Positions 1 to 64,000 of a stretch of DNA of 64,000 nucleotides are shown in pieces (the first letter of the stretch is position 1; the number at the start of each line of letters is the position of its first letter). The position numbers were made by a program, and so were the translations under genes. This stretch comes from Allomuricauda sp. ARW1Y1 (GTDB lineage Bacteria; Bacteroidota; Bacteroidia; Flavobacteriales; Flavobacteriaceae). The notes under the pieces are model-generated. The model was given only the letters and a program-made list of their open reading frames with translations. It made no database searches and had not been told where the DNA came from. The DNA is taken from assembly GCF_013407935.1 (NCBI RefSeq), contig NZ_JACBZU010000001.1, positions 930,001 through 994,000 of the forward strand. The letters are read 5' to 3'.

Positions 1-1294
1 GATAGATGCCTACAATGCTCAATACCAAAACCGCTACGGTGGTGATGTAAACAGCAATACGATGGTTGCGGACCATGTTCTCCATCCAGTTCACAAAAAA
101 GTCCATCCACTTTTTGTTCAGGTGCTTTAGGTGCTTCGTCTTTGGAAGTGGCATAAAGCTGTAAATGATGGGGATGATCAACAACGAAAGGATAAATATC
201 CCAATAATGTTGATGGAGGCCACGATACCAAATTCCTTGAGCAGGTCGCTGTCCAATATGATGAAGGTGGCGAAACCCGACGCCGTGGTAATGTTGGTCA
301 TCAAGGTGGCGTTCCCGATTTTGGAAATTACCCGTTGCAGGGAAAGCGCTTGGTTTCCATGTTTTTTGACCTCTTGTTGGTATTTGTTGATGAGGAAAAT
401 ACAATTGGGTATTCCAATAACGATAATCAGTGGGGGAATAAGGGCGGTAAGGATGGTAATCTCATATTTGAGTAGTCCTAAAATACCAAAAGCCCACATT
501 ACCCCGATGATAACTACGCACATGGATATAAATGTGGCCCTGAAACTTCGGAAGAAAAAGAAAAAGATGATAGAGGTCACCAACAGAGCACCAACGATAA
601 AAATACCGATTTCGTCCACGATTGATTTGGTGTTCCATGTTCGAATATAGGGCATACCGGAAATGCGGACATCCAACTGGGTCTCTTGTTCAAAATTCTC
701 TACCAAGTCACCCAGATCGTTTAGGATAAACTCGTTCCTCACTGCGGTATTCATGATGTCCTTATCCAAATACACCACCGTTTGGATGGTGCCACTCTTG
801 GGGTTGTACACCAGATTATCGTAAAAAGGAAGTTCGTTGAAAAGGTGATTGGTAAGCGAGTCGATTTCTTGTTTGGTCTTCGGGGGCGACTCGATCAGAG
901 GGGTCATCACAAAGGTTTGAGTCTCGGAGTCTTTCACCAGCTCCTTTAGGTTTTCCAAAGAAATCACGTAATCGACTTCGGGGAAAGCGTCTAACTGTTT
1001 GCTGAGCGTGTTCCACCGATTAAAATTTTTCGGTGTGAACAAAGCCGAATCCCGAATGGCCAAAACAATGGCGTTGCCCTCTTCGCCAAATATTTGGGTA
1101 AAGGACTTGTATTGAATGGTAGCGGGATGGTCGTCGGGAAGTATATTGGCCTCGGTATTGGAAAACTGCATGTTTTTCCATTGCAAGGCCAAGAATACGG
1201 TCATTCCAACGACGCCAAGTAGAATAAGAATCCTATTGCGGAGAATTATGCTTGCGACCTTAGGCCAAAATCCTTTAGTGAGCTTTGCTACCAT
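1..1294 (-). CDS. RND/MMPL-family exporter, N-terminal 431 codons (cut by window edge)
   Basis: Reading the minus strand from an ATG at 1294 gives an open frame that runs off the left edge. The first about 15 residues are basic, followed by a membrane segment (about residues 16-35). A soluble periplasmic-type domain of about 200 residues comes next, then a dense series of hydrophobic segments beginning with a run of consecutive phenylalanines. This matches the predicted RND-superfamily exporters (COG1033, MMPL or patched/SSD-like) that move hydrophobic substrates across the inner membrane. The start is supported by the signal-anchor layout. The substrate cannot be inferred. It is transcribed in the same direction as frr and pyrH but starts 75 bases after the frr stop, so co-transcription is possible and not shown. 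The 3' half lies outside the window. Confidence 0.8.
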   Translation of the reverse strand, partial: MVAKLTKGFWPKVASIILRNRILILLGVVGMTVFLALQWKNMQFSNTEANILPDDHPATIQYKSFTQIFGEEGNAIVLAIRDSALFTPKNFNRWNTLSKQLDAFPEVDYVISLENLKELVKDSETQTFVMTPLIESPPKTKQEIDSLTNHLFNELPFYDNLVYNPKSGTIQTVVYLDKDIMNTAVRNEFILNDLGDLVENFEQETQLDVRISGMPYIRTWNTKSIVDEIGIFIVGALLVTSIIFFFFFRSFRATFISMCVVIIGVMWAFGILGLLKYEITILTALIPPLIIVIGIPNCIFLINKYQQEVKKHGNQALSLQRVISKIGNATLMTNITTASGFATFIILDSDLLKEFGIVASINIIGIFILSLLIIPIIYSFMPLPKTKHLKHLNKKWMDFFVNWMENMVRNHRIAVYITTVAVLVLSIVGIY

Positions 1295-1369
1295 GTGGGT
1301 TTTGTTGGGCGCAAAGGTAGAAAATGATATGTTGTGTTCCTAGGAATGGGCCCTACCAAAACCCAAGTT

Positions 1370-1924
1370 TTATACCTTCATGATTTCCGCTTCTTTTGAC
1401 GATAGGATGTTATCAACCTTATCACTATAGGTGTTGGTCAATTCCTGAACGTCAACTTCGGCGTTGCTCAATAGGTCCTCGGAGATATCCAATGCCTTAA
1501 GTTCCTTATTGGCTTCCTGTCTGGCACTTCGGATACTTACCTTGGCATCCTCCGCTTCGGCCTTGGCTTGTTTTACCAATTGTTTTCTGCGTTCCTCGGT
1601 GAGTGGTGGTACGTTGATGATGACCATTTCTCCGTTGTTCATTGGGTTGAAGCCCAAATTGGCATTCATAATGGCAGTCTCAATATCGCCCAAGAGGTTT
1701 TTTTCCCATGGCTGCACAGATAGGGTGCGTGCATCTGGGGTATTGATGTTGGATACTTGTGAAAGTGGGGTTTGCGAACCATAATAATCCACCATCACGG
1801 TAGAGAGCATCATGGGGCTTGCCTTACCGGCCCTAATTTTGGTCAATGCTTTTTGCAAGTGGGCAATACTGGCCTCCATGCTTTCTTTGGTGCTGTCTAG
1901 AATAAATTTTACATCTTCGTCCAT
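1370..1924 (-). CDS. frr: ribosome recycling factor
   Basis: This is the ribosome recycling factor, which with EF-G splits the post-termination ribosome in the cytoplasm. The 184-residue length is the family norm and the product is alignable end to end: a start MDEDVKF, a central INVPPLTEERR motif and the long three-helix bundle. I chose ATG at 1924. A longer reading from TTG at 1933 would add only three residues (MIV) and has no support. It lies 42 bases downstream of pyrH on the same strand, the usual pyrH-frr pair, so the two are probably one transcript. Confidence 0.97.
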   Translation of the reverse strand: MDEDVKFILDSTKESMEASIAHLQKALTKIRAGKASPMMLSTVMVDYYGSQTPLSQVSNINTPDARTLSVQPWEKNLLGDIETAIMNANLGFNPMNNGEMVIINVPPLTEERRKQLVKQAKAEAEDAKVSIRSARQEANKELKALDISEDLLSNAEVDVQELTNTYSDKVDNILSSKEAEIMKV

Positions 1925-1966
1925 AACAATCAAATTTATAAAAATGAAACCAAATTGTGTGTCAGT

Positions 1967-2674
<708 letters not shown>

Positions 2675-2752
2675 TTAGAGTTTCTTGAAGTCCGGACAAA
2701 AATAATCAAAATTATTTATGGGATAGGAAGAATTGCAGGTTTGGTTTGGCCA

Positions 2753-2783
2753 TAAAAAAACCGCTTCTTTTTGGGAAGCGGTT
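2753..2783 (-). terminator. rho-independent terminator after tsf
   Basis: A perfect 9-bp stem (AACCGCTTC at 2759-2767 with its complement at 2775-2783) is followed on the minus strand by a run of seven T residues (2760-2754). It sits 24 bases past the tsf stop codon and separates tsf from pyrH. Confidence 0.9.
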
Positions 2784-2806
2784 CGTGTATTTGTGCTTGT
2801 GGTGAA

Positions 2807-3631
2807 CTAGCCCAATGCCACTCTTGTGAAACCAGTTACCTCCAAAGCGGAGTCTACTGATTTTACATATTGGGCAACACTTTGCTTGCTGTCTTTTATG
2901 AAATCTTGGTTCACCAAAGTATTGTCTTTAAAGAAACGCTTCAATTTTCCTTGAGCGATTTTGTCCAACATTTCCTCAGGTTTGCCTTCTTGACGCAATT
3001 GATCTTTTGCAATTTCGATTTCCTTGTCGATGATGGACTGGTCCACACCTTCTTCGTTCAATGCAACAGGATTCATCGCGGCAGCTTGCATGGCCACATC
3101 TTTGGCAGCTTCGGCAGCACCGTCAACGTTGGCGGACAGTCCAACCAAAGTAGCGATTTTGTTCCCTGCGTGGATGTATGACCCTACGAAAGGAGCGCTC
3201 AATCTTTCAAAGCTTCCGATTTCGATCTTCTCACCGATCACACCGGTTTGTTCGGTCAATTTTTCCGCAACGGTCATTCCATTGAAAGAAGCGGCTAGAA
3301 AGTCTTCCTTTTTGTCAAAACCTATTGCCAAATCGGCCAATTCGGTTGCAAGCTTTACAAAGCTATCGTTTTTGGCAACAAAGTCGGTTTCACAGTTTAG
3401 GGAGATAACCACTCCTTGTGTATTGTCATCGTTTACCTTTGCGATGGCAGCACCTTCGGATGAATCTCTGTCAGCTCTTTTTGCTGCAACTTTTTGACCT
3501 TTCTTTCTTAGGATTTCGATGGCTTGGTCAAAATCTCCATCAGCTTCGACCAAAGCTTTTTTACAATCCATCATTCCAGCTCCGGTAGCTTGTCTTAGTT
3601 TATTTACCTCTGCGGCAGTAATCTTTGCCAT
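2807..3631 (-). CDS. tsf: translation elongation factor Ts
   Basis: EF-Ts is the guanine nucleotide exchange factor that recycles EF-Tu-GDP. The N-terminus (MAKITAAEVNKLRQATGAGM, then MDCKKAL) is the UBA-like domain, and the signature TDFVAKN follows at about residue 82. The 274 residues fit the family. It is 81 bases downstream of rpsB, the conserved rpsB-tsf order. The gap holds a short hairpin but no clear U-tract. A strong terminator follows the gene. Confidence 0.97.
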   Translation of the reverse strand: MAKITAAEVNKLRQATGAGMMDCKKALVEADGDFDQAIEILRKKGQKVAAKRADRDSSEGAAIAKVNDDNTQGVVISLNCETDFVAKNDSFVKLATELADLAIGFDKKEDFLAASFNGMTVAEKLTEQTGVIGEKIEIGSFERLSAPFVGSYIHAGNKIATLVGLSANVDGAAEAAKDVAMQAAAMNPVALNEEGVDQSIIDKEIEIAKDQLRQEGKPEEMLDKIAQGKLKRFFKDNTLVNQDFIKDSKQSVAQYVKSVDSALEVTGFTRVALG

Positions 3632-3712
3632 TTTTTCTTTCTTTTTTAAATTTTATGTAAAGTAAAACACTACGAAAGTGTTTTTGTTTAGGACAATGTT
3701 AAATCAACAGGT

Positions 3713-4831
3713 TTATTCAACTCCGCCTTTAACGCTGTCTTGCCATTCTTTTAGTTCGTCCCAGTTGCCTTCGGCAGCCATTTTGGCTTGTTTTGGCCAA
3801 GATGTTGGGTCCAAATGAGCTAAAGTTGAACTGGCTTCGGTCAAGATTTCCTTGATTTTTTCAGCGTCAGTGTCCGCTAGTGCAGCATAAGTGCTTAGGC
3901 CATTGGCAACCAATGCCTCGGCAGCTTTAGGTCCTATACCTTCGATTTTGGTAAGGTCTTCTGGCTTGGCTTCAGCCTCTTTTTTGGCAGGCTTTTCCTC
4001 AGCAGGCTTCTCTTCTTTAGTTGCTGCCGCCTCGGCTTTTTTAGCAGGCTTTTCTTCTGCGGCTTTTTCCTTTTTCTTTGGAGTTTCCTCTACCGCATCG
4101 GTAGTGTCATCTTCCTTATCTTTTCCGCTTCCTTTATCGTTTTTGCGCTCTTCCAAACCTTCAGCAACGGCTTTGGTTACGTGCTCTAAGATAATTTCAA
4201 TGGATTTACCGGCATCGTCGTTGGATGGGATGGCGAAATCTACGTCACGAGGGTCGGAGTTCGTATCCACCATGGCGAAAATCGGGATGTTCAATTTTTG
4301 CGCTTCCTTAACAGCGATGTGCTCACGCATGGTGTCCACAATAAATAGGGCACCTGGCAAACGGGTCATATCTGCAATGGAGCCTAAGTTTTTCTCCAAC
4401 TTGGCACGCAAACGGTCAACTTGCAATCTTTCTTTTTTGGAAAGGGTGTTGAACGTTCCATCTTTCTTCATGCGGTCGATAGCAGCCATTTTTTTGACAG
4501 CTTTACGAATGGTTACAAAGTTGGTCAACATACCACCGGGCCATCTTTCGGTGATGTACGGCATGTTCACTTTGGATACTTTGTCCGCTACAATGTCCTT
4601 AGCTTGTTTTTTGGTAGCTACAAAAAGGATTTTTCTTCCTGAAGCGGCAATTTTCTTAAGGGCTTCGTTCGCTTCCTCAAGCTTTGCAGCTGTTTTGTAG
4701 AGATTGATAACGTGAATTCCGTTACGCTCCATGTAGATGTAGGGAGCCATGTTGGGGTTCCACTTTCGTGTTAGGTGTCCAAAATGCACACCTGCTTCCA
4801 GTAAGTCTTTTACTTCAATTTTACTTGCCAT
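3713..4831 (-). CDS. rpsB: 30S ribosomal protein S2 with C-terminal HhH extension
   Basis: S2 binds the head-body junction of the 30S subunit and helps recruit S1. Residues 1 to about 230 are a complete S2 domain, starting MASKIEVKDLLEAGVHFGH. The protein is 372 residues long, about 110-130 more than usual. The extra part is a Lys/Glu/Ala-rich linker (about 232-291, with repeated EEKPA and KKAE blocks) followed by a compact domain (292-372) containing IEGIGPKAAEAL, a helix-hairpin-helix signature, and ending in a WPKQAKMAAEG-type helix. The same domain type ends ActC (residues 518-583). Frame and composition are continuous, so this is a genuine fusion rather than a frameshift. The role of the extension is unknown; RNA binding or a protein contact is a guess. 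Confidence 0.95.
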   Translation of the reverse strand: MASKIEVKDLLEAGVHFGHLTRKWNPNMAPYIYMERNGIHVINLYKTAAKLEEANEALKKIAASGRKILFVATKKQAKDIVADKVSKVNMPYITERWPGGMLTNFVTIRKAVKKMAAIDRMKKDGTFNTLSKKERLQVDRLRAKLEKNLGSIADMTRLPGALFIVDTMREHIAVKEAQKLNIPIFAMVDTNSDPRDVDFAIPSNDDAGKSIEIILEHVTKAVAEGLEERKNDKGSGKDKEDDTTDAVEETPKKKEKAAEEKPAKKAEAAATKEEKPAEEKPAKKEAEAKPEDLTKIEGIGPKAAEALVANGLSTYAALADTDAEKIKEILTEASSTLAHLDPTSWPKQAKMAAEGNWDELKEWQDSVKGGVE

Positions 4832-4974
4832 TTTTTGTACTTAGTTTACGTTCCGTTGTAAGTAGCAATGCGCTGGTGGTCACAAAATTTTGTTCGCCCA
4901 GCCCATTTAGATGCTAAACTAGTTTCCAAAAAGTCGAAATGTATATTCCCTTTTGGAACAACGACAACTTGGTT

Positions 4975-5011
4975 AAAAATTTAACCCTGAAATGTGTACG
5001 CTTTCAGGGTT
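4975..5011 (-). terminator. terminator between rpsI and rpsB
   Basis: A perfect 10-bp stem (AACCCTGAAA at 4983-4992 with its complement at 5002-5011) and a 9-base loop are followed on the minus strand by AAATTTTT. It lies 42 bases after the rpsI stop and before the rpsB leader, so rplM-rpsI and rpsB-tsf are probably separate transcripts or linked only by readthrough. Confidence 0.75.
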
Positions 5012-5052
5012 TTCAATGAACTTATATAGTTGGGCACGAGACCCAATGTATA

Positions 5053-5439
5053 TTAACGCTTGGAGAATTGGAATTTCTTACGGGCTTTCTTCTGACCGAA
5101 TTTCTTTCTTTCCACCATTCTTGGGTCCCTTGTCAACAGACCTTCTGGCTTAAGAATGCCTCTGTTTTCCGCATCGATTTCGCACATAGCTCTTGATAAA
5201 GCCAAACGTACGGCTTCTGCCTGACCTGTGATACCGCCTCCGTAAACGTTTACTTTTACATCGTAGTTACCTTCGGTTTCCGTTAGGGCAAAAGGTTGCT
5301 TTACTTTGTACTGCAATGTACCGGTAGTAAAGTAATCGTTAAGATCTCTCTTGTTTATGGTGATGTTTCCAGAACCTTCGGAAACATATACTCTGGCTAC
5401 AGCAGTTTTTCTTCTACCTATCTTATGAACCACTTCCAT
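5053..5439 (-). CDS. rpsI: 30S ribosomal protein S9
   Basis: S9 is a 30S head protein whose C-terminal tail reaches the P-site tRNA. The 128-residue product begins [18 protein letters not shown] and contains the VNVYGGGITGQAEAVR core. It ends in the basic KKARKKFQFSKR tail, with the conserved terminal Lys-Arg. Its ATG shares one base with the rplM stop codon (TAATG), which suggests translational coupling. Confidence 0.98.
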   Translation of the reverse strand: MEVVHKIGRRKTAVARVYVSEGSGNITINKRDLNDYFTTGTLQYKVKQPFALTETEGNYDVKVNVYGGGITGQAEAVRLALSRAMCEIDAENRGILKPEGLLTRDPRMVERKKFGQKKARKKFQFSKR

Positions 5440-5894
5440 TATTTGTAGTCGTTTAAGTTTATAGCTTTTGGTTTTTGTGCTTCTTGTCCGTGCTCGGCTC
5501 CTGCATACACCTTAAGGTTTCTGAAGAGGTCCGCACCCAACTTGTTTTTGGGAAGCATTCCTTTTACGGAACTTTCGATAATACGCTCTGGGTGTTTGGC
5601 CAATACGTCTTTAGCGGAAGCGGAACGTTGTCCACCTGGGTACCCAGTATACCTTTGGTATTCTTTCTCGTCCCATTTGTTACCGGTCATGTCGATTTTC
5701 TCCGCGTTGATAACAATAACATTATCTCCACAATCCACATGGGGGGTAAAGTTGGTCTTGTATTTCCCTCTAAGTATTTTGGCTACTTTAGACGCCAATC
5801 TTCCCAAGGTCTGTCCTTCAGCATCAACCAATAACCATTGTTTGTCAACAGTAGATTTATTGGCGGAAAGAGTTTTATAACTTAATGTATCCAC
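5439..5894 (-). CDS. rplM: 50S ribosomal protein L13
   Basis: L13 is an early-assembly protein of the 50S subunit. The 151 residues include the motifs [19 protein letters not shown] and [10 protein letters not shown], and the C-terminal [13 protein letters not shown] expected for L13. It is the first gene of the rplM-rpsI unit. A textbook Bacteroidota promoter lies 47 bases upstream of the start codon. Confidence 0.98.
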
Positions 5895-5940
5895 TTCTCG
5901 AATATTATTGATTTAATAACCTTTCCCGAATAACGGGCTG

Positions 5941-5971
5941 CAAATGTACAATTATTAGATTGAATTACAAA
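5941..5971 (-). promoter_or_regulatory. rplM-rpsI promoter (Bacteroidota consensus)
   Basis: On the minus strand TTTG (5971-5968) is followed by exactly 19 bases and then TACATTTG (5948-5941), a perfect match to the TTTG-N19-TAnnTTTG promoter of the housekeeping sigma factor in Bacteroidota. Transcription would begin about 5934, giving a leader of about 40 bases before rplM. Confidence 0.85.
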
Positions 5972-6141
5972 CGGTTGATTGGGAATATTTTTTCACTTTT
6001 TTCAATTTGGATAGGAGTGCAAAAATACTGCCCACAAGTCAATTCCGCAAAATGTTAAAAATACCTTAAAAATCCGTGATACTGTAACTCTACCTGATTT
6101 CGTGGGTCTTTAACGTATCAACCTAATCAAAAAACGAACAA

Positions 6142-8793
6142 GTGAAGTATGCAGTCCTCGCTTTCGCGACCCTTCTTTTTATTTCCAAAAGTCAAGCACA
6201 GGATACCACCGAGGTGGTCGTCAAAAAAACATATACGACACATGATTTGGGCGAACATGCAGCACCAACGATAAATGGTGTTCTAGAGGATGAGGCTTGG
6301 AACCTTGTAGAATGGGCCGGAGATTATATTGAATGGCAACCCGACGAAAACACACCGCCCAGTCATCAGACCAAATTTAAAATACTGTACGATAGCAAAA
6401 ACCTATATATAGGTGTGCGCTGTTATGATGATGAACCGGACAAAATCGTAAAACGACTTTCCCGTAGGGATGGGTTTGATGGCGATTGGGTAGAATTCAA
6501 CATTGACAGTTACTTCGATAAACGCACCGCATTTTCCTTTACGATTACAGCTGCTGGCGTAAAGGGAGACGAATTTATTTCCAACAACGGGAATAATTGG
6601 GACTCCAGTTGGAATCCCATCTGGTATGCCAAATCCCATGTGGACGATGAAGGCTGGACGGCAGAGCTGCGGATACCGTTGAGCCAGTTGAAATTTGGCA
6701 GCGCCGAGGAACAGGTATGGGGATTTCAGTCTACACGACGTTTTTTTAGAGACGAAGAACGTTCGCTGTGGCAGCGAAAACCTGTGGATCAGCCCGGTTG
6801 GGTAAGCGAATTTGGCGAACTCCATGGACTAAAGAACATCGAACCCCAGAAGCAACTGGAAATACAGCCCTACACGGTAACGAATACAGAAACTTACGAG
6901 GCAGAAGAAAACAATCCGTTTAGGGATGGGAGCGAAAACAACCTGACCGTAGGACTGGACGCTAAAATCGGTATTACCAATGACCTTACTTTGGATTTGA
7001 CGGTAAACCCAGATTTTGGACAAGTGGATGCCGACCCGTCGGCCATTGCGTTGGATGGTTTTCAGATTTTCTTTCAAGAACGGCGGCCATTTTTTGTGGA
7101 GAACAAGAACATTTTTGATTTCAGTGTTTCCCAATCACAAGCAGGAAATACCTTTGGTTCAGATAATATCTTTTATTCCAGAAGAATTGGTAGAAGTCCT
7201 CAAGGCTATCCCAATACCTCGGACGGCGAATTTGTAAATCAACCGGACAACACCCCGATTATTGGAGCGGCCAAGTTTAGTGGAAAAACCAAGGACGGCT
7301 GGGCCATTGGTGTACTCGAGAGCGTAACGGCCCAGCGAACAGCGACCATTCTCAATGGCAACGGCGATACCAGAAAAGAGATGGTGGAGCCATTGACCAA
7401 TTATTTTGTGGGGCGACTTCAAAAGGATTTCAATGAACGGAACTCTTATATAGGCGGTATTTTTACGGCCACGAACAGGGAGAATTTACCAGAACAGCTC
7501 AATTTTTTACACGATGCCGCTTACACAGGCGGACTGGACTTTAAACACCAATGGGCCAATCGGGATTGGTACGTGGGAGGCAACATCACTCTGAGCCATG
7601 TACGTGGGAGTGAGGAGGCCATAACCAATACCCAAGAATCCATTACGCATTTGTTCGGAAGGGTGGGGGCGGACCACGTAGCGGTCGATTCAACCAGAAC
7701 ATCTTTGACAGGGACAGGGGGAAACGTGCAGATAGGGAAGATTGGCAATGGCCATTGGCGGTTCGAGTCGGGGGCCACTTGGCGTTCGCCCGAACTGGAG
7801 CTCAATGATATTGGTTTTCAGCGTCAATCGGACGATGTGCGGCACTACACCTGGATAGGATACCAAACCCTAAAACCGGATAGCACCTTTAGGCGGGTGG
7901 GCATCAACTACAACCATTGGTCGGCATGGGATTTTCAAGGGAATCATAATTATATGCAGTTCAATACCAATAGTTGGCAAAATTGGAAGGGCAATTGGAA
8001 TACCAATATCGGTTTCAACTATGCACCGATTCAATATTCGAACTTCGCCCTACGGGGTGGTCCAAGGCTTCGGCAATCCCCTTGGATGAGTTTTTGGAAC
8101 AGCATCAACACCGACAACCGGAAAAAAATGCGATTTTCCTTTTTTCACAACGGAAGGAAAGCTTTGGACAACTCCATCAAGACCTATTATATGGAAGGGG
8201 GTTTTGTGTACCAGCCCATAAATGCGTTGCGGGTTTCCGTATTTCCAAGTTTACAGATCAATAATGATCAGTTGCAGTTCATCAATAATTTTGATGATGT
8301 CAATGGCTCGCCGCGCTACCTGAATGGAGAAATTGACCAACGCACTTTGAGCATGTCCGTTAGGTTAAACTATACCATTAATCCCAATTTGACCATCCAA
8401 TATTGGGGACAGCCTTTTATTTCTCGCGGACGCTATTCCAATTTTAAGCATATCACGGACCCGGTTGCCAAGACTTTTGAGGATAGATTTGTGCAATATA
8501 CTCCAGAACAAACCAGTTTGGCCGATGGTAGCTATGCCATCGATGAAGATTTGGATGGTGTTACCGATTTCAGTTTTGATGACCCGGATTTTTCCTTTGT
8601 CCAATTCCGTTCCAACTTGGTCATTCGATGGGAGTATATTCCGGGGTCGGAAATATTCTTGGTATGGTCCCAGGATGTATCTAGGAGCGGCGACCCAACC
8701 AATGGATTGCTTTCCAGTTTGGGGGATAACATTTTTGGACAAAAACCACAAAACATATTCTTATTGAAGGCTACCTATCGGTTTGTACTATAA
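6142..8793 (+). CDS. DUF5916 outer-membrane protein with CBM9-like N-terminal domain
   Basis: The product is an 883-residue exported protein with a Sec signal (first 19 residues, ending KSQAQ). Residues about 35-220 resemble the carbohydrate-binding-9-like domain: PTINGVLEDEAW, then YDSKNLYIGVRC. The rest is DUF5916, an aromatic-rich region with alternating beta strands ending in a C-terminal LLKATYRFVL, typical of an outer-membrane beta-barrel. The start is GTG at 6142; no in-frame ATG precedes it and the signal peptide starts there. Function is not established for this family. It stands alone and diverges from rplM. No good promoter match is visible in the 200 bases before it. Confidence 0.85.
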   Translation: MKYAVLAFATLLFISKSQAQDTTEVVVKKTYTTHDLGEHAAPTINGVLEDEAWNLVEWAGDYIEWQPDENTPPSHQTKFKILYDSKNLYIGVRCYDDEPDKIVKRLSRRDGFDGDWVEFNIDSYFDKRTAFSFTITAAGVKGDEFISNNGNNWDSSWNPIWYAKSHVDDEGWTAELRIPLSQLKFGSAEEQVWGFQSTRRFFRDEERSLWQRKPVDQPGWVSEFGELHGLKNIEPQKQLEIQPYTVTNTETYEAEENNPFRDGSENNLTVGLDAKIGITNDLTLDLTVNPDFGQVDADPSAIALDGFQIFFQERRPFFVENKNIFDFSVSQSQAGNTFGSDNIFYSRRIGRSPQGYPNTSDGEFVNQPDNTPIIGAAKFSGKTKDGWAIGVLESVTAQRTATILNGNGDTRKEMVEPLTNYFVGRLQKDFNERNSYIGGIFTATNRENLPEQLNFLHDAAYTGGLDFKHQWANRDWYVGGNITLSHVRGSEEAITNTQESITHLFGRVGADHVAVDSTRTSLTGTGGNVQIGKIGNGHWRFESGATWRSPELELNDIGFQRQSDDVRHYTWIGYQTLKPDSTFRRVGINYNHWSAWDFQGNHNYMQFNTNSWQNWKGNWNTNIGFNYAPIQYSNFALRGGPRLRQSPWMSFWNSINTDNRKKMRFSFFHNGRKALDNSIKTYYMEGGFVYQPINALRVSVFPSLQINNDQLQFINNFDDVNGSPRYLNGEIDQRTLSMSVRLNYTINPNLTIQYWGQPFISRGRYSNFKHITDPVAKTFEDRFVQYTPEQTSLADGSYAIDEDLDGVTDFSFDDPDFSFVQFRSNLVIRWEYIPGSEIFLVWSQDVSRSGDPTNGLLSSLGDNIFGQKPQNIFLLKATYRFVL

Positions 8794-8796
8794 ATG

Positions 8797-8990
8797 TCAT
8801 TGCTGCACTTCGGCTTTGCTCAGCATAAACTCTGGTAGGAATCCAATTGTCACTTCGAGTGGTTTTGGCAACGCCAAAATTGTATCGAGAAGTGTTTTAT
8901 ATTCAAATGAGATAAAAATAGTCCTAAGAACAAGAGTTCTCGATACTTTTTCCTTTGGAAAAAACTCGAACTGACTTCGCAGGAATGACA
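8797..8990. repeat. REP-like dispersed intergenic element
   Basis: The whole gap between the DUF5916 gene and the aminotransferase is filled by a noncoding element beginning TGTCATTGC and ending GGAATGACA, which are imperfect inverted ends. Inside are motifs such as GTCACTTCGAGTG, ATCGAGAAGTG and GTTCTCGATAC, also in inverted arrangement. The CGAG/CTCG words resemble those of the two shorter palindromes at 11,606 and 12,898. No open frame of interest is seen. Confidence 0.6.
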
Positions 8991-8991
8991 A

Positions 8992-10092
8992 TTAGGATGT
9001 TGTGATTTTCTGAAGTGCCTTTACCAAAGCGGCATTCGCCTCTGCATCGCCTACCGTTATCCTCACCTTGCCTGGAGCGCCAAACTGGGAAACCGGGCGC
9101 ACCATAATGCCTTCTTCCATCATTTTATCCGTAAACTCCATCTCGGGAAGTGGCGGGTCAATGATAAAAAAGTTGGCTTGACTGGGCCAGTATTTTATTC
9201 CGAGTTGGTCAAATGCCTTGGCAATATAAGTCCTGCCTTCCAAAACAGTCTTTACGGTTTTGTCAATGAACTCCTTGTCGTTCAAGGCTCCAATGGCAGC
9301 CTCGATGGAAGTTAACGGTAACAAAAAGGGCTTGTGAATCAAACGAACATAATTGGCAATGGTGGCGGTGGTGTAGCCATACCCAATGCGTTGCCCTGCC
9401 AAACCATAGGTTTTGGAAAAACTGTTCAGTCCAATCACATTATAACCTTCCAATACATACGGTAATGCTGTAACATAATCATCCGCATCCGCAAAATGGC
9501 GATAGACCTCATCAAATACCACCACAATATTCTTGGGAACACGCGCCATGAAATTGTCCATAACGGATTTTGGAATATAGGTGCCCGTAGGATTGTTGGG
9601 ACTGGTTAAGAAAATCAACTTGGTCTTATGGGTGATGGCGTTCAAAATACCTTCCATATCCAAATCGTAATTCGGGGATAGAAGCGGTATGTCTACTTGT
9701 TTGGCACCGTACCACCTTGAAAAGACGGAATAGGGCAGGAAGCAGGGGTTGGAAAAAATCACTTCATCTCCCTCGTTGATGAACGCTCGGAGAACAATAT
9801 CAATAACCTCCGACCCGCTATTCCCGCAAAGAAACTGGTCGGCGCTCAACTGGCCGTCAAAATCTTGGACCAAGGCTTCGCGCAAACGGATATCGGTTTG
9901 GTCGGGGTAAATATCGACTTTGTCCAATACAGCTTTCATGGCAGCTAGGGCCTTGGGCGATGCCCCCAGAGGATTCTCGTTGGAGGACAACTTGTAAATT
10001 TTTTTATGTGATGGCGGAATATTTTTTCCGCCTTTATAAACTTCTTTGGGCACCAAATGGGCCTTAAAAATCGATGTAATGTCTTTTTGCAT
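8992..10092 (-). CDS. PLP aminotransferase, HisC family, probable aromatic aminotransferase
   Basis: This is a 366-residue fold-type I aminotransferase of the histidinol-phosphate aminotransferase family. Visible motifs are LSSNENPLG (36-44), SPNNPTG (164-170), D194 in VVFDEVY, the PLP lysine K227 in SFSKTYGLAGQRIGY, and a C-terminal GKVRITVGD carrying the carboxylate-binding Arg. It lies downstream of the FahA, HmgA and HppD genes on the same strand and there is no his operon nearby. Inference: it may transaminate tyrosine to 4-hydroxyphenylpyruvate, the HppD substrate. The sequence alone does not exclude histidinol-phosphate as substrate. Its start abuts the stop of the ParE toxin gene, so expression may be linked to the toxin-antitoxin pair. 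Confidence 0.85.
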   Translation of the reverse strand: MQKDITSIFKAHLVPKEVYKGGKNIPPSHKKIYKLSSNENPLGASPKALAAMKAVLDKVDIYPDQTDIRLREALVQDFDGQLSADQFLCGNSGSEVIDIVLRAFINEGDEVIFSNPCFLPYSVFSRWYGAKQVDIPLLSPNYDLDMEGILNAITHKTKLIFLTSPNNPTGTYIPKSVMDNFMARVPKNIVVVFDEVYRHFADADDYVTALPYVLEGYNVIGLNSFSKTYGLAGQRIGYGYTTATIANYVRLIHKPFLLPLTSIEAAIGALNDKEFIDKTVKTVLEGRTYIAKAFDQLGIKYWPSQANFFIIDPPLPEMEFTDKMMEEGIMVRPVSQFGAPGKVRITVGDAEANAALVKALQKITTS

Positions 10093-10395
10093 TTAACTAT
10101 CGGTTAAAAAATTTTTCAAATCCCTTCCTCCATACAATACCCGAACGATACGAACCCTATTCTTCATTTTTCTATAGAAGATGATATGGGAGTTGTAAGG
10201 AAAACTGAAAAGCCCATCTTTAATTTCATTTCTTTTCTTCCCAATGTCGGGGTTCTGTGCGATGGCTTCGAAGTGCTCGTTCAATCCGATCAAATATGAA
10301 ATGGCTTGTGTGGAACCAAATTTAGTTTCCCCGTAGGCGAAAATAGCTTCAATGTCGTTATCCGCTTCTTGCGATAATACATACCGGTCAATCAC
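10093..10395 (-). CDS. type II toxin, RelE/ParE superfamily
   Basis: A 100-residue protein of the ParE/RelE fold. It has an N-terminal helix with VLSQEADNDIEAIFAYG, a central strand set with FPYNSHIIFYRKM, and the C-terminal VRIVRVLYGGRD with the usual Arg and Asp before the last strand. ParE-type toxins poison gyrase and RelE-type toxins cut mRNA; the pairing with a ParD-like antitoxin favours ParE. The start overlaps the antitoxin stop by four bases (ATGA). The stop is directly followed by the aminotransferase start. Confidence 0.85.
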   Translation of the reverse strand: MIDRYVLSQEADNDIEAIFAYGETKFGSTQAISYLIGLNEHFEAIAQNPDIGKKRNEIKDGLFSFPYNSHIIFYRKMKNRVRIVRVLYGGRDLKNFLTDS

Positions 10396-10616
10396 CCTTT
10401 CTTCTTTGAAGCAATAATTTCCTCCATCGTTCTTGGACTATCCGGTCCGTTCCAACCTTTCTCGATTTCCCTTCTAAGGTCATCAATCACTTTTTCCCTG
10501 TAGATTTTGTGCAAGCGCAAGGCATCGCGTATCACTTCGCTATTATTCTGGTATTCGCCTGTTGCTACCTGTTGGGCAATATATTCTTCCTGTTTTTTTG
10601 TGAAACTGATATTCAT
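10392..10616 (-). CDS. type II antitoxin, ParD family
   Basis: A 74-residue ribbon-helix-helix antitoxin starting MNISFTKKQEEYIAQQV, with NSEVIRDALRLHK as the RHH helix pair and a charged C-terminal tail that would wrap the toxin. I chose ATG at 10616 rather than an upstream in-frame start at 10640. The family begins here, and the predicted -7 element (10645-10638) would leave the longer start outside the transcript. ParD proteins usually repress their own promoter; a 7-bp inverted repeat overlaps the predicted -33 element. Confidence 0.85.
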   Translation of the reverse strand: MNISFTKKQEEYIAQQVATGEYQNNSEVIRDALRLHKIYREKVIDDLRREIEKGWNGPDSPRTMEEIIASKKKG

Positions 10617-10637
10617 AATACGCCTATTCTGTCCTCT

Positions 10638-10678
10638 CAAAATTATAGATTATGTCCAAAATTGTCAAATATGGACAT
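10638..10678 (-). promoter_or_regulatory. parDE promoter and putative operator
   Basis: On the minus strand TTG (10668-10666), a 20-base spacer and TAATTTTG (10645-10638) form a good Bacteroidota promoter. ATGTCCA (10652-10658) and TGGACAT (10672-10678) make a perfect 7-bp inverted repeat centred on the -33 element, a natural place for autorepression by ParD. Binding by ParD is inference. Confidence 0.65.
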
Positions 10679-11565
10679 CATAAGTTTTCCGCAAACAATA
10701 AATAAGCCATCGCCTTTTCCGTATCGCCCTCTTCCAACAATTGTTTGGCCAAGCTATGTAGTTCGGTTTTGGAGGTGCTTTGTACACCTTCCTTTTCAAT
10801 AATTTTTTTAATATCCGCTGGGGATGGAATGCTTTCCAGATTCCCCAATCGGCCCAGATTGTTGCCGGTAAGAACATCGCTTTCGCGAATCCCCTTGGGC
10901 AATGCATCAACACCTATACCCTGACTGCGGATAGGCTTTGGAATCTCGAACAGGGACTCTTTAATCGCACGGATATACCAATTACCTCCCATACGACCCA
11001 CCAAATCCAACTTTTCGGTGTCCAATACATCATCCGTTAAGTACTCATCGTTGATATGGATCATATCCACCTGAGCGATGATCAAATTTCCCGCTCCGGG
11101 GGTTTGTGCAATCTCCACCACTTCCAAAACCGTACATTCAAAGGATACGGGAGCCTCACCCACACGCGGGGGTTTTACCTTCACGCTGGGCACTTCGGTA
11201 AAGCCGGCTTTCACGAATTCGTTCACCCCTTTGTCGTAGGCCGTGCTGGAGAGCGACATTTGCTCCGCCATTTTGTGGTTCACTACATTGATGACCACTT
11301 GTGGCACTTCCACCACATTTTGATGTGTATGTTTTAAGGAATTGTCCCTACCGCTTCGCGTTGGCGAAAACACCATCACTGGCGGATTGGAACTAAAGAC
11401 GTTAAAAAAACTGTACGGGCTCAGGTTGACGTTGCCTTCGGCATCCACGGTACTGGCAAAGCAAATCGGCCTTGGTGCCACTGCGGTGGACAAAATAGTG
11501 TACAGTTCCGGTTGGGGTATGGTAGTTGGGTCTAAGGTTTTGATCATATTTTCGTTTTCTATCAT
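10678..11565 (-). CDS. flavin reductase-like FMN-binding protein
   Basis: A 295-residue protein whose N-terminal about 200 residues match the flavin-reductase-like (DIM6/NTAB, PF01613) split-barrel family. Motifs include TAVAPRPICFASTVDAEG, NLSPYSFFNVFSSNPP and a downstream LDLVGRMGGNWYIR. Members bind FMN and reduce flavin or act as stand-alone flavoenzymes. The C-terminal about 90 residues add two predicted helices (PSPADIKKIIEKEGV, then ELHSLAKQLLEEGDTEKAM). It sits between the toxin-antitoxin pair and fahA, all on one strand, so a part in aromatic catabolism is suggested by context only. The stop codon overlaps the edge of the parDE operator. Confidence 0.8.
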   Translation of the reverse strand: MIENENMIKTLDPTTIPQPELYTILSTAVAPRPICFASTVDAEGNVNLSPYSFFNVFSSNPPVMVFSPTRSGRDNSLKHTHQNVVEVPQVVINVVNHKMAEQMSLSSTAYDKGVNEFVKAGFTEVPSVKVKPPRVGEAPVSFECTVLEVVEIAQTPGAGNLIIAQVDMIHINDEYLTDDVLDTEKLDLVGRMGGNWYIRAIKESLFEIPKPIRSQGIGVDALPKGIRESDVLTGNNLGRLGNLESIPSPADIKKIIEKEGVQSTSKTELHSLAKQLLEEGDTEKAMAYLLFAENL

Positions 11566-11605
11566 TTCCGCGAAGGCGAAAATCTCAATTCATTTTATAT
11601 CTAGG

Positions 11606-11656
11606 AGACTGAGCGTAGTCGAAGTCACCATTCAGTGGCTCTGACTCCGCTCGGCC
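11606..11656. repeat. REP-like palindrome between fahA and the flavin reductase gene
   Basis: An imperfect inverted repeat. The left arm 11606-11630 contains CTGAGCGTAGTCGAAGTCAC and the right arm 11635-11656 contains CTCTGACTCCGCTCGGCC; about 16 of 22 positions pair. It may act as a processing site or weak attenuator between the two genes. Confidence 0.55.
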
Positions 11657-11663
11657 ACCAAAA

Positions 11664-12884
11664 TCATTTCGCAGGCAACACTTTGGCAGAAACTTCGCCA
11701 AATCCGACTCGAATATCGCCATTTTGGGCGTAACCTCGCATGGTCACTGTGTCACCATCTTCAATAAATTTACGTTCGCTTCCGTCTTTTAGTTTGATGG
11801 GTTTCGTTCCTCCCCAAGACAATTCGAGCATGGAACCAAAACTGTTTTCCTCTTTACCGGAGATGGTTCCAGAAGCCATCATATCACCGATATTGATGTT
11901 ACAACCATTTACCGTATGGTGGGCCAATTGTTGGGCCATGTTCCAGTACATAAATTTGAAATTGCTTTGGCAAACCGTGGTTTCTTCGCCCTCTTCCGGT
12001 GTGATGCCCACTTCTAGGTGGATGTCGTAATTCTTTTCGCCCTCATATGTAAGGTAGGGCAATACTTCAGGTTCTTGTTTGGGCCCTGCCAACTTGAAAG
12101 GTTCCAAAGCTTCCAATGTCACTACCCAAGGTGAAATGGATGAAGCGAAGTTCTTGGCCAAAAAAGGCCCTAGCGGTACATATTCCCATTTTTGGATATC
12201 ACGTGCCGACCAGTCGTTGAACAGCACCAGTCCGAAGATATAATCCTCCGCATTGGCGGTGGAAACGGATTCACCAAGCTTTGTCTCTTTTCCGCAGATA
12301 AATCCCATTTCCAGTTCAAAATCCAAGCGTTTGGTAGGTCCAAACACGGGCGAATCTGCTCCGTTGGGCATGGTCTGTCCTTTGGGACGATGAATGGGTT
12401 GTCCGCTCACAATAATGGAGCTGGCCCTGCCATGGTAACCCACGGGAATATGCTTCCAATTGGGCAAAAGGGCATTCTCAGGGTCGCGGAACATTTTCCC
12501 CACATTGGTAGCATGCTCCAAGCTGGAATAAAAATCGGTATAATCTCCAACCGCAACGGGCATGTGCATCTGGGCTTCGGACTGCTTCACAAAGAGTTCG
12601 GGCTTTCCCGCCAAAACAGAGTTGTCATCCTTGAGCCAATGCTGGATTTTTTTACGGACACGGGTGGTGATTTCTTTCCCGAGGGAAATAAAATCGTTTA
12701 GGGTGTCCTTTTCCAACAATGCGGTGTTGAAGTCAAATACATCCAGTTCGGCCACGGCCGCCAAATCCAAAATATGCTCTCCTATGGCCACACCAATGCG
12801 AGGGCTTCGGTCTTGGGTGGAAAAAATCCCAAAGGGGATATTGTGAATGGAAAAATCTGAATTTTCGGGTATATCTATAATCAT
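11664..12884 (-). CDS. fahA: fumarylacetoacetase
   Basis: Fumarylacetoacetase hydrolyses fumarylacetoacetate to fumarate and acetoacetate, the last step of tyrosine breakdown. The 406-residue product carries the N-terminal SH3-like domain (IHNIPFGIFSTQDRSPRIGV) and the catalytic FAH domain. The latter shows DFYSSLEHATNVGKMFRD, HIPVGYHGRASSI, the metal-binding LDFELEMGF and DWSARDIQKWEYVPLGPF. The length is normal for the two-domain FahA. It follows hmgA with a 100-base gap that holds a REP-like palindrome. Confidence 0.96.
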   Translation of the reverse strand: MIIDIPENSDFSIHNIPFGIFSTQDRSPRIGVAIGEHILDLAAVAELDVFDFNTALLEKDTLNDFISLGKEITTRVRKKIQHWLKDDNSVLAGKPELFVKQSEAQMHMPVAVGDYTDFYSSLEHATNVGKMFRDPENALLPNWKHIPVGYHGRASSIIVSGQPIHRPKGQTMPNGADSPVFGPTKRLDFELEMGFICGKETKLGESVSTANAEDYIFGLVLFNDWSARDIQKWEYVPLGPFLAKNFASSISPWVVTLEALEPFKLAGPKQEPEVLPYLTYEGEKNYDIHLEVGITPEEGEETTVCQSNFKFMYWNMAQQLAHHTVNGCNINIGDMMASGTISGKEENSFGSMLELSWGGTKPIKLKDGSERKFIEDGDTVTMRGYAQNGDIRVGFGEVSAKVLPAK

Positions 12885-12897
12885 CTGAGGGTAAATA

Positions 12898-12963
12898 TGT
12901 CAGCTCGAGCACAGTTGAGAGCAATACTTAGGCCTTCTTTTCTCGACTGTGCTCAAAATGACA
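12898..12963. repeat. REP-like palindrome between hmgA and fahA
   Basis: The left arm 12898-12920 begins TGTCAGCTCGAGCACAGT and the right arm 12941-12963 ends GTGCTCAAAATGACA. The arms pair at 19 of 23 positions. The TGTCA(N)GAGC(N)CAGTCGAGA pattern resembles a word I recall as repeated in intergenic regions of many Flavobacteriaceae genomes (recollection, not searched). Confidence 0.65.
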
Positions 12964-12984
12964 GAAGGCCTTAATGAATTTATG

Positions 12985-14142
12985 TTACTCCAACCACGAT
13001 TTATAGTACTTGCCATCATCGATTTTAAGGGCGTTCTCCGTAACCTGCAAGGGTTTGAAGGTGTCTATCATCACTGCCAGTTCCTCCGTACCTTTTTTTC
13101 CAATACTTGCCTCGTAGGTACCAGGGTGTGGTCCGTGTGGAATACCCGCAGGGTGCAGGGAAATATATCCTGGTCCAATACCCGTCCGGCTCATAAAGTC
13201 ACCATCAACATAATACAGCACTTCGTCCGAATCTATATTGGAGTGGTTATAGGGCGCCGGAATGGATTTTGGGTGATAATCGTATAGCCTTGGGCAGAAC
13301 GAACAGACCACAAATGCACCGGTCTCAAAAGTCTGGTGTACAGGTGGCGGTTGATGAACGCGTCCCGTAATCGGTTCAAAATTATGGATGGAGAATCCGT
13401 AAGGGAAGTTGTAACCGTCCCATCCCACCACATCAAATGGATGCGTAGCATAGACCAGTTGGTGCAACATGCCCTGTTTTTTGATTTTCATCAAAAATTC
13501 TCCTTTTTCATCAAAGGTCTCGAGGTCCTGTGGCAATTTGTAGTCGCGCTCACAGAAAGGGGAGTGCTCCAATAATTGTCCAAACCAATTTCGATAGCGT
13601 TTTGGGGTATAAATAGGATGGAATGATTCCGCAAACAAAATTCGGTTGTCCTCGGTATCAAACTCTATCTGGTAAATCATCCCGCGTGGAATGATGAGGT
13701 AGTCCCCATATTCGAACGGAATATTGCCCAAAAAGGTCTTCAAAGTTCCCGACCCTTTGTGGATAAAGAGCATTTCATCGGCATCGGCATTTTTGTAAAA
13801 GTAGTCGGTCACCGATTTTCTGGGTGCTGCCAAGCCCACATGAACGTCATTGTTCACCAAAAGAGGTTCGCGCGCCTCCAAAAAGTCATCTTTGGGCGAT
13901 ACATCAAAACCGATGAACTTTCGGCTGGTGATGTTCTTTTCCACGGCAATTTTGGGACTGGCGTCCAACGCTTTTCCGATTTCCTTGACCTGCGTAGGCC
14001 TGTGGATGTGATAGGAAAGGGAGGACATCCCATCAAAACCGATAGTCCCAAAAAGCTGCTCGTAATATAGGCCGCCTTCGGGTTTCTCGAATTGGGTGTG
14101 CCGCTTTTGCGGAATTTTCCCGAGTTTATGATAAATAGGCAT
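12985..14142 (-). CDS. hmgA: homogentisate 1,2-dioxygenase
   Basis: HmgA opens the ring of homogentisate to maleylacetoacetate using Fe(II). The 385-residue protein begins MPIYHKLGKIPQKRHTQFEK and contains YEQLFGTIGFDGMSSLSYHI, SGTLKTFLGNIPFEYGDYLIIP and the metal-site region HPAGIPHGPHPGTYEAS, as expected for the bacterial short form of homogentisate dioxygenase. It lies 78 bases after hppD with a stem-loop in the gap. All genes of the cluster except marR are on the minus strand, which suggests one operon from the hppD promoter. Confidence 0.96.
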   Translation of the reverse strand: MPIYHKLGKIPQKRHTQFEKPEGGLYYEQLFGTIGFDGMSSLSYHIHRPTQVKEIGKALDASPKIAVEKNITSRKFIGFDVSPKDDFLEAREPLLVNNDVHVGLAAPRKSVTDYFYKNADADEMLFIHKGSGTLKTFLGNIPFEYGDYLIIPRGMIYQIEFDTEDNRILFAESFHPIYTPKRYRNWFGQLLEHSPFCERDYKLPQDLETFDEKGEFLMKIKKQGMLHQLVYATHPFDVVGWDGYNFPYGFSIHNFEPITGRVHQPPPVHQTFETGAFVVCSFCPRLYDYHPKSIPAPYNHSNIDSDEVLYYVDGDFMSRTGIGPGYISLHPAGIPHGPHPGTYEASIGKKGTEELAVMIDTFKPLQVTENALKIDDGKYYKSWLE

Positions 14143-14167
14143 TTTTCTCGAATTTGAGTTTAAAGTT

Positions 14168-14206
14168 ATGGGTTATAAACCTGAAATTCAACAGTTCATA
14201 ACCCAT
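14168..14206. repeat. 9-bp inverted repeat between hppD and hmgA
   Basis: ATGGGTTAT (14168-14176) and its exact complement ATAACCCAT (14198-14206) are separated by 21 bases. They could form a hairpin in the hppD-hmgA transcript or be an operator. There is no U-tract, so it is not a standard terminator. Confidence 0.5.
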
Positions 14207-14220
14207 TCCTTTTACTGTGA

Positions 14221-15354
14221 TTAATGCAAGGTGCCGCGTAGCTCCTGCTCACGTTCGATGGCTTCGAACAGTGCTTTAAAGTTACCCTTTCCGAAGGATT
14301 GTGCGCCCTTTCTTTGGATAATTTCGAAGAACATGGTCGGTCTGGGTTCCACAGGTTTGGTGAAAATCTGCAGCAAATAGCCTTCATCATCGCGGTCTAC
14401 CAAAATACCAAGCTCTTTTAAGGGAGCGATATCCTCATCGATTTCCCCAACACGGTCGGTTACTGCATCGTAGTAGGTAGCGGGCACCCGTAGGAATTCC
14501 ACGCCTCGGCTTCTAAGGTCGCGAACGGTTTTAATGATATCGTCTGTGGCAACGGCAATGTGCTGTACCCCTTCATCCTCATAGAAATCTAGGTATTCTT
14601 CTACCTGTGATTTTTTCTTCCCTTCGGCAGGTTCATTGATCGGGAATTTGATACGACCGTTTCCATTGCTCATTACTTTACTCATCAAAGCCGTATAGTC
14701 GGTGGAGATATCCTTGTCATCAAAAGAAAGAATATTCTTGAATCCCAAAACGTCTTCATAGAATTTTACCCAATGGTTCATTTTGTTCCACCCCACGTTG
14801 CCCACCATGTGGTCCACAAACTTGAGACCGGTTGGCTCTGGATTGTAATCGGGTGTTTCCCATTTTTTGAAGCCGGGCAAAAAAGTTCCATTGTAGTCCT
14901 TACGTTCCACAAAAATATGAACAGTCTCCCCGTAGGTGTAAATTCCGGATCGTACCACTCTTCCGTCTTTGTCTTCCTCGACAGTAGGTTCCATGTAGGA
15001 TGTAGCTCCACGTTCCATGGCATTGTTGTATGCTACTGTTGCATCGTCCACCCAAAGGGCCACCACTTTTACGCCATCGCCATGCTTGTCGATGTGCTTT
15101 CCGATTTCTGTTCCGCTCTTCAAAGGGGAGGTCAGTACCAAACGGATTTTATCTTGGACCACCACATAGCTTTCACGGTCCTTTAGTCCTGTTTCAAGTC
15201 CGGCTTGTGCATAGGATTGAAAGCCAAAAGCCGTTTTGTAGTAGTGTGCAGCTTGTTTGGAATTCCCTACGTAGAGTTCCACGTAGTCCGTGCCGTTTAT
15301 CGGCATAAAATCCTCTGATGTATTTGCTCCTTTTGGAAGTGTTGATGTTTCCAT
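14221..15354 (-). CDS. hppD: 4-hydroxyphenylpyruvate dioxygenase
   Basis: HppD converts 4-hydroxyphenylpyruvate to homogentisate. The 377 residues form two vicinal-oxygen-chelate halves. The Fe(II) ligands are visible as H182 (VDHMVGNVGW), H265 (GVQHIAVATDD) and E344 (MFFEIIQRKG). The length is typical. The C-terminal QSFGKGNFKALFEAIEREQ helix gating the active site is also present. It is the first gene of the catabolic run and diverges from a MarR regulator. A palindrome and a -7 element lie in the shared intergenic region. Confidence 0.97.
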   Translation of the reverse strand: METSTLPKGANTSEDFMPINGTDYVELYVGNSKQAAHYYKTAFGFQSYAQAGLETGLKDRESYVVVQDKIRLVLTSPLKSGTEIGKHIDKHGDGVKVVALWVDDATVAYNNAMERGATSYMEPTVEEDKDGRVVRSGIYTYGETVHIFVERKDYNGTFLPGFKKWETPDYNPEPTGLKFVDHMVGNVGWNKMNHWVKFYEDVLGFKNILSFDDKDISTDYTALMSKVMSNGNGRIKFPINEPAEGKKKSQVEEYLDFYEDEGVQHIAVATDDIIKTVRDLRSRGVEFLRVPATYYDAVTDRVGEIDEDIAPLKELGILVDRDDEGYLLQIFTKPVEPRPTMFFEIIQRKGAQSFGKGNFKALFEAIEREQELRGTLH

Positions 15355-15387
15355 GATTCGTTTATGTTTTTACGGTTTAGTCCTATT

Positions 15388-15410
15388 TTGTTGCATCAAC
15401 AACAAAAATA
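15388..15410. promoter_or_regulatory. putative MarR operator and hppD -7 element
   Basis: TTGTTG (15388-15393), CAT, CAACAA (15397-15402) is a perfect 15-bp palindrome in the hppD/marR intergenic region. Immediately next to it, TATTTTTG on the minus strand (15410-15403) fits the -7 consensus for hppD, although no good -33 element is seen. A regulator bound to the palindrome would cover the predicted hppD transcription start. Binding by the neighbouring MarR protein is inference. Confidence 0.55.
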
Positions 15411-15528
15411 ATAAAATTGGAATAGGAAAGCGATTTTACAAACAGAAAATTGCGTTAAAATTCCAGTTGCCCATACCATGTGGACATACTGCTTCGGAAT
15501 CCCTATTTTTGAAGCTATTATTAGATAT

Positions 15529-15984
15529 ATGCTCAGTCGGATAGATGAAATACAGGGGATGGGGTTCCATTTGGATTTGGTGCTCCGAAAAATTCAAAAA
15601 GCTTATTTGCGCAAGTTTGATGAACTTGGGGTGGATACGACCATTGAACAATGGGTGATTCTCTATCAAATCCATCAGTTGGGTGATGATGCCAGCCAGC
15701 GGGATATTGTGAATGAAAACTTCCGCAATCGGGCCACTACCTCCCGAGTTATCGGTGGTCTGGAGAAAAAAGGATGGATTTCCAAGACCCGTTTTGAAGG
15801 TGACCAAAAGCGATTTAAATTGGAATTGACCCCAAAAGGACAAGAAATCTTGGATTTGACCTTGCCCAGTGCCCTACAATTGCGAAAATTGGCACTTAAA
15901 GGTGTAGACCCTTCCGAATTTGAGATCTTTTTAAAGGTATTGGATCAAATGGGGGATAACTACGAGGCGGACATGGACCAATAG
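15529..15984 (+). CDS. MarR-family transcriptional regulator
   Basis: A 151-residue winged-helix regulator. The helix-turn-helix region reads DDASQRDIVNENFRNRATTS followed by RVIGGLEKKGWISKTRF, and the wing ends in KRFKLELTPKGQEI. I chose the internal ATG at 15529: the family begins with MLSRIDEIQ-like sequence, and 17 extra residues from 15478 have no homology-like character. It diverges from hppD, so it probably controls the tyrosine catabolic genes in response to an aromatic ligand. Its 3' end overlaps the convergent permease gene by 25 bases. Confidence 0.85.
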   Translation: MLSRIDEIQGMGFHLDLVLRKIQKAYLRKFDELGVDTTIEQWVILYQIHQLGDDASQRDIVNENFRNRATTSRVIGGLEKKGWISKTRFEGDQKRFKLELTPKGQEILDLTLPSALQLRKLALKGVDPSEFEIFLKVLDQMGDNYEADMDQ

Positions 15985-16709
15985 TCAAAAGCCAACTTGG
16001 TTATGGTGGCCAGTCCAATCAGCAAAATAAAAATCAAACTGAGCTTACGGAACCTTTCTTGGGGAATGTAATGCAGTATTCTTTTGCCCAGATAAGTACC
16101 AATTATACCAATGGCGAACAAAAATGGTAGGTACATCAGTTCTTGTTTACCAATATATCCATTGCCATAGTAGACAAAGGTCCGTGAAAAATCAATCATA
16201 AAATCGATAAATGCCGAAGTGGCAATAAAGGCGCTTTTTTCCAAATTAAAGGCTGCCATGGTAAGTCCGCGAATAGCTCCTCCCGTTCCCAAAAGTCCCG
16301 CAGAAAAACCCGATAGGGCCCCTCCGATGATAGAATTTTTTTTATTGGGAAGTATCACGATTTCGCTTTTGATCAGGAACAGTAGGCTAAAAACCACCAA
16401 GAATGCGCCCAGCACAATTTCAAGGATGGCGCTATCGGCGATTTTGGACAGGAATCCGCCAACAATCACAAAAAGTACGGACGGTATGCCAATATAGAGC
16501 AGCAGTTTTTTGTCCAGACCTTTTTTGAACAGGAAAATCTTGCTCACATTGCTGGAGAGGTGAAAAATGGCCGTCATTCCGAGCACCGAATAAAAATCAA
16601 AATAAAAGTTCCCCAAGGGCACGAAGAAGACGGAAGAACCAAAGCCTCCAATGGTCCCGATGATTTCGGCGACCAATGCCAACAACAGAAAAATATAGTT
16701 GATTTTCAT
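15960..16709 (-). CDS. TauE/SafE-family membrane permease
   Basis: A 249-residue integral membrane protein with about eight hydrophobic segments in two similar halves, matching the sulfite exporter TauE/SafE family (PF01925). Markers are the N-terminal EIIGTIGGFGSSVFFVP and, at the start of the second half, GALSGFSAGLLGTGGAIRG. The family exports small anions, especially organosulfur or sulfite compounds; the substrate here is unknown. It is convergent with the MarR gene and overlaps its last 25 bases, so the two may influence each other through antisense transcription. Confidence 0.85.
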   Translation of the reverse strand: MKINYIFLLLALVAEIIGTIGGFGSSVFFVPLGNFYFDFYSVLGMTAIFHLSSNVSKIFLFKKGLDKKLLLYIGIPSVLFVIVGGFLSKIADSAILEIVLGAFLVVFSLLFLIKSEIVILPNKKNSIIGGALSGFSAGLLGTGGAIRGLTMAAFNLEKSAFIATSAFIDFMIDFSRTFVYYGNGYIGKQELMYLPFLFAIGIIGTYLGKRILHYIPQERFRKLSLIFILLIGLATITKLAFDYWSMSAS

Positions 16710-16889
16710 ACTGCAGAAAGATAGTGAGGTATTGCATATGGAAGACAGTTTTATGCCATTTTACCCTAATGAAATCTTAAAAAATGGATTTTAGGTTAAT
16801 TCAGCACATAAACTGGATAATCTAATGGACGTAGGGCGTATAAAACCACCGCAACTTTGTACCCGTATAACTTATAGATATACAAAGCT

Positions 16890-17453
16890 ATGAAGACAAC
16901 AAATGTTTATCCAACTATATGGGCTACACCCTATTACACACCGAGTGTGATGGCGGGCTGGTACGAAAGGAGTACCCAAGTAGCTGAATTGATTTTGAAG
17001 AACGATGTCGTAAACGACCTCAAGGTTTCGGAAATGAACCTGAATATAACGCGATTCTCTGCCATTGATGAGCAGGGGAAAGAACATTTCATCTTGGATT
17101 TTCCAGGTCAGAACCCAGTGAACCTTAAGGGAGTTGCGTCAGGAAATTTCATTCATTCCAAAAGCGTGCTTTCCCTTCCTGAAGGCTCGTATAAGGCACT
17201 ACGTTTTTATTTGGCGGACTGGGGCAACCACTTTATTTACGAAGATGGGATGGAAGAATCTGCCAATGCGTTCAACCGTTTGGATTTCCACATTGAGAAC
17301 GGATTTGTGGTGGAGAACGGAAACAACCCAGAAGTAAAGTTATGGTTTGACTTTGCTCCCTACCAGTGGAAGCGACACTTTAAACCGCTTACGGATTTGT
17401 TTATGGGGAGCAAAAGTCAAAGACCACGATTGGCCAATAGTTTTGGCAATTGA
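16890..17453 (+). CDS. hypothetical protein, possibly DUF4382-like
   Basis: A 187-residue protein I do not firmly recognise. It starts MKTTNVYPTIWATPYYTPSV with no obvious signal peptide and no membrane segment. A central stretch (VLSLPEGSYKALRFYLADWG, then FNRLDFHIENGFVVENG and KLWFDFAPY) has the strand order of DUF4382-type beta-sandwich domains, a weak resemblance only. It is a single-gene unit: 180 bases separate it from the divergent permease and a bidirectional terminator follows 24 bases after the stop. Confidence 0.7.
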   Translation: MKTTNVYPTIWATPYYTPSVMAGWYERSTQVAELILKNDVVNDLKVSEMNLNITRFSAIDEQGKEHFILDFPGQNPVNLKGVASGNFIHSKSVLSLPEGSYKALRFYLADWGNHFIYEDGMEESANAFNRLDFHIENGFVVENGNNPEVKLWFDFAPYQWKRHFKPLTDLFMGSKSQRPRLANSFGN

Positions 17454-17476
17454 TCACCAAGTTATGAGAAAGAATG

Positions 17477-17503
17477 AAAAAGGCACCAATTGGTGCCTTT
17501 TTT
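17477..17503. terminator. bidirectional terminator
   Basis: A perfect palindrome AAAGGCACC-AATT-GGTGCCTTT, with T6 continuing on the plus strand and T5 on the minus strand, lies between the convergent hypothetical gene and the S41 protease gene. It can stop transcription in both directions. Confidence 0.92.
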
Positions 17504-17523
17504 AATTTGAAGTGTGCTTATAA

Positions 17524-20500
17524 TTAGTTTCCTTCTTCATCATAGCCTGCGGGCCGCTTCCATCGCACTGGGGCATCCGGTTCGGGCTTCATTATAAATT
17601 CTTGGGTTTCCAAGAGTTTCAATGCTTCTTGTACCGCACGTTCCAATTGGGGGTCCTTTCCGGCAACCACTTCTTTTGGCGATTGGATCACTTCGATGTC
17701 CGGGGAAATCCCTTTTCCTTCCACATCCCATTCGCCATCATTGTTGTAAAAGCCACCTCGGGGAGCTACCATTCGTCCTCCATCAATAAAGGGCGGGGTG
17801 TCCCAGGTACCTACCAGTCCTCCCCAGGTTCGGGTTCCTACCAAAGGTCCCAATCCTTTTTCCTTGAACATATAGGGCAATAAATCCCCTCCAGAACCGG
17901 CACGTTCGTTGATGATCATCACCTTGGGTCCCCAAATACCTGCTATGGGACTGGTCCAAGGGCGGTTGTCATTGGCTTTACTGTTGAAATACCCAAAAGG
18001 TTCCCTGGCCATAATATCGATCATATAATCGGCTGCCGAACCGCCACCATTGTTTCGCTCATCCAAAATAACCCCTTTCCTATCCTGTTGGGAGAAGTAG
18101 TATTTGTTGAAACTACGGAAACCATTTCCGCTGGTGTTCGGAATGTACACATAGGCCAATTTTCCGTCCGACAGTTCGTCCACCTTCCTACGATTTTCCT
18201 CCACCCAGTCCATATACCGTAGTTGATACTCGTTGGCAACAGGCTTTACGGTGAGCATTCGCGAACCGTCCATACTTGGTTTGCTGTTTACTTGGATGTT
18301 GATGGTACGGTCTGCAGTCTGGGCCAATAATTCATACATATTCTTGTCGGCCGATAGTGCTTTGCCGTTAATGCCCACAAGGTAATCCCCTTCCTTCACA
18401 TCCAAGCCTGGCATGGCCAAAGGAGCGCGCAACTCTTGATTCCAGTGTTCTCCAGTATATATTTTTTTGATTTGATAGTAGCCGTTGTCCAGTTCAAAAT
18501 CTGCACCCAAAAGGCCTACCGGTACTCGTTCCACATCGGGCATATCCCCTCCAGAAACATAGGAATGGCCAATGGCCACCTCTCCACTCAGAATATCGAC
18601 CACATAGTTAAGGTCGGTTCTGTGTTTTACATGTTTGATCCACGGTTGGTACCAGCTGTAAACTTTGTCCCAAGGTGCCCCGTGCACATTATCGACATAG
18701 AGAAAGTCCCTCATGTATCGCCAACCCTCCTTAAAAATTTGTGCGTACTCCGCTTGGGGGTCAATTTTTATTTGGGCATCGATGCTGAGTTTGTCCTCTG
18801 GTTTGGGTGGGGCTTTGGTATCGGTAATCATCCAACCGCCTGCATTTTTGACCAATGCATGAGCTCCATTCGTAGAGGTTCGCATAAAATTGACGCCTTC
18901 CGCAAAATCAGTGGCTTTTTCTTTGGCAACATCATAGGAATGTACTTTAAGCCCAGGGGTATTTGGAACCGATTCAGCCACAAAAATTTGTTTTTCGGGA
19001 CCTGGCTGTAAAAACTGATAGTCTCTTGCAGGAAGTTCCAGTGCCACCACCCGATCTTGAATATTGGCAAAATCAATCACTACGGGCTTTGAAGCAGGCC
19101 CTTCTTCTTTTTTGTCCTCTTTTTTGGATTTACCACCTTTATCCGAGGTGTCTTTTTCCGGTTCGGAGCTTTCCTCGTCTGTTTTTGGAAGGTTCGGGGC
19201 CTTGCCAGATGCACTCAATACCAAAGCGTACAAACTTCGGGTGACTCTTGGATCATAGGAGCTCATATCCAACCAACCTGAAGCTAGGCCGTAATCGGTG
19301 CTGGCCAAAAAGTACAAGTATTCTCCGGATACATCCCAAATTGGACTTGTAGCATCAGCCGTTCCTTCCGTTACCTGAACCGTTTTTCCGGTTTGGGTGT
19401 CGTAAATAAAAATGGCCTTGAAATGACTGTCCTGTTGTTTTTCATAGGTAATCCAGCGGCTATCGGGCGACCAAACGGGATTCATGGTCCTGTTCGGGTG
19501 GGCATAACGGTCCGTATCAACCTTGACCACTTTTCCGGATTCAATATTCACATACCACATATTGTAATCCGTATCGGTATAGGCGATCAGTTTTCCGTTC
19601 GGGGACCAATCGGGCTGAAAGTAAAAGGTCGGATTTTCCAAAGGGTAGAATTTCTGGTCGTTCCCATATTGATCGGATACTACCAGTTGATATTCCCCGC
19701 TCCGGTCAGAAAACCAGGCTATTTTATCGCCTTTTGGCGACCAAACGGGATACCTGTCCGCAACCCCGGAGGATTGGGTTAGGTTTCTCCAGCTACCTTC
19801 TTCTTTCGGGAAGGTGAAAATATCGCCACGATGTTCAAAAATGGCCCTTTTTCCATTGGGAGAAATGTTGGCGTTTCGCACCGAATTCGCAGAGACCTCT
19901 TCCCATCGCTCACGGCTGAAGTTCAGATCGCCCTTCACGGTAATGGTCAAAGGATTGCTTTGCCTTGAGGTTAGGTCCATAAGGTGTAAGCGACCTCCTT
20001 GCTCATAGACCAATTGGTTGCCACGGACATCCAAATTCTTTACATCAAATTTTTTGTGAAATGTGATCTGTTCCTCGGTCTTGGTATTGATATCGAAGCT
20101 CCACACGTTGCTGGTATAGTCTCGTTCCGATAGATAGTACACCTTGTTGCCCGACCACACGGGGTACAAATGGCGTTCTTGGTCCAATTGGGGAGTGGTC
20201 ATTAGTTCGTAGGTGTCCAAATTCACGATCCAAATGGGCATGGCCTGTCCACCACGGTAGTTTCGCCACTCGGGATCCCACGAAGTGATGGGAGTGTAGG
20301 CGATATGTGAACCATCCGCGGAAATATTGCCATAGGCCCCCCTGGGAATTTCCAAGGCTTTGGGCATTCCTCCGTTTGGTGAAACGGTAAAAAACTGACT
20401 GGTCATGGTCGGCCGTGCATTTCGGGTGGAACGAAACAGGATATTGCCTTCTGGTGTCCACCCTTGGACTTCGTCCATGGCAGGATGAAAGGTAATCCGT

Positions 20501-20796
20501 TTGGGTGTGCCCCCTTCCGAAGGTATCACGTACACATCGCTGTTGCCGTCGTATTCTGCGGTAAAAGCAATCCATTTTCCGTCCTTGGAAAAACGGGGAT
20601 CGGATTCGTTGCCTACCCCGCTCGTAAGACGTTGGGCTTCGCCACCGCTAAGGGAGGCCTTCCAAAGGTCGTTGGCGTGCACAAACACCACGGAATTGTT
20701 GCTCAGGGTGGGCTCGCGCAACAATAACGTGCCTTCTTGGGACAGTAGTTGTGCCGTTGCCAATAATGCAATTCCTAAAATATATATTTTTCTCAT
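17524..20796 (-). CDS. tricorn-like S41 family protease
   Basis: A 1090-residue exported protease with a signal peptide (first 19 residues, ending LLSQ). Residues about 25-560 are two sets of TolB/WD40-like propeller repeats (PRFSKDGKWIAFTAEYDG, PVWSPKGDKIAWFSDRSG and similar). A charged low-complexity linker (about 540-580, rich in Glu, Lys and Asp) is followed by a tricorn C1 region, a PDZ domain (about 760-850: LDVKEGDYLVGINGKAL) and the S41 domain. The catalytic serine is S968 in NERAGSGGD. Tricorn-type proteins degrade oligopeptides; the signal peptide puts this one in the periplasm. It ends without a type IX sorting domain. It is the last gene before a terminator, 100 bases from the thioredoxin-like gene. 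Confidence 0.9.
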   Translation of the reverse strand: MRKIYILGIALLATAQLLSQEGTLLLREPTLSNNSVVFVHANDLWKASLSGGEAQRLTSGVGNESDPRFSKDGKWIAFTAEYDGNSDVYVIPSEGGTPKRITFHPAMDEVQGWTPEGNILFRSTRNARPTMTSQFFTVSPNGGMPKALEIPRGAYGNISADGSHIAYTPITSWDPEWRNYRGGQAMPIWIVNLDTYELMTTPQLDQERHLYPVWSGNKVYYLSERDYTSNVWSFDINTKTEEQITFHKKFDVKNLDVRGNQLVYEQGGRLHLMDLTSRQSNPLTITVKGDLNFSRERWEEVSANSVRNANISPNGKRAIFEHRGDIFTFPKEEGSWRNLTQSSGVADRYPVWSPKGDKIAWFSDRSGEYQLVVSDQYGNDQKFYPLENPTFYFQPDWSPNGKLIAYTDTDYNMWYVNIESGKVVKVDTDRYAHPNRTMNPVWSPDSRWITYEKQQDSHFKAIFIYDTQTGKTVQVTEGTADATSPIWDVSGEYLYFLASTDYGLASGWLDMSSYDPRVTRSLYALVLSASGKAPNLPKTDEESSEPEKDTSDKGGKSKKEDKKEEGPASKPVVIDFANIQDRVVALELPARDYQFLQPGPEKQIFVAESVPNTPGLKVHSYDVAKEKATDFAEGVNFMRTSTNGAHALVKNAGGWMITDTKAPPKPEDKLSIDAQIKIDPQAEYAQIFKEGWRYMRDFLYVDNVHGAPWDKVYSWYQPWIKHVKHRTDLNYVVDILSGEVAIGHSYVSGGDMPDVERVPVGLLGADFELDNGYYQIKKIYTGEHWNQELRAPLAMPGLDVKEGDYLVGINGKALSADKNMYELLAQTADRTINIQVNSKPSMDGSRMLTVKPVANEYQLRYMDWVEENRRKVDELSDGKLAYVYIPNTSGNGFRSFNKYYFSQQDRKGVILDERNNGGGSAADYMIDIMAREPFGYFNSKANDNRPWTSPIAGIWGPKVMIINERAGSGGDLLPYMFKEKGLGPLVGTRTWGGLVGTWDTPPFIDGGRMVAPRGGFYNNDGEWDVEGKGISPDIEVIQSPKEVVAGKDPQLERAVQEALKLLETQEFIMKPEPDAPVRWKRPAGYDEEGN

Positions 20797-20896
20797 GGGA
20801 TTGGTTTGAGGTTACTAACTAATTATTGGGATACTTTCCTAGTGCCTTAAAAATACATAAAACGATGAAGGTATCCGACCAAAGTATAAATCTGAT

Positions 20897-21172
20897 TTAA
20901 GACGATACGGCACTCAACCGTTTCAGTTTTTCCAATACTTCGTAGACCGAAAAGCTTCGCGCAAAGCGGTACATTTCCCTGCCATCGACCTTAATGATGA
21001 CCACGGGAAGGGTAAACACCATGGACTGCCCGGTAAACTCCTCTTCCTCTTCCACATCCACCAAACGGATGCCCACTTTTGGGAAGTTTGCTTGAACCGC
21101 GTCAAGGAGTTTAGGCTTCAGGACCTTGCAAACCCCGCAGGTTTTACTGGTGAAAAAAATCAATTCCGTCAT
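20897..21172 (-). CDS. small thioredoxin-fold protein with CGVC motif
   Basis: A 91-residue cytoplasmic thioredoxin-fold protein. The active-site motif is C12-G-V-C15 (FFTSKTCGVCKVLKPK) and the cis-proline loop is visible in VFTLPVVIIKVDGRE. It is shorter than classical thioredoxin and close to glutaredoxin-like or YtpP-type proteins. It probably acts as a small disulfide reductase. It follows the NIPSNAP gene after 20 bases, so the two are probably co-transcribed. Confidence 0.8.
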   Translation of the reverse strand: MTELIFFTSKTCGVCKVLKPKLLDAVQANFPKVGIRLVDVEEEEEFTGQSMVFTLPVVIIKVDGREMYRFARSFSVYEVLEKLKRLSAVSS

Positions 21173-21192
21173 GTGATACCAGTTTTACCTAA

Positions 21193-22005
21193 CTAATAAT
21201 CGGAATACTCGGTAGGGTAGAGGAACCACATATCAATATGCGACATATTGTTCTTGTATTTGGGCATGGCAATGAGCTCTTTCCATTCGGGAGAGTTTAC
21301 AAAGGCATCCCAATGTTGGTTTCTGGTATCCATATCGGCATGGGTGGTCATGTACATTAGATTGGGCATTTTGGGTCCGGAGAGCACTTCACCGTAAAAC
21401 ACAGCTTGAAAGTCCAATCGGTCAAAAAGTGGTATTTCGCCACCAGCATTGAACATATCCACCTTGTTCCAATAATATTTTTCCGTAGGAGATTCATAAC
21501 TACGTAGTTCATAGACCCGTTCCGACCTTGGACTGTCCAAATTGGGTGTTTTCATTTGGGGCATATCGGGAAAGGCTCGCATCAGGATGGATTGGATACG
21601 ATCATAAGGGGGATTATCGTAGTTCGCATCGATATATGTAATTCCAGCGCTTGCGTAGGTGCTGTCATTCATAATGTTTTCCTCCAACGCCCGAAATTGT
21701 TCCAAGTCTTCAAAAGGTAACAGCACAAAGGTTTTCTGTACCGTATCGGTTTCGGTTATACGTGATTTAAAAACCCCGACCTTGTCAATACCCTGTCTTT
21801 TTACAGCGGGCATAAAAGCGTTTTCTAGGTAATGGTCCACCGTGGCCTCTTGTTCTTCTGAGCTGAAGGTGTAGATTTTTAATTGATAGAATTCGCGTTG
21901 GTTTGATGCGGTCTCTGGAGATTGGGTAGTTTCTTCGGTTTCAGTTTTTGGGTTGCCACAGCTTGCTAGGATGAGGCAAGCCAATAGCAGTTTGATAGTC
22001 TTCAT
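21193..22005 (-). CDS. NIPSNAP-family lipoprotein
   Basis: A 270-residue lipoprotein. The signal is MKTIKLLLACLILASC, with Cys16 as the lipidation site, followed by a Glu/Thr-rich linker. Two NIPSNAP-like ferredoxin-fold domains follow: the first begins REFYQLKIYTFSSEEQE and the second begins RVYELRSYESPTEKYY and ends with DAFVNSPEWKEL. I chose ATG at 22005 over a longer reading from 22170 because the lipobox signal starts there and the extra 55 residues overlap the MFS gene. The role of bacterial NIPSNAP proteins is unclear. Confidence 0.88.
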   Translation of the reverse strand: MKTIKLLLACLILASCGNPKTETEETTQSPETASNQREFYQLKIYTFSSEEQEATVDHYLENAFMPAVKRQGIDKVGVFKSRITETDTVQKTFVLLPFEDLEQFRALEENIMNDSTYASAGITYIDANYDNPPYDRIQSILMRAFPDMPQMKTPNLDSPRSERVYELRSYESPTEKYYWNKVDMFNAGGEIPLFDRLDFQAVFYGEVLSGPKMPNLMYMTTHADMDTRNQHWDAFVNSPEWKELIAMPKYKNNMSHIDMWFLYPTEYSDY

Positions 22006-22082
22006 GTAGCCTAGTTTGGTTTTAAATGGATGCCCCAAGATACGGATTAATTCGATGAGGTTTTGTTGGTCTTGGTGTCGTT

Positions 22083-23255
22083 TCAGCCCTTTTTCTTCGA
22101 AACCAAAGCCATAAGTCCAAAAAGGGGACCTAGGGCCAAAACCATGTAAACCATGTTGGAGTTGGACCATATCCGCAGCTCGTTCACCAATTGAATGCTA
22201 ACAATGGTAATGGCAAAGCCGATACAATTTACAATGGTCAGAGCGGTGCCTTTGATTTCTGCAGAAGCGTTTTGGGCCACCAAGGTGGAAAAGAGCGGAG
22301 AATCAGCTATCACCACCATGCCCCAGAACAGTAAAAAGCCAATGAACAAAGTAGCTGACCCTTGCATAAAAAGTAAGGGAGAAATCAAACAACATAGCCC
22401 GGAGAGGAGAAGAGCGATGGAAGCTACGCGTTTGGTTCCGGCCACTTGCGACAGATAACCGCCCAATACGCAGGCCAAGCCACCTACGGCAATAATGGCA
22501 AAGGACAATAAGGGAACGGGAAAGTGGGTATTTGGATGGACCAGCGCATAGGTTTGGAGCATGATCGGGACAAAGGCCCAAAAAGTGTACAACTCCCACA
22601 TGTGCCCAAAATAGCCGAAGGCTGCGCAGCGGAAACTTCGGTTTTGGAACACTTGGATAAAGGCGGATAATTGAAACTGTTGGCTGCGTTTTCGGTAGGG
22701 ACCATTGGGAACGAGCGTTATCATTAGGCTGCCGCCCAAAACGGCCAAGCCGGAAGTGGACACTAGCACGGTGTTCCACGGCAAGGTATGGGTCATTTCC
22801 TTGAGTAAATGAGGGAATGCGGTACCGACCACCAGTGCTCCCACCAAATAGCCGAGGGATTTGCCCAATCCTTTTTCGTAGTAATCGGCGGCTATCTTCA
22901 TGCCTACGGGGTAGATGCCCGCGAGGAAAAAGCCAGTAAAAAAACGAAAGGATAAGATGCTCGCCAGTCCGTTACCATCCCAAACCACACCCAAATTAAA
23001 GAGTGCCCCCAAAACAGCACACCCAAAAAATACTTTGGAAGGAGAAAACCGATCAGCAATGGATAAAATGGCAAATACCAAAGTACCCACGATAAACCCA
23101 AACTGCACCGCTGAGGTCAAATGTCCCACAGCGCTTTCACTTAACCCAAATGTGGCGACCAAATCGCGCATGACCCCATTGCCCGCAAACCAAAGCGAGG
23201 TGCAGCAGAATTGCGACAACACGATAACGGGAAGGATGCGGTTGGAGGGTTTCAT
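22083..23255 (-). CDS. major facilitator superfamily transporter
   Basis: A 390-residue MFS protein with about 12 membrane segments. The conserved MFS-like loop is seen as SIADRFSPSKVFF between helices 2 and 3, and the helix-4/5 region as RFFTGFFLAGIYPVGMKIAADYYEKG. The first segment holds VIVLSQFCCTSLWFAGNGV, typical of the CynX/NimT-like group. The substrate is unknown. It is followed after 77 bases by the NIPSNAP gene and preceded by the DUF4375 gene (24-base gap), all on one strand. Confidence 0.85.
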   Translation of the reverse strand: MKPSNRILPVIVLSQFCCTSLWFAGNGVMRDLVATFGLSESAVGHLTSAVQFGFIVGTLVFAILSIADRFSPSKVFFGCAVLGALFNLGVVWDGNGLASILSFRFFTGFFLAGIYPVGMKIAADYYEKGLGKSLGYLVGALVVGTAFPHLLKEMTHTLPWNTVLVSTSGLAVLGGSLMITLVPNGPYRKRSQQFQLSAFIQVFQNRSFRCAAFGYFGHMWELYTFWAFVPIMLQTYALVHPNTHFPVPLLSFAIIAVGGLACVLGGYLSQVAGTKRVASIALLLSGLCCLISPLLFMQGSATLFIGFLLFWGMVVIADSPLFSTLVAQNASAEIKGTALTIVNCIGFAITIVSIQLVNELRIWSNSNMVYMVLALGPLFGLMALVSKKKG

Positions 23256-23279
23256 AAGGAGATAAGCGACTGTGAAGTG

Positions 23280-23939
23280 TTAACTTGGATATGTAGCTTC
23301 AAGCTCAGGCCAAAGAGTTTGGGCGTTATTTTCAAAATAGTCCATTTTCAGCTTTGAATAATCTTCTTTGCACTTATAAAATTCTTTATTTAACTGGTAC
23401 AATTCATCTTGTAGTTCATTGTTTCCATAAAGCTCTGATAGATCAATTAACTCATACAATGTTTTGGAGTTGATTCTCTCATTTAAATCTTCAGCGCTCT
23501 CATTATGTTTGAGTAGGATATTCACAGCATTTTTTAACAATTGATGGTTGTAAGTAGCACCAATCAAATCCAAAGCTTCAAAGGTTTCATCCACATATTT
23601 ACCTGAAGAATTGGTGAAAAATTGAAGATAACCTCCGTTGTTAACCTCCGCTTCCAGTTCGTTTATCAACCAAACAACTTGAAGTAATTTGGGCATTTGC
23701 CTAAAAGATGCATCACTGTAATTATCCGCCTGCCTTAATTTATTGGTGAAGTAATAAAGTAATTCTTGCTTTTCTTCTGGGGTAGCTTTGTCATATTTCT
23801 CCTTGTTTAGTTTGGCGAATTTTACGCGGTAGTGCCATTCGCTTTTAGGTTCAGATTTTTCCGGGGCTCCAAAATCAACCAATCTAGGAAGTAAAAATCT
23901 TAAGACAACAATAATGGCAATGAAAATGGTTAGTTTCAT
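23280..23939 (-). CDS. DUF4375 (DMP19-like) protein with N-terminal membrane anchor
   Basis: A 219-residue protein with a single hydrophobic N-terminal segment (about residues 2-20) that acts as an anchor or uncleaved signal. The remainder includes INELEAEVNNGGYLQFFTNS and DETFEALDLIGATYNHQLL, the core of the DUF4375/DMP19 family. Some family members were reported as DNA mimics, but a membrane-anchored form like this one may act differently. Its base composition is more AT-rich than the neighbouring genes. It lies 15 bases downstream of polA. Confidence 0.75.
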   Translation of the reverse strand: MKLTIFIAIIVVLRFLLPRLVDFGAPEKSEPKSEWHYRVKFAKLNKEKYDKATPEEKQELLYYFTNKLRQADNYSDASFRQMPKLLQVVWLINELEAEVNNGGYLQFFTNSSGKYVDETFEALDLIGATYNHQLLKNAVNILLKHNESAEDLNERINSKTLYELIDLSELYGNNELQDELYQLNKEFYKCKEDYSKLKMDYFENNAQTLWPELEATYPS

Positions 23940-23954
23940 TTGATATAATTTAAA

Positions 23955-26789
23955 TCAATGCGCCTCCAACCAATTCTCACCAATGCCCACTTCCACATCT
24001 AACGGTACGGAGAGTTTATAGGCATTCTCCATTTCCGATTTGATGAGTTGTTTCATTTCGTCCAGTTCCGGTTTGTAGCAATCGAACACCAATTCATCAT
24101 GCACCTGCAACAACATTTTGGTCTTGTACTTTCCTTCGGAAAGCTTTTTATGGATGTTGATCATCGCAATTTTAATAATGTCCGCCGCACTCCCTTGAAT
24201 GGGAGCGTTTACGGCGTTTCGCTCCGCAGCTCCGCGCACCACCTGGTTCCCCGCATTGATGTCCTTTAAATACCTGCGACGGCCCAACACCGTTTGCACA
24301 TAGCCGTGCTCACGGGCAAAATCTACCTGCTCGCTGATGTAATTGCGCAATTTGGGATAGGTCTTGTAGTAGGTATCGATCAATTCCTTGGCTTCGGAAC
24401 GGCTCAAATCCGTTTGGTTGCTCAACCCGAAGGCCGACACCCCATAAATAATCCCGAAGTTCACCGTTTTGGCGTTGCTACGCTGTTCGCGGGTCACCTC
24501 CTCAATCGGTACATTAAAAACTTTGGATGCGGTGGAAGCGTGAATATCCTCCCCATTTTTAAAGGCAGAGATCATGGTGTCCTCCTCGCTCAGGGCGGCA
24601 ATAATGCGCAGCTCAATTTGGGAGTAATCCGCCGCCAAGAGCACGTAATTCTCGTCCCTTGGGATAAAGGCCTTGCGAACTTGCCGTCCACGTTCGGTAC
24701 GGATGGGGATGTTTTGTAAGTTCGGGTTGTTGCTGCTCAAACGGCCCGTTGCGGCTACCGTTTGCATATAATCGGTATGCACCCGACCTGTTTTTTGCTG
24801 TACTTCGTTGGGCAGCGCATCCACGTAGGTGCTTTTTAGTTTTGCCAATCCGCGGTAGTCCAACACGTTTTTGATGATTTCGTGGTCCTTGGCCAAGTAG
24901 GACAGCACATCTTCCGAAGTGGAAAACTGACCTGTTTTGGTTTTTTTCGGTTTGTCCACCAATTTCAACTTACCAAAAAGGATGTCGCCCAACTGTTTGG
25001 GGGAGGCAATATTGAATTCTTCTCCGGCATCAGCATAGATTTTCTTTTCCAGTTCCGCAATGTCCTTATCCAATTGTTCCGAAAGGCCACCTAGATAATC
25101 CTTGTCCAGATTGATACCTTCCAGCTCCATATCCGCCAGCACGCGGAGCAACGGAATTTCAATCTCATCAAACAATTTATCCGTTTGGGCTTCCTTGAGT
25201 TCTGGAGTAAACTTTAGCGCCAGTTGAAACGTGATATCGGCGTCCTCCACAGCATATTCTGTTTGCTTTTCCAAAGGAACATCGCGCATACTGAGTTGGT
25301 TTTTGCCTTTTTTTCCAATGAGTTCGGTGATGGAAATGGGCGTATAGTTGAGGTAGGTCTCGGACAGCACATCCATGTTGTGACGCATATCGGGGTTGAT
25401 GAGATAGTGGGCCAGCATGGTATCGAACAATTTTCCTTTGACCTCTACGCCATAATTTTGCATCACTTTGATGTCATATTTGAGGTTTTGCCCCACCTTT
25501 TCAATGGTTTCCGATTCAAAGAAGGGACGCAATTTTTCAATCAACGGTTGTGCATCATTTTGATTGTCCGGGAAGGGCACATAAAACCCTTTACCTGGCG
25601 ACCAACTAAAGGCAATACCCACCAATTCGGCTTCCAGCGGATTCAAGGAAGTGGTCTCGGTATCAAAACAGACGGAGGGTTGCTTCATCAGCATTTCCAG
25701 AAAGAGTTCCATGCCCTTGCCATCCTGAACCTTCTGATAAAAATGGGGTACGTCGCCAATGGTCAATCGGCTGTTCACGTCCTTGATGGTGGCCGCGGCC
25801 TCCGAAGGGTCGCCACCAAATAGGGTAAACTGACCACTGCCTGCCACCTTGGCCTCTTCCTTGGCGGTTTGGGTGCTGGTCACCTGAGTGGACGCTTCCG
25901 CTTCTTCGGTAAATAATTTGATGAACTGGTCCTTTAGTCTTCGGAATTCGAGTTCCTCAAAAATCTCTTGGACCTTCTCGGCATCTGGCGGACACATTTC
26001 GTAGTCTTTGGCATGGAATTGTACGTCACAATCCGTTTTGATTTCGGCCAATTTTCGGGATAAACGGCCCAACTCGGCATGTTCCTCCACTTTTTCCTTC
26101 ATCTTGCCCTTGAGCTTGTCTGTATTGCTCAGCAGTCCTTCCATGGAATCGAACTGTTCGATGAACTTTTTGGCCGTTTTGTCACCTACACCGGGCAGTC
26201 CGGGAATATTGTCACTGGCATCGCCCATCATTCCCAAATAATCAATGACCTGTTCGGGGCGCTTCACGCCAAAGCGTTTTTGCACTTCGGGGATGCCCCA
26301 AATTTCGATACCGTTGCCCATTCGAGCCGGACGGTACATAAAAATATTTTCGCTCACCAATTGCCCAAAATCCTTGTCAGGCGTCACCATAAACACCTTG
26401 TAGTTTTCTTTTTCGGCCTGTTTCGCCAAGGTGCCGATGAGGTCATCCGCCTCATAACCTTCCAATTCCACAACGGGAATCTTCATGGCCTTCAAAATCT
26501 GCTGAATATAGGGAACCGCAATTCGGATGGCATCAGGTGTTTCATCCCGATTTGCCTTGTAGTCTTCGAACATTTCGGTCCGCTCTACACTGCCTCCCTT
26601 GTCGAAGGCCACGGCCAAATGGTCTGGCTGTTCGCGCTTGATCACATCAAAAAGGGAGTTCATAAACCCCATAATGGCTGAGGTATCCATCCCTTTGGAG
26701 TTGATTCGTGGGTTCTTGATGAGGGCATAGTAGCCACGGAAAATTAGCGCGTAGGCGTCTAAAAGAAACAGTCTTTTTTGGTCAGACAT
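23955..26789 (-). CDS. polA: DNA polymerase I
   Basis: The 944-residue repair and Okazaki-fragment polymerase. Residues 1 to about 290 are the 5'-3' exonuclease (LFLLDAYALIFRGYYALIK; DYLGMMGDASDNIPGLPGVG). The 3'-5' proofreading domain has intact exo motifs (VCFDTETTSLNPLEAE; a tyrosine-containing YAVEDADITFQL). The polymerase domain shows DYSQIELRIIAALSEED, the O-helix RSNAKTVNFGIIYG and the catalytic QVHDELVFD. All three activities should therefore be present. The gene is followed on the same strand by the DUF4375 gene. Confidence 0.97.
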   Translation of the reverse strand: MSDQKRLFLLDAYALIFRGYYALIKNPRINSKGMDTSAIMGFMNSLFDVIKREQPDHLAVAFDKGGSVERTEMFEDYKANRDETPDAIRIAVPYIQQILKAMKIPVVELEGYEADDLIGTLAKQAEKENYKVFMVTPDKDFGQLVSENIFMYRPARMGNGIEIWGIPEVQKRFGVKRPEQVIDYLGMMGDASDNIPGLPGVGDKTAKKFIEQFDSMEGLLSNTDKLKGKMKEKVEEHAELGRLSRKLAEIKTDCDVQFHAKDYEMCPPDAEKVQEIFEELEFRRLKDQFIKLFTEEAEASTQVTSTQTAKEEAKVAGSGQFTLFGGDPSEAAATIKDVNSRLTIGDVPHFYQKVQDGKGMELFLEMLMKQPSVCFDTETTSLNPLEAELVGIAFSWSPGKGFYVPFPDNQNDAQPLIEKLRPFFESETIEKVGQNLKYDIKVMQNYGVEVKGKLFDTMLAHYLINPDMRHNMDVLSETYLNYTPISITELIGKKGKNQLSMRDVPLEKQTEYAVEDADITFQLALKFTPELKEAQTDKLFDEIEIPLLRVLADMELEGINLDKDYLGGLSEQLDKDIAELEKKIYADAGEEFNIASPKQLGDILFGKLKLVDKPKKTKTGQFSTSEDVLSYLAKDHEIIKNVLDYRGLAKLKSTYVDALPNEVQQKTGRVHTDYMQTVAATGRLSSNNPNLQNIPIRTERGRQVRKAFIPRDENYVLLAADYSQIELRIIAALSEEDTMISAFKNGEDIHASTASKVFNVPIEEVTREQRSNAKTVNFGIIYGVSAFGLSNQTDLSRSEAKELIDTYYKTYPKLRNYISEQVDFAREHGYVQTVLGRRRYLKDINAGNQVVRGAAERNAVNAPIQGSAADIIKIAMINIHKKLSEGKYKTKMLLQVHDELVFDCYKPELDEMKQLIKSEMENAYKLSVPLDVEVGIGENWLEAH

Positions 26790-26923
26790 TTTATTCAGAT
26801 ATCAATGTTCAATAAAAAATAATGGTCCCCAGAATAGGGTAGGGATTAAAAGTACGAATTGCTGTTTAAAAGATATGAGAATTGAGATATTAGATTTGTG
26901 AGGATTTGAATTTAGCCTTAAAA

Positions 26924-26965
26924 GACAAGAGACAAGAGACAAGAGACAAGAGACAGGATACAAGA
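26924..26965. repeat. tandem heptamer repeat
   Basis: Six head-to-tail copies of a 7-base unit: GACAAGA four times, then GACAGGA and TACAAGA. It lies in the 237-base gap between polA and the asparaginase gene. It is a slipped-strand-type microsatellite. The short open frame across it is repeat-driven and not a gene. Confidence 0.9.
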
Positions 26966-27026
26966 CGGATAACACCAGCCGTCGTGACTCTAGTATCTAA
27001 AAGCGCAGCGGTCTTGGTTCTGATAT

Positions 27027-28028
27027 CTATTCGTAGAAGCTCACGACTTCTCGGTTCTCGTGTCCATTGGCAGAATATTCCCGATATGTAAACCCGGGAT
27101 GCACGCAGTAACCGCCTGTTTCCCCATTTTTGTTAATGGCCAAAAACCCAATTTGGAAATCCTTTCGGCCTGCATTTTTTTTCATGATACGTTTCACGCC
27201 TTCCTCACAGGCTTCCTGCGGACTTTTGCCCTGTCGCATCAATTCCACGATCAAGAAACTGCCCACCGTTCGGATGACTTCCTCACCAACACCAGTCGCC
27301 GTTGCGCCTCCTACTTCGTTGTCGATAAAGAGTCCTGCCCCAATTATAGGAGAGTCGCCAACACGTCCTGCTACTTTGTAGGCCATGCCGCTTGTGGTAC
27401 AGGCTCCGGCAATATCCCCATTTTCATCAATGGCAAGCATGCCAATGGTATCGTGGTTTTCAATATTGATGGTGGTCTTGTATTGGGAGGTTTTTAGCCA
27501 CTCTTCGTACTGTTTTCGCGTGCTTTCGGTGAGCAAATCCTCTTTTGGGAAGCCCTGTTCGTAAGCAAATTTCTCTGCCCCTTTTCCTGCTAGGATGATG
27601 TGTGGAGTTTCTTCCATCACTTTTCTGGCCACGGAAACCGGATGCACAATATTTTGCATGCACACCACCGAACCACAATTCCCATCTTTGTCCATAATGC
27701 AGGCGTCCAAAGTCACGTTTCCGTCACGATCGGGACGGCCACCCTTGCCCACGGTCTCGTTGGTTTCGTCCGCTTCTTCCACCCTAACACCTTGCTCTAC
27801 GGCATCTAGGGCATTTCCACCCGATTTTAGTACTTCCCAAGCTTTCTCGGTAGCGTTGAAAAAGTTCCAGGTACACACCACAATGGGTTTGATGGGATTG
27901 GGAGTTGGAATTGTTGTAACTGCTGCTACTTCGGGCTTTGTTTCGGTTTTACAAGCGACCAAATTGGAAGCGGCAACCAATCCGGCGGCGGAAAGGCTGG
28001 AATTTTTAAGGAATTTGCGTCGTTCCAT
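27027..28028 (-). CDS. N4-(beta-N-acetylglucosaminyl)-L-asparaginase
   Basis: A 333-residue Ntn-hydrolase of the glycosylasparaginase family, which cleaves the GlcNAc-Asn bond of asparagine-linked glycans after the peptide is degraded. The nucleophile is T194 in NHDTIGMLAID, where autocleavage would create the alpha and beta chains. TSGMAYKVAGRVGDSPIIGA is the substrate-binding region that follows. The N-terminus MERRKFLKNSSLSAAGL is twin-arginine-like and ends in LVACK, so export to the periplasm, possibly lipidated, is likely. The flavobacterial enzyme is the classical structural model of this family. It diverges from cutC across a 40-base gap. Confidence 0.93.
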   Translation of the reverse strand: MERRKFLKNSSLSAAGLVAASNLVACKTETKPEVAAVTTIPTPNPIKPIVVCTWNFFNATEKAWEVLKSGGNALDAVEQGVRVEEADETNETVGKGGRPDRDGNVTLDACIMDKDGNCGSVVCMQNIVHPVSVARKVMEETPHIILAGKGAEKFAYEQGFPKEDLLTESTRKQYEEWLKTSQYKTTINIENHDTIGMLAIDENGDIAGACTTSGMAYKVAGRVGDSPIIGAGLFIDNEVGGATATGVGEEVIRTVGSFLIVELMRQGKSPQEACEEGVKRIMKKNAGRKDFQIGFLAINKNGETGGYCVHPGFTYREYSANGHENREVVSFYE

Positions 28029-28068
28029 GGGTTGGTATGTTTACTTTTATGGAGTTTAAAGATACAAT

Positions 28069-28788
28069 ATGCTGGTAGAAGTTTGCGCCAATTCGTTGGA
28101 ATCGGCAAGGAATGCGGAAAGGGCAGGAGCGGACCGGATTGAACTTTGTTCGGAGCTTGGAGTGGGTGGTATAACGCCCTCTGCTGGTTTGATTCAATTG
28201 GTGAAAAAGGAGCTGACCATTCCTGTTCATGTGTTGATACGTCCCAGAGGTGGACATTTCACCTATTCCGATGCTGAGTTTGAGGTGATGAGGGCCGATA
28301 TTTTGGCGTGCAAGGCGCTAGGAGTGCAGGGCATTGTTTCTGGGGTTTTGACGGAAGATTTTACCGTGGATGTAGAACGAATGAAGGTGTTGGTGGAACT
28401 TGCAAAGCCGTTGCACTTTACCTTTCACCGTTCATTCGATTGGGTAGCAGAGCCTATGGAGGCCATCAAGCAGTTGGAAGAATTGGGGGTACAAACGATT
28501 TTGACTTCCGGAGGTGAAACCACTGCAGCAGAAGGCATCAAAAATTTGGCGGCCTGGCAACAAAAAACCTCGATGACCTTAATGCCCGGGGGAGGGGTGT
28601 CGCCTCAAAACGCATCAAACTTCAAGGATATCGGACTCAAGGCTATCCATTGCTCCGGTACTTCTTTTGGGAAGGAATTGAAGCTGAGTGCAAAAATCAG
28701 CATGAATTCTTCCAAGCATTTGGTGGAACATCAGGTGGCCGTTTCCAATGTAGATACCCTAAAAGCCATCGTGCGTGCCGTTAAATAA
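28069..28788 (+). CDS. cutC: CutC family protein
   Basis: A 239-residue TIM-barrel protein of the CutC family, starting MLVEVCANSLESARNAERAG and containing RIELCSELGVGGITPSAGL, HVLIRPRGGHFTYSD and the LMPGGGVSPQNASNF motif. Although named for copper homeostasis, recent assignments are unsettled; a uridine-derived or copper-binding role has been suggested for different members. Length and motifs are complete. It diverges from the asparaginase gene and is followed by the metallophosphoesterase gene. Confidence 0.92.
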   Translation: MLVEVCANSLESARNAERAGADRIELCSELGVGGITPSAGLIQLVKKELTIPVHVLIRPRGGHFTYSDAEFEVMRADILACKALGVQGIVSGVLTEDFTVDVERMKVLVELAKPLHFTFHRSFDWVAEPMEAIKQLEELGVQTILTSGGETTAAEGIKNLAAWQQKTSMTLMPGGGVSPQNASNFKDIGLKAIHCSGTSFGKELKLSAKISMNSSKHLVEHQVAVSNVDTLKAIVRAVK

Positions 28789-28822
28789 ATTTAAAAACCA
28801 CTGTTTAATAGCAGATTAGCCC

Positions 28823-28830
28823 TAATTTTG
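28823..28830 (+). promoter_or_regulatory. putative -7 element of the metallophosphoesterase gene
   Basis: TAATTTTG matches TAnnTTTG. Nineteen bases upstream stands CTG rather than TTG. The predicted start of transcription would be only about six bases before the ATG at 28843, so this is a tentative call. Confidence 0.4.
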
Positions 28831-28842
28831 TAAAAAAATTGT

Positions 28843-30075
28843 ATGTCCCGATTTCTTGTTTTGGCAGTTCTTTATGTGGTGTTGGCCGTTTATGGCTTTC
28901 AGGCCTTCCGAACGCTTTTTAAAAGCCCTTTGATGCAATGGAGTTACATTGTGCTCTTTTTGGCTGCCTTGATTTTCTTGACCGTTAAGGTAATGACCTA
29001 CGATCCCGGAGATGGCTTTAAGGGTACTGCTGCCATTGCGGGGACCATTTTTGCCGCTTTCTTTCTGTTGGCCTTGGTATTGGGTTTCTTTCTATTGTTG
29101 GAGGATGTGGTCCGTTTGATAGGCTACGGATACAACAAAATCGTTGGGATCTCGGATTCGGATACAGGTTACTTTCCTTCGCGAAGAAAGTTCATCAGTG
29201 GTATTGCACTAGGTTTGGCCGCATTGCCCTTTGGGGCTTTGCTATATGGCATGTACCGTGGCAAATACAACTATCAAGTATTGAAATACGAGCTGGAGTT
29301 TGATGACCTTCCGGATGCCTTCCATAATTATCAGATTACACAGATTTCCGATGTGCACAGCGGCAGTTTTGATGATTATAAAAAAGTGGAGTATGGGGTC
29401 AATCTGATCAACGAACAACAGAGTGATGTCATCTTTTTTACTGGGGATATTGTGAACAACCGCTCCACGGAGTTGGAGCCTTGGAAGGAGGTTTTTTCCC
29501 GTTTGGAGGCCAAGGATGGATTGTATTCCATTTTGGGCAATCACGATTATGGGGATTATGCTGTTTGGGATACCGAAGAGGAGAAAGCACAAAACTTGGA
29601 GGATTTAAAGGCCATGCAAAAGGAAATGGGTTTTGATCTCTTGTTGAACTCCAACCGTTTTTTGGAGAAAGATGGACAGAAAATTGCCTTGGTAGGAGTG
29701 GAGAATTGGGGCCGCGGTGGATTCAAAAAGGCTGGCGACCTTCAAAAGGCCAAGGAGGGCGTTTCCCCGGATGATTTCAAAATATTGTTGAGCCACGACC
29801 CATCCCATTGGGAAGATGTGGTGCTTCATGATGATTACCACTTTCATTTGACCTTAAGCGGACATACCCACGGCATGCAGTTTGGTGTGGAGATTCCAGG
29901 TTGGATCAAGTGGAGTCCGGTAAAATGGCGCTACAAATATTGGGCTGGTATCTACAAAGAGTTAGATCAATTTATCAATGTGAACCGAGGTTTTGGATTT
30001 ATCGGTTATCCCGGTCGCTTTGGTATTTGGCCCGAGATTTCTGTAATCACTTTAAAAAAGAGGGGATTAACTTAA
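28843..30075 (+). CDS. membrane-anchored metallophosphoesterase
   Basis: A 410-residue protein with three to four N-terminal membrane segments (about residues 1-95 and 115-140) and a calcineurin-like phosphoesterase domain. The dimetal motifs are all visible: QISDVHSGSF, FTGDIVNNRS, LGNHDYGD, LLSHDPSHW and LSGHTHGMQ. The arrangement is like YaeI/YkuE-type phosphodiesterases acting on membrane phospholipids such as UDP-diacylglucosamine analogues, but the substrate is not proven by the sequence. It is followed by a small thioredoxin-like gene with its own promoter. Confidence 0.9.
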   Translation: MSRFLVLAVLYVVLAVYGFQAFRTLFKSPLMQWSYIVLFLAALIFLTVKVMTYDPGDGFKGTAAIAGTIFAAFFLLALVLGFFLLLEDVVRLIGYGYNKIVGISDSDTGYFPSRRKFISGIALGLAALPFGALLYGMYRGKYNYQVLKYELEFDDLPDAFHNYQITQISDVHSGSFDDYKKVEYGVNLINEQQSDVIFFTGDIVNNRSTELEPWKEVFSRLEAKDGLYSILGNHDYGDYAVWDTEEEKAQNLEDLKAMQKEMGFDLLLNSNRFLEKDGQKIALVGVENWGRGGFKKAGDLQKAKEGVSPDDFKILLSHDPSHWEDVVLHDDYHFHLTLSGHTHGMQFGVEIPGWIKWSPVKWRYKYWAGIYKELDQFINVNRGFGFIGYPGRFGIWPEISVITLKKRGLT

Positions 30076-30133
30076 ATGGATTCCCTACGGTTTTCTAAAG
30101 TCCACGGACTGTAAAAACATTCACATTTTTTCT

Positions 30134-30141
30134 TACATTTG
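30134..30141 (+). promoter_or_regulatory. -7 promoter element of the thioredoxin-like gene
   Basis: TACATTTG is a perfect TAnnTTTG element 19 bases before the ATG at 30161. The -33 region has only a weak match. Confidence 0.5.
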
Positions 30142-30160
30142 ACTGTAAACCTTAGAATAC

Positions 30161-30460
30161 ATGTCCAAATTCGGAGAACTCATAGATTTACAGGTCCCAG
30201 TTTTGTTAGACTTTTATGCAGAATGGAACGAGCAATCGACCGCCATGCACCCTGTGCTGAGCGATGTGGCCGCTGCCCTTGGTGATAAAGGCAAGGTTAT
30301 TAAGATTGATGTGGACAAAAACAAGGAACTTTCCCAAGCCTTGCGGATTAAGGGGCTGCCCACTTTGATGATCTACAAAAAGGGGGAGATGGTATGGCGA
30401 CAGAGCGGCGAGCAGGACGCCAATACGTTGATAGGAATCCTAAACGAATATATCAAATAA
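30161..30460 (+). CDS. thioredoxin-like protein lacking catalytic cysteines
   Basis: A 99-residue thioredoxin fold: LLDFYAEWNEQSTAMHPVL aligns with the thioredoxin active-site helix, and RIKGLPTLMIYKKGE holds the cis-proline loop. The WCGPC motif is replaced by WNEQS, and there is no cysteine in the protein. It therefore cannot do disulfide exchange and more likely acts as a binding or scaffold protein. The rest of the fold is well kept, which argues against a decaying pseudogene. It is a single-gene unit with its own -7 element and a shared terminator. Confidence 0.88.
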   Translation: MSKFGELIDLQVPVLLDFYAEWNEQSTAMHPVLSDVAAALGDKGKVIKIDVDKNKELSQALRIKGLPTLMIYKKGEMVWRQSGEQDANTLIGILNEYIK

Positions 30461-30490
30461 AAAAAGCGAGGTGTTGGCCTCGCTTTTTTT
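30458..30490. terminator. bidirectional terminator
   Basis: GCGAGG (30466-30471) pairs with CCTCGC (30478-30483), flanked by an A-run before and a T7 run after, which extend the stem. It lies between the convergent thioredoxin-like and DUF2723 genes and can serve both. Confidence 0.9.
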
Positions 30491-30493
30491 ATG

Positions 30494-33400
30494 CTATTGT
30501 TCCTCATCCGGGATAATGGATTCCGGAATGGTATCGGGTGCATCCAATAGAACTGTGTCTTCCATATCTGGATCTATGGGGATGGGTTCATCCATTACAT
30601 CCTCTTCTTCATCTACAAATTGGGAGAACATATCGATGTATTCATTGAAGATGATAGTTTCGGATTCGGCCAGTTCTTTGTCCCCGTTTTCAATGAGGAT
30701 GTCGATGTTCCTTCGGTAGGCCTGCATATCGGACAGGATGTCGTCTATTTTATCGTATTGCTCATCCAAGGGAATGTTGGCGTAATATTCCAGATGTTCC
30801 TGATATACTTTCTTGAGTTTGCCGAACAGCTCACGGGCCTTTTCGGTTTCGCCCACTTTGTAATAGCCATCCACAAAAGGTTCCACAAAGGCATAGAAAC
30901 CATAGTGGTCCACAGGCATATTGTCCATGGCAATATTGATGACGTCCTTCGCCTTGTCAATGTTGTTCTCGGCAATTAAGGTTTCCATCAATCGGGCCAA
31001 ATTGCTTCGGAAGGACAGTCCTTGTGAGCGGGTCTGGGGGTCGTGGTAAATATCGTCACTGCCAGAGTTGCCCCAATCCCAATCTTTTACAATGTCGTAC
31101 ATCAACTCGGAGTCGATGCGTCCCATTTCGAAAGAATTGCGGTTCGGGGTTTTTATGGGTACCAGTTTATAAACAAGGCCATCCAGTTGAAGGTAGTCCT
31201 TCATCCAAATGTACTCTGCACTGTCAAAACTTCCGCCAGAGAAGTAAATGGGTCGTTTCCAATCGTTGTTGGCAATGAGGTCCAGCATCATGATCCTGTT
31301 TTTGGCCAAGGCGCTTTGCGGTAGGTCAATATCGATATAATCGACAATGAGGGCCGAATCTTTTTCCTTGACCAACCCACTTTCCAACACATTTTGCTTG
31401 TTGACCGGAATCCTGATTTTATTGGTAGGATAGTACACAATGTCCAGAGTGCTTTCAGAATATTGACTCAGATCGGCTCCTTGATTGGTCAAGATATGTC
31501 TGAATTTTGTCTGCGGCTTGTCGCTGCCTATCCAGTTGACAAAATCCTTGATATTCCACCTATTATCGGTGATGCCTTGATAGTAAACTGCATCTCGGGT
31601 TCCGTAGCTGTACTTGTCATGCGTCAATTGTGATGGGATGGGGTCGCTTTCATACGCCTTTCGTTTCATCTGGTCGATGTACCAGTCGGTAGCGAAAAGG
31701 CTTGTGTTGATGACACGGACATCTGTTCTGTAATTTTCAATTTCCTGCGCGTACCAAATGGGGAAGGTGTCGTTGTCGCCAATGGTAAACAAGATGGCAC
31801 CTGCGTCCTCTTGGCAGGAATCCAAATAGGCTTTTGCGGTTGCCGGGGCGGTATATCTGCCAGAACGATCGTGATCGTCCCAGTTTTGGAAAGCCATCAA
31901 CAACGGTACGGCCAACAGGCAAATCGTAGTGATGGCAGGTGCGGCAATTTTGGCCGATATCAACTTTCTAAATTCTTCAAAAAGACCATATACCCCTAAG
32001 CCGATCCAGATACAGAAGACATAAAACGAACCCACGAGGGAATAATCCCTTTCCCGTGGCTGGAAGATGTAGGGATTCGTATAAAATTGAATGGCAAGGC
32101 CCGTAAACATAAAGAACACAAAGAGGACCCAGAACTGTTTGGGGTTTCGTGATATTTGAAAGACAATACCCAAAATACCCAACAGCAAGGGCAAAAAGAA
32201 ATAGGTGTTTCGCCCCTTGTTGTTTTTCCAATCGCTGGGAAGATTTTCTTGGCTTCCCAATCGGATGCTGTCCATAAAATTGATGCCGCTCAGCCAGTTT
32301 CCGTTTTCATCATATCTGCCCTGTACGTCGTTCTGTTTCCCAACAAAGTTCCACATAAAGTAGCGCATGTACATATAACTGAACTGGAAATCAAAAAGAT
32401 ACTCCAGGTTTTGGCCCAAAGTTGGGGGCTGTACCTCAATATATTCTCCAAACTCCCTTAAAAAGCGGATATATTGTTCGGTGTCCAGCTCTCCTTGGGA
32501 GTAGGCTGTTTTAAATTGGTTGACGGCTTCCCGCAGGTCGTTGTTGGAGATGTACTCCGATTTGATTCGGAAATCCAGTGCGCCAAAATATTTCATGTAG
32601 TTCTCGGCATGCTGATCGCTCCACATCCGTGGCAAAAAGCCCACATGTTTTTCGTTGGGTCCGGGTATGGCGCCTTTGTAATGGTTAACCACCACATATT
32701 TACCGAGCTCCAGGTCCTTTTCATATTTGGGGCTATCGTCCCGGTCCTCTCCCGAGGGTGCAAAGGCATCCGAATAATAGGCACCATACACTGGGCTGTC
32801 CACACCAGGATACTGTTCCCTATTGTAGTAGGCCAAAAGGGCACGTGCATCGGCCGGGTTGTTTTCGTTTACAACGGTTTTGGCATTTGCACGGATGGGA
32901 AGCATCAACCAAGAGGAAAACCCAAGGATGAGAAACATCAGGCATAATACCACAATATTGGCATTGTAATAGTTGTGCTTTCGGGTGTACTTCAATCCAA
33001 AATAGAAAGCGGCCACAAAGAGCAGTCCCATGATGATGGATCCCGAATTAAATGGCAGTCCAATCTCGTTGATAAAGAATACCTCGCTCCAGCCAAAGAG
33101 TTCCAATACGTAGGTCAAAGAGAATTTATAGACTAAAATCAAAATTCCGACCACGATGATGTTGGCCAGCAAAAAGTTTTTTACGGTCGTGGTCTTGTAT
33201 CTTTTAAAGTAATAGAGCAATCCGATGGATGGAATGGCCAAAAAGCCCATAAACTGGATTCCGAAGGTAAGTCCTATAACAAAGCAAATGAGCATGAGCC
33301 AGCGGTGACTCCGAGGGTCGTCCAAGTTGTCCGTCCATTTAAGTCCCAGCCAAAGCAACAATGCCATGATCAAGCTGGCCATGGCGTATACTTCCGTTTC

Positions 33401-33832
33401 TACGGCATTGAACCAAAAACTATCTGAAAAGGTGAAGGCCAGTGCGCCGACCAATCCGCTCCCTAAAATGGCAATGGCCTTGCTGTTGGTGATTTCAGCT
33501 TTTTTACCGACCAATTTGCCCGCTAGGTTGGTTATGGTCCAAAAGGTGAACAGTACCGCAAAGGCACTGGAAACTATGGATACTGCATTGACCATGAGCG
33601 CAATCTTGGTTTCATCGCCAAAGGCGAACATGGCAAAGAATGCGCCGATCATTTGCAACAATGGAGCTCCCGGCGGGTGTCCAACCTGTAATTTGGCGGA
33701 GGTGGAAATATATTCCCCTGCATCCCAAAAACTTCCGGTGGGTTCTACCGTTAGGGTGTACACGATAAAGGCTATGGCGAAGGAAACCCACCCAAGGATG
33801 GTATCCCATTTTTTGAAGTCTTTTGCAAACAT
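30494..33832 (-). CDS. DUF2723 membrane glycosyltransferase (GT117, TMEM260-like)
   Basis: A 1112-residue integral membrane protein. The N-terminal DUF2723 region shows WDTILGWVSFAIAFIVYTLT, EPTGSFWDAGEYISTSAKLQ and VGHPPGAPLLQMIGAFF, with a catalytic-type Asp-Ala-Gly-Glu motif in the first periplasmic loop, as in GT-C glycosyltransferases. About a dozen membrane segments follow. The C-terminal about 450 residues are soluble, with helical TPR-like repeats and an acidic tail. The human relative TMEM260 is an O-mannosyltransferase, so protein O-glycosylation in the periplasm is a reasonable family-based inference. Sugar and protein targets are unknown. Confidence 0.88.
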   Translation of the reverse strand: MFAKDFKKWDTILGWVSFAIAFIVYTLTVEPTGSFWDAGEYISTSAKLQVGHPPGAPLLQMIGAFFAMFAFGDETKIALMVNAVSIVSSAFAVLFTFWTITNLAGKLVGKKAEITNSKAIAILGSGLVGALAFTFSDSFWFNAVETEVYAMASLIMALLLWLGLKWTDNLDDPRSHRWLMLICFVIGLTFGIQFMGFLAIPSIGLLYYFKRYKTTTVKNFLLANIIVVGILILVYKFSLTYVLELFGWSEVFFINEIGLPFNSGSIIMGLLFVAAFYFGLKYTRKHNYYNANIVVLCLMFLILGFSSWLMLPIRANAKTVVNENNPADARALLAYYNREQYPGVDSPVYGAYYSDAFAPSGEDRDDSPKYEKDLELGKYVVVNHYKGAIPGPNEKHVGFLPRMWSDQHAENYMKYFGALDFRIKSEYISNNDLREAVNQFKTAYSQGELDTEQYIRFLREFGEYIEVQPPTLGQNLEYLFDFQFSYMYMRYFMWNFVGKQNDVQGRYDENGNWLSGINFMDSIRLGSQENLPSDWKNNKGRNTYFFLPLLLGILGIVFQISRNPKQFWVLFVFFMFTGLAIQFYTNPYIFQPRERDYSLVGSFYVFCIWIGLGVYGLFEEFRKLISAKIAAPAITTICLLAVPLLMAFQNWDDHDRSGRYTAPATAKAYLDSCQEDAGAILFTIGDNDTFPIWYAQEIENYRTDVRVINTSLFATDWYIDQMKRKAYESDPIPSQLTHDKYSYGTRDAVYYQGITDNRWNIKDFVNWIGSDKPQTKFRHILTNQGADLSQYSESTLDIVYYPTNKIRIPVNKQNVLESGLVKEKDSALIVDYIDIDLPQSALAKNRIMMLDLIANNDWKRPIYFSGGSFDSAEYIWMKDYLQLDGLVYKLVPIKTPNRNSFEMGRIDSELMYDIVKDWDWGNSGSDDIYHDPQTRSQGLSFRSNLARLMETLIAENNIDKAKDVINIAMDNMPVDHYGFYAFVEPFVDGYYKVGETEKARELFGKLKKVYQEHLEYYANIPLDEQYDKIDDILSDMQAYRRNIDILIENGDKELAESETIIFNEYIDMFSQFVDEEEDVMDEPIPIDPDMEDTVLLDAPDTIPESIIPDEEQ

Positions 33833-33954
33833 AGTAGTTGGTTGTTAACCGAATTGTGGCGAATTTAGTAAATCTCGAACAGAAGCCTAGCCCTTTTTGG
33901 AAAACCTTTAACACGGGAAAGAGATAAAAATCGCGTGTATTCTTTTCAAAAATA

Positions 33955-33985
33955 TTTGTTGATACCAAAGTTTGTTTTAAATTTG
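33955..33985 (+). promoter_or_regulatory. tRNA-Gln promoter (Bacteroidota consensus)
   Basis: TTTG (33955-33958), exactly 19 bases, then TAAATTTG (33978-33985): a perfect TTTG-N19-TAnnTTTG promoter. Transcription from about 33992 gives a leader of about 30 bases that RNase P would remove. Confidence 0.88.
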
Positions 33986-34023
33986 CACGCTCAAAAGCTG
34001 ATAGCATTTAGCTTTTATGGTAC

Positions 34024-34095
34024 TGGCCTATGGTGTAATTGGTAACACAGCTGATTTTGGTTCAGTCGTTCAAGGTTCGAGTCCTTGTAGGCCAA
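34024..34095 (+). tRNA. tRNA-Gln (anticodon TTG)
   Basis: A 72-base cloverleaf. The acceptor arm TGGCCTA pairs with TAGGCCA, followed by an A discriminator. The D-arm is GTGT...ACAC. The anticodon stem GCTGA/TCAGT has loop TTTTGGT, giving anticodon TTG at positions 34-36. The T-arm is CAAGG-TTCGAGT-CCTTG. The 3' CCA is not encoded. It has its own promoter and terminator, so it is a single-gene transcript. Confidence 0.95.
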
Positions 34096-34098
34096 CGA

Positions 34099-34132
34099 AA
34101 AAGCCCCGCAAATGAAAGTTTGCGGGGCTTTT
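34099..34132. terminator. terminator after tRNA-Gln
   Basis: A perfect 14-bp stem (AAAAGCCCCGCAAA with its complement) and a 6-base loop, three bases after the tRNA. T-runs exist on both strands, so it may also stop the convergent metalloprotease transcript. Confidence 0.92.
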
Positions 34133-34155
34133 CTTTTGGGTGATACCCTTATTGA

Positions 34156-36612
34156 CTATTCGCTATCGAAAAGCTCATCGATTTTGGCGATGGCATTTTC
34201 GTAGTGATACTTCGTCATCGTATTTACGTTTGCGTTTTTGGCCCTGTTCAGGGTCCTTTTTAGCGTAGTCAGTTCTCCGCGTACCAATGTTCGTACATCG
34301 GAAGTTTCCACATTGTAATTGGAAGCATCGTTATCCGTGAGCAAATCCGCCATATAGTCCAAATAGGTGTTCTGTAAATTTCTACGGTACAGTTCCACAT
34401 TCCTGCTTCGATAGGCTTCGCTCCAAAGCCCTTTTCGCAAATCGCTCAACATTTCGTAGGCGCTGTAATTGTCGTCTTGGGTCGTTTCGGAATTGATCAA
34501 CCTGCCCAAGGTTTCCAATCCCATCAACTGGTTGAGTTGCGAAGACTGTACCCTTCTCACATTTTCAAAGTATGCGGTATGGTCAATGTTCTGCAATACC
34601 GAAGTGTCCAAAAGCCATTCTGGGGTTTCAAAAATATTTTTGTGCAACCATTCCATCGATTTGCGCTGTTCCTCGGCACTCAGGGCGGTATAGACCGTAC
34701 CCTCTTGTTCCGGGGTCTTGATGTTTTCATAAACGCCACCCACGTTTCGGGCCACATGCCGCACATATCGATTGAAAACTCCTAAAAGTTCCCCATAAAG
34801 TTCCTCCAAATCATCATAATCGTTGGTTTGGTCCGAGGTCCAAGAAGGGAGCTGGGTCATCACATATTTTAAATTTTTGATGCCGTAGGTACTCGCTTTT
34901 ATGGGGTCGTCACCGATGCACTCTGTTTGCGACTGCGGATCAAAATAGCTGGACTGACGGCCATATTTGAACTTGGGGTCGTCCGCCTTTTCCAAAATCC
35001 ATTGGTTCAAGGTTGCCTTTTCATCTTCAGGTTCTTGGATGTTGGGCAGCCATCTGTATCCCCAATTGACGGCATAGTGATCGTAGGGTCCCATTTGGCG
35101 AATGAAACGGATATTCTCATCCCCTGGCTGTGCCACATAATTGTATCGGGCGTAATCCATGATACTTGCGGCGATACCATTCTTTTGTGTGAAACTGCCA
35201 CTACGGAGCGAGTCTACAGGATATGCATAGCTGGCCGCCATATTGTGCGGAAAACCCAATGCATGCCCCACTTCGTGGGCAATGACCATTCGCATCATTT
35301 CACCGATTTCCTCATCAGGTGTGTCCAAGGTACGTGCCGATGGGTTGGCGGCCCCGGTTTCCAACAAATATCGGTTACGGTAGCTGCGAAGGTGATTGTG
35401 GTACCAAATAATATCACTTTCAATAATTTCCCCACTTCTAGGGTCGGATACGCTGGGGCCAACCGCATTTCGCGTGGTGCTTGCCACATAACGTACCACG
35501 GAATAACGGATATCCTCCGGACTAAACTCTGGATCTTCCTCTGGGGTCGGGGCATCCTTGGCGATGATTGCATTTTTGAATCCGGCCGTTTCAAAGGGCT
35601 TTTGCCAGTCTTCAATGCCTTGCTTAATGTATTTTTGGAGGTTTTCGGGGGTTCCCGGGTCCAAATAGTAAACAATGGGTTTTACAGGCTCCACCAACTC
35701 CCCCCTAGCGTAGGCCTCGGGGTCCTTGGGCTCCAATCGCCAACGGCGGATATACCTTTTTTGGTCGGCCTTCAATTTAGGACTTCCATAATCGATTTGT
35801 GATACGGTGAAGAAACCTACCCTAGGGTCGTTCAACCTGGGTGTCATCGGTTCTTCGGGCAACAAAATCATGGATTGGTTCATTTGCAGGCTGATGGAGC
35901 CCGTGTCCGAAAAAGAAGGTGGTTCCGAAGCATCGTAAGTGAAGTCCTGTTTTACCTCTATGTTCTCTGGAAAACTTTTGATACTGTTGATGAAACTACG
36001 GGATTGGTCCAACTTTTTGACCTTGTAACGTTGTCTTAACCGTGATGATAAACCACTGATGGCTGCCACATCGGTGGTGAAGAGTTTATCCACTTGAATG
36101 ACCGCGGCGGTGGAATCTGCATTGAAGGCTTTGATATCAAAAGCAAACAATATGGGTTCAAAATTGTTGACTTTCACCGAACTGCTAATGGCCTTAGTGC
36201 TGTCCGCGATGTTGGTGTACGATTTGACCCTAAGTAAAATCTTGTTTTGGTAGCGTTGCCAGTGGACCACTTGTTCATTGGTCTTGGAGCCGGCATTTAC
36301 GTATCCTCCCCCGAGGTTGTCGGGAATCTGGGCTATCCGGCTTACCCAAAGCATGTCCTTTTCCAAGAGGTCGAAGGGAATTTCGTAAAAATAATCCTGT
36401 TCCATTTGGTGTACCTTGAACAGGCCGTCGTCGGTCACCGCATTTTCCGTGATGACATCACCGTATTTTTTGATGCCGTTTTTGTCTTTTTTAGGTTTTT
36501 CTGCAGTGGCTTCCTTTTTGTTTTTGTTCTTTTTCTTGCCAAAAAGTTGTGCTTGGGCGGTATGCGTCAATACAAGCGAAAAGAGTCCAAAAATCAGGAG
36601 TTTTTTAATCAT
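34156..36612 (-). CDS. zinc-dependent metalloprotease (DUF5117/DUF4953 type)
   Basis: An 818-residue exported protein with signal MIKKLLIFGLFSLVLTHTAQ (cleavage near AQAQ). The zinc site is H446-E447-x2-H450-x5-H456 (HEVGHALGFPHN), the extended metzincin-type motif. A basic Lys/Asn-rich stretch follows the signal peptide. The layout (DUF5118/5117 N-terminal, DUF4953 protease core) is common in Bacteroidota and its substrate is unknown. I chose ATG at 36612 because the signal peptide begins there; 11 more residues from 36645 would spoil it. It ends 24 bases before the tRNA terminator. Confidence 0.9.
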   Translation of the reverse strand: MIKKLLIFGLFSLVLTHTAQAQLFGKKKNKNKKEATAEKPKKDKNGIKKYGDVITENAVTDDGLFKVHQMEQDYFYEIPFDLLEKDMLWVSRIAQIPDNLGGGYVNAGSKTNEQVVHWQRYQNKILLRVKSYTNIADSTKAISSSVKVNNFEPILFAFDIKAFNADSTAAVIQVDKLFTTDVAAISGLSSRLRQRYKVKKLDQSRSFINSIKSFPENIEVKQDFTYDASEPPSFSDTGSISLQMNQSMILLPEEPMTPRLNDPRVGFFTVSQIDYGSPKLKADQKRYIRRWRLEPKDPEAYARGELVEPVKPIVYYLDPGTPENLQKYIKQGIEDWQKPFETAGFKNAIIAKDAPTPEEDPEFSPEDIRYSVVRYVASTTRNAVGPSVSDPRSGEIIESDIIWYHNHLRSYRNRYLLETGAANPSARTLDTPDEEIGEMMRMVIAHEVGHALGFPHNMAASYAYPVDSLRSGSFTQKNGIAASIMDYARYNYVAQPGDENIRFIRQMGPYDHYAVNWGYRWLPNIQEPEDEKATLNQWILEKADDPKFKYGRQSSYFDPQSQTECIGDDPIKASTYGIKNLKYVMTQLPSWTSDQTNDYDDLEELYGELLGVFNRYVRHVARNVGGVYENIKTPEQEGTVYTALSAEEQRKSMEWLHKNIFETPEWLLDTSVLQNIDHTAYFENVRRVQSSQLNQLMGLETLGRLINSETTQDDNYSAYEMLSDLRKGLWSEAYRSRNVELYRRNLQNTYLDYMADLLTDNDASNYNVETSDVRTLVRGELTTLKRTLNRAKNANVNTMTKYHYENAIAKIDELFDSE

Positions 36613-36797
36613 GGTCGGTTTCAGTTTAAATTCCAAAAGGGACAAAGTAGGAAAAAGTAGGCGAACCTATTTTCTTTTTATGAAACATTAACAAGTACTG
36701 TCCGCAAACGTCTTTGCGAATTCAATTGAGGCCCGAGTTAAATCACAAATAGCTTAAAGGAAATATGATAGTGTTGAAACGAAAAGTACTCGGCTAC

Positions 36798-37400
36798 CTA
36801 GACGCACTGTTTTTCTGAACTGGGGATGGGCCTATAGGTGTAGTATTGGAGCACTTCTTCCAAAGCCATTTTAAGCGCCTTGTTTATAGGCATCACTTTG
36901 GTTCCCAGTTGAAAATCTATTTGTCCCAATTGCATGTAGTAGTCCGTAAAAACAGGCACGTACATCCCTTCTGAAATGGCCTTTTGGGTGGCCAAGTAAT
37001 TTTCCTCCTGATTTTCCTTGATGACCTTGCAGGTAGCCAACCGTAGGTTTCCATGCTTGTCGCGGTTGGCCGCATAGCCGAACAATCGGCAGATAAGCCC
37101 CCTATGACGGTAACTGCCGCAATGACCCTTTCCAATGATGGAAACCGGATTGAGGATAAAACAGGTCGCTCCGGGATTTTCGGTCAAACTGATCAAGGCA
37201 TCTTCCGCCTTGCCGGATAAAAATAGATGGAAGGCCCAAGGCAAAAACTCCAAGGGCGAAGCATCGATATTGGGGTAGGTACAACATTTTCCACAACCCG
37301 AAACACAACCAATTCCCGAATTTTTTTGGAATTGTTCGGTTTCTTTCTCCAATTGATCGAACAACCGTTCGACCGATCGGACTTTCTGTTCCAGTGTCAT
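36798..37400 (-). CDS. YkgJ-family Cys-cluster (zinc/iron-chelating) protein
   Basis: A 200-residue cytoplasmic protein with the YkgJ/CxxCxxCC-type cysteine cluster (GIGCVSGCGKCCTYP) and two later cysteine groups (GHCGSYRHRGLICRLFGYA; LATCKVIKEN). This pattern is expected to bind zinc or an iron-sulfur centre. No enzymatic activity can be named. It is on the same strand as the nucleotidyl cyclase gene, 77 bases downstream of it. Confidence 0.82.
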   Translation of the reverse strand: MTLEQKVRSVERLFDQLEKETEQFQKNSGIGCVSGCGKCCTYPNIDASPLEFLPWAFHLFLSGKAEDALISLTENPGATCFILNPVSIIGKGHCGSYRHRGLICRLFGYAANRDKHGNLRLATCKVIKENQEENYLATQKAISEGMYVPVFTDYYMQLGQIDFQLGTKVMPINKALKMALEEVLQYYTYRPIPSSEKQCV

Positions 37401-37477
37401 TTTGCGGCACCGAAATTATATCATATTTCGATACGCGGTAAAAATATTTTTAATAAATCAAAGGCTGAAAATCAGGT

Positions 37478-38584
37478 CTAAAAAGTGCCATTGTTGTGGG
37501 CAAAAAGTTCAACCACTTCCTGTCTTCCTTCGAGTTCCATTTTTCCCAAGGATGTAAATGTAAGTGCATCTGATTTTGATAGTTTCCCCACAAGATCGCC
37601 AGAAACCAAAAGGTCCTGCTCAAGGGATTTGCACAACTTTTGGATACGTGCAGTAACGTTAAGTACATCGCCAGTAAAGAAAATTTCCTTTTTGAGCGCA
37701 CCGATTTCACCCGTGGTCACTTTTCCCAAATGCAGGCCTGCCCGGAAAGATGGTACCATACTATACGTAGTGCTAAAATAATCCGATTTTTGTTGCAGAC
37801 TGAGCTTCATGGCGGTGAAACAGCGAATGCAGTTTTGGTTGTGCAATCCATCCTTTTCCTTCCATGTGATTACGATTTCATCGCCCACATATTGGTACAC
37901 TTCACCTCTGAATTGGATAATGGCATCTGACAGTTGGTTATAATAATCGCTCAAAAACCGGAAATAGGCCTTGTGTCCCAATTGCTCTGCAAGCGAGGTG
38001 GAGGATTTCATATCCAAGAACATAAAAACCCTGGATTCCTCCTTGGGCTTATGGTATTTTCCGGAGAAAAAATGGAGCAACACATTATGGCCAAGGTGTT
38101 CGCTGATTCCAGCATAAATGAGGGATACAAAAATGCTGAAGGACAAGGATACCATGGTGCTCAGAAAGGTAGTGCTGGAGATATAGTTGGCAAACTTTTC
38201 CCAGACTTGATGGTCGAGTAGGGAGCTATTGGACTCGATACTGGCGGCAATGGGGAAGGTAATCAGGTTGATGAGCAACATGAACAATACGTAGAATCCC
38301 ATTTTATATAGGATTTTTTGTCCAAAGCTTTTGGATTTGAACCGTTTGCCCATCCAAAGGACTTCTACCGAACCCATCAAAATGCCAACCAGAAATACAG
38401 CCAAGGAAGCAAAGACAAACACACTCCAGGTTACCGTGATGTCGGTTTCAGGGCGTTGGTTTTCGTAGCCAGTGGCCATGGATTCTATGAGCAGGATAAA
38501 CCAGCTCAGGACCAGCCAAATGATGCCGAAGGGCAAAATGCGCTTAAGGTGATGAAGGGTTTTCGGGTTTCGAAAGACATCCAT
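37478..38584 (-). CDS. membrane class III adenylate/guanylate cyclase
   Basis: A 368-residue protein with four predicted N-terminal membrane segments (about residues 15-175) and a class III cyclase catalytic domain (about 185-350). Metal-binding aspartates are in VFMFLDMKSSTSLAEQLGH and in VYQYVGDEIVITW; the transition-state Asn and Arg are in GDVLNVTARIQ. The four-helix plus cyclase layout suggests a signal-responsive membrane receptor without a separate sensor domain. The product (cAMP or cGMP) cannot be settled from the residues I can read. It starts 28 bases after the stop of the large lectin gene, so both may share a transcript. Confidence 0.88.
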   Translation of the reverse strand: MDVFRNPKTLHHLKRILPFGIIWLVLSWFILLIESMATGYENQRPETDITVTWSVFVFASLAVFLVGILMGSVEVLWMGKRFKSKSFGQKILYKMGFYVLFMLLINLITFPIAASIESNSSLLDHQVWEKFANYISSTTFLSTMVSLSFSIFVSLIYAGISEHLGHNVLLHFFSGKYHKPKEESRVFMFLDMKSSTSLAEQLGHKAYFRFLSDYYNQLSDAIIQFRGEVYQYVGDEIVITWKEKDGLHNQNCIRCFTAMKLSLQQKSDYFSTTYSMVPSFRAGLHLGKVTTGEIGALKKEIFFTGDVLNVTARIQKLCKSLEQDLLVSGDLVGKLSKSDALTFTSLGKMELEGRQEVVELFAHNNGTF

Positions 38585-38612
38585 CCGCTAAAGATAAGAT
38601 GATTTTGGATTC

Positions 38613-41600
38613 CTAGTTCTTGTTTACCCGATAGGTAACGCCCCTGTTAGTGAGCACTCTGCCCGCTTTCATGGTCAATGTGGCCTCGTCGGAGGTCAAC
38701 GGAGTACAACTCCCACTACTGTTGGAAACAAGTACCCTAAACAGGTATCCATCTTTATTGCTGTCGGGTGATAGTACCGTTAGTGTGGCCGTTTGGGTGC
38801 CCGAGTATTCGGACCCATCAATGATAGGTGAAAAGTTGCTTCCGCCGTCCGTGCTCACTTCCCATTGATAGGTGTCCACATTGCTTGCGGATACGTTGAA
38901 GCTACCATTGTTTCCAATGACCACGGTCTGGTTGGTGGGTTGGGTATCGATTGTGAAAGGAGCAACTGTAATGGTTTGTTCCACATCGAGGGAGTTGCCC
39001 GCTGCGTCGGTAATGCGATATGTTCTCGTGATGGTCTCTGGGTTGCTTCCGCCGTCACTAACGTCACTTACGAAGGTAACCGTTGGATTTGGGTCGCAAT
39101 TGTCGGTTTCATCGGTAATTAAACTAATGTCTGCAATTGGAATGTCATCCGTACAATGTACCGTTACAGGTGCTGGGGCGCTGGCTGTAGGGGCAACAGA
39201 TTCTACGGTAATGGTCGTGGTGGCGGCAAGGTCCGGGTAAGGCGGATCTCCGGGCATTCCTCCATATTCCACTAAGTAACCTTTAGGTTGATACACTCCG
39301 CTGTTGGCACCGGTATTGGAAAGGTCGTTCCAGGATCCAGGAAGTCCCACACCCGGTGCTGTTATATGTGCATAATCCTCATTTCCTGAGTTGTTGGGCT
39401 CTCCAGAGTTCCAGAATTCATAACCAAACGCAGTTCCGCCTGCGCCGCCTCTCCAGAATAATGTGCCTGCTTCAGGGCCTGTTACCCAATACCAATCGCC
39501 TTCGAGGGCAGCGTCACTGGCTCCAATCCATCCTGCCCCTGGTGCTTGCGATCCCAAAAGGTCTGATTCGTCTTGAACGGAAATGGTCGCCAAATAGCCC
39601 TGAAGTCCATAAAACGTGCGTAATGCTGCTGCATCCCTGGCGGCAGTCCAAGTAATGCCCTCGGAGGGTATGTACTCATAATAATGACCTGTAGATTCCA
39701 GATAATTGGCTTCGTTCATCACTATGGAGAAAGTTCTTGTTTCACCAGCGGTTACGGTTGCTGTCGTTTCAAACACCACTGCACTGATGGCCGCCTCAAA
39801 TTCGGCCAAGGTTGCGGGTCCGTTGAGCAAAAGCCTTCCTTCGGAGGTGTCCCAAGTGGCTGAAATGTTCGGATGGGTACCCGTTAGGCTAAGGACATCC
39901 CCCGAAACATCGTAGTTCGAGGTCACTTGAACATATACCGCATCCAAGGTGCTGCTGTCCGGGTCAGTGATTTCCACACTTTCAACCACAGGAATGGTGT
40001 CGCCTGGGCAAAAGGTTTGATTTCCAGTAGCGGTGATGGATGGTGGTTCGTTGTCATCAAAGGTATCGTCCCTAAAGTCCAAATCGCCCCCTGAGGCAAC
40101 ATCCCCATCGGAATCTGGCAGCAATATTGAGCCTCCATTGGTGTTCAAAGGGTTATCAATGGTACCTCCTGGATCATCGTATCCTGTGGTGGCATCTGTC
40201 GCATTATCTAGTCCATCACCGTCACTATCGGAACCGGCTAAAGTTAAGGTTGCTTCGGTAGTGTCTGGTGTACCATCATTATCACTGTCGGTGTCCATAA
40301 AGTCGGGTGTGCCGTCCCCATCTGTATCAACTGGGGAAAGTCCGCTTCCCTCGTAGGCGTTATCGAGACCATTGCCATTGGAGTCACTGCCCGAAGGAGC
40401 TGTATACGCCAAAGATGTTTGGGCTTCCAAATTATCGGGAATCCCATCACCGTCACTGTCCAAGTCTTGGTAGTTAGGGATTCCATCGCCATCGGTATCC
40501 ACTGTGGTGCAATCCACCGAACCGCCATAACTGGCGCCATAGACCCGAGCACCGACCTGCCAAGCAATTACCTTTATATATTGTAAGCTAGTTCCGTTAA
40601 CGGTAAAGGTGACTTCACGAATGGAGCCTGGGGTAGTGCCATTGGCACCGGCCAGCCAGCCGTTATTTCCTCCACCTGCCGAAGAGCGTTGTATTTGCAT
40701 ATCGGTGCTGGACACTGCCGGGTCCGCCCCAAGAAAAACGCTTACGGAAGTTCCGACCGGAACAGGTTGTGCAAATTGTAAGAGTATTTCGGATTGTCCT
40801 TGGTAGGTCGAAACCGCATTGGCGGCAAAGGAAGTGCCAGGGTTACCTTCAGCATTGGACGGATTGGTAAAGAATTGCAGATTGGTGGCGTTTTGCACAA
40901 AATTTCCGCTGGCGCCTCCACATTCGTCAATATCCAAGATGCCATCGTTGTCATCATCCACATCCGTAACATCATCCACACCATCGCCATCGAGGTCCGC
41001 ACTGCCAATACTACAAGTGGAATACAGTTTGGAAAATGGGATGTTTTGCTTGGAAATGGATGGTCCTTGGTACTGTACGGTAAGCGTCTCGCCACCGCTA
41101 TTTTCAAAAAATAGGACGGTAATATCGTGCAGTCCTGCGGTTAAGGAAATAGTGCCCGACCGTTCCTGTGATCCATGAAGTCCATCATTGTCCACCACTT
41201 CTGTTCCGTTGATAAAGAGTTTGGAGCCATCGTCCGAAGTGGTGAAAAACGTATAAGTTCCGGGTGTATCTATTTGGATAAAGCCGCTGTACCGAATACT
41301 AAAAGTGTTGTTGTCGCCAGGGTCTTCTTGGTTTTGAAGGGCGTCCACATCAAAACTGGTATAGGTGCCCGAGCCCAAGAAACCTGAGGTTGGAATATTA
41401 TCTACTGTGTTGCCAGAAGGAGTGCTATCGTAAAACTCGAAGTCAACTTCACCGTTGCATATTCCAGAAGTGCCTTCCACGAGAACATTGTCAATAAAGA
41501 ATTGTTCGTCGTTATTGTCATTGTCCATCCGTACCCTCACTTCCAAATCGGAGTTTCCTGTGATAGGTATGATAAAGGAGTAGGATGGTGCCAAAGGATC

Positions 41601-42044
41601 GGAATCTGAACCCGAAGCGTTCACAAATTGCTGCCATGAGCCTCCGTCAACGCGGTATTCCCCAATCAAATAATCGTTACCATTGTCCATCTCGTCCTCA
41701 TCGTCCACCCAGGTATCCATACTGAAGCTGATGACGTCGTATCCAGAAATGTTGATGGTGCTGGTCTGCCAGATACCTTCTGCATCTAAGTTCCGACCTC
41801 TCAGGGCATTGTTTCTGGTGGATAGCCTGTTGCCGCGATTTGTGCTCCAAGTGCTGCCGGATGCCCCAGTGGCTGCTCCGTTTTGGGTACCGTTGGAATA
41901 GCTGTTGAAGTTTTCACTCCAAAGCGTGGTCTGTGCAAAAGATAATGTGGTTCCTAAAAGAAAGAGCGCAAAAATGAGCATCCATCTTATGGGATAATGA
42001 TTCTTCTTGTTAGTGAAGAAAGAGGTTGAGGCCATGTACTCCAT
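38613..42044 (-). CDS. secreted multidomain lectin-like protein (PA14, TSP3, C-type lectin)
   Basis: A 1143-residue exported protein with a signal peptide (about residues 20-38, ending TLSFAQ). In order it has a jelly-roll-like N-terminal domain (about 40-190), a PA14 domain (about 205-335: [20 protein letters not shown]), thrombospondin-3-like calcium repeats (DxDGDGxxD words, about 345-380 and again 520-660), a C-type-lectin-like domain with EGDWYWVTG and [19 protein letters not shown] (about 775-925), a HYR-like domain and an Ig-like domain. It ends in a short basic tail ([14 protein letters not shown]) without a recognisable type IX sorting domain. The start is ATG at 42044, or 42035. It probably binds glycans at the cell surface. 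Confidence 0.85.
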
Positions 42045-42232
42045 TAATTAAGGTATAAATTTACGTTTCAACGATTCGATGGAAAATATTTGTTGTGAAC
42101 TGTCCCAAATCGGGTGTTAAACATTTAAATGTATTGGTTGCCTAGATTTGGCCAAGAGATGAATCACGAAGCATGCAAATGGTAATACACTGAAAAATAG
42201 TGGGGTCGGCCTTATTTTTGTTTTGGAATGGG

Positions 42233-42264
42233 TTGCACGGGCGATATTATTTGTTGTATATTTG
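42233..42264 (+). promoter_or_regulatory. rimP-nusA-infB operon promoter
   Basis: TTG (42233-42235), 21 bases, then TATATTTG (42257-42264), a full -7 match with spacing in the accepted range. Transcription would start near 42271, leaving a leader of about 65 bases that contains the hairpin at 42294. Confidence 0.7.
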
Positions 42265-42293
42265 CAAAACTGAACGGATATAAAAGTATTCAT

Positions 42294-42318
42294 GAGGGGA
42301 CCTTGAGTCCCCTCTTTT
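42294..42318 (+). terminator. terminator-like hairpin in the rimP leader (possible attenuator)
   Basis: GAGGGGAC (42294-42301) and GTCCCCTC (42307-42314) form a perfect 8-bp stem with loop CTTGA and are followed by TTTTATT. It lies between the predicted promoter and the rimP start. It would terminate a share of transcripts before rimP-nusA-infB, so regulation through NusA is conceivable. Confidence 0.65.
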
Positions 42319-42336
42319 ATTACTTATTTCTCATTT

Positions 42337-42798
42337 ATGTTGAAGGATAAAGTGGAATTGTTGCTGAACAAGGCGTTGCAGGAAAACCCGTCCTTGTTCT
42401 TGGTCAACCTCACCATAGGTGCGGACAACGGCATCAAGGTGGTTTTGGATGGCGATGAGGGTGTCAGTTTGCAGGACTGTATGGATGTAAGCCGTGCCAT
42501 TGAGCACAATTTGGACCGTGAAGAGGAGGATTTCTCCTTGGAAGTGACCTCGGCAGGAGCTACATCGCCTTTATCGTTGCCGCGTCAGTACAACAAAAAT
42601 ATTGGAAGAAAGTTACAGGTGAGAACCACCTCCGGGGAGCTGGAGGGAACATTGGTGGAAGCCTCGGAAAATAGCATTATCCTGGAGTGGAAGGCACGTG
42701 AGCCGAAACCCGTGGGTAAAGGAAAAGTTACGGTACAGAAAAAGCAGGAAATCGCATTTTCTGATATTCAACAGGCAAAAGTTAAATTAAAATTTTAA
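42337..42798 (+). CDS. rimP: ribosome maturation factor RimP
   Basis: RimP assists 30S subunit maturation. The 153-residue protein has the N-terminal alpha/beta domain (VNLTIGADNGIKVVLDGDEG; VSLQDCMDVSRAIEHNLD) and the family signature LEVTSAGATSPL. The C-terminal SH3-like domain begins RKLQVRTTSGELEGTLV. It opens the conserved rimP-nusA-infB operon, with nusA 12 bases downstream. Confidence 0.96.
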   Translation: MLKDKVELLLNKALQENPSLFLVNLTIGADNGIKVVLDGDEGVSLQDCMDVSRAIEHNLDREEEDFSLEVTSAGATSPLSLPRQYNKNIGRKLQVRTTSGELEGTLVEASENSIILEWKAREPKPVGKGKVTVQKKQEIAFSDIQQAKVKLKF

Positions 42799-42810
42799 TT
42801 GTAGTAGAAA

Positions 42811-44043
42811 ATGGAAAACCTAGCGCTCATCGAATCCTTTTCGGAATTTAAGGACGATAAGTTTATTGACAGGGTTACCCTTATGGCGATTTTGGAAGAA
42901 GTGTTCCGAAGTGCGCTCAAAAAGAAGTTTGGTTCTGACGACAATTTTGATATCATCATCAACCCGGACAAAGGGGATTTGGAGATTTGGAGAAACCGTG
43001 TGGTTGTTGAAGATGGTGAAGTGGAAGATCCGAACGAGGAGATTTCGTTGTCCGAAGCGCGTAAGATAGAGCCCGATTTTGAAGTGGGCGAAGATGTATC
43101 AGAAGAGGTGAAACTTATCGATTTGGGGAGAAGGGCCATTTTGGCATTGCGCCAAAACCTGATTTCCAAGATCCATGAGCACGATAATACCACCATCTAC
43201 AAGCAATTCAAGGATTTGGAAGGTGAAATATATACGGCTGAGGTACATCATATCCGTCACCGTGCCGTAATTTTGTTGGATGATGAAGGAAACGAAATCA
43301 TCCTTCCAAAAGAAAAACAAATACCATCGGACTTTTTCCGCAAGGGAGACAACGTCCGTGGGATCATTGAGAGCGTAGAGCTCAAAGGGAACAAACCGGC
43401 CATCATTATGTCGAGAACTTCCCCCAAATTCTTGGAACAATTGTTTTTCCAAGAAATCCCAGAGGTTTTTGATGGATTGATTACCATTAAAAAAGCGGTT
43501 CGTATCCCAGGAGAAAAGGCCAAAGTGGCCGTGGACTCCTACGATGACAGAATCGACCCCGTTGGTGCCTGTGTAGGTATGAAGGGATCACGGATTCATG
43601 GAATTGTCCGCGAATTGGGCAATGAGAACATCGATGTGATCAACTGGACCAACAACCCGCAATTGATGGTAACAAGGGCCTTGAGTCCGGCGCGTGTGTC
43701 CTCCGTTAAATTGAACGATGAGAAAAAAACCGCCCAAGTGTACCTTAAGCCAGAGGAAGTTTCCAAGGCTATCGGTAGGGGAGGTCATAATATAAGATTG
43801 GCTGGTCAATTGACTGGTTACGAAATAGATGTGTTCCGTGAAGGTGTTGAGGAAGATGTGGAGTTGACCGAGTTCTCGGACGAGATCGAAAGCTGGGTGA
43901 TCGAAGAATTCAAGAAGATTGGATTGGATACCGCGCGCAGCGTTTTGGAACAAGATGTAAACGATTTGGTACAGCGTACCGATCTAGAAGAAGAAACAAT
44001 CCAAGAGGTGGTTCGCATCCTCAAGGAAGAATTTGAAGATTAG
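42811..44043 (+). CDS. nusA: transcription termination/antitermination factor NusA
   Basis: NusA binds RNA polymerase and nascent RNA to modulate pausing, termination and antitermination. The 410 residues hold the N-terminal polymerase-binding domain, an S1 domain (about 135-200: EGEIYTAEVHHIRHRAVIL), and two KH domains (IDPVGACVGMKGSRIHGIV and KAIGRGGHNIRLAGQLTGYE). The acidic C-terminal repeats of enterobacterial NusA are absent, which is normal outside that group. It lies between rimP and infB. Confidence 0.97.
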   Translation: MENLALIESFSEFKDDKFIDRVTLMAILEEVFRSALKKKFGSDDNFDIIINPDKGDLEIWRNRVVVEDGEVEDPNEEISLSEARKIEPDFEVGEDVSEEVKLIDLGRRAILALRQNLISKIHEHDNTTIYKQFKDLEGEIYTAEVHHIRHRAVILLDDEGNEIILPKEKQIPSDFFRKGDNVRGIIESVELKGNKPAIIMSRTSPKFLEQLFFQEIPEVFDGLITIKKAVRIPGEKAKVAVDSYDDRIDPVGACVGMKGSRIHGIVRELGNENIDVINWTNNPQLMVTRALSPARVSSVKLNDEKKTAQVYLKPEEVSKAIGRGGHNIRLAGQLTGYEIDVFREGVEEDVELTEFSDEIESWVIEEFKKIGLDTARSVLEQDVNDLVQRTDLEEETIQEVVRILKEEFED

Positions 44044-44085
44044 GCTTATATTAGCAGCGAAAATTTAGGGCAAGTAAATTAATTT

Positions 44086-46785
44086 ATGGCAGATAATCCA
44101 ACAATACGACTTAATAAAGTTCTCAGAGAATTGAACATTTCACTGGATAGGGCGGTCGACTACCTGGCTTCGGAAGGGCATGAGGTAGAGGCTAGGCCTA
44201 CCACCAAGATATCCAATGAGGTGTATCAGGTTCTGTTGGATGAGTTTCAAACAGATAAGAGCAAAAAGGTCGCTTCCAAGGAAGTGGGCGAGGAAAAGCG
44301 CAAGGAAAAGGAGGCTATCCGAATCCGAATGGAGAAAGAGCAGGAAGAGCGAAGGTTGGCCAAGGAGAAAAAGGAGGCCGAACAGCAAGTGGTTAAGGCC
44401 AAAGCAGAGCTTTCCGGACCAAAGACCGTAGGCAAAATCGACCTGGACAAAAAGCCAGAAAAGCCCAAAGCAGAAGCGCTTAAGGAAGAAGCTCCAAAAG
44501 CGGAGCCCGAAAAGACGGTGGAGGAAACTCCGGCGAAAGAGGTGAAGGAAGAAAAGCCAGCGGCCAAGGCGGAAGAACCCAAGGCTGAAGAGACTGCCGA
44601 AAGTGCGGAAGAGGCTCCATCAGACACCATAAAAACGAATTACCAAAAACTTTCTGGGCCCAAAATCACAGGGGATAAGATTGACCTATCCCAATTCAAT
44701 AAGCCCAAAAAGAAGAAGGCAGAGGAAAAAACCTCAGGAAAAGGAGGGGCTTCCGATAGTGGTGAGCGCAAAAAGCGTAGAAAACGGATAGTTAAAAACG
44801 GTCCACAAGCTGGTGGTGGGCGAAATACCAGAGGCCCTGCAGGAAGGAAAGGACAACGTTCTTCTGCACCAAAAGTGGAGCCTACCGAAGAAGAAGTACA
44901 AAAACAAGTACGGGAAACCCTTGAAAAACTTCAAGGGAAATCCAGTAAGGGCCGTGGTGCCAAATACCGTAGGGAAAAACGAGATCAACACCGTCAGCAA
45001 ACGGAAAAAGATCTTGAGCAACAAGAATTGGAGAGCAAGATTCTTAAGGTAACCGAATTTGTTACCGTGAACGAACTTGCCACCATGATGAACGTTTCTA
45101 CAACTCAGATCATCTCCGCTTGTATGTCCTTGGGCATTATGGTGACGATGAACCAACGCTTGGATGCGGAGACCCTTTCCATAGTTGCCGATGAGTTTGG
45201 TTACGAAGTTGAATTTGTAACGGCTGAAATAGAGGAGACCATTGAAGAGGTCCAAGACAGTCCGGAAGATTTGAAGCCTCGTGCACCTATCGTTACCGTG
45301 ATGGGGCACGTAGACCATGGTAAGACGTCTCTTTTGGATTATATCCGACAGGAAAATGTAATCGCCGGGGAAAGTGGAGGAATTACCCAGCACATTGGTG
45401 CTTATGGGGTTTCGTTGGAAGACGGACAAAAGATAACTTTCTTGGATACACCCGGTCACGAAGCGTTTACTGCGATGAGGGCCCGTGGTGCACAGGTTAC
45501 CGATATTGCGATTATTGTAATCGCTGCTGACGATGATATTATGCCGCAGACCAAAGAGGCCATCAGCCACGCTCAGGCAGCTGGGGTGCCCATTGTATTT
45601 GCCATCAACAAAGTGGATAAGCCAACGGCCAACCCGGATAAAATCAAGGAAGGACTTGCTGGGATGAACTTGTTGGTAGAAGACTGGGGCGGTAAAGTAC
45701 AGTCACACGATATTTCTGCCAAAACAGGTCAGGGCGTTAAGGAGCTTTTGGAAAAAGTGCTTTTGGAGGCCGAATTGTTGGAATTGCAAGCCAACCCAAA
45801 ACGATTGGCCACAGGAACCGTAGTGGAAGCTTTCTTGGACAAAGGTAGAGGGTATGTTGCCACCATTTTGGTGCAGGCGGGTACCTTGAATATCGGAGAT
45901 TACGTGTTGGCAGGGACTTGCAGTGGTAAGGTAAAGGCCATGCAGGATGAACGAGGTAAAAGCGTTCAGAGTGCAGGACCGTCTACCCCAATCTCAATCT
46001 TGGGATTGGATGGGGCGCCACAAGCTGGTGATAGGTTCCATGTACTCGAAGATGAGCGTGAAGCCAAACAGATTGCAGCCAAACGTTCGCAGTTGCAGCG
46101 TGAGCAGTCGGTACGTACACAGCGTCACATTACGTTGGACGAGATTGGACGTAGGATCGCTTTGGGCGACTTCCAAGAGCTGAATATTATCCTCAAGGGT
46201 GATGTGGATGGTTCTGTGGAGGCGTTGACCGATTCATTCCAAAAATTGTCAACTGACGAAATCCAAGTAAACATCATCCATAAAGGCGTAGGAGCCATTA
46301 CCGAATCCGATGTATTGTTGGCCAGTGCCTCCGATGCAATTATTATCGGGTTTAACGTAAGGCCTATGGGCAATGCCCGATCTATCGCCGATAAGGAAGA
46401 AATCGATATCAGGACGTATTCCATCATCTACGATGCCATCAACGATTTGAAGGATGCGATGGAGGGAATGTTGTCCCCAGAAATGAAGGAAGAAATCACT
46501 GGAAATGCAGAGATCAGGGAAACCTTCAAGATTTCCAAGGTTGGAACCATTGCAGGTTGTATGGTCACCAGTGGTAAAATCTTCAGGAACTCACGTATCC
46601 GTTTGATTCGTGATGGAGTGGTCATCTACACCGGAGAGTTGGCATCCTTGAAACGATTTAAGGACGATGTGAAGGAAGTATCCAAAGGATATGACTGTGG
46701 ATTACAGATCAAAAATTATAATGATATAAGGGAGGGTGATATTGTAGAAGCTTTCCAAGAAGTAGCAGTGAAGAAAAAGCTGTAA
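44086..46785 (+). CDS. infB: translation initiation factor IF-2
   Basis: IF-2 is the GTPase that brings initiator tRNA to the 30S subunit. The 899 residues start with an IF2_N domain ([19 protein letters not shown]), followed by a long charged Lys/Glu/Ala-rich region (about 60-290). A second IF2_N domain and the G domain follow, with GHVDHGKT at residue 407, DTPGHEAF and NKVDKP; domains II-IV come after. The last 13 residues end [13 protein letters not shown]. The 3' end is part of a 41-base direct repeat whose second copy lies about 3.1 kb downstream, so this gene end may have been rebuilt by an insertion. Confidence 0.97.
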
Positions 46786-46787
46786 CG
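46747..46787 (+). repeat. infB 3'-end direct repeat, copy 1
   Basis: The last 39 bases of infB plus two bases beyond the stop. Copy 2 is at 49845-49885; 40 of 41 bases agree, with the only difference (T/C at the sixth base) silent. The last 35 bases are identical. Confidence 0.95.
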
Positions 46788-46808
46788 TTCATAATTATCA
46801 GTTTTAAG

Positions 46809-46834
46809 AACCCGCTCATCGAGTGGGTTTTTTT
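46809..46834 (+). terminator. terminator after infB (cassette side)
   Basis: AACCCGCTC (46809-46817) pairs with GAGTGGGTT (46821-46829), one G-T pair, and a run of T follows to 46834. It is 24 bases past the infB stop. Confidence 0.88.
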
Positions 46835-46917
46835 ATGCCTTTTGATTGTCATTTTTTCCAAAACCGATTGTGGGACATTTTTGAAAAATTAGAGGTCTTT
46901 TTTTAGGCAAAAAAATG

Positions 46918-46980
46918 CATCCGTCAGATCAAACGGGTCATCCGTCAATTGAAAAGGGCCATCCGTCAATTCACTGAAAA
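46918..46980. repeat. three 21-bp direct repeats upstream of the cassette genes
   Basis: Copies start at 46918, 46939 and 46960, each with the 9-base core CATCCGTCA followed by 12 less conserved bases (GGG near the end in copies 1 and 2). The first core is perfectly conserved in all three. Nine-base cores at a 21-base pitch put all sites on one helix face, as in arrays bound by LytTR-type regulators. An inverted CTTTCA-N5-TGAAAG (46983-46999) follows. This array lies 63 bases before the lipoprotein ATG. Confidence 0.8.
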
Positions 46981-47042
46981 TTCTTTCAGAAAATGAAAGT
47001 ACTTTTTGGGTCTTAACCATTAATTCCCAAATCGACGGACCT

Positions 47043-48941
47043 ATGAGAATGAAAAACCACTTTCCGTTTTTAGGGGCATTACTTGTAGTATTGCTCCAAT
47101 CCTGTAACAAGGAGACCACCGAATTGTCAACAGATGTAAACAATCAACAGATTGAAAGCGACAGCGAGAAAATTGTGATGGGCGACACGCTCGACATTCC
47201 CTTTACCGTGGCCAATATGCAAACGGCCATGGACAATTTGCTGTTCAACCTGAAGAATGGTGCCAAAAAGAGCAAGCTGTCCAAAACTTTTAAGGCTGAT
47301 GGAGAGATTGAAATTGTCCCTTCACACTTTTACTATCGCTTTTTGCCCAAAGACAGCACGGAGTACCACCAACTGACCAACGATACCATTTTGCAGGTAT
47401 CCAACATCCCCTTGCACCTTAAGGTGGAGGAAGAAGGGGATTACTACGACGACCCTGATTATGAGGGCGATGAAAACCCGGGAGACCTTTCCTATCTCTA
47501 TGCTGTAGTGCCCTATGACCATGCAGTGCCAGAGAGCATCCACAAGGAGCTGCTGGACAATTATTATTTTGCCCCGGAAACCACTAAAGAGGAGCTGGCC
47601 GAGGGAGAGGTAGCGGTAAAGCAGCCCGTGAACAAAACCACCAAGGACCTATTGACCGTGGACGAGAACGGAGAGGTGTTTGAGTATTTGGAGCTGGAAG
47701 CCCTAAAGCTTACCAATAACTTGGATGCGGACGAACTGGCCGTATTACGGTTTTACCTGCCCAACGATAGCTCGGGCACTACCTACGCCTTTGCCGAGGC
47801 TGCCGCGCTGGGCTATGAGCAAAAGGACTTGATCTTGGACCTGACCTCCATAGACGCCCTTTTGGAGCAGGAGGAATTGGCCAGCCGCCGCCGATGGAAC
47901 CCCAGTGGAACAATCACCGTGCAGGAAGATGTGGTGAACCGTACCGTGGGCGTGGCCGGGGCCGAGGTAAAAGTGCGCAAATGGGGGCTTGTGGTGATAC
48001 GGCGGGCCTACACCAATGGCCAAGGACAGTTCCGCACCAGCAGTACCCGTACCAAACGGGTGAAATATGCCGTATATTTCAATAATTCGTCTAGAAAATT
48101 TAGGATTATGGCAGGAACCATATTTTTGGAAGCAAGGCATAGGGGCACCAGAAGCTATAAACGACAGCCATGGAACCAGAATTTTTCTTATGGTAGAGGT
48201 AAGTTTTATGCCCAGGTGCACAATGCAGCTTTTGATTTTTACAATAGAGCCGTGGGTAAATTTGGACTTCACCATCCCAACCAAAGTTGGTTGCGGATAA
48301 GCGCAAAATATAACCGTGAAGCAGGAAATCATCTAGACCTCAACCCGGGTGGGCGGTTTAGTCTAATTCCACACTCCGAGATCCGGGTGGGCAGATTGAA
48401 CAATGGAAGGATAATGGCCAGCGATGAAATTTACGCATTGGTAATCCATGAGATGACCCATGCCAGTCATTACAGAATGGATAGATCTTTTTTTATAAAC
48501 CTAAGAGGTGCAGGTTGTACCTTACAGACCATGGCAGAAAGTTGGGCTGTTGGTGTAGAAACTGTTGTGACGAATGACAGGTATAAAATTTTAAGTTCAA
48601 CCTATGTTGGGTCAAAAAGTATAGATCGTTTTAGCAGCGACCCAAATAAAAAACTTTATAACTCTGAAAAACAGTTGCAAATAATTAGTCATGGAAGTAA
48701 TTATGAGTATACTCCCATTGTAATCGATTTGGTAGATAATTATAATCAGAATGTCAAGATTGCGAATAACAGGCCAATAGATCGAGTATGGGGTTATTCT
48801 TTAAAACAAATCCAAACTTCCCTAAACAGCTCTAGAGGCCCCCACACTTGGAAGGAACGGATAAAAAGTCAGCACAATAACCCCACAGAAAAATATGTAG
48901 ATGAATTGTTTGGGGTATATATGTTCAATAGTTGTAAATAA
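47043..48941 (+). CDS. lipoprotein with HExxH metallopeptidase-like C-terminal domain
   Basis: A 632-residue predicted lipoprotein (signal MRMKNHFPFLGALLVVLLQS, then Cys21). Residues about 40-285 are an acidic domain I do not recognise, with the repeated pattern of a beta-rich scaffold. About 287-345 resemble a carboxypeptidase-regulatory-like beta-sandwich (GTITVQEDVV; VAGAEVKVRKWG; TNGQGQFRT). The C-terminal domain has HEMTHASHYRM (H469, E470, H473) and a downstream E499 in MAESWAVGVE, the order expected of a gluzincin zinc site. GC content drops sharply at about residue 339 (bases near 48060), so the C-terminal half seems exchanged. The ATG at 47043 is supported by the lipobox. Secretion and a toxin-like role are inference. 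Confidence 0.75.
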   Translation: MRMKNHFPFLGALLVVLLQSCNKETTELSTDVNNQQIESDSEKIVMGDTLDIPFTVANMQTAMDNLLFNLKNGAKKSKLSKTFKADGEIEIVPSHFYYRFLPKDSTEYHQLTNDTILQVSNIPLHLKVEEEGDYYDDPDYEGDENPGDLSYLYAVVPYDHAVPESIHKELLDNYYFAPETTKEELAEGEVAVKQPVNKTTKDLLTVDENGEVFEYLELEALKLTNNLDADELAVLRFYLPNDSSGTTYAFAEAAALGYEQKDLILDLTSIDALLEQEELASRRRWNPSGTITVQEDVVNRTVGVAGAEVKVRKWGLVVIRRAYTNGQGQFRTSSTRTKRVKYAVYFNNSSRKFRIMAGTIFLEARHRGTRSYKRQPWNQNFSYGRGKFYAQVHNAAFDFYNRAVGKFGLHHPNQSWLRISAKYNREAGNHLDLNPGGRFSLIPHSEIRVGRLNNGRIMASDEIYALVIHEMTHASHYRMDRSFFINLRGAGCTLQTMAESWAVGVETVVTNDRYKILSSTYVGSKSIDRFSSDPNKKLYNSEKQLQIISHGSNYEYTPIVIDLVDNYNQNVKIANNRPIDRVWGYSLKQIQTSLNSSRGPHTWKERIKSQHNNPTEKYVDELFGVYMFNSCK

Positions 48942-48951
48942 TTAAAAAAAT

Positions 48952-49392
48952 ATGAGGAAAACTATTGTGTTTTTAATTGTATGTATAATTTCTTCCTGTG
49001 GTATTATTGAAGATACCAGTGAGGAAACCTTTACTTACACCTTCATAGTGAAGAACGAAACTGGCGGTAGGGTGATAATAAAGGGAGATTATCCAGAAAG
49101 GGTAGAGGAGCTTTTAGATGGACAGTCTTTCATGTGTAGTTATGATAAGCCTTCAAATATTTTCAGTGGAATTTGTGAGAATTACTTGTTCCTTTTTTTT
49201 CCTGAAATCAACAAAGGTTATCGTTGTCATGGTACCGTTTCAAATGTAGAAGGCTTATGCTTTGAAGGTGGACAAGGTTTGTTCACCAGGTTAGAATCTG
49301 AAGGAACAATTTTCACTGAGATTGCTCCGCGAACTTATGAATATGTATTGACCCCAGAACTTTTGGAAGGGGCTTTTGAGTTGCCAGAGTAA
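48952..49392 (+). CDS. small Cys-containing lipoprotein, paralogue 1
   Basis: A 146-residue lipoprotein with signal MRKTIVFLIVCIISSC (lipidated Cys16) and then GIIEDTSEETFTY. It has four further cysteines in the same places as paralogue 2 and ends RTYEYVLTPELLEGAFELPE. No known domain is recognised. It starts 10 bases after the metallopeptidase gene, so they are co-transcribed. Position and duplication fit an inhibitor or immunity partner, which is inference. The gene is AT-rich like the second half of its upstream neighbour. Confidence 0.75.
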   Translation: MRKTIVFLIVCIISSCGIIEDTSEETFTYTFIVKNETGGRVIIKGDYPERVEELLDGQSFMCSYDKPSNIFSGICENYLFLFFPEINKGYRCHGTVSNVEGLCFEGGQGLFTRLESEGTIFTEIAPRTYEYVLTPELLEGAFELPE

Positions 49393-49407
49393 AGGAGTAA
49401 AGATGAG

Positions 49408-49824
49408 ATGAAGAAAATAGTGATGCTCTTTGGTGCATTAACCATAGTTTCCTGTGGTATAATCGAAGATACAACCGAAGAAACGTTTACCTATATTTTA
49501 CAAAACAAAACTGGAATAGATTTACAGGTTACCAGTGATTTTGGAAGGGTGGAAATGATTCCAAATGGCGGTTCATTTCAATGTGAGACAATAGCTAATC
49601 CAGAATATATGGGAGGACTTTGTTCAGGTGAACTTGAAATTCGTATACCTGGGACAAATAAGGGGTATAAATGTGTTGGAAGCCCGCTTGCCTCACAAGG
49701 ACTTTGCTTTGTTGAAGATGATAGGCTATTTACCATATCTGAGAACTCCATCTTAACAGAAATTGCTGCGCGAACCTATGAATATGTGTTGACCCCACAA
49801 CTTTTAGAAGGGGCTTTTGAGTAG
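49408..49824 (+). CDS. small Cys-containing lipoprotein, paralogue 2
   Basis: A 138-residue lipoprotein with signal MKKIVMLFGALTIVSC, then GIIEDTTEETFTY, and the end RTYEYVLTPQLLEGAFE. It matches paralogue 1 strongly at both ends and in the four extra Cys positions (two likely disulfides), but diverges in the middle. That is the pattern of an old tandem duplication under diversifying change. An unusually good Shine-Dalgarno sequence for this phylum (AAAGGAG, 49391-49397) overlaps the upstream stop codon and stands 10 bases before the ATG, deciding this start over an ATG at 49403 that stops at once. Confidence 0.75.
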   Translation: MKKIVMLFGALTIVSCGIIEDTTEETFTYILQNKTGIDLQVTSDFGRVEMIPNGGSFQCETIANPEYMGGLCSGELEIRIPGTNKGYKCVGSPLASQGLCFVEDDRLFTISENSILTEIAARTYEYVLTPQLLEGAFE

Positions 49825-49844
49825 CCTTAGAATTTAATTGTATT

Positions 49845-49885
49845 GAAGCCTTCCAAGAAGTAGCAGTGAAGAAAAAGCTGTAACG
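49845..49885 (+). pseudogene. infB 3'-end remnant, copy 2 of the direct repeat
   Basis: A gene fragment that reads [13 protein letters not shown]-stop in frame and equals the IF-2 C-terminus, although no infB body lies upstream. It is 40/41 identical to 46747-46787 and sits before a perfect terminator that may be the original infB terminator. Confidence 0.9.
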
Positions 49886-49900
49886 ATTATAACTCTAGTC

Positions 49901-49931
49901 AAATAAATCCCGCTTTTGGCGGGATTTATTT
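49901..49931. terminator. terminator next to the infB remnant
   Basis: A perfect 13-bp stem (AAATAAATCCCGC with its complement), loop TTTTG, followed by T residues on the plus strand. It also abuts the SPOR gene stop codon on the minus strand, so it can act both ways. Confidence 0.9.
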
Positions 49932-50309
49932 TTATGATTTGGTTGCCCTCTCCTCGGGTTTTAAGAGCATGGCATCCGGATATTTTTTTCGGACCTCCAA
50001 GTATTTTCGCTCTGCTTCCAGTTTGGTTTTAAATCTTCCCAGCCTTACTCTGTAGGTAGGTGATTCAAATTCTATTTTGGAGTACCAATCCGGGAAATCC
50101 ACCTCTACTTGGTTCAATAGGTCCTGGGCCTTTTGATAATTGCCGAAACCCACTTGAATTTGGTAAAATCCCGTGTTTGCGTTCGCCTTGGTGTATAGCT
50201 TAACCAGCTCGTTTATTTTAGGGTCTTGTTGAATGGTCACTTGTCCGTCCTGTGCCAAAACCTGGGATGCCAGACCTAGTAAAATAACAGTAAATACAGC
50301 AGTTTTCAT
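49932..50309 (-). CDS. SPOR-domain periplasmic protein
   Basis: A 125-residue exported protein with signal MKTAVFTVILLGLASQVLAQ. The C-terminal about 75 residues are a SPOR domain (GFYQIQVGFGNYQKAQDLLN; SPTYRVRLGRFKTKLEAER; YLEVRKKYPDAML), which binds denuded peptidoglycan at the division site. ATG at 50309 is chosen because the signal peptide begins there. It is divergent from the actA operon and ends at the terminator shared with the cassette border. Confidence 0.88.
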   Translation of the reverse strand: MKTAVFTVILLGLASQVLAQDGQVTIQQDPKINELVKLYTKANANTGFYQIQVGFGNYQKAQDLLNQVEVDFPDWYSKIEFESPTYRVRLGRFKTKLEAERKYLEVRKKYPDAMLLKPEERATKS

Positions 50310-50426
50310 GTGGTTTTTGTATTGGATGATGAATGCTTGTTGCAAATGTAGATGATTAAAGATTAAACAAGTCGAACTTCAGTTATTTAGAATCTTTATA
50401 AATTATGAGTTATGAATACCTTAAGA

Positions 50427-50457
50427 TTTCAAAAAATACCTTTATGTCTTACTTTTG
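50427..50457 (+). promoter_or_regulatory. putative act-cox operon promoter
   Basis: TTTC (50427-50430), 19 bases, then TACTTTTG (50450-50457): full -7 match and a -33 with one mismatch. It would start the actABCDEF-coxBA transcript about 80 bases before actA. Confidence 0.6.
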
Positions 50458-50544
50458 TGCTCATTCTTGGCAGGGTAAAATGCTATTGCACTCAAACTCA
50501 ATAGAAACAATCATGCCAAAGATTTCGATAGAAATTTCACGAAT

Positions 50545-51915
50545 ATGAAAAAGGTTTTATACCGTCACTTATTTTCTAAGGTTTTAGGCTTATCGCTCCT
50601 ATTATTTTCATCATCGTTTTATGCACAGGAAGAAGCTGAGGCTTCTGCCGAACCAGCTACCGAACAAGCAGCTGAAGCTACTGGTGGGGACCCCGTTAAA
50701 GGGAAACAGCTCTTTAACCAGAACTGTGCTGCGTGCCACGCTTTGGACAGGAAAATGACCGGTCCCGCTTTGGCCAACGTAGAGACTCGATTGGCAGAGG
50801 AAGAAGGTTTGGATAAGGAATGGCTCTATTCTTGGATCAAGAACAGTGCTGGTATGATTGCTTCTGGCGATGCTTACGCGAACAAAATTTACGCGGAGTA
50901 CAACCAAGCGGCAATGACGGCTTTCCCTACCTTGTCCAATGAGGATATCGACAATATTTTGGCCTATACCGCCGCTCCGCCACCGGCTCCTGCCCAAACA
51001 GCTGCGGCAACTCCTGCAGGAGGTGAGGGGGCAGGTGGTTCCGCTTCAGGAATCTCCAACGAGATGATTCTTGGTGCCTTGGCCTTGGTTTTCGGTCTGT
51101 TGGTGGTCATGTTGATTTTGGTGAACAAGACCCTGCGCAGAATTGCGGAAGCCAATGGTGTAGTGCTTGAAAAGGAAAAAGAAAAGCGATTGCCGCTGTG
51201 GAAGGCATTTGTTCAAAACCAGTTTTTGGTTTTGGTCAGCGTTGTTTTCCTATTGTTGGTAAGTGCTTATTTCGCATACGGTTGGATGATGCAGGTAGGT
51301 GTAGATCAAGGTTATGCCCCTGTGCAGCCGATACACTATTCCCACAAAATCCATGCAGGTGACAATAAAATTGAGTGTAAATACTGTCACTCATCCGCTA
51401 GGGTGTCCAAGCATTCTGGAATACCGTCCCTTAATGTTTGTATGAACTGTCACAAATCCATTTACGAATACACTGGAAACCCAGAAGGCCCATCTGCAGA
51501 AGATTTGGCCAATGGCTACACCAATGAGTTCTACACTGGTGAAATCAAAAAGTTGTACAAGGCCGTTGGATGGGATGAGGAAAACCAAAGCTATACTGGC
51601 GAGACCCAACCAGTGGAATGGGTGAGAATTCACAACTTGCCTGACTTTGCATATTTTAACCACTCCCAGCACGTGTCTGTGGCAGGTATTGAGTGTCAAA
51701 CATGTCACGGTCCCGTAGAGGAGATGGAGATCATGTACCAGCATGCGCCATTGACCATGGGTTGGTGTATCAACTGTCACCGTGAAACCAATGTTAAGGT
51801 GGAGGGTAACGAGTATTATGAAGCAATTCATGAAGAATTGTCCAAAAAATATGGTGTGGAGGAACTTACCGCTGCTATGATGGGTGGTTTGGAATGTGGA
51901 AAATGTCACTATTAA
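50545..51915 (+). CDS. actA: ACIII subunit ActA, with N-terminal monohaem cytochrome c domain
   Basis: A membrane-bound multihaem cytochrome c of Alternative Complex III. After a signal peptide (to about residue 27) comes a monohaem cytochrome c domain (C61-A-A-C-H65, GPALANVETRLAEEEG), then a Pro/Ala/Gly-rich linker and two membrane segments (about 170-190 and 225-250). The pentahaem part has CKYCH (278-282), CMNCH, CQTCH, CINCH and CGKCH (451-455). The usual ActA has only the five-haem part, so the extra N-terminal domain brings the total to six haems. It probably relays electrons between the quinol-oxidising core and the oxidase. Confidence 0.92.
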   Translation: MKKVLYRHLFSKVLGLSLLLFSSSFYAQEEAEASAEPATEQAAEATGGDPVKGKQLFNQNCAACHALDRKMTGPALANVETRLAEEEGLDKEWLYSWIKNSAGMIASGDAYANKIYAEYNQAAMTAFPTLSNEDIDNILAYTAAPPPAPAQTAAATPAGGEGAGGSASGISNEMILGALALVFGLLVVMLILVNKTLRRIAEANGVVLEKEKEKRLPLWKAFVQNQFLVLVSVVFLLLVSAYFAYGWMMQVGVDQGYAPVQPIHYSHKIHAGDNKIECKYCHSSARVSKHSGIPSLNVCMNCHKSIYEYTGNPEGPSAEDLANGYTNEFYTGEIKKLYKAVGWDEENQSYTGETQPVEWVRIHNLPDFAYFNHSQHVSVAGIECQTCHGPVEEMEIMYQHAPLTMGWCINCHRETNVKVEGNEYYEAIHEELSKKYGVEELTAAMMGGLECGKCHY

Positions 51916-51944
51916 TTAAAAGAAGATAATCTCAGATATATCGT

Positions 51945-54900
51945 ATGGCATCAAACAAAAAATATTGGAAAAGTGAAGCGGAGTTGAATCCGAACGATTC
52001 CATTGTTGAGGCGCTAAGAAACAACGAGTTTACTGAAGAGATTCCCGTTGATGATTTTTTGGGTGACAAGGAAACCTTGTCTGCCTCGAACACTTCCCGT
52101 AGGGATTTCTTAAAATATGTAGGTTTCAGTACCGCAGCAGCTACGGTTGCCGCTTGTGAAGGGCCTGTCAATAAGTCTATTCCTTACGTTGTTCAGCCCG
52201 ATAGTATTATCCCTGGGGTGGCTAACTACTACGCCACTACCATCGCGGATGGTTTCGATTTTGCCAGTATTCTGGTAAAGACAAGGGAAGGAAGACCTAT
52301 CAAAATCGAGAACAATACCGATGCCAAAGTCAACGGAGGTGCCAATGCAAGGGTGCAAGCTTCCGTATTGACCTTGTATGATAGCAAGAGGGTTCAAGGG
52401 CCGATGGCCAATGGCGAGCCTGTGGATTGGAATGTGTTGGACGCTACGGTAAAAGCCAAGTTGAATGCCTTAAAAGGTGCCGGCCAGCAAGTAGTGCTGT
52501 TGACGCAGACCTATGCAAGTCCTTCCACCACAAAATTGATTGCTGAATTCAAAGCGGCCTACGGAGATAATGTGAACCATGTGGTTTACGACGCCATTTC
52601 CGAAGATGCCGCACTCAATGCATATCAGAAAGCCTATGGCGAAAGAGCCTTGGCTGATTACGATTTTGAGAAAGCTGATTTGATCGTTTCCTTCGGAGCT
52701 GATTTCTTAGGAGATTGGCAAGGTGGTGGTTACGATTCAGGATACGCCAAAGGGCGTGTGCCAAAGAATGGGAAAATGTCCCGTCACATCCAAATGGAGT
52801 CGAACATGTCCTTGACCGGCGCCAATGCCGACAAGCGATATCCGATGACCCCGACCCAACAGAAAATTGCGCTGGCCAAATTGTATGGCAAATTGAACGG
52901 TAGCAATGTGGGCGGAGGAACTTCCGATGTAGATGAGGCTGTTGATAAAGTCGCTGCCGAAATCAAGAAAGCCGGTAGAAAAGCGGTTGTGGTGAGTGGT
53001 CTTAACGATGAAAACGCCCAAACGGTAGTGTTGGCTATCAACAAATTGTTGGCCAGCGAAGCTTTTGATCCTGAAAAACCAAAATACGTACGCCAAGGAG
53101 ATGCTGCCAAAGTCAACAAATTGGTGGCGGATATGAACGCAGGGCGCGTAGGTGCTTTGATTATGGATGGAGTGAATCCAGCCTATACCTTGCCCAATGC
53201 AGAAGAATTCTTGGCCGGACTTGAAAAAGTTGATTTGTCAGTTGATTTTGCCTATACCAACGATGAGACTGCCCAAGCGTCGACTTATGTCGCTGCGGCT
53301 TCGCACTATTTGGAGTCTTGGGGCGATACACAGTTTAAGAAAGGGCATTATAGTTTAATGCAACCGGCTATCCGTGAGTTGTTTGATACAAAACAGTTTC
53401 AAACTGCACTTTTGACTTGGATGGGCGTCGAAAAAACATATTACGAGTATATCAAAGAAACATGGGCCAGCGACATTTTGCAAGGAGGTTCATGGAACAA
53501 AGCATTACAAGATGGTGTTTTTGAAGCACCAATGATGATGGACGCTTCTGCCGCCGCCGAACCTGCTGCTAATACAGAAAGCGAGGAGGTGCAACCGGAA
53601 ATCGTTCCGATTGCCTCTGCTATCCGTGCTTTGGTAAATTCTACAAGTCCCGGTACCGAATTGGTGCTGTACTCGAAAGTTGGAATGGGTGATGGTCGTC
53701 AGGCCAACAACCCATGGTTGCAAGAGTTCCCTGATCCGATTTCAAGGGTCTCTTGGGACAACTACGTGACCGTGTCCAAAGCGGATGCTGAATCTTGGGG
53801 ACTGGAAAACACTATTGTTGCCGATGGTGGACTTAATGGTAGCTACGCCAACTTGACTGTTGATGGTAAGGTGCTGGAAAATGTTCCTGTTATAGTTCAG
53901 CCAGGTCAGGCTGTCGGAACTATTGGCTTGTCGTTTGGATACGGCAAAAAAGCAGGTATGCAAGCAGAGATGGCGACTGGAGTAAATGCATACAAATTGT
54001 ATTCAAACTTCTCCGATGTACAAGCTGTTTCCGTTGAAAAAGCTTCCGGAACTCACGAGTTTGCCTGTGTACAGTCCCAAAAGACCTTAATGGGAAGAGG
54101 GGACATCATCAAAGAAACTACACTCGAAATTTTCAATACCAAAGACCATGCGGAATGGAATCCAATGCCGCATGTATCGTTGAACCATCAGGAAATTCCT
54201 GTGACCTCACCGGATGCCGATCTTTGGGAAGAGTTTGATAGAAGTATAGGGCATCATTTTAATTTGTCCATCGACCTTAACGCCTGTACGGGATGTGGTG
54301 CCTGTGTGATCGCTTGTCACGCAGAAAACAACGTTCCAGTGGTCGGAAAAACCGAAATCCGTCGTTCAAGGGATATGCACTGGTTGCGTATTGACCGTTA
54401 CTATTCTTCTGAAGATACCTTTGAGGGAGATAACGAGAAGAAAGAGGAAATGGACGGTCTTTGGGGAGACAAAGGATCTCTTGGAGGTTTCAGGGAGATG
54501 GAAGACCCATCTGCCAACCCACAAGTGGCCTTCCAGCCTGTAATGTGTCAGCACTGTAACCATGCTCCGTGTGAAACGGTATGTCCGGTAGCTGCTACAT
54601 CACACAGTAGACAAGGTCAAAACCATATGGCTTACAACCGTTGTGTAGGTACAAGATACTGTGCCAACAACTGTCCGTATAAAGTTCGTAGGTTCAACTG
54701 GTTCTTGTACAACAACAATGACGAGTTCGACTTTAACATGAACAACGATTTGGGTAAAATGGTTCTTAACCCAGATGTTAACGTACGTTCTAGAGGTGTA
54801 ATGGAAAAATGCTCCATGTGTATCCAAATGACCCAGAAAACCATCTTGGATGCCAAGAGGGACGGTAGGGTCATTAAGGACGGAGAGTTCCAAACAGCTT

Positions 54901-55070
54901 GTTCCGCAGCATGTAACAGTGGTGCCATGGTCTTCGGTGATATCAATGATCACGATAGCAAAGTGGCCGAACTTAAAGAGGACAAGAGAATGTACCACCT
55001 GTTGGAGCATGTGGGCACCAAACCGAACGTGTTCTATCATGTAAAAGTGAGAAACACCAACGAGGCTTAA
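51945..55070 (+). CDS. actB: ACIII subunit ActB (molybdopterin-like and iron-sulfur protein)
   Basis: A 1041-residue protein with a twin-arginine-type signal (SRRDFLKYVGFSTAAATVAA, residues 51-70) after an acidic N-terminal region. Residues about 100-650 resemble a molybdopterin oxidoreductase. In characterised ACIII this domain holds no Mo cofactor. The C-terminal ferredoxin-like region (779 onward) has the cysteine sets NACTGCGACVIACHAENN, CQHCNHAPCETVCPVAAT, CVGTRYCANNCPYK and KCSMCIQMTQ/CSAACNSGAM, enough for four clusters (one of them a 3Fe-4S in known complexes). It is located on the periplasmic face. It is 29 bases after actA. Confidence 0.95.
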   Translation: MASNKKYWKSEAELNPNDSIVEALRNNEFTEEIPVDDFLGDKETLSASNTSRRDFLKYVGFSTAAATVAACEGPVNKSIPYVVQPDSIIPGVANYYATTIADGFDFASILVKTREGRPIKIENNTDAKVNGGANARVQASVLTLYDSKRVQGPMANGEPVDWNVLDATVKAKLNALKGAGQQVVLLTQTYASPSTTKLIAEFKAAYGDNVNHVVYDAISEDAALNAYQKAYGERALADYDFEKADLIVSFGADFLGDWQGGGYDSGYAKGRVPKNGKMSRHIQMESNMSLTGANADKRYPMTPTQQKIALAKLYGKLNGSNVGGGTSDVDEAVDKVAAEIKKAGRKAVVVSGLNDENAQTVVLAINKLLASEAFDPEKPKYVRQGDAAKVNKLVADMNAGRVGALIMDGVNPAYTLPNAEEFLAGLEKVDLSVDFAYTNDETAQASTYVAAASHYLESWGDTQFKKGHYSLMQPAIRELFDTKQFQTALLTWMGVEKTYYEYIKETWASDILQGGSWNKALQDGVFEAPMMMDASAAAEPAANTESEEVQPEIVPIASAIRALVNSTSPGTELVLYSKVGMGDGRQANNPWLQEFPDPISRVSWDNYVTVSKADAESWGLENTIVADGGLNGSYANLTVDGKVLENVPVIVQPGQAVGTIGLSFGYGKKAGMQAEMATGVNAYKLYSNFSDVQAVSVEKASGTHEFACVQSQKTLMGRGDIIKETTLEIFNTKDHAEWNPMPHVSLNHQEIPVTSPDADLWEEFDRSIGHHFNLSIDLNACTGCGACVIACHAENNVPVVGKTEIRRSRDMHWLRIDRYYSSEDTFEGDNEKKEEMDGLWGDKGSLGGFREMEDPSANPQVAFQPVMCQHCNHAPCETVCPVAATSHSRQGQNHMAYNRCVGTRYCANNCPYKVRRFNWFLYNNNDEFDFNMNNDLGKMVLNPDVNVRSRGVMEKCSMCIQMTQKTILDAKRDGRVIKDGEFQTACSAACNSGAMVFGDINDHDSKVAELKEDKRMYHLLEHVGTKPNVFYHVKVRNTNEA

Positions 55071-55103
55071 TCAATAAAAAAAGAAGTAACTAGAAGATAA
55101 ATT

Positions 55104-56855
55104 ATGGCGTCGCATTACGAAGCACCTATTCGAAAGCCCTTAGTGGTCGGAGACAAAGGATACCACGATGTAACAGTGGACATTGCCCGTCCGGTTGAGG
55201 GAAAGGCCAATAAGCAATGGTGGATAGTATTCTCCATTGCCTTGGTGGCATTCCTCTGGGGTCTAGGATGTATCATTTATACCATTTCTACAGGTATTGG
55301 GGTTTGGGGTCTTAACCGAACCGTAAACTGGGCCTGGGATATTACCAACTTCGTTTGGTGGGTAGGTATCGGTCACGCAGGTACCCTGATTTCAGCGGTA
55401 TTATTGCTCTTCCGTCAAAAATGGAGAATGGCGATCAACCGCTCCGCTGAGGCGATGACCATTTTTTCCGTTGTTCAAGCCGGATTGTTCCCGATCATTC
55501 ACATGGGACGGCCATGGTTGGCATATTGGGTGTTGCCCATTCCCAACCAATTTGGTTCACTATGGGTAAACTTTAACTCGCCCTTGCTTTGGGACGTGTT
55601 CGCGATTTCAACCTATCTTTCCGTATCCTTGGTGTTCTGGTGGACAGGTTTGTTGCCTGATTTTGCCATGATCCGCGATAGGGCCGTAAAACCGTTCCAA
55701 AAGAAAATATACAGTCTGTTGAGCTTCGGTTGGACAGGACGTGCAAAGGATTGGCAACGTTTTGAGGAAGTTTCCTTGGTATTGGCAGGTTTGGCCACGC
55801 CCTTGGTACTTTCCGTACACACCATTGTATCGTTTGACTTTGCTACCTCGGTAATTCCAGGATGGCACACCACCATCTTCCCGCCTTACTTTGTTGCGGG
55901 AGCGATTTTCTCTGGTTTTGCCATGGTAAACACTCTTTTGATCATCATGAGAAAGGTATGTAGCCTCGAAGCCTACATTACCGTACAGCATATCGAGTTG
56001 ATGAACATCGTAATCATGATTACAGGTTCTATTGTTGGATGTGCCTACATTACCGAGCTCTTTATCGCATGGTATTCTGGTGTAGAGTACGAGCAATATG
56101 CCTTCTTGAACAGGGCGACAGGACCATACGCTTGGGCATACTGGGCCATGATGACCTGTAATGTGTTCTCGCCACAGTTTATGTGGTTCAAAAAATTGAG
56201 GACCAGCATCATGTTCTCATTCTTTATCTCCATTGTGGTGAACATAGGAATGTGGTTCGAGCGTTTCGTAATTATCGTAACCTCTTTGCATAGGGATTAC
56301 TTGCCATCTTCATGGACCATGTTCTCCCCAACCTTTGTCGATATCGGAATATTTATTGGAACCATCGGATTCTTCTTCGTATTGTTCCTATTGTATTCAA
56401 GAACATTCCCGGTAATTGCACAGGCCGAGGTAAAATCCATTTTGAAGGCTTCTGGAGAGAAATACAAAAAATTAAGGGAGGCTGGTAAACCAATGTACGA
56501 AATGCCGCAAGGCGTGAACAGGGTGGTGAGTTACGATGAGCCCATTACGGATGACGTACTGATGGGGGAAGCAAAACCTACCGTTGGCGATAAGGTTGGT
56601 GTGTCTGAGTTGTTGAGTTCTATTGGAACCTTCGATGCGGCCACCGAAACCCCGGACGATTTAAAGAAAATTAAAGGAGTGGGCCCCGAGATGGAACGCA
56701 CTTTGAACGAGATAGGTATTTTTACCTATGCACAGGTCGCTAGAATGACCGAAAAAGAGTATGATTTGTTGGACTCCATCACCGGAAGGTTCCCAGGACG
56801 TGCACAGCGTGACGATTGGGCGGGTCAGGCAAAGTTGTTAAACGATAAAAAATAA
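55104..56855 (+). CDS. actC: ACIII subunit ActC (NrfD-type) with C-terminal HhH domain
   Basis: A 583-residue NrfD-like protein with about ten membrane segments (55 to about 440), the quinol-interacting core of ACIII. Hallmarks are the GIGHAGTLISAVLLLFRQKW and EAMTIFSVVQAGLFPIIHMG helices. Beyond the membrane part is a soluble tail, and residues 518-583 form a helix-hairpin-helix domain (DLKKIKGVGPEMERTLNEIG; ending WAGQAKLLNDKK), which matches the extra domain of S2 in this window. The frame and composition are continuous, so the fusion is real. Its contribution to the complex is unknown. It ends two bases before actD. Confidence 0.93.
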   Translation: MASHYEAPIRKPLVVGDKGYHDVTVDIARPVEGKANKQWWIVFSIALVAFLWGLGCIIYTISTGIGVWGLNRTVNWAWDITNFVWWVGIGHAGTLISAVLLLFRQKWRMAINRSAEAMTIFSVVQAGLFPIIHMGRPWLAYWVLPIPNQFGSLWVNFNSPLLWDVFAISTYLSVSLVFWWTGLLPDFAMIRDRAVKPFQKKIYSLLSFGWTGRAKDWQRFEEVSLVLAGLATPLVLSVHTIVSFDFATSVIPGWHTTIFPPYFVAGAIFSGFAMVNTLLIIMRKVCSLEAYITVQHIELMNIVIMITGSIVGCAYITELFIAWYSGVEYEQYAFLNRATGPYAWAYWAMMTCNVFSPQFMWFKKLRTSIMFSFFISIVVNIGMWFERFVIIVTSLHRDYLPSSWTMFSPTFVDIGIFIGTIGFFFVLFLLYSRTFPVIAQAEVKSILKASGEKYKKLREAGKPMYEMPQGVNRVVSYDEPITDDVLMGEAKPTVGDKVGVSELLSSIGTFDAATETPDDLKKIKGVGPEMERTLNEIGIFTYAQVARMTEKEYDLLDSITGRFPGRAQRDDWAGQAKLLNDKK

Positions 56856-56857
56856 TT

Positions 56858-57385
56858 ATGGCATCAAAAGTTATACAAGCACTTTACAACGATGACGATG
56901 TGTTGATGCATGCTGTAAAAAAGGTTAGGGCAGAGCGACATCATATCGAAGAGGTGTACACTCCTTTTCCAGTTCACGGTCTAGATAAGGCCATGGGGTT
57001 GGAGGACACTCGAATCGCCATTACCTCTTTCCTTTACGGATGTTTGGGATTGACGGTCGCCATAGTTATGATGAACTATATCATGATAGAGGATTGGCCC
57101 CAAGACATTGGTGGTAAGCCAAGCTTTAGCTACTTGGAGAACATGCCTGCCTTTGTTCCGATTATGTTTGAGCTTACGGTTTTCTTTGCGGCCCACTTGA
57201 TGGTGATCACGTTTTACCTCAGAAGTAAAATGTGGCCTTTCAAAAAAGCGGAGAACCCGGATAAGCGTACTACCGACGACCATTTCTTGATGGAGATTGG
57301 TGTACATGATAATGAAAAGGAACTTGCTGACCTGTTGTGGGAAACAGGAGCAGTGGAAGTAAAAGTTACAGAAAAGGAGTCTTAA
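56858..57385 (+). CDS. actD: ACIII subunit ActD (DUF3341)
   Basis: A 175-residue protein with two membrane segments in the middle (RIAITSFLYGCLGLTVAIVM and MPAFVPIMFELTVFFAAHLM) and a ferredoxin-like soluble part, the DUF3341 family that is ActD of ACIII. The N-terminal VIQALYNDDDVLMHAVKKVR motif is conserved. It starts two bases after actC, so translation is probably coupled. Confidence 0.93.
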   Translation: MASKVIQALYNDDDVLMHAVKKVRAERHHIEEVYTPFPVHGLDKAMGLEDTRIAITSFLYGCLGLTVAIVMMNYIMIEDWPQDIGGKPSFSYLENMPAFVPIMFELTVFFAAHLMVITFYLRSKMWPFKKAENPDKRTTDDHFLMEIGVHDNEKELADLLWETGAVEVKVTEKES

Positions 57386-57389
57386 GAAT

Positions 57390-57959
57390 ATGAAGCAATT
57401 AGGTAAAATAAGTGTTGTTTTGGTGTTGGTTTTGTTTGCAGCATCTTGCGCGGACAAGAACAGCCCAAACTACCAATACATGCCAAACATGTACGAACCC
57501 GTAGGATATGAAACCTACCAAGGTGTGGACAATGGATTGTTTCCTGATGGAACATCTGCCCTGTTGCCTGCCGAAGGAACCATTTCCAGAGGATACATGC
57601 CCTATGAGTTCGAAAACACTCCAGAAGGCAAAGAGCTCGCAAGGATGGACACCAGTCCATTGGATTCCCTTAACCAAGAAGAAAATTTGGCTCGGGGAGC
57701 GGAACTATATGCTATCTATTGTGCAATTTGCCATGGCGTAAAAGGTGATGGACAAGGCACCCTTGTAAAAAGAGAAAAAATATTAGGTGTTCCCAGCTAC
57801 GCGGATGCAGCTAGAAACATTACTGTAGGATCAACTTACCACACCATTTACTATGGTCTGAACTCTATGGGCTCGTATGCTTCGCAGTTCGCCAATGAGG
57901 AAGAAATGTGGCAAGTATCCGAATACGTGATGAAGTTAAAGGAAGACCTAACAAAATAA
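57390..57959 (+). CDS. actE: ACIII subunit ActE (monohaem cytochrome c lipoprotein)
   Basis: A 189-residue lipoprotein (signal ending LLFAASC) with one haem motif CAICH (GVKGDGQGT follows) and the Met-ligand region in MGSYASQFANEEEMWQVSEY. It is the monohaem periplasmic subunit of ACIII. It is four bases after actD and 17 before actF. Confidence 0.95.
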   Translation: MKQLGKISVVLVLVLFAASCADKNSPNYQYMPNMYEPVGYETYQGVDNGLFPDGTSALLPAEGTISRGYMPYEFENTPEGKELARMDTSPLDSLNQEENLARGAELYAIYCAICHGVKGDGQGTLVKREKILGVPSYADAARNITVGSTYHTIYYGLNSMGSYASQFANEEEMWQVSEYVMKLKEDLTK

Positions 57960-57976
57960 TAGGATAAGAAGAAACT

Positions 57977-59311
57977 ATGTATACCTTTTCAAACAAACTT
58001 AGACTAGGATCTTTCATAGCCATGGGGCTTGGATTTATATTCCTTGTAATTGGTTTTATGTCTGCCCCATCAACTGTGGAAGAGGCCAAGGCCATGGTAG
58101 CAGTGCACGATGATGGCCATGGTGAAGGGCATGCAGAGGAAGCCGGTACAGGCCATGCCGAAGAGCAAGGACATGGTGAGGCCGCTCATGGTGAAGCCCA
58201 CGATGCTTCCCACGATGAGCATTTGTTGCACCAATTGCAGAATAGACCTTGGTCCGCACTTTACGTAGCCGCCTTCTTTTTCTTTATGATTTCATTGGGC
58301 GTTTTGGCATTTTATGCCATCCAACGTGCCGCACAAGCGGGCTGGTCCCCATTGTTGTTCCGTGTCATGGAAGGTATAACCGCTTATTTGGTTCCAGGTG
58401 GAATCATTGTGTTTGTAATCTTGTTGCTTTCCGCATTGCACTTCAACCATATGTTTGTTTGGATGGATGCCGAAACTGTGGCACACGATGAATTGCTGCA
58501 AGGCAAAGCTGGTTATTTGAATCCGACCTTCTTTTTGATCAGGGCCGCCATTTTCTTGGGTGGATGGATTTTCTACCGTCAGTATTCAAGAAAACTGTCC
58601 TTGGCACAAGATGAAGCCGATGACAATAGCAACTTCGTAAAAAACTTTAGATGGTCTGCCGGTTTCTTGGTGTTCTACCTAGTGACCGAATCCATGATGT
58701 CATGGGATTGGATCATGAGTTTAGATCCACACTGGTTCAGTACCCTTTTCGGATGGTATGTATTTGCCAGTATGTTCGTATCCGGGATTACCGTGATTGC
58801 CATGGTGACCGTTTACTTGAAATCAAAAGGATATTTAGAGCAAGTCAATGATAGCCACATCCACGATTTGGCCAAGTTTATGTTCGGTATCAGTATTTTC
58901 TGGACCTATCTGTGGTTCTCACAGTTCATGCTGATTTGGTATGCCAATATCCCTGAAGAGGTAACCTACTACATCGCACGTTTTGAGGACTACAAACTGC
59001 CCTTTTTCGGAATGTTGGTGATGAACTTTGTGTTCCCATTGTTGGTATTGATGAACAGCGACTACAAAAGGGTCAACTGGTTTGTGATCATGACGGGTAT
59101 CGTGGTGTTGTTTGGCCACTATTTGGATATATTCAATATGGTAATGCCTGCAACGGTAGGCGACCAGTGGTTCATTGGTCTTCCAGAGATTGGTGGTATC
59201 CTGTTCTTTGGTGGTTTGTTCGTTTTCTGGGTGTTCACCGCTTTGACCAAGGCACCATTGCAGCCCAAACGAAACCCATTTATTGAAGAGAGTAGACATT
59301 TTCATTATTAA
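57977..59311 (+). CDS. actF: ACIII subunit ActF
   Basis: A 444-residue membrane protein with about ten helices, an NrfD-related partner of ActC. Marks are RVMEGITAYLVPGGIIVFVI and FMFGISIFWTYLWFSQFMLI. A His/Gly/Glu-rich loop (about residues 36-78, with repeated GHGE, HAEE and AHGE words) follows the first membrane helix and is a likely metal-binding or flexible segment not needed for the fold. It is the last ACIII gene before the coxBA pair. Confidence 0.94.
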   Translation: MYTFSNKLRLGSFIAMGLGFIFLVIGFMSAPSTVEEAKAMVAVHDDGHGEGHAEEAGTGHAEEQGHGEAAHGEAHDASHDEHLLHQLQNRPWSALYVAAFFFFMISLGVLAFYAIQRAAQAGWSPLLFRVMEGITAYLVPGGIIVFVILLLSALHFNHMFVWMDAETVAHDELLQGKAGYLNPTFFLIRAAIFLGGWIFYRQYSRKLSLAQDEADDNSNFVKNFRWSAGFLVFYLVTESMMSWDWIMSLDPHWFSTLFGWYVFASMFVSGITVIAMVTVYLKSKGYLEQVNDSHIHDLAKFMFGISIFWTYLWFSQFMLIWYANIPEEVTYYIARFEDYKLPFFGMLVMNFVFPLLVLMNSDYKRVNWFVIMTGIVVLFGHYLDIFNMVMPATVGDQWFIGLPEIGGILFFGGLFVFWVFTALTKAPLQPKRNPFIEESRHFHY

Positions 59312-59345
59312 TAGAATACGATTTAAGTCTTAGATAGATATAAAG

Positions 59346-60470
59346 ATGACTGCATTATTAACATTTACTGTTTTAGTTCTGGTTGCCATAGCCATTTGGC
59401 AAATGACCAAGATTTTTGAATTGTCGCAGACTAAGACAGAACGCGCTGAGATAGCTAACGATTCCGATAACAAAAACAATGGTTACCTGTTGTTTGCGTT
59501 CTTGATATTCATCTACGGAATCACCATTTTCAGTTTTGCCAAATATTCCAAGATGCTTTTGCCAGATGCTGCATCGGAACATGGTGGGGAATACGATCAG
59601 TTGATGTGGGTGTCCTTTGCCATCATTTTCTTTGTGCAGACCATTACGCAGGCACTATTGCACTATTTCGGCTATAAATACCGCGGACAAAAGGGAAGAA
59701 AAGCGCTCTTTTTCGCAGACAACGATAGATTGGAGTTCATCTGGACCATTATTCCAGTAATTGTTTTGGCAGGTTTGATTCTTTGGGGACTCTATACCTG
59801 GACCAATATTATGGATATCAACGAGGACGACGACCCATTGGTCATCGAACTCTATGCCCAACAGTTTAACTGGACCGCTAGATACGGAGGGGAGGACAAT
59901 GTGCTTGGAGAGGCCAATGTTCGATTGATCGATATCAACAGAGCCAATGTTCTTGGATTGGACGAGTCCGATCCCAACGCCGAGGACGATATTATTGTTA
60001 AGGAATTGCATTTGCCCGTAGGAAGAAAGGTAAACTTTAAAATGAGGTCGCAGGATGTATTGCACTCCGCTTACATGCCACACTTTAGGGCTCAAATGAA
60101 CTGTGTTCCCGGGATGATTACCCAATTTTCGTTCACGCCTACCGTGACCACGGAAGAAATGCGTTTGAATCCTGATGTGGTGGATAAGGTAAAAAGAACA
60201 AATGCTCTTAGGGCCGAATGGGCTGCCGAAGGCAGACCCAACAGCGAACCTTGGGAGTTCGATTATGTACTATTGTGCAATAAGATTTGCGGAAAGTCAC
60301 ATTATAACATGCAGATGAGGATTGTTGTAGAGACGGAGGAAGAGTACAACAAGTGGTTGGCCGAGCAGAAAACCTTCAAGGAAACCGTAATGGTGGACGA
60401 TACTGAAGGAGCAGAGGTTGCTGAAACGGAACCCAATGCTGAGGAAATGGAAACCGCATCGGTAGAGTAA
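59346..60470 (+). CDS. coxB: cytochrome c oxidase subunit II
   Basis: A 374-residue subunit II with two membrane segments and the CuA domain. The CuA ligands are visible in CNKICGKSHYNMQMR (C-x3-C-x3-H-x2-M) with a His in VLHSAYMPHFR and Glu within the motif region. There is no fused C-terminal cytochrome c. Instead, the tail is acidic (Glu-rich, ending EEMETASVE). It lies 34 bases after actF, and the direct linkage of ACIII genes and cytochrome oxidase genes indicates a respiratory supercomplex. Confidence 0.96.
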   Translation: MTALLTFTVLVLVAIAIWQMTKIFELSQTKTERAEIANDSDNKNNGYLLFAFLIFIYGITIFSFAKYSKMLLPDAASEHGGEYDQLMWVSFAIIFFVQTITQALLHYFGYKYRGQKGRKALFFADNDRLEFIWTIIPVIVLAGLILWGLYTWTNIMDINEDDDPLVIELYAQQFNWTARYGGEDNVLGEANVRLIDINRANVLGLDESDPNAEDDIIVKELHLPVGRKVNFKMRSQDVLHSAYMPHFRAQMNCVPGMITQFSFTPTVTTEEMRLNPDVVDKVKRTNALRAEWAAEGRPNSEPWEFDYVLLCNKICGKSHYNMQMRIVVETEEEYNKWLAEQKTFKETVMVDDTEGAEVAETEPNAEEMETASVE

Positions 60471-60509
60471 AAAACAAAAAAAAAGAAATAACGAAAAATT
60501 AATTGGATT

Positions 60510-62330
60510 ATGTCTGAAGCTCATGAAAGTCACCATGATCATCACGATGATCACGGACATCACCATAAGGAAACCTTCATAACGAAATATATTTTCAGTC
60601 AGGACCATAAGATGATTGCCAAGCAATATCTTATCACGGGTCTTATTATGGGGTTCATCGGAATTGCAATGTCCCTATTGTTTCGAATGCAATTGGCATG
60701 GCCAGGGGAATCCTTCGCCATTTTTGAAGCAGTTTTGGGCAAATGGGCACCTGATGGCGTAATGGATGCTGATATTTATTTGGCATTGGTTACCATCCAT
60801 GGAACGCTCATGGTATTCTTTGTGCTAACGGCCGGTTTGAGCGGTACGTTTAGTAACCTATTGATTCCATTGCAGATTGGAGCCAGGGATATGGCATCTG
60901 GATTCTTGAACATGGTGTCGTACTGGTTGTTTTTCATTTCGTCTGTGATTATGATTTGCAGCTTGTTCGTGGAAGCAGGACCTGCTGCCGCCGGATGGAC
61001 TATTTATCCTCCATTGAGTGCATTGCCAATGGCGCAACCTGGTTCAGGTATGGGTATGACCCTTTGGTTGGTATCCATGGCCATCTTTATTGCATCCTCT
61101 TTGTTGGGGTCCTTAAACTATATCGTAACGGTAATCAACCTTAGGACCAAAGGAATGTCCATGACTCGTTTGCCGTTGACAATTTGGGCATTTTTCGTGA
61201 CTGCCATTATTGGTGTGATTTCCTTCCCAGTATTGTTGTCCGCAGCGTTGCTGTTGATCATGGATAGAAGTTTTGGAACCTCCTTCTTCTTATCGGATAT
61301 CTTTATTCAAGGAGAGGTATTACACTATCAAGGTGGATCGCCGGTACTTTACGAGCACTTGTTCTGGTTCTTGGGTCACCCAGAGGTATATATTGTATTG
61401 TTGCCTGCCTTGGGTATTACCTCGGAGGTAATGTCAACAAACGCAAGAAAACCGATTTTTGGATACAGGGCGATGGTAGCATCGATTCTTGCAATCGCTT
61501 TCTTGTCCACTATCGTATGGGGCCACCACATGTTCGTATCCGGTATGAACCCATTCTTGGGCTCGGTATTTACATTTACCACCCTATTGATTGCGATACC
61601 ATCAGCCGTAAAAGCATTTAACTATATCACTACCCTTTGGAAAGGTAACCTGCAGCTGAACCCAGCGATGTTGTTTTCCATTGGTTTGGTTTCTACCTTC
61701 ATTACGGGAGGTCTTACAGGGATTATCCTTGGGGATAGTACATTGGACATCAACGTGCACGATACCTACTTCGTAGTGGCTCACTTCCACTTGGTAATGG
61801 GTATATCGGCACTTTATGGACTTTTTGCCGGGGTATACCACTGGTTCCCTAAAATGTTCCAAGGCCGAATGATGAACAAGAACTTGGGTTATGTACACTT
61901 CTGGATTACCGCAGTATGTGCCTACGGGGTATTCTTCCCGATGCACTTTGTGGGTATGGCAGGGGTGCCACGTCGTTACTATGAGAACACCGCCTTCCCA
62001 ATGTTCGATGAATTGACCAACGTACAGGTCTTGATGACCGTATTTGCGATCATAGCAGGTTTGGCACAATTGGTATTTGTATACAACTTTATCTCCAGTA
62101 TTTTCTACGGAAAGCGAGGACCGGTCAACCCTTGGAGTTCCAATACGTTGGAGTGGACAACACCTCAGGAGCATATCCACGGAAACTGGCCTGGTGAAAT
62201 CCCTCACGTATACCGTTGGGCATACGATTACAGTAAAACTTACGAAAATGGGGAGTACATCATTGCAGGGCAGGATTTTGTACCACAGAACGTACCGCTG
62301 CAGGCAAATGAGGAAGAACTCAACCATTAA
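60510..62330 (+). CDS. coxA: cytochrome c oxidase subunit I
   Basis: A 606-residue haem-copper oxidase catalytic subunit with about 12 membrane helices. CuB and haem ligands are in WFLGHPEVYIVLLP (the His-Tyr pair), WGHHMFVSGMNP and VVAHFHLVMG. A His/Asp-rich N-terminal extension (ESHHDHHDDHGHHHKE) comes before the first helix. It is the last gene of the unit and is followed by a strong terminator. Confidence 0.97.
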   Translation: MSEAHESHHDHHDDHGHHHKETFITKYIFSQDHKMIAKQYLITGLIMGFIGIAMSLLFRMQLAWPGESFAIFEAVLGKWAPDGVMDADIYLALVTIHGTLMVFFVLTAGLSGTFSNLLIPLQIGARDMASGFLNMVSYWLFFISSVIMICSLFVEAGPAAAGWTIYPPLSALPMAQPGSGMGMTLWLVSMAIFIASSLLGSLNYIVTVINLRTKGMSMTRLPLTIWAFFVTAIIGVISFPVLLSAALLLIMDRSFGTSFFLSDIFIQGEVLHYQGGSPVLYEHLFWFLGHPEVYIVLLPALGITSEVMSTNARKPIFGYRAMVASILAIAFLSTIVWGHHMFVSGMNPFLGSVFTFTTLLIAIPSAVKAFNYITTLWKGNLQLNPAMLFSIGLVSTFITGGLTGIILGDSTLDINVHDTYFVVAHFHLVMGISALYGLFAGVYHWFPKMFQGRMMNKNLGYVHFWITAVCAYGVFFPMHFVGMAGVPRRYYENTAFPMFDELTNVQVLMTVFAIIAGLAQLVFVYNFISSIFYGKRGPVNPWSSNTLEWTTPQEHIHGNWPGEIPHVYRWAYDYSKTYENGEYIIAGQDFVPQNVPLQANEEELNH

Positions 62331-62350
62331 GATATAGATTAATAGATTTT

Positions 62351-62384
62351 AAAAGGCCCGTTCCATATTGGACGGGCTTTTTTT
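62351..62384 (+). terminator. terminator of the act-cox operon
   Basis: GCCCGTTC (62356-62363) pairs with GGACGGGC (62370-62377), one G-T pair, preceded by AAAA and followed by T7. It is 21 bases after the coxA stop. Confidence 0.9.
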
Positions 62385-62453
62385 GTGATGACATTCTTTG
62401 AGGTGAATTGTATATCTTTAAATACATTTCCCCCATAAATGAAACTAACTATC

Positions 62454-63278
62454 ATGAAAAAGTTGCTTATTCTATTGTTGATAGCATCTCCACTTTGGAT
62501 GCAGGCCCAGCGTAAACCCAAAATCAAGGGCAGCCGTATTGTCACCCAGGTCAGTGAGGAACTGCCGCCTTTTGATGCCATAGTACTGAACGACGACCTC
62601 AAAATCAATTTGAAAAAATCTTTGGGTACCGGGTTTCATCTTATTGCGGATGATAACCTTATCGATGTTCTCAAATTTGAAGTACAGGACGGTAAGCTGG
62701 TCATTAGTTCTTATTACAACATCACAGCCAAAAAGCAGCTGGAAATAACGGTAGATTATACCGAGCTGAAAGCTATCACCGTAAAAAATGGAACGATGGT
62801 TTCCAAGGATGTCATTGAATCCAATGAGCTGTTTGTGGATGGCTTTAACAATGCCAAAATGGATATTAAGGCCAATGCCGCCGTGATGGACATCAATTTG
62901 GAAGACACGAGCAGTGGTGATTTTCACACCGAGGTCGATTCTTTGAACATCAATTTGAACAAAAGGGCACGGGCCTACGTGTATGCACAGATCAATTCAG
63001 GAATAGTGGATCTGGAAGGCAATGCGTCTCTGGCCATGGAAGGTACTTCGGATAAGATACAGATCAATGCTATGGATTATGCCAAGTACAAGGGCGAAAC
63101 GATGCAAATCAGTTCATGTCGTTTAGAGATTGCTGGAAACGCCGACGCCAGGGTGTACGCCTTTGGCGATATCAGCATCAAGTCATCCGGGGATTCGGGT
63201 ATTCACTTATATGGAGCGCCAAAAATCACTATTGAAGAGTTTTTGGGAAGGTCCCAATTGATCAAAAAGGAAGACTAA
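62454..63278 (+). CDS. DUF2807 (head GIN domain) exported protein
   Basis: A 274-residue exported protein with signal MKKLLILLLIASPLWMQAQ. The body is a right-handed beta-type repeat of the DUF2807 family: DAIVLNDDLKINLKKSLG, LKFEVQDGKLVISSYYN, ELKAITVKNGTMVSKDV and later repeats. The function is unknown; cell-surface adhesion is often suggested. I chose ATG at 62454 rather than 62439. A candidate promoter (TTTG at 62397, TACATTTC at 62423) would start transcription next to the first ATG, and the signal begins at the second. Its 3' end overlaps the convergent acyl-CoA oxidase gene by four bases. Confidence 0.85.
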   Translation: MKKLLILLLIASPLWMQAQRKPKIKGSRIVTQVSEELPPFDAIVLNDDLKINLKKSLGTGFHLIADDNLIDVLKFEVQDGKLVISSYYNITAKKQLEITVDYTELKAITVKNGTMVSKDVIESNELFVDGFNNAKMDIKANAAVMDINLEDTSSGDFHTEVDSLNINLNKRARAYVYAQINSGIVDLEGNASLAMEGTSDKIQINAMDYAKYKGETMQISSCRLEIAGNADARVYAFGDISIKSSGDSGIHLYGAPKITIEEFLGRSQLIKKED

Positions 63279-64000
63279 CCCTGTTGGGCAATGGGCGCGG
63301 TAAGGCAATGACTTGGAATGCCAAAGCCATCTACCAAAACTTCGATGTGTGGCCTCAATTCTGTGGATAATCGCTCCACGCGTTGGCGTATCGCCTTGGA
63401 TTTAGTACTGCCAATATAACCTTGCTCCAGATACCATCGTGCATCCGAATTGATTTGATCCAAAGCATAAAGGCACCCGAGTTTCTCCAGTAGTCCGCCA
63501 TACTTAACGTCCGTCACATTTTGATACCGTTCACAGTAGATACTATAGGCCAACTCTACACTGTACGCCTTGCCCAGCGCCAATAAATGGGTCTGTACCT
63601 TTAAAAATGCTTGGTAGGATGGAATCCCTTTTTTAATGTAATTGCGGATGCGCATGGCCAAGGTATAGGTCAATCTTCGGGTGCGATAGTCGAACGCATG
63701 CTTGTGGAACTTGGGATTGTACAGATGCTCGGCATCCACTTTATTGGAGTAGAGCGGGTTGATTGCTGTTAACTTGTCCGAAAGCTGGGTCTGTAACAGT
63801 TTAAGTACCGAAGCAAACCCTGCACTGTTGAATTCAGAACGAAAATCGGATAATATGCCTTTGGCGGCCAACTGAAGCAATACGGTGTTGTCCCCTTCAA
63901 AAGTGGTGAAGATATCCACATCCCCTTTTAAGTCCGCGATTCGGTTTTCCAAAAGGTAGCCCTTTCCTCCGCAGGCCTCGCGACATTCCTGAATGGTTTC
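63275..64000 (-). CDS. acyl-CoA oxidase/dehydrogenase, C-terminal part (cut by window edge)
   Basis: The C-terminal about 241 residues of an acyl-CoA oxidase-like flavoprotein that oxidises fatty acyl-CoA to the trans-2-enoyl form. The first residues visible from the right edge contain ECREACGGKGYLLENRIADL, then DVDIFTTFEGDNTVLLQLAA, the flavin-binding and oxidase-type signature of the ACOX group. The frame is open through the right edge, so the N-terminal part lies outside. It converges with the DUF2807 gene. Confidence 0.88.
   Translation of the reverse strand, partial: ETIQECREACGGKGYLLENRIADLKGDVDIFTTFEGDNTVLLQLAAKGILSDFRSEFNSAGFASVLKLLQTQLSDKLTAINPLYSNKVDAEHLYNPKFHKHAFDYRTRRLTYTLAMRIRNYIKKGIPSYQAFLKVQTHLLALGKAYSVELAYSIYCERYQNVTDVKYGGLLEKLGCLYALDQINSDARWYLEQGYIGSTKSKAIRQRVERLSTELRPHIEVLVDGFGIPSHCLTAPIAQQG

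Follow-up and report, generated by a model that had tools for sequence, protein, structure and literature searches.

The ends of long NCBIfam models of ribosomal proteins S2 and L21 match a helix-hairpin-helix (HhH) domain of the kind described below, so an S2 or L21 with such an end is of a kind that is already known. For 30S ribosomal protein S2 this is the 334-position PRK12311 (NF008966), and for 50S ribosomal protein L21 it is PRK12278, with lengths of 216 and 223 positions; we take both to be proteobacterial 'unknown domain fusions'. NCBIfam also holds an L20/unknown domain fusion protein (PRK14537) and the 'sunset domain' variants NF051451 (S2), NF051448 (L17) and NF051450 (L20), with an extra domain on proteins that can bear an HhH domain in the genomes described below. 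A related HhH segment also occurs in ribosomal protein eL32 (9l94_Q; PRK12766), presumably archaeal, where it is disordered in older crystal structures. Outside the ribosome, the signature DDLKKIxGxGPK...W..QA is found at the C-termini of 8yy9_O (Reaction center protein O chain), 9wqv_a (complex I 41 kDa subunit) and the NuoE model PRK12373. The AR2 domain of NusA (1wcn, 6ib8, 2jzb) is an acidic dual HhH at the C-terminus of an RNA-binding protein, and it binds alphaCTD and SuhB (PMC6614801).

The window analysed here is a stretch of 64,000 nucleotides from Allomuricauda sp. ARW1Y1 (contig NZ_JACBZU010000001.1, positions 930,001 to 994,000). Its rpsB gene encodes an S2 with an extra C-terminal HhH domain (Table 1), which is a real observation. 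A preliminary description, made from the sequence, had reported a 372-residue S2 with a Lys/Glu linker and an HhH end, and all of this was confirmed. The S2 core matched PF00318 with 300.5 bits (cut-off 26.1) and TIGR01011 with 299.9 bits (cut-off 76.3), and HHH_5 matched residues 291-329 with 34.6 bits (cut-off 27), or 39.5 bits with the tail alone. The coordinates of the gene had been given exactly, and we add the strand: the frame lies on the minus strand, and the plus strand of 3713-4831 is full of stops. That ordinary S2 is shorter also held. Among the matches listed (E up to 1e-50), the 53 solved S2 sequences measured 217-283 aa, apart from one 326-aa S2-S1 fusion construct, and the best alignments all stopped at or before residue 286. 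The genome gave one S2 match, thus a single S2 gene. It stands in the usual order rplM-rpsI-rpsB-tsf, with pyrH and frr also downstream (translations read by eye). An Rfam scan of window positions 1-7000 gave no match at the gathering thresholds.

Table 1. Coordinates of the features discussed, in positions of the window.
Feature	Position	Strand	Remarks
tsf (elongation factor Ts)	2807..3631	-	usual neighbour; translation read by eye
rpsB (uS2 of the 30S subunit, HhH tail at its C-terminus)	3713..4831	-	372 aa + stop
HhH tail domain, residues 290-372	3716..3964	-	83 residues, net charge -8; PF14520 HHH_5; five predicted helices
W-x-x-Q-A signature of the S2-type tail family, residues 345-349	3785..3799	-	W, Q and A invariant in 42 S2 rows
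helix-hairpin-helix motif DLTKIEGIGPKAAEALVA, residues 292-309	3905..3958	-	G9, G11, P12 and K13 (numbered within the tail) are the same in all 42 S2 tails aligned
Lys/Glu/Ala-rich linker, residues 229-289	3965..4147	-	61 residues; net charge 0; predicted disordered (pLDDT <50, residues 234-287)
uS2 core, residues 1-228	4148..4831	-	PF00318 at residues 10-225, E 6.7e-90; net charge +8
rpsI (S9)	5053..5439	-	upstream of rpsB; translation read by eye
rplM (L13)	5439-5894		translation read by eye
NrfD/ActC-like membrane protein	55104..56855	+	related HhH of another subfamily at the C-terminus (56652-56840); third copy found in the genome

The tail of the window S2 aligned to positions 268-329 of PRK12311 and to positions 153-215 of the 216-position PRK12278. 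The whole protein scored about 274 bits with PRK12311, below the cut-off of 526, which none of the control genomes reached either (0/14). Searched alone, the S2 tail matched the ends of the long models with just E 0.0019 (S2) and 2e-6 (L21). The NrfD/ActC-like tail, which represents the second subfamily, matched such ends with E 7.7e-20 (NuoE), 7.5e-14 (S2) and 1.4e-12 (L21). Since this tail matches far better than the S2 tail, the tails of PRK12311 and PRK12278 are nearer to the second subfamily, and by sequence their fusions look independent of the window S2 fusion. The non-ribosomal 8yy9_O (E 1.5e-9), 9wqv_a (E 6.1e-6) and PRK12373 are also nearer to the second subfamily.

Scores with the sunset models were likewise below their cut-offs: 252.5 bits against 710 for NF051451, where the match ended at position 326 of 382, 152 against 280 for NF051448 and 104 against 375 for NF051450. 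Their unmatched ends comprised 56 of 382, 72 of 229 and 80 of 219 positions, and we take the sunset domain as probably distinct from the HhH domain, though borne by some of the ribosomal proteins that can carry either. PRK14537 scored 115 (cut-off 187). The NusA AR2 domain is 20% identical to the S2 tail, and S2 lacks the S1-KH context of NusA; a 13-row tail profile did not match the NusA AR2 chains significantly (E 0.13-0.15). The eL32 match was not significant either (E 0.065), and its HhH segment is N-terminal (residues 7-44), unlike the C-terminal S2 tail. PRK12766 matched the L21 protein of locus L371 with E 2.6e-4.

The AlphaFold2 model of the tail had a mean pLDDT of 92.3. In the full-length S2 model most of the tail scored 85-92, and the core was poor (pTM 0.37, shallow alignment), which makes this model uninformative on how the tail packs against the S2 core. 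A Foldseek search of the tail against the PDB gave no significant match (best E 0.59); 8yy9_O, found by sequence, was outside the Foldseek matches listed, which is uninformative either way. VIA-align over Foldseek's 87 chains gave Z 9.3 for DNA polymerase theta, 8.0 for the RadA/Rad51 N-domain (RadA-N) and 7.5 for E. coli NusA AR2 (1wcn; 64 of 70 residues, 2.3 A), where by the program's own caveat a Z below 8, or below about 13 for helical folds, may mean just a common arrangement. As modelled, the tail is about as similar in fold to RadA-N as to the acidic AR2 of NusA. The canonical GxGPK of the first hairpin is intact in the S2 tail, and the second hairpin, read by eye, has no GxG.

We observed the same tail, in an open frame, on the S2 genes of all 80 loci examined, the best 80 of 476 relatives, which include Flagellimonas, Allomuricauda, Maribacter, Zobellia, Kriegella and Croceivirga. 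In Flagellimonas marinaquae, a close relative, the S2 tail is 99% identical to that of the window, and the 215 core codons compared show 36 synonymous differences and not one nonsynonymous difference. Across 76 S2 genes, 75 from the 80 relatives plus that of the window (223 overlapping pairs with core pS <0.45), pN/pS was 0.112 for the tail and 0.036 for the core. The 120 closest pairs gave 0.028 for the core, 0.090 for the tail and 0.212 for the linker, which had 1085 gap columns. Omega was about 0.08 for the tail and 0.03 for the core. The linker ranged from 39 to 99 residues in the 75 relatives. A further alignment joined the window tail to those of 41 named loci, picked for diversity from the 80, and of its 83 columns 35 were invariant over the 42 S2 tails. 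K13 and the W, Q and A of W-x-x-Q-A were also invariant in a 13-row mixed alignment; S replaces this A in 3 of the 80 named loci, all outside both alignments. The conservation of K13 was taken from these two alignments, excluding the charge-comparison set used below, whose search pattern demanded K13. The low pN/pS of the tail, its invariant columns and the variable linker length mean that the tail is under purifying selection and that the linker behaves as a length-tolerant spacer. An artefact, read-through, chance or an assembly error is ruled out by the open reading frame, the tail in 80/80 loci and the purifying selection.

On the strength of the named relatives, the family (f1) was taken as Flavobacteriaceae and the phylum as Bacteroidota. 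In a 60-genus draw of the family that was blind to the tail, S2 could be read for 56 genera and was tailed in nine, the window genome included. Some copy of the domain was present in 183 of 249 family genomes, and it was on S2 in at least 43 of them; all 43 S2 genes were examined, with G572 counted by a domain match and partial sequence and G559, a frame at a contig edge, dropped. In a tree of S2, Tsf and S9 from 90 of 93 genomes (G415, G427 and G559 left out), the tailed rows formed a group of 35 (99%) and a group of 8 (96%), and all rows within the two groups were tailed. One joint clade of tailed S2 in the family was rejected on this tree (p-AU 0.0025). We claim two clades and not two gains, because exchange of the rpsB gene would give the same picture. 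In the tree of the tails, which rests on 83 columns, a 99% branch parted 8 S2 tails, together with bL21 and membrane copies, from the other 35. Since these 8 tails derive from both S2 core clades, tails and S2 cores seem, at least in part, not to have one shared history. Tailed S2 was also found in two genomes of another family, f109 (L372, L389).

According to the preliminary description, further ribosomal proteins of Bacteroidota have tails like this one, and it proposed a search for the domain across the phylum. The search found further hosts, and the range proved wider than stated there. Hosts confirmed by Pfam were uS2, bL21, bL27, bL17, bL20, bS1 and a divergent uL16, of which bL21 is a frequent ribosomal seat in the family. 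L27 was the host at L334, L337 and L380, L17 at L358, L362, L366 and L383, and L20, S1, L21 and L16 at one locus each (L382, L352, L371 and L361). Two of these tails were recognised by a custom profile: that of L382 (E 8.0e-30, not HHH_5) and that of L361 (E 1.0e-17; HHH_5 25.2 bits, below the cut-off of 27). Eight more hosts were identified by eye (L343, L370, L387, L388, L336, L359, L375, L350). A tail specific to S2 is rejected, since other ribosomal proteins bear the same kind of domain. It is a roaming C-terminal module, and S2 is one of its seats. The genome G758 bears it on bL21, S2, ActC, ActD and a membrane-anchored protein. Across the phylum, 57 of 395 genomes had a domain match at E up to 1e-4 and 338 had none at that threshold; a draw of the class gave a match at 1e-6 in 30 of 315 genomes. 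A domain that most of the phylum lacks serves nothing universal. At L376 and L378 the HhH tail follows a small basic protein that is possibly ribosome-associated and that we assume to be DUF4295-like. This host part had no meaningful Pfam match outside the HhH and no PDB match, and it was not counted as ribosomal.

Many bL21 proteins carry an unrelated Rho_N domain in place of the HhH. In 36 of the 43 genomes with a tailed S2 the end of bL21 could be read, and it was HhH in 15 and Rho_N in 21. The idea that S2 or L21 carries the domain but never both is therefore rejected. In 47 genomes without HhH on S2, a non-random set partly chosen for bL21 matches, with bL21 ends typed by pattern, we counted 23 HhH, 18 Rho_N, 3 with no domain and 3 with another; the state of S2 was taken from the family domain scan where S2 was unread, and G551 was unreadable. 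Over the 83 family genomes read, 38 bL21 proteins had HhH, 39 Rho_N and 6 neither. The bL21 of the window genome itself (L064, C1:165895-166422, minus strand) ends in Rho_N (PF07498, E 3.2e-10). All 10 genomes of the genus that were searched, own genome included, have a Rho_N in a frame as long as a bL21 (178-192 aa), of which the own frame alone was read. The same 10/10 genomes have a second Rho_N frame of about 350-580 aa, which was taken for Rho.

The domain is also seated on non-ribosomal proteins, with Pfam-confirmed hosts in NrfD/ActC and ActD (subunits of alternative complex III) and a CBM protein. The CBM hosts have an AMPK1_CBM of the glycogen-binding type before the HhH tail (L357 by Pfam, L360 and L365 by eye). 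In the window genome, L003 (C1:282560-282808, plus strand) is a 201-aa protein, membrane-anchored as judged by eye, whose copy of the HhH domain shares 41% identity with the S2 tail. The membrane-anchored copies of the family (26 rows) formed one clade with 98% SH-aLRT. L354 and L355 have two tandem HhH domains and are apparently membrane-anchored; in L355 there is one of each subfamily (by eye). The protein at 56858-57385, adjoining the NrfD/ActC-like gene, looks by eye like the ActD of L373, a Pfam-confirmed one. The domain on bL21 of G118, G103 and G367 reads, by eye, like the second subfamily, and because some bL21 proteins bear this kind, ribosomal proteins appear to have picked up the HhH fold more than once.

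Most ribosome-borne copies of the domain were acidic. The S2 tails (n=116, genome repeats included) had a mean net charge of -5.7 and a pI of 4.79, and the L21 tails (n=39, genome repeats included) a mean of -3.7. In the charge-comparison set the ribosomal means were -4.4 for S2 (45), -3.7 for L21 (41), -5.8 for L27 (6), -7.8 for L17 (4), -7.0 for S1 (2) and -4 for L20 (1). The non-ribosomal means were -1.6 for the membrane copies (45), -1.5 for ActC (2), +2.0 for the ActC/ActD pair (2) and +4.3 for CBM (3). Near-neutral ribosome-borne copies exist, with S2 up to +3 and L21 up to +1. A comparison within the 21 genomes that have an S2 and a membrane copy found the S2 one more acidic in 17, equal in 1 and less acidic in 3; as the genomes are related, a sign test on this is indicative only. 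In 6 genomes the L21 charge was lower than that of the membrane copy in 3, tied in 1 and higher in 2. Neither the charge-comparison set nor the paired set includes the divergent tail on bL21 of G118. HhH stretches of the window genome that we read as RuvA, UvrC, DinB and LigA had charges of +2, +4, 0 and -2.

We consider it about an even call that the tail of S2 serves for docking, as a tethered domain that reaches off the ribosome. The zwitterionic, flexible and length-tolerant linker would hold the tail on the solvent side of the 30S subunit, and the folded acidic dual-HhH domain would bind a partner other than rRNA, probably a protein, much as the acidic AR2 of NusA binds RNA polymerase alphaCTD or SuhB. 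The acidity would keep ribosome-borne copies from sticking to rRNA. Since the module sits on several ribosomal and a few membrane proteins, its high copy number on the ribosome may count more than which protein holds it. The preliminary description had proposed that the tail binds RNA or docks a partner. Docking is the part we prefer; RNA binding as a general surface property does not fit a mean charge of -5.7 and a pI of 4.8, and the acidity of the ribosome-borne copies argues against binding to rRNA. A local contact with nucleic acid may still be made through the intact GxGPK hairpin.

RNA polymerase would be a plausible docking partner by analogy with NusA, and alphaCTD is itself an HhH fold. 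In E. coli, cross-links join the polymerase to S1, S2, S18 and S21, and S2 is bound by the beta' zinc finger of the enzyme (PMC5655137). An arm borne on S2 would be well placed for the polymerase because the E. coli enzyme contacts S2. In its strongest form this would make the tail an RNA polymerase docking arm, whose AR2-like HhH grasps alphaCTD in a transcription-translation coupling of its own. One starting point would be S2, which lies opposite the polymerase's RNA exit in E. coli, the roaming over bL21, bL27, bL17, bL20, bS1 and uL16 would be the same coupling reinvented from other points of the ribosome, and the coupling would serve bacteria poor in Shine-Dalgarno sequences. We give this specific form little credence, as a long shot.

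Several features that count against docking would fit a nucleic-acid clamp, in which the GxGPK hairpin would bind the backbone of mRNA, an rRNA precursor or chromosomal DNA and keep ribosomes near transcripts or the nucleoid. The HHH_5 match is above threshold, and GxGPK, with G9, G11, P12 and K13 invariant in the 42 S2 tails and the mixed alignment, looks like an intact phosphate-binding hairpin. RadA-N (Z 8.0) and DNA polymerase theta (Z 9.3), both proteins of DNA metabolism, rank at least as high as NusA among the fold neighbours. bS1 is among the hosts, and bL21 bears at the same place either HhH or Rho_N (15 and 21 of 36 genomes with a tailed S2), a module usually linked to nucleic acid. 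Some copies are near neutral, and those on L21 are not clearly more acidic than the membrane ones, which also weakens the case for docking. Most ribosome-borne copies, however, are acidic against +2 and +4 for the putative RuvA and UvrC stretches, even if the putative DinB and LigA stretches have 0 and -2, and the second hairpin has no GxG in our own reading of the sequence. We regard the clamp as possible, though we lean against it.

Acidity could also serve the host protein itself, with the tail as an intramolecular chaperone or solubility tag that aids the assembly or stability of a basic ribosomal protein before assembly, with no specific partner involved. Such a tag would suit the basic charge of the S2 core (+8), the average acidity of the ribosome-borne copies and the low complexity of the linkers. 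A charge tag, however, would not need 35 of 83 columns invariant in 42 S2 tails, nor would it sit on ActC, ActD and CBM proteins, and we find this explanation unlikely. The seats on membrane proteins would instead fit a homotypic tether, in which ribosome-borne HhH domains pair with the membrane-anchored HhH protein (L003) and bring ribosomes to the inner membrane. The membrane copy is one family, found in many of the same genomes with a 41% identical domain, and ActC and ActD are membrane proteins as well. Such a pairing is not obligate: 11 genomes of genus g2 have a single match, which in the one read is the membrane copy (G174, L349), and G416 and G449 (80% complete) have the bL21 copy only. 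We judge the tether very unlikely.

Ribosomal proteins are usually regarded as fixed parts, and here one small folded module sits on seven of their C-termini in one phylum. This spread over seven ribosomal proteins was not found in print in the open-licence literature. Searches of that literature found nothing on HhH on ribosomal protein L21, on HhH combined with a C-terminal extension of S2 or on bL21 with a Rho/SAP domain, and no functional study of an HhH-tailed S2 or L21. The flavobacterial ribosome structures that we found, which we take to be from F. johnsoniae, contain an S2 (9oy8_H, 254 aa) and an L21 (7jil_R, 147 aa) without the domain, and the two proteins share the entries 9oz9, 9ozn and 9ozz. 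Because neither protein has the domain, these structures could not show the tail, and the look for density near S2 that the preliminary description proposed cannot work with this series. The spread of the module points to a function of the whole ribosome that is hidden from them, and it suggests a mobile docking arm for the ribosome in this marine flavobacterium with its tailed S2 and in its relatives.

Some S2 genes of the family (L038, L039, L040, L043, L044 and L054) have another, shorter conserved tail motif after the linker. This motif reads VPS-D-EDKKAMKEAKK-VKLESKKETLEKA and is looser in L038 and L054.
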